A DNA stretch of 10,991 bases from Sphingomonadaceae bacterium (GTDB taxonomy: Bacteria > Pseudomonadota > Alphaproteobacteria > Sphingomonadales > Sphingomonadaceae). Position 1 is the first letter of the stretch. Each line of letters starts with the position of its first letter. The translations under genes were made by a program, and so were the position numbers. The stretch spans positions 1 through 10,991 of the forward strand of contig JACMKH010000466.1 in NCBI GenBank assembly GCA_014380205.1, read 5' to 3'. This document shows, in pieces, positions 1 to 10,991 of the stretch. The notes beneath the pieces were generated by a model. The model did not search any database, was not told the origin of the DNA, and saw only the letters and a program-made list of their open reading frames with translations.

Positions 1-1
1 G

Positions 2-202
2 GCCAGCGCGCGGCGGCGCGCGGCTTGGCTCGAGACGCTGGTGGGGAGCGAGCAGCGCGTGTTGGTCGAGCGCGCGGACGGGCGCGGGCATGCGGAGAAT
101 TTCGCCGAGGTGACGGTGACTCCTCCCCGTCATGTTGGGCGGATCGCGCGCGTCCGCATCATCGGCGTCTCCGACAACATCCTCCTCGGCGTTCCCGCAT
201 GA
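2..202 (+). CDS. mtaB: tRNA t(6)A37 methylthiotransferase MtaB, C-terminal end (partial)
   Basis: Only the last 66 codons are present; the gene enters from the left edge. MtaB is a radical-SAM enzyme that adds a methylthio group to N6-threonylcarbamoyladenosine at position 37 of tRNAs reading ANN codons. What is visible is a short basic helix and then a TRAM-like beta-barrel tail: QRVLVERADGRGHAENF, a GRI turn, and the ending VSDNILLGVPA. Dipping of this tail into a small hydrophobic ending is typical of the family. The identification rests on this tail and on position directly before ftsY, an order common in sphingomonads (often dapF-mtaB-ftsY). The catalytic CxxxCxxC domain is outside the window. 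The TGA stop overlaps the ftsY ATG (ATGA), so the two genes are probably translationally coupled. Confidence 0.75.
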   Translation, partial: ASARRRAAWLETLVGSEQRVLVERADGRGHAENFAEVTVTPPRHVGRIARVRIIGVSDNILLGVPA

Positions 203-1137
203 ACGACGCGCCGCTCTCCTGGGCCGAGCGGATGCGCGCGGGGTTCGCCAAGACGAGCGGCCGGCTCGGGGACAACCTCGCGGGTCTTGTCGGCAAGGCG
301 CAGCTCGACGAGCAAACGCTCGACGATATCGAGGAGGCGCTGATCGCGAGCGACCTCGGCCCCGGTGCGGCGGCGCGCGTGCGCGACCGGCTCGCGTCGG
401 GCCGCTTCGAGCGCCATCTCTCCGAGCTCGACATCCGCGAGATCGTCGCCGATGAGCTCGCGCAAATCCTCGCGCCCGTCGCGATCCCGCTCGACATCCA
501 TGCCTTCCCGCGCCCGCAGGTGATGCTCGTGATCGGCGTCAACGGATCGGGCAAGACCACGACGATCGCCAAGCTCGGCCATCTGTTTCAGGAGCAGGAT
601 TATTCGGTGATGCTCGTCGCGGGCGACACCTTCCGCGCCGCCGCTATCGCGCAGCTCCAGGTCTGGGCTGGGCGGATCGGCGCGCCCGTGATCGCGGGCA
701 AGGAGGGTTCGGATGCGGCGAGCCTCGTCTTCGAAGGCGTCAAGCGCGGCACCGAGCAGGGCATCGACGCGCTGATCGTCGACACCGCCGGCCGGCTCCA
801 CAACAAGCGCGAGCTGATGGACGAGCTCGCCAAGATCCGCCGCACGCTGGGGCGGCTCAACGAGGCCGCGCCGCACAACGTCATCCTCGTGCTCGACGCG
901 ACGACGGGGCAGAACGCGCTCGCGCAGATCGAGGTGTTTCGCGACGTCGCCGCCGTCACGGGGCTCGTGATGACCAAGCTCGACGGGACCGCGCGCGGCG
1001 GCGTGCTCGTCGCGGCGGCCGAGCAATATGGCTTGCCGATCCACGCGATCGGGGTGGGCGAACGGCTCGACGATCTGCGGCCCTTCGATCCGCGCGCGGT
1101 CGCGCGCGCGATTGCCGGGGCGGATGAGTTCGATTGA
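199..1137 (+). CDS. ftsY: Signal recognition particle receptor FtsY (SRP-GTPase)
   Basis: FtsY is the membrane-associated receptor that docks ribosome-SRP complexes at the Sec translocon for co-translational insertion of membrane proteins. The 312-residue protein has an N-domain four-helix bundle (about 1-100) and then the G domain. The G motifs are all intact: G1 GVNGSGKTTT at 113-122, G2 DTFRAAA at 143-149, G3 DTAGR at 195-199, G4 TKLDG at 259-263, G5 GVGE at 285-288, and the FtsY-type ending DLRPFDP at 292-298. The acidic A domain of the E. coli protein is missing, as is usual in alphaproteobacteria. I chose the ATG at 199 because it overlaps the mtaB stop and gives the normal N-domain start; an open frame extends back to 25 but reads out of frame through mtaB. 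yciB follows after 11 nt. Confidence 0.97.
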   Translation: MNDAPLSWAERMRAGFAKTSGRLGDNLAGLVGKAQLDEQTLDDIEEALIASDLGPGAAARVRDRLASGRFERHLSELDIREIVADELAQILAPVAIPLDIHAFPRPQVMLVIGVNGSGKTTTIAKLGHLFQEQDYSVMLVAGDTFRAAAIAQLQVWAGRIGAPVIAGKEGSDAASLVFEGVKRGTEQGIDALIVDTAGRLHNKRELMDELAKIRRTLGRLNEAAPHNVILVLDATTGQNALAQIEVFRDVAAVTGLVMTKLDGTARGGVLVAAAEQYGLPIHAIGVGERLDDLRPFDPRAVARAIAGADEFD

Positions 1138-1148
1138 CAGGAATACAT

Positions 1149-1757
1149 ATGACAGACCCCGTTCCAGCCAAGCAAATCACCCCCGGCCTGCGCCTTACGC
1201 TCGATTTCGGGCCGGTGCTGGTGTTCTTCGTCGTCAACTTCGCGACCAACATTTACGTCGCGACGGGCGCGTTCATGGTCGCGATGGGCGTCGCGCTGAT
1301 CGTCTCCAAGCTCAAGGCGGGTGCGATTTCGCCGATGCTCTGGTTTTCGGCGGTGATGGTGCTGATCTTCGGCGGGATCACCATCCTGCTGCACAACGAA
1401 ACCTTCATCAAGATCAAGCCGACGATCTATTACGTCTTCATCGCGGGGATCCTCGGGTTCGGGCTGTGGACCAAACGGCCGACGCTCGAGCTCGTGCTCG
1501 GCCAGGCCTATCCCGGCCTCTCGACGCGCGGCTGGAACCTGCTTTCGCGCAATTGGGCGGGCTTCTTCCTCGTGATGGCGGTGCTCAACGAGGCGGTGTG
1601 GCGCAACAGCAGCACCGATTTCTGGGTCGGCTTCAAGCTCTGGGGCGTGCTCCCCGCGACCTTCCTGTTCGCGATGCTCAACATCCCGATGCTGCTCAGG
1701 CACGGGCTCGAGATGGAGAAGGACAAGGCGCCGCCGATCCCGAAGACGGGGGAGTGA
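1149..1757 (+). CDS. yciB: Inner membrane-spanning protein YciB / septation protein IspZ
   Basis: A 202-residue polytopic inner-membrane protein of the YciB/IspZ family, which has been linked to cell envelope synthesis and division; its biochemical activity is not settled. Hydrophobic segments lie at about 19-36, 39-56, 62-81, 92-107, 136-152 and 160-185. The family signature LHNETFIKIKPT is at 81-92, and RNWAGFF and NEAVWRN follow in the fifth helix region. Length is usual for the family (about 180-210). The ATG at 1149 is preceded by AGGA at 1139-1142 at a good distance. A TTG at 1134 in the same frame would overlap the ftsY stop and adds nothing conserved, so I rejected it. It is the third gene of the mtaB-ftsY-yciB operon and ends 19 nt before the convergent sodB. 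Confidence 0.93.
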   Translation: MTDPVPAKQITPGLRLTLDFGPVLVFFVVNFATNIYVATGAFMVAMGVALIVSKLKAGAISPMLWFSAVMVLIFGGITILLHNETFIKIKPTIYYVFIAGILGFGLWTKRPTLELVLGQAYPGLSTRGWNLLSRNWAGFFLVMAVLNEAVWRNSSTDFWVGFKLWGVLPATFLFAMLNIPMLLRHGLEMEKDKAPPIPKTGE

Positions 1758-1761
1758 TGGA

Positions 1762-1784
1762 GGGGGGAGCTCGGCGCTACCCCT
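1762..1784. terminator. Weak hairpin between convergent yciB and sodB
   Basis: In the short gap between the two convergent genes, a G-run at 1763-1766 can pair with a C-run at 1780-1783, and AGC (1768-1770) with GCT (1776-1778), around a 5-nt loop with one mismatch. It overlaps the last codons of sodB. There is no T-tract on either strand. It could slow transcripts from both sides, but the support is only this pairing. Confidence 0.2.
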
Positions 1785-2400
1785 CCTGATCGGCGCGGCT
1801 CACGCCTTCGCCATCGAGGTTCTTCGCCGCGAATTCCCAGTTGAGCGCCTTGCCGAGCACCGCCTCGAGATAATCGGGCCGCTCGTTCCGGTAGTCGAGA
1901 TAATAGGCGTGCTCCCACACGTCGATCGTGAGCAGCGGCCTGATCCCCTCGTGGACCACGGGCGTGTCGGCGTCGTGGAGCGAGGTGACCTTGATCGCGC
2001 CGCCTTCGAGCACGAGCCACGCCCAGCCGCTCGCGAAATGGCCCTCGCCCTCCTCCTGGACCTTGGCGATCAGCTCGGTGGTCGAGCCGAAGCCCTCCTC
2101 GATCAGCGCGGCGAGCTTGCCCGAGGGCGCCTGCTTCTCGGGGCTAAGGCATTGCCAGAAGAAGCTGTGGTTCCAGACCTGCGCGGCGTTGTTGAACAGC
2201 GCGTCATCGCCCTTGTCGCGCGCGGCCTTGATCACCTCGGAGAGCTTGCGCCCCTCGAGCCCCGCGTCGGCGAGCGCGTCGTTGGTCTTGTCGACATAGC
2301 TCTTGTGATGCTTGCCGTGGTGGAAATCGAAGGTCTCCGCCGAGATCGTCTCGCCGAAGGCGTCCCTGGGATAGGGCAGGTCGGGAAGCTCGAAGGGCAT
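1777..2400 (-). CDS. sodB: Iron superoxide dismutase SodB
   Basis: Cytosolic Fe-type superoxide dismutase, converting superoxide to hydrogen peroxide and oxygen. The 207-residue protein has the N-terminal helical hairpin (FDFHHGKHHKSYV) and the C-terminal alpha/beta domain. The four metal ligands are visible: His27, His78 in VWNHSFFW, Asp160 and His164 in DVWEHAYYLDYRN. The glutamine at 74 in NNAAQVWNH is the residue that marks iron rather than manganese enzymes. The ending NWEFAAKNL is also typical of SodB. The start has a GAGGAG-type Shine-Dalgarno about 9 nt upstream. The gene lies 69 nt downstream of the MddA-like gene on the same strand; a strong inverted repeat lies in that gap and abuts the ribosome binding site (see the repeat entry at 2415). 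Confidence 0.96.
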   Translation of the reverse strand: MPFELPDLPYPRDAFGETISAETFDFHHGKHHKSYVDKTNDALADAGLEGRKLSEVIKAARDKGDDALFNNAAQVWNHSFFWQCLSPEKQAPSGKLAALIEEGFGSTTELIAKVQEEGEGHFASGWAWLVLEGGAIKVTSLHDADTPVVHEGIRPLLTIDVWEHAYYLDYRNERPDYLEAVLGKALNWEFAAKNLDGEGVSRADQEG

Positions 2401-2414
2401 GGGTCGCGTCTCCT

Positions 2415-2446
2415 CGGATTCGGTGGTTCTCCCACCGAACGATCCG
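2415..2446 (-). promoter_or_regulatory. Hairpin in the sodB leader
   Basis: A perfect 8-bp inverted repeat TTCGGTGG / CCACCGAA (2419-2426 and 2432-2439) surrounds a 5-nt loop. The stem can be extended with CGGAT (2415-2419) pairing ATCCG (2442-2446) at the cost of a small bulge. On the - strand it comes after the stop of the MddA-like gene and directly before the AGGAG of sodB. There is no T-run after it, so a factor-independent terminator is doubtful; a leader structure controlling sodB or a protein binding site is equally possible. Confidence 0.45.
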
Positions 2447-2469
2447 GTGACGCGAAATTTCCCCGCCGC

Positions 2470-3207
2470 TTACGCTCTGCGCCCGAGCCGCGGCGTGAGC
2501 ATGCCGACGCGGCCGCGATACTCCTCGTAATCCGTGCCGAACATCCCGACGAGATCGCGCTCCTCGTAGCGGATCGCGATGAGGATATAGATCGTCATCC
2601 CCGCCGCGAGCAGCAGATGCCCCGCGCTCATCGCGGGCGTCGCCCAGAAGGCGAGCGCGAAGCCCGCGTAGATCGGATGGCGCACGAGCCGGTAGAAGAA
2701 GGGGGTGCGGAAGCGCGGCACACCGGGCGCGTGGCCGCGCGCATGGCCCCAGACCTGATGGAGCCCGAACAGCTCGAAATGGTTGATCAGGAAGGTGCTG
2801 ATCAGCACGATCCCCCAGCCCGCCGCGAACAGCGCCCAGAGCAGCGCGGCGAGCGCCGCGTTCTCGACGCGCCAGATCTCGCCCGGGATCGGCCGCCACA
2901 GCGCGAACATCAGGATCAGCGCGAGGCTCGCGAGCAGCACATAGGTGCTGCGCTCGATCGGCGCGGGGACGATCCGCGTCCACGCGCGCTTGAACCCTTG
3001 GCGCGCCATCACGCTGTGCTGGAGCCCGAACAGGGCGATCAGGCCGAGATCGATCAGCGCCGCCTCGGTCGCTCCCGCCATCGGGCCGCGATCGACCGTT
3101 CGCGGCGCGAAGGGCAGGTCGCCGACGAAGGCGATCAGATAGAGAAAGGTCGCGAAGAAGATCAGATACGCGATCGCTCCGAACAGCAGGTAAAGCGCGC
3201 GCGCCAT
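2470..3207 (-). CDS. MddA-like methanethiol S-methyltransferase (ICMT-type membrane methyltransferase)
   Basis: A 245-residue integral membrane protein of the isoprenylcysteine carboxyl methyltransferase fold. The sequence resembles MddA, which makes dimethyl sulfide from methanethiol with S-adenosylmethionine. Hydrophobic segments are at about 5-28, 47-63, 88-103, 116-140, 180-193 and 196-212. Landmarks are LQHSVMARQGFK (62-73), ERSTYVLLASLAL (85-97), TFLINHFELFGL (138-149), and the SAM-site region RLVRHPIYAGF (173-183) followed by IRYEERDL (212-219). An open frame starts at 3240, but a GGGAGG Shine-Dalgarno at 3213-3218 falls inside it, so the ATG at 3207 is the start. It lies 73 nt after the glycosyltransferase and 69 nt before sodB, all on one strand. 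The family is sure; the exact thiol substrate is inferred. Confidence 0.85.
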   Translation of the reverse strand: MARALYLLFGAIAYLIFFATFLYLIAFVGDLPFAPRTVDRGPMAGATEAALIDLGLIALFGLQHSVMARQGFKRAWTRIVPAPIERSTYVLLASLALILMFALWRPIPGEIWRVENAALAALLWALFAAGWGIVLISTFLINHFELFGLHQVWGHARGHAPGVPRFRTPFFYRLVRHPIYAGFALAFWATPAMSAGHLLLAAGMTIYILIAIRYEERDLVGMFGTDYEEYRGRVGMLTPRLGRRA

Positions 3208-3210
3208 GGC

Positions 3211-3218
3211 TCCCTCCC
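3211..3218 (-). promoter_or_regulatory. Ribosome binding site fixing the start of the MddA-like gene
   Basis: On the - strand GGGAGGGA is followed by GCC and ATG at 3207. The GGGAGG core is 5 nt from the ATG. It would be coding sequence if the longer frame from 3240 were used, so it decides for the shorter protein. Confidence 0.6.
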
Positions 3219-3247
3219 GTCGTGTGATGCGGTTCCCCATACCACGT

Positions 3248-3269
3248 CGCGCTTCGCGGAGAAAGCGCG
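3248..3269 (-). repeat. Inverted repeat after the glycosyltransferase gene
   Basis: CGCGCTT (3248-3254) and AAGCGCG (3263-3269) form a perfect 7-bp stem with an 8-nt loop, 12 nt downstream of the glycosyltransferase stop on the - strand. There is no T-tract. It may be a weak terminator or a 3'-end stabiliser between the first two and the next two genes of the run. Confidence 0.3.
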
Positions 3270-3280
3270 GTCGCGCCCGG

Positions 3281-4045
3281 CTAGCCGCTGAACAGCGATT
3301 TGCCCTGCTTCACGTCCATGCGATGATCGACGATCAGGTTGGCGGGGGGCGGGCGCTTGCCGTCGCCGCGGAAGTTCCAGCGCTCCTCGAGCAGCTCGAG
3401 GTCGAGATCGAAGGCGTTGACGCCCGGCGCGAGGAAGCGCGCGAGCGTATATTGGTCGGTGAGCGCGAGGAAGGTGCGCTCGTCCTCGCTCAGCGCCGCG
3501 AGATCGGGGAGCTCGGCGAGCCGGCCGTCGCGCGCGGCGGCGAGGCATTCGAGCCCGAAATCGGTCCAGGCGCTGAACAGCTGCTTGGCCTTGTCGCACC
3601 GCCGCCAGGCGAGGATGCCCGTGCTGTAGAGCGGCCGCCCGATCAGCCGGCGCGAATAGCTCGCGTCCTCGGCGCATTCGGTGATCAGCAGATCGTGCGC
3701 GTCCAGCATGGCGAACGCGCTCGCGAGCTCGGCGCTGCGCACCACCGTGTCGACGTCGATGAAGAAGCTCTTGTCGTAGGGCGATTCGCGGATGCCGCGA
3801 ATCTTGTCCATCAGCCCGTTGGCCCATTCGAGCGGGTGGCGCGTGGGCGATTCGATCTCGACGATGTGATCGAAGCGCCCGGCATATTCGGGCGGGATCG
3901 CGCGGACGTTGGTGAACAGCGTGATCTCGAGCCCCGGCACGTGGCGGCGGATGCTCGCCGCGCACGACGCGCCGAGCACGACATAGCCATGGTTGCGCGT
4001 CGCCACCATGACGACGCCGCACCCCGCAAGATCGGGGGCGACCAT
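3281..4045 (-). CDS. GT-A-fold glycosyltransferase-like protein (nucleotide-diphospho-sugar transferase superfamily)
   Basis: A 254-residue soluble protein that looks like a GT8/GT-A-type glycosyltransferase, although I cannot name a characterised relative. The N-terminus reads MVATRNHGYVVLGASCAAS then LEITLFTN, a Rossmann-like opening. FFIDVDTVV at 94-102 holds the DxD metal/nucleotide-sugar motif (Asp97, Asp99). LYSTGILAWRR at 139-149 matches the usual acceptor-side NxGxxxx segment. DQYTLARFL at 197-205 and ERWNFRG at 221-227 fit the GT8 pattern, and IVDHR at 238-242 fits the final metal-binding His. No signal peptide or membrane segment is seen. The ATG at 4045 is 2 nt after the oxygenase stop with no clear Shine-Dalgarno, so translation is probably coupled; a second Met at codon 13 is an alternative start. 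Donor and acceptor are unknown. Confidence 0.7.
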   Translation of the reverse strand: MVAPDLAGCGVVMVATRNHGYVVLGASCAASIRRHVPGLEITLFTNVRAIPPEYAGRFDHIVEIESPTRHPLEWANGLMDKIRGIRESPYDKSFFIDVDTVVRSAELASAFAMLDAHDLLITECAEDASYSRRLIGRPLYSTGILAWRRCDKAKQLFSAWTDFGLECLAAARDGRLAELPDLAALSEDERTFLALTDQYTLARFLAPGVNAFDLDLELLEERWNFRGDGKRPPPANLIVDHRMDVKQGKSLFSG

Positions 4046-4047
4046 CG

Positions 4048-4677
4048 TCAGGCTGGGGGTTTGATCATCGCGTTGGCGACGATGCAGATCCGCTCGCCCG
4101 CGCCGAAGAAGGGATGGACGATGTGGCTGACATAGGCGGGGAAAATCAACAGCATCCCCGGCCGCGGCGTCACGCGGCAATGCGTCGTCTGGCCGCCAGG
4201 GATGAAGGTCATCTCCTGCGCGGGGAGCGGGTTCATCAGGTCGATCGCGCCCTGGGGGTCGGGCTTGTCGGGCACCTCGACATAATAGATGCAGCTCATG
4301 TTCGAGCCCGCGTGGACGTGCGGCGGCTGATAGTCGCGCTCGCGCGTCAGCGCCGCCCAGCCCTGCAGATGGATCCAGCCGTCGGGGATCGCGCGGATGC
4401 GGCCATAGCCCGTACGCGCGACCACCTCCATGTAGCGGCGCACGCCGTCGCGCATCAGCGAGCGAACCTCTACGATCTCGGGCGGCGGATCGTCGAACAA
4501 CGCGCCCGGCGTGTAGAAGCCGCCTTGGTGCGCGCGATTCTCGTCGTGCGACCGGCCGGCGCGCGCAAGCCGCCGCACGCTCTCGGCGACGCGCGCGTTG
4601 AGCTCCGCCCGGTCCGCGAACTGCCAGGTGAACACCGGCGTGGCGAACGCCTGCACCATGATCTGCTTGGGCTCCAT
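4048..4677 (-). CDS. Putative 2OG-Fe(II) oxygenase (TIGR02466-like)
   Basis: A 209-residue protein of the 2-oxoglutarate/Fe(II)-dependent oxygenase superfamily, closest in pattern to the uncharacterised TIGR02466 group. It opens with FATPVF (11-16) like other members. The double-stranded beta-helix core shows PPHVHAGSNMSCIYYVEVP (118-136) with candidate ligands His120 and His122, IDLMNP (145-150), and then RPGMLLIFPAYVSHIVHPF (172-190) with His185 and His188. Arg196 in GERICIVANA probably binds 2-oxoglutarate. I cannot say from the sequence which histidines bind iron. The frame is open back to 4803; I chose the ATG at 4677, with GAGGAG very close in front of it. The Met at 4659 is a real alternative. 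It leads the - strand run and is followed at 2 nt by the glycosyltransferase-like gene, which suggests a shared substrate. Confidence 0.75.
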   Translation of the reverse strand: MEPKQIMVQAFATPVFTWQFADRAELNARVAESVRRLARAGRSHDENRAHQGGFYTPGALFDDPPPEIVEVRSLMRDGVRRYMEVVARTGYGRIRAIPDGWIHLQGWAALTRERDYQPPHVHAGSNMSCIYYVEVPDKPDPQGAIDLMNPLPAQEMTFIPGGQTTHCRVTPRPGMLLIFPAYVSHIVHPFFGAGERICIVANAMIKPPA

Positions 4678-4777
4678 GCTCCTCGCGATACCAGCGGCGG
4701 CCGCAGCGCGCCAGATTCTACCCCATGATCGATCGCGCTCTTCCCCGATCGGCGTGCAGCCCATAGGGCGGTGCGCG
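4678..4777. promoter_or_regulatory. Divergent promoter gap between oxygenase and transglutaminase genes
   Basis: These 100 bases must hold the start signals for both divergent genes. I see no convincing -35/-10 pair. CGATCG occurs twice (in the middle and about 20 bases later), giving a short repeated palindrome. Nothing else stands out. Confidence 0.4.
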
Positions 4778-5602
4778 ATGCGTCTCACTGTCGAGCATGT
4801 CACGCGCTACGCCTACAGCCAGCCGCAGCGGCGGCTGATCCAGCTGTTGCGCGCGACGCCGACGAGCTTCGCCGCCCAGCATGTCGTCGCGTGGCGCGTC
4901 GGGGTCGACCGCGACGCGCGGATCAGGACGGGGCGCGACGGCTTCGGCAACATCACGACGATGCTCTATGTCGACGGGCCGGTCGACGCGATCACGCTCA
5001 CCGCAGGCGGGGAGGTGCTCACCGACGATCGCGCTGGGGTAGTTGAGGACGCGCCCGAACCGCTGCCGCCCGCGCTGTTTCTGCGCGCCTCGCCGCTCAC
5101 CCGCCCCGACGAGGCGATGCGCGTGTTCGCGCGCCGCGCCGCCGCCGACGCTCGCGACCCGCTCGAGCGGATGCACCTGATCATGGCGCGGCTGCTCGAG
5201 ACGATCCGCTACGTCCCCACGCTCGATGCGGTCGAGCGCGACGCCGCGAGCGCGTTCCACGCCTCCTCGGGAGTGTGCCAGGATCACGCGCACATCTTCT
5301 GCGCGATCGCGCGTGAGACCGGCATCCCCGCGCGCTACGTCTCGGGCCATCTCTTCCGCCGCGACGGGCTCGAGCTTCAGGAGGCGAGCCACGCTTGGGC
5401 CGAGGCATGCATCCCCGATCTCGGCTGGGTCGGCTTCGATCCCGCCAACGGCATCTCGCCCGACGACGCCTATATCCGCGTCGCCTGCGGGCTCGACTAT
5501 CGGGACGCCGCGCCCGGCGCAGGACGGCGCGTCGGCGGCGGCGAGGAGCGGCTCAAGGTCGACGTCCGTGTCGCGCAGGCGCGGAGCCAGGCGCAGAGCT
5601 GA
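4778..5602 (+). CDS. Bacterial transglutaminase-like cysteine protease/amidase family protein
   Basis: A 274-residue cytoplasmic protein of the bacterial transglutaminase-like family. Residues 1-80 form the beta-rich N-terminal region seen in this group (MRLTVEHVTRYAYSQP...RLIQLLRATP). The papain-like catalytic core follows with the triad visible: Cys167 in SSGVCQDHAHIF, His205 in ASHAWAEA, and Asp221 in WVGFDPANG. The family is thought to cleave or form amide bonds and is commonly encoded with an ATP-grasp protein, an alpha-E protein and the Anbu peptidase. Here Anbu is the next gene, 116 nt downstream on the same strand; the other two are absent. The ATG at 4778 starts the conserved MRLTVEHVT; the open frame upstream (from 4598) reads through the divergent oxygenase gene. 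No strong Shine-Dalgarno is seen, only a G-rich AGGGCGG. No signal peptide. Confidence 0.9.
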   Translation: MRLTVEHVTRYAYSQPQRRLIQLLRATPTSFAAQHVVAWRVGVDRDARIRTGRDGFGNITTMLYVDGPVDAITLTAGGEVLTDDRAGVVEDAPEPLPPALFLRASPLTRPDEAMRVFARRAAADARDPLERMHLIMARLLETIRYVPTLDAVERDAASAFHASSGVCQDHAHIFCAIARETGIPARYVSGHLFRRDGLELQEASHAWAEACIPDLGWVGFDPANGISPDDAYIRVACGLDYRDAAPGAGRRVGGGEERLKVDVRVAQARSQAQS

Positions 5603-5718
5603 GGCGAAATGAGGCGGGCCGTGACCCGCTATCCACAAAATGCGCCGGATTCCGGCTTCTCGCATCCGCACAATCGGGTTAGGCGAGGATCGCCCTGGGG
5701 CGGCGGCGGCGGAATCGC
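5603..5718 (+). other. Gap between transglutaminase and anbu genes, with short palindromes
   Basis: This stretch holds two small hairpins. GCGGG/CCCGC flanks 6 nt soon after the stop, and the near-palindrome GCCGGATTCCGGC lies at 5643-5655. Between them is CTATCCACA, one base from a DnaA box. No gene and no clear promoter is seen. It could carry a separate anbu promoter. Confidence 0.3.
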
Positions 5719-6489
5719 ATGACCTATTGTCTTGGAATGCTGCTCGAAGCAGGCCTCGTGATGATGGCCGACACGCGCACCAACGCGGGCGTCGACAACA
5801 TCTCCTCGTACAAGAAGCTCCACATTCTCGAGTCGAGCGAGGCGATGTGCGTGATCGCGTGCACCGCGGGCAATCTCTCGGTCAGCCAGCTCGCCTTCAA
5901 CTATCTCGCCGAAGGGCTCCCCGAGATCGAGGAGGGCGCCGGGCGGCGACGGATCGCCGGCATGGCCAACATGCACCGCGTCGCGGGCCTCGTCGGCGAG
6001 GCGATCCACTGCGCGCGCGAGGAGATCAAGGAGGCGACCGGCGAGAATCAATATGATTTCACCGCCTCGATGCTTGTAGGCGGGCGCTTCGCGGGGCGGC
6101 CGCTGAGGCTGTTCCACATCTACAGCGTGGGCAATTTCATCTCGTGCCAGCCCGACCGTCCGTTCCTCCAGATCGGCGAGACCAAATACGGCAGGCCGAT
6201 CCTCGATCGCGCGGCGCGCTGGGAGATGGCGCTCGACGATGCGGTCAAGACGGGGCTCTTGTCGTTCGATTCGACGATGCGGTCGAACCTCGGCGTCGGC
6301 CGCCCGATCGATCTCGCGGTGCTGCCCGCCGACGAGGGCCAGCCGATGCTGACGCGCCGGATCGAGGAGGAGGACGCATATTTCGACGAGCTCTCGCGAC
6401 TGTGGGCGAAGGCGCTCGCCGAGGTGCGGAAGGGAATCCCCATGCCGCCGTTCATGGCGGGGGTGGGCGGGGCGCAGGCGGCAGGCTAA
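5719..6489 (+). CDS. Anbu, proteasome-type peptidase
   Basis: A 256-residue member of the Anbu family (ancestral beta subunit, COG3484), a self-assembling Ntn-hydrolase related to proteasome beta subunits and HslV. The protein begins MTYCLG, so removal of Met exposes the nucleophilic Thr. Counting from that Thr, Asp17 lies in [10 protein letters not shown] and Lys31/Lys32 in SSYKKL, matching the proteasome Thr1/Asp17/Lys33 set. SVGNF (131-ish), [18 protein letters not shown] and [21 protein letters not shown] are hallmark Anbu segments. Length is normal. The ATG at 5719 must be right, since the Thr has to be residue 2; the Shine-Dalgarno is weak. It follows a transglutaminase-like gene, its usual partner. 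It overlaps bpt tail to tail by 4 nt. Natural substrates are not known. Confidence 0.93.
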
Positions 6490-7265
6490 CCCGCGTCGGC
6501 GAACACCTTCCGGCCCGCCGCGCTCTCGCGGCCCGGCTCGAAGCGCTCCCAGCCGCGCGGGCCGAGGCGCTCGATCGGGCGATAGCGGATCTTGTACTGC
6601 ATCCGCCGCGCCCCATCGACCCAATAGCCGAGATAGACGTGGGAGAGTCCGGCCTTGGCGGCGCGGGTGATGTGATCGAGGATGATGAAGTTGCCGATGC
6701 CCTTGCGGGCGGTGTGCTGGTAATCGAAGAAGCTGTAGATCATCGACAGCCCGTCGGACTGCTGATCGGTGAGGCACGCGCCGACCAGCCGGCCCGGCAT
6801 GCCGCCCGCGCCGGGCTCGCGATATTCGACGATATAGGAGTTGACCGGGGTCTGCTCGACCATGTCGGCGAAATCCATCTCGTCCATCCCCGCCATGCCG
6901 CCGCCGGGGTGGCGCGACGAGAGATAGCGCTGGAGCAGATCGAATTGCTCCTCGGTGGTCCAGGGCTCGCACGCGGAGACCTTGAGGTCGGCGTGGACCT
7001 TGAGCGCGCGGCGCTGGCTGTCGGTCGGGCGGAACTCCCTGGCGACGACGCGGACCGAGACGCAGGCCGCGCAATCGACGCAGCTCGGGCGATAGGCGAC
7101 CGACTGGCTGCGGCGGAAGCCGATGCGGCCGAGCGCGTCGTTGAGGTCGGCGGCGTGGGGGCCGCGCAGCTCGGTGAAGACCTTGCGCTCGACGCGGCCG
7201 GGCAGGTACGGGCACGGGCTCGGGCTGGTAACGAAAAAGCGTGGAAAGCGGAATTGCGCTGTCAC
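6486..7265 (-). CDS. bpt: Aspartate/glutamate leucyltransferase Bpt
   Basis: Bpt moves leucine from Leu-tRNA to proteins with N-terminal Asp or Glu, making them N-end rule substrates for ClpS/ClpAP. The 259-residue protein has the conserved opening [23 protein letters not shown] (12-33), and the Cys-rich [13 protein letters not shown] (61-73) with Cys62, Cys65 and Cys68. It also has the GNAT-like second half (SMIYSFFDY at 174-182, GNFIILDHI at 191-199, [22 protein letters not shown] at 211-232). Length is usual. The start is GTG at 7265, giving [11 protein letters not shown] as in relatives; AGGGG lies about 12 nt upstream, farther than ideal. Its stop overlaps the anbu stop on the other strand. 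Upstream is a 216-base gap with hairpins. Confidence 0.94.
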
Positions 7266-7328
7266 CGGATTTTGCCGCCCCTGGTTCGTGGTTGCCCGAT
7301 GGCCGCCACCTATGACTCGCCGCGATCG

Positions 7329-7352
7329 GCTTGGAAAGACCGTTTACCAAGC
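7329..7352. repeat. Hairpin GCTTGGAAA / TTT-A-CCAAGC
   Basis: GCTTGGAAA (7329-7337) pairs with TTT (7343-7345) and CCAAGC (7347-7352) with one bulged A and a 5-nt GACCG loop, giving nine base pairs. It lies 64 nt upstream of the bpt GTG on the - strand, so it would be in the bpt leader or in the patatin trailer. Confidence 0.45.
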
Positions 7353-7358
7353 AAAGAG

Positions 7359-7402
7359 GGTTAAGTGGCGAGCGGGACAGCGCTTCGCTGTGGAGATTAA
7401 CC
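7359..7402. repeat. Two-tier hairpin with TTAACC arms
   Basis: Inner stem ACAGCG (7377-7382) and CGCTGT (7386-7391) with a 3-nt loop; outer arms GGTTAA (7359-7364) and TTAACC (7397-7402). The internal loop between tiers is uneven (12 and 5 nt). The inner stem could end patatin transcripts on the - strand, but no T-run follows. Confidence 0.45.
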
Positions 7403-7481
7403 ACGACCGGCAACCGCGATTGTGGATCGGGCGCTGGTCTAACCATCCGTGCGCCCGTCAGAATCGGCAGGGCCGCGCCGT

Positions 7482-8639
7482 TCATCCGGGAGTGAGGTCG
7501 AAGGCCGCGCTCCTGCCGTCGATGATGTTCTCGGCGAGCAGGGCGCCGTTCCGGATCGTCTCGCCCACCGCCGCGCCTCCCGCCGCCCAATGCTCCTCCA
7601 TCGTCCGGCGCGAGAATTCGTAATCGCGCGCGCCGCCCTCCCAGGCGTTGGCGCGATAGATCAGGTGGACGATGTTGACTGGCTGCTCCTCGGCGAGCGC
7701 GCGCAGCTTAGCGACATCGCGATCGCGGGCGAGGCTGTCGGGCAGCTTGTCGAGCACGCGCTGGATCGCGCGCCCGGTCTTGCGCTGGCGGAGCATCTGA
7801 TCGGTGATTTGGCGCGTGCGGCTCGAATAGCGGATCTCCTTTTCGCGCGCCCAGACATCGTCGATCGTGCGCGGTCGCGCATCCGCCGCGGCGAACAGAT
7901 CGACCTGGAAGACGAGCATCTCACCCGCCTGCTCGCCGAGCACATATTGGAGCGGTGTGTTCGAGACGATTCCGCCGTCCCACCACAGGCAGCCGTCGAT
8001 CTCGATTGGCGGCAACCCCGGCGGAAGCGCGCCCGAGGCCATGATGTGGCGCGCGTCGAGCCTCTCCTTTTCGGTGTCGAAATAGCGGAAATTGCCGCTC
8101 TCGACATTGACCGCGCCTACCGAAAGGCGGATCTCGCCGCTGTTGAGCCGGTCCCAGTCGACGAACTCGTCGAGCGTCGCCGCGAGCGGAGCGCTGTCGT
8201 AGAAGCTCAGCGCCGCGTCGGTTCCGGGCGGCGCGAAATTGGGGAGCAGGAGACGCGGCCGAAAGAAGCCGGGAACCCCGAAGCTCGCGACGAACCCCGC
8301 CGACCATTCGTGGACGAGTTCGCGGACGTGATCGTCGGGCCAGATCGGGAAGCTCGGCAGCGCCCCGGTGAGCGTGCTCCAGAAGCCGCGCAGCCTCGCG
8401 ACGCGATCCTCGGGCGGGTTGCCCGCGATGATCGCCGCATTGGCCGCGCCGATCGAGATCCCCGCGATCCAGTCGGGCGCGATCCGCGCCGTGTCGAGCG
8501 CCTCGAACACCCCCGCCTGATAGGAACCCAGCGCGCCGCCGCCCTGCAGCACAAGCGCGACCGTCTCAGGCAACGGCAACGGCGCGCCACGCCGGCGCGC
8601 GCGCGACTTGGCAGGGTTGGGGAGGTCGGCGTCGGCCAT
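7482..8639 (-). CDS. Patatin-like phospholipase with DUF3734-type C-terminal region
   Basis: A 385-residue lipid acyl hydrolase of the bacterial patatin family. The order is a short basic N-terminus (1-24), then the patatin core: oxyanion loop LQGGGALGSYQAG at 31-43, nucleophile elbow GISIGA at 60-65 with Ser62, and catalytic Asp221 in WWDGGIVSNTPL. The C-terminal part (about 285-385, with IVHLIYRANAWEGGARDYEFSR) matches the DUF3734 extension. The DGG and GxSxG form a complete Ser-Asp dyad. No signal peptide is seen, so it probably acts in the cytoplasm, on membrane phospholipid or stored lipid; the substrate is not known. I chose the ATG at 8639 because the frame beyond it (to 9095) reads out of frame through the upstream hydrolase gene. 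No good Shine-Dalgarno is visible. Confidence 0.92.
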   Translation of the reverse strand: MADADLPNPAKSRARRRGAPLPLPETVALVLQGGGALGSYQAGVFEALDTARIAPDWIAGISIGAANAAIIAGNPPEDRVARLRGFWSTLTGALPSFPIWPDDHVRELVHEWSAGFVASFGVPGFFRPRLLLPNFAPPGTDAALSFYDSAPLAATLDEFVDWDRLNSGEIRLSVGAVNVESGNFRYFDTEKERLDARHIMASGALPPGLPPIEIDGCLWWDGGIVSNTPLQYVLGEQAGEMLVFQVDLFAAADARPRTIDDVWAREKEIRYSSRTRQITDQMLRQRKTGRAIQRVLDKLPDSLARDRDVAKLRALAEEQPVNIVHLIYRANAWEGGARDYEFSRRTMEEHWAAGGAAVGETIRNGALLAENIIDGRSAAFDLTPG

Positions 8640-8665
8640 GATGCTGCGGTGCACTATAACGGGCG

Positions 8666-8692
8666 CGCCCGGCCGAAGGTTCCGGCCGGGCG
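8666..8692 (-). terminator. Perfect 10-bp GC-rich hairpin between FAH-family and patatin genes
   Basis: CGCCCGGCCG (8666-8675) and CGGCCGGGCG (8683-8692) pair without mismatch around a 7-nt loop, 18 nt after the stop of the FAH-family gene on the - strand. The T-tract of a standard factor-independent terminator is absent (GTTATAG follows a C-run). It may end or attenuate transcription before patatin. Confidence 0.45.
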
Positions 8693-8710
8693 GGGAGGCG
8701 GGGACGAAGT

Positions 8711-9718
8711 TCAGACCGGCGTCACGGTCTGCTCGATCACCCCGAAGATCGGGCGGCCGCGGTCGTCGTCCATCCAGATGCGGACGCTGTCGCCGTGGCG
8801 GAGGAAGGGGGTGCGCATCTCGCCCGTGAGGATCTGCTCGACCATGCGGACCTCGGCGATGCAGCTGTAGCCGCGCCCGCCCTCGGCGATCGGCTTGCCC
8901 GGTCCGCCATCGGCGTCGCGGTTGGAGACCGTTCCCGAGCCGATGATCGAGCCCGCGGCGAGATCGCGCGTTTTCGCCAGGTGCGCGACGAGCGTGCCGA
9001 AATCGAAGGTCATGTCCTCGCCCGCGTCGGCGCGGCCGAAGGGCTCGCCGTTGAGATCGACCTTGAGCACGCCGTGAAGCTTGCCGTCGCGCCACGCCTC
9101 GCCGAGCTCGTCGGGAGTGACGAGCACGGGCGAGAAGGCGCTCGCGGGCTTGGACTGGACGAAGCCGAAGCCCTTGGCCAGCTCGGCGGGGATGAGGTTG
9201 CGCAGCGAGACGTCGTTGGCGAGACCGATCAGGCGGATCGCGTCCAGCGCCTGCTCGCGGGTCGCGTCCTGTCGCACGTCGCCGGTGACGACGACGATCT
9301 CGGCCTCGAGGTCACATCCCCAGGCCTCGTCGGGAAGCGGAATCGAGGCGCGCGGCGGCAGGAACGAATCCGATCCGCCTTGATACATCAGCGGGTCGGT
9401 CCAGAAGCTCTCGGGCAGCTCGGCGTTGCGCGCCTGACGGACCAGCGCGACATGGTTCACATAGGCCGATCCGTCGGCCCATTGATAGGCGCGCGGCAGC
9501 GGCGACAGCGCCTCGCGCTCGTGGAAGCGATCGAGCGGGATCGTCTTGTGCTCGACGTCGGTGGCGAGCGCCTCGAGCCGCGGCGCGGCCTCGTCCCACT
9601 CGTCGAGCGCGGCCTGGAGCGTCGTCGCGATATGGCGCGCATCGGCGCACCAGGCGAGGTCGCGGCCGACCACCACCAGCCGGCCGTCGCGGCCGTCCCT
9701 CAGCGATGCGAGCTTCAT
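8711..9718 (-). CDS. Fumarylacetoacetate hydrolase family protein (two-domain form)
   Basis: A 335-residue member of the FAH superfamily, metal-dependent enzymes that cleave C-C bonds in acyl-pyruvate-type compounds, often the last step of aromatic amino acid or aromatic ring breakdown. Residues 1-75 form the small N-terminal domain seen in this two-domain group (MKLASLRDGRDGRLVVVGRD). The catalytic domain follows: NHVALVRQARNAELPESFW (88-106) with the likely catalytic His89, CDLEAEIVVVTGD (135-147) with metal ligands Glu138 and Glu140, Asp169 in LANDVSLR, FVQSKPASAFSPVLVTPDEL (187-204), and SIIGSGTVSNRDADGG later. AAGGAG 6 nt before the ATG fixes the start; a nearer ATG in between gives only two codons. 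No other tyrosine-catabolism gene is in the window, so the substrate is open. Confidence 0.9.
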   Translation of the reverse strand: MKLASLRDGRDGRLVVVGRDLAWCADARHIATTLQAALDEWDEAAPRLEALATDVEHKTIPLDRFHEREALSPLPRAYQWADGSAYVNHVALVRQARNAELPESFWTDPLMYQGGSDSFLPPRASIPLPDEAWGCDLEAEIVVVTGDVRQDATREQALDAIRLIGLANDVSLRNLIPAELAKGFGFVQSKPASAFSPVLVTPDELGEAWRDGKLHGVLKVDLNGEPFGRADAGEDMTFDFGTLVAHLAKTRDLAAGSIIGSGTVSNRDADGGPGKPIAEGGRGYSCIAEVRMVEQILTGEMRTPFLRHGDSVRIWMDDDRGRPIFGVIEQTVTPV

Positions 9719-9724
9719 CCCATT

Positions 9725-9730
9725 CTCCTT
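9725..9730 (-). promoter_or_regulatory. Ribosome binding site fixing the FAH-family start
   Basis: AAGGAG on the - strand, 6 nt before the ATG at 9718. It excludes the longer frame that opens at 9766. Confidence 0.6.
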
Positions 9731-9775
9731 CGCACGCCGGATAGCCTGTGCGGGCGCGCGCGCCAATCGTGCGAT

Positions 9776-9795
9776 GGCCCGAACGGCAACGGGCC
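9776..9795. repeat. Short inverted repeat GGCCCG / CGGGCC
   Basis: GGCCCG (9776-9781) and CGGGCC (9790-9795) form a 6-bp stem with an 8-nt loop. Its right arm shares three bases with the longer hairpin starting at 9793, so the two structures exclude each other. It sits in the leader of the FAH-family gene. Confidence 0.4.
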
Positions 9796-9833
9796 GACGG
9801 GCGGCCCGGCGCGAGACCGGAACGCCCGTCGGC
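9793..9833 (-). terminator. Perfect 11-bp inverted repeat behind the small peptide gene
   Basis: GCCGACGGGCG (9793-9803) and CGCCCGTCGGC (9823-9833) pair without mismatch. The 19-nt middle holds a second small stem CCGG/CCGG, so the whole can fold as one long hairpin. On the - strand it begins 42 nt after the stop of the 38-codon gene and is the best terminator candidate for it. There is no T-tract behind it, only GTTGCCGTT further on. Confidence 0.5.
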
Positions 9834-9875
9834 TAAGGGGCAACCAGCGACCTCCCGGTCAAGCCGGCCATGCGG

Positions 9876-9992
9876 CTAGGCGACCTGAGCGGCGGGAGCG
9901 TTGCCGGTCGTCATCAGCGCGACGGTGCCGCTGAAGGCGCTGAGGGTCATCAGCGAGGCGGCGGCGATCGCGAGCAGGTTCTTGCGGATCAT
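9876..9992 (-). CDS. Small hydrophobic, possibly exported peptide (38 aa)
   Basis: I do not recognise a family. The 38-codon frame starts with ATG at 9992 and ends at TAG 9876. A good Shine-Dalgarno, GGAG (10000-10003), lies 7 nt before the ATG. The peptide begins MIRKNLLAIAAASLMTLSAF, that is, a basic N-terminus (Arg3, Lys4) and then a 20-residue hydrophobic stretch, and it ends GNAPAAQVA. This reads like a signal peptide or a single membrane anchor, with APA-A as a possible signal peptidase site, which would leave almost no mature protein. The codons are GC-rich at third positions like its neighbours. A strong hairpin follows, and the gene is divergent from the TIR-winged-helix gene. An overlapping ATG at 10006 is in another frame and gives an arginine-rich shadow. 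Being so short, it could still be chance. Confidence 0.6.
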   Translation of the reverse strand: MIRKNLLAIAAASLMTLSAFSGTVALMTTGNAPAAQVA

Positions 9993-10173
9993 CGTTCATC
10001 TCCATTTCTCCCCCCTGGCCGGATTGCCCGAGGTGATTTTCAGCTAGACCGCTTTTCGCGCCGCATCCTGAGCCCGCGCTGGAAAGATTCTGGAAAAATA
10101 ATTGTCCCAATCGCGCCCGTGCTTTGGAACGCGCGCGCGCTGGGGTAAGGATGCGCGCCACGGGGAAGCGCCG
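9993..10173. promoter_or_regulatory. Divergent promoter region between the small peptide and TIR genes
   Basis: This is the only clearly AT-rich patch of the window: GGAAAGATTCTGG and GGAAAAATAATTGTCCC at about 10081-10109. On the - strand a weak sigma-70 pair TTCCAA and GACAAT with a 17-nt spacer can be drawn toward the small gene. On the + strand I see no convincing pair. GGAAC at 10126-10130 is followed by a (GC)n run of about twelve bases, not by the CGTT that an EcfG-type stress promoter would need. Confidence 0.35.
10162..10168 (+). promoter_or_regulatory. Ribosome binding site of the TIR-winged-helix gene
   Basis: GGGGAAG lies 5 nt before the ATG at 10174. Other ATGs at 10151 and 10178 are in a different frame, so this site fixes the start of the TIR protein. 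Confidence 0.5.
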
Positions 10174-10991
10174 ATGGATGCCGACAAGCGAGTGACCGTC
10201 TTCGTCAGCCACCATTCGAGCACGGCGGCGATCGCGGGCGAGGTCGAGCGCGCGCTCGCCGATCGTGGCGTCGATTGCTGGATGGCGCCGCGCGACGTCG
10301 AGCCCGGCGAGCCGTTCGATCTCGCGGTGCGCCGCGCGATCGAGCGGTCGCGCGCGCTGCTGCTGCTGTTCTCCGCCGAGGCCGATCGCAGCCGCCACGT
10401 GAAGCGCGAGCTGATCCTCGCCGACGACGCCGGCAAGCCGATCATCCCGCTGCGCCTCGAGCACGCCCGGCCCGACCAGCTCGCCTATCATCTCGCCGAC
10501 ACCCAATGGATCGACTGGATCGAGCGCGGAGAGGTCGCGATGGATCGCGTCGCGCGCAAGGCGAGGTCTTCGGAGCGGGCGCGTTCCAGCGAGGGGGAGC
10601 GCGCCGCGCCCGAAGCGTCGCGCGCGCGCGGCCTCGCCTTCAGCGAGTTCCGAATGGATCTTGCCGACGAACGGCTTCACGGCCCAGACGGCCCGATTAA
10701 GCTCGGCAACAAGGCGTGGCGCGTGCTGCGCCTGCTGATCGAGAACGAGGGCCGGCTGCTCACCAAGGACGCGCTGTTCGAGAGCGTGTGGGACGGGACG
10801 ATCGTCTCCGAATCGTCGCTGACCTCGGTGATCAAGGAGCTGCGCCGCGCGCTCGGCGACATCAGGGGCGAGCCGCGCTTCATCGAGAGCGTGTACGGGC
10901 GCGGCTACCGCTTCATCGCGCCGGTATCGGCCGCGACGGCCGAGCCGATCGAGTCGCGCCCTCCGGCCCGCCCGGCCGAGGCGCGCGGCAA
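10174..10991 (+). CDS. TIR domain - winged-helix DNA-binding fusion protein (C-terminus cut by window edge)
   Basis: The first 272 codons are open and run off the right edge. Residues 7-115 form a TIR_2-type domain: VTVFVSHHSS (7-16), DCWMAPRDVEPGEPFD (34-49), AIERSRALLLLFS (55-67), SRHVKRELILADDAGKPIIPLRLE (73-96) and TQWIDW (110-115). Glu79 in VKRELI sits where TIR NADases have their catalytic glutamate. A charged Ser/Arg/Glu linker (128-152) follows. Residues about 153-250 form an OmpR/CadC-type winged helix: LGNKAWRVLRLLIENEGRLLTKDALFESVW, recognition helix SESSLTSVIKELRRALGD (212-229) and wing FIESVYGRGYRFIAPV (236-251). No receiver domain is present. The tail after 251 is Pro/Ala/Glu-rich; relatives of the winged-helix part often go on to a membrane helix or TPR repeats. 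Probably a one-component regulator with a TIR signalling or enzymatic head; function unproven. Confidence 0.85.
   Translation, partial: MDADKRVTVFVSHHSSTAAIAGEVERALADRGVDCWMAPRDVEPGEPFDLAVRRAIERSRALLLLFSAEADRSRHVKRELILADDAGKPIIPLRLEHARPDQLAYHLADTQWIDWIERGEVAMDRVARKARSSERARSSEGERAAPEASRARGLAFSEFRMDLADERLHGPDGPIKLGNKAWRVLRLLIENEGRLLTKDALFESVWDGTIVSESSLTSVIKELRRALGDIRGEPRFIESVYGRGYRFIAPVSAATAEPIESRPPARPAEARG

Follow-up and report, generated by a model that had tools for sequence, protein, structure and literature searches.

The gene at the end of the DNA analysed here, a window of 10,991 nucleotides from a Sphingomonadaceae bacterium (contig JACMKH010000466.1), raises the question of how a TIR domain came to stand in front of a DNA-binding winged helix, and what it might do there. 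In bacteria, TIR domains have mostly been described as defence effectors that cleave NAD; a TIR domain of the usually membrane-anchored kind at the front of a gene regulator hints, as far as its sequence goes, that a TIR signal might reach gene control by a very short route. An in-place fusion of the two would make bacterial TIR control of transcription directly testable, and with it the question of whether Sphingomonadaceae membrane TIR proteins, which are numerous, signal to DNA. The fusion is known from a single contig and one incomplete gene (Table 1).

Table 1. Position and basis of the features of the fusion gene and its upstream region (window coordinates).
Feature	Position	Strand	Basis
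TIR-winged-helix fusion gene	10174..10989	+	single open frame, 272 codons to contig end; TIR_2 and Trans_reg_C above Pfam cut-offs
TIR domain including last helix, residues ~1-131	10174..10566	+	TIR_2 at residues 9-117; structure model; identity to membrane TIR proteins
Codon of Glu79, the expected catalytic residue	10408..10410	+	residue 79 is E; invariant in 28/28
Charged linker with fusion joint, residues 132-152	10567..10629	+	local similarity to TIR proteins versus P0029
OmpR/CadC-type winged helix, residues ~153-252	10630..10929	+	Trans_reg_C; identity to P0029
Beginning of linker towards missing C-terminal part	10930..10989	+	P0029 local alignment reaches last residue present
Divergent 38-aa peptide, one hydrophobic segment (hydropathy)	9879..9992	-	related peptides encoded divergently ahead of winged-helix/TPR genes (G229, G077, G059)
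Operator-like element ATCCTGAG-N6-CTGGAAA	10065-10085	+	element also precedes winged-helix/TPR genes of other genomes
10-base direct repeat, 11-bp spacing, overlapping the operator-like element	10079-10088 / 10090-10099	+	repeat search

The original prediction, of an intact TIR_2-like domain with a glutamate at position 79, joined by a charged linker to a winged helix that lacks a receiver domain, holds in all these parts. In Pfam profile searches, both domains exceed their curated cut-offs within the one frame: PF13676 (TIR_2) scores 72.6 bits against a cut-off of 28 (E 5.3e-20), and PF00486 (Trans_reg_C) 64.4 bits against 26.2 (E 1e-17); no receiver family was detected in the 272 residues at E values up to 0.1, which distinguishes the protein from two-component response regulators. 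The structure model and fold comparison recovered a TIR fold for the N-terminal half; the winged helix of this model (m0b74949e85d3) was of low confidence and was left unused. Glu79 is placed in helix 74-85 of the model, the helix after the third strand, and all 28 aligned TIR relatives keep a glutamate there, an assignment made by fold position and not residue by residue against a proven NADase. A hydropathy scan found no transmembrane segment in the 272 residues present, which do not include the C-terminus, nor in 32 winged-helix relatives. The linker holds the fusion joint: similarity to TIR proteins (P0122, P0123) extends to residue 151, and similarity to the winged-helix regulator P0029 begins at residue 146 and continues to the contig end. 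Since the joint falls at residues 146-151, and the frame has no ATG, GTG or TTG after Met123, which lies in the last TIR helix, until Met161, already part of the winged-helix region, the regulator appears to have lost only its first few residues.

The winged helix is 69% identical to P0029 over 47% of the query, and its identity peaks at 79% (P0054) among the best 120 of 874 relatives; among the matches listed, the relatives are 520-580 aa long and several carry TPR families. P0029 (550 aa; Pfam domains Trans_reg_C and TPR_2) was modelled with a mean pLDDT of 85.4 as a protein of three parts (winged helix, alpha/beta, helical), and in a fold search this model resembled the DNA-binding domains of ToxR and CadC, the CadC periplasmic domain and TPR proteins. 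Judged by the full length of P0029, the complete window protein is expected near 690 aa. The predicted sensor part outside the window probably existed as a CadC-like/TPR part now lost beyond the contig end, where the closest full-length relatives carry one. The fusion protein shares the winged helix, the start of the following linker and the promoter element with these soluble, HilA/CadC-like winged-helix/TPR regulators, and the type of divergent peptide with three of their loci; in contrast to it, they begin directly with the winged helix, and none of 32 carries a TIR domain. The resemblance to CadC and ToxR lies in the type of winged helix, and in the match of the C-terminal part of P0029 to the CadC periplasmic domain (TM-score 0.62 by target, rmsd about 5 A), whereas the window protein has a TIR domain in front, and neither its 272 residues nor the 32 relatives contain a transmembrane segment. 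Against the HilA/EilA model (NF009037), the truncated window protein reaches 57.4 bits and P0029 likewise only 70.8 bits, compared to an equivalog cut-off of 589. Genes of the P0029 type are rare: at E 1e-60, 12 of 298 family genomes have a match and five other genomes of the same genus have none; in five of the 12, the match begins only at residue 109-115, behind a different N-terminus.

The TIR half leads to another family. Among the matches listed, it is about 59-70% identical to membrane TIR proteins (TIR-TM-LprI and kin, e.g., P0005, P0001 and P0122), with which it has the TIR sequence, the glutamate and the flanking motifs in common; these proteins differ in having a transmembrane segment and a periplasmic-type tail, predicted to lie outside the membrane, instead of a winged helix. 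The tails are varied (LprI, PF00254 or FKBP, and PF04536 or TPM, among the matches listed), and the hydropathy scan placed a transmembrane-type segment after residue 130 in 113 of 118 TIR-first proteins. Two members of this TIR family (P0023 and P0068) have a cyclase-type domain ahead of the TIR domain, one of them together with TPR-S. A literature search found no functional study of Sphingomonadaceae membrane TIR proteins. Two further TIR proteins are encoded in the assembly of the fusion gene (88% complete): C367, with a TIR domain, a hydrophobic segment and DUF3617, and C416, which a contig end truncates. Their TIR domains are only 41-43% identical to that of the window, and a search of the assembly found no TIR-TM-LprI protein of the closest subfamily. 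At both loci (L003 and L002, respectively), the TIR protein adjoins small DUF3617 proteins; the arrangement looks like a repeated cluster of receptor-like TIR proteins. A 660-codon frame in another genome (L087; G238:C2:411000-415500) combines a TIR domain, a hydrophobic stretch and TPR-like repeats, with the TIR domain where such regulators have the winged helix; it resembles the fusion in placing TIR ahead of a TPR-bearing part, and differs in that no winged helix was found there. This layout suggests by analogy that TIR and winged helix may be exchangeable output modules on TPR-type sensors, both of which would stand in a row in the window protein.

No second protein of this composition was found. 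A search of 5.8 billion proteins, with the best 120 of 874 and the best 120 of 238 relatives examined, returned both Pfam domains only in P0121, which is the window's own protein, and P0121 was also the only one of 152 fetched sequences with both signatures. The matches listed for sets of 249, 385 and 398 genomes contained no second fusion; these sets overlap, each includes the fusion gene's own genome, scoring took in up to 10, 6 and 6 candidates from each genome, and the two larger sets considered only matches below E 1e-12 and 1e-14, respectively. None of three relatives in a search of genome contigs spanned both domains. Of 72,556 plasmid records searched, 414 matched, and of 50,697 phage records six; none of these covered 80% of the query. 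In the protein searches, a fusion protein of comparable identity should come first in the ranking; a distant TIR/winged-helix fusion could sit below the listed matches. Among the papers listed in literature searches, with subscription papers mostly out of reach, no title or opening of an abstract dealt with a fusion of TIR to such a winged helix, and the terms helix-turn-helix, DNA-binding and transcription are all absent from the main text of PMC7075850. Among these collections and listed matches, the architecture is neither common nor already characterised.

The DNA left of the TIR domain resembles that of the winged-helix/TPR locus in several other Sphingomonadaceae, with the same order of divergent peptide, element and gene. 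The gene for the 38-aa peptide is present in a single copy in its own assembly (E 6.5e-18; next match E 0.34), and four of 13 other genomes contain matches. In three of these (G229, G077 and G059), the sole match (E 0.001-0.013) sits divergently upstream of the winged-helix/TPR gene, with 205, 233 and 169 bases, respectively, between peptide start and winged-helix start, compared to 181 bases from peptide start to TIR start in the window; the fourth, G278, has four weak matches (E 0.47-1.6). The peptide has no match in five other genomes of the same genus, in G297, G168, G215 and G104, or at three TIR-TM loci. In four of seven winged-helix/TPR loci, the divergent gene differs from the 38-aa peptide: one shows nothing similar, and three (L057, L058, L060) encode in its place a secreted-type protein of 111-114 aa, which is reminiscent of UrcA-type proteins.

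The operator-like element occurs in exact form five times in 16 genomes, once each in the fusion gene's own assembly, G229, G297, G059 and G168, every time upstream of a winged-helix gene; with one mismatch it lies upstream of this gene in G215 and G278, and with two (by eye) in G077. The reversed pattern is absent from all 16 genomes, and seven other one-mismatch sites (two in G297, one each in G142 and G153, three in G104) may be due to chance. As a caveat, the pattern was derived from these promoters, so that finding it there proves little by itself; what is informative is that it is missing elsewhere and that it precedes the TIR domain. The repeat pattern, with up to two mismatches allowed, has three matches in the window where 0.30 would be expected, and the sole exact copy is that at 10079. 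From this resemblance, the TIR domain was most likely inserted in place, and apparently forms the beginning of a winged-helix/TPR gene that has kept its own promoter region; the anatomy and the in-place fusion can be considered well supported and very probable.

The best explanation as a whole, which we put forward tentatively and at somewhat less than even chances, is an autoregulated one-component transcription factor whose assembly would gather TIR domains, with NAD cleavage as output. A soluble CadC/HilA-like winged-helix/TPR regulator would have acquired, in place at its N-terminus, a TIR module of the membrane-anchored Sphingomonadaceae family, and its gene would have retained its divergent promoter region. 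The lost CadC-like/TPR part would act as signal receiver, and the winged helices might sit head to tail on the 11-bp direct repeats near 10065-10099, and in this way control the fusion gene and the divergent small peptide gene; direct repeats of 11-bp spacing suit head-to-tail binding by OmpR/PhoB-type winged helices. The single exact element site in the assembly, located at the fusion gene, suggests local autoregulation of this gene and its divergent neighbour. TIR domains in general act through assembly; clustering, either on DNA or on signal, could gather them so that Glu79 would cleave NAD+, leading to a local signal or growth arrest. Among the points against this explanation, the Novosphingobium lentum locus L036 encodes a winged helix of 69% identity, yet the element was not found there, and the 38-aa peptide is not the divergent gene in the four winged-helix/TPR loci mentioned above.

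The strong rival is a TIR domain that would work as a homotypic handle, through which membrane TIR proteins of the same cell (TIR, transmembrane segment, periplasmic part) would hold or release the transcription factor; a signal from the envelope would then reach the operator with no NAD being cleaved. Since the relatives of the TIR half are mostly membrane proteins, their TIR domains may serve docking and not catalysis, and the same assembly offers potential partners in C367 and C416. The low identity of these two to the window TIR, and the failure to find the closest TIR-TM-LprI subfamily in the assembly, speak against docking, which is on balance less likely than the explanation above. A still less probable variant joins docking to catalysis in a bacterial, two-part counterpart of Toll-type signalling, in which membrane TIR proteins with periplasmic sensors would contact a TIR transcription factor on its own operator, and TIR assembly with NAD cleavage would be the switch.

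Metabolite sensing, in which the TIR domain would bind NAD(H) or a derivative without turnover and set winged-helix activity, fits the N-terminal placement of a nucleotide-handling domain on a one-component regulator; a conserved glutamate exceeds what binding would seem to require, and with nothing else pointing there in particular this reading is quite improbable. The defence role raised in the original prediction found no supporting evidence. Here an infection signal at the lost C-terminal part would trigger the TIR domain towards cell death or arrest, and the winged helix would only tune expression; the TIR is of the catalytic type and has weak, partial PADLOC matches to defence TIRs (at best 37.2 bits, to a SAVED-TIR model), but its score to Thoeris ThsB (PF08937), 20.2 bits, is below the cut-off of 21.2. 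A Pfam scan of nine upstream genes, with FtsY, a patatin-like gene and the small peptide outside the scan and the downstream side lost, recognised neither a ThsA-type partner nor any other defence gene. A defence function is very doubtful.

The first possibility examined was an assembly chimera, in which a TIR-TM gene would have been wrongly joined to one for a winged-helix/TPR protein. The two halves belong to separate families and the contig end is close to the joint (360 bases away, in an assembly of 498 contigs), and the lack of a second fusion among the matches listed agrees with a chimera. As the leading view it was set aside on account of the winged-helix/TPR-type element and neighbour left of the TIR domain, since a chimera would require two precise joins, and it is now highly improbable: the joint is in frame and at a domain border, and base composition is alike on both sides (GC 0.705/0.698; third-position GC 0.899/0.915). 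When the assembly was searched with TIR-TM-LprI and winged-helix/TPR proteins, neither an orphan LprI tail nor a further winged-helix/TPR piece turned up, a weak test because 12% of the genome may be absent and the LprI tail is poorly conserved. Farther upstream in the window, a gene for a proteasome-family protein of the Ntn hydrolase type (5719-6486, + strand) adjoins an arginyl-tRNA-protein transferase gene (6486-7265, - strand).
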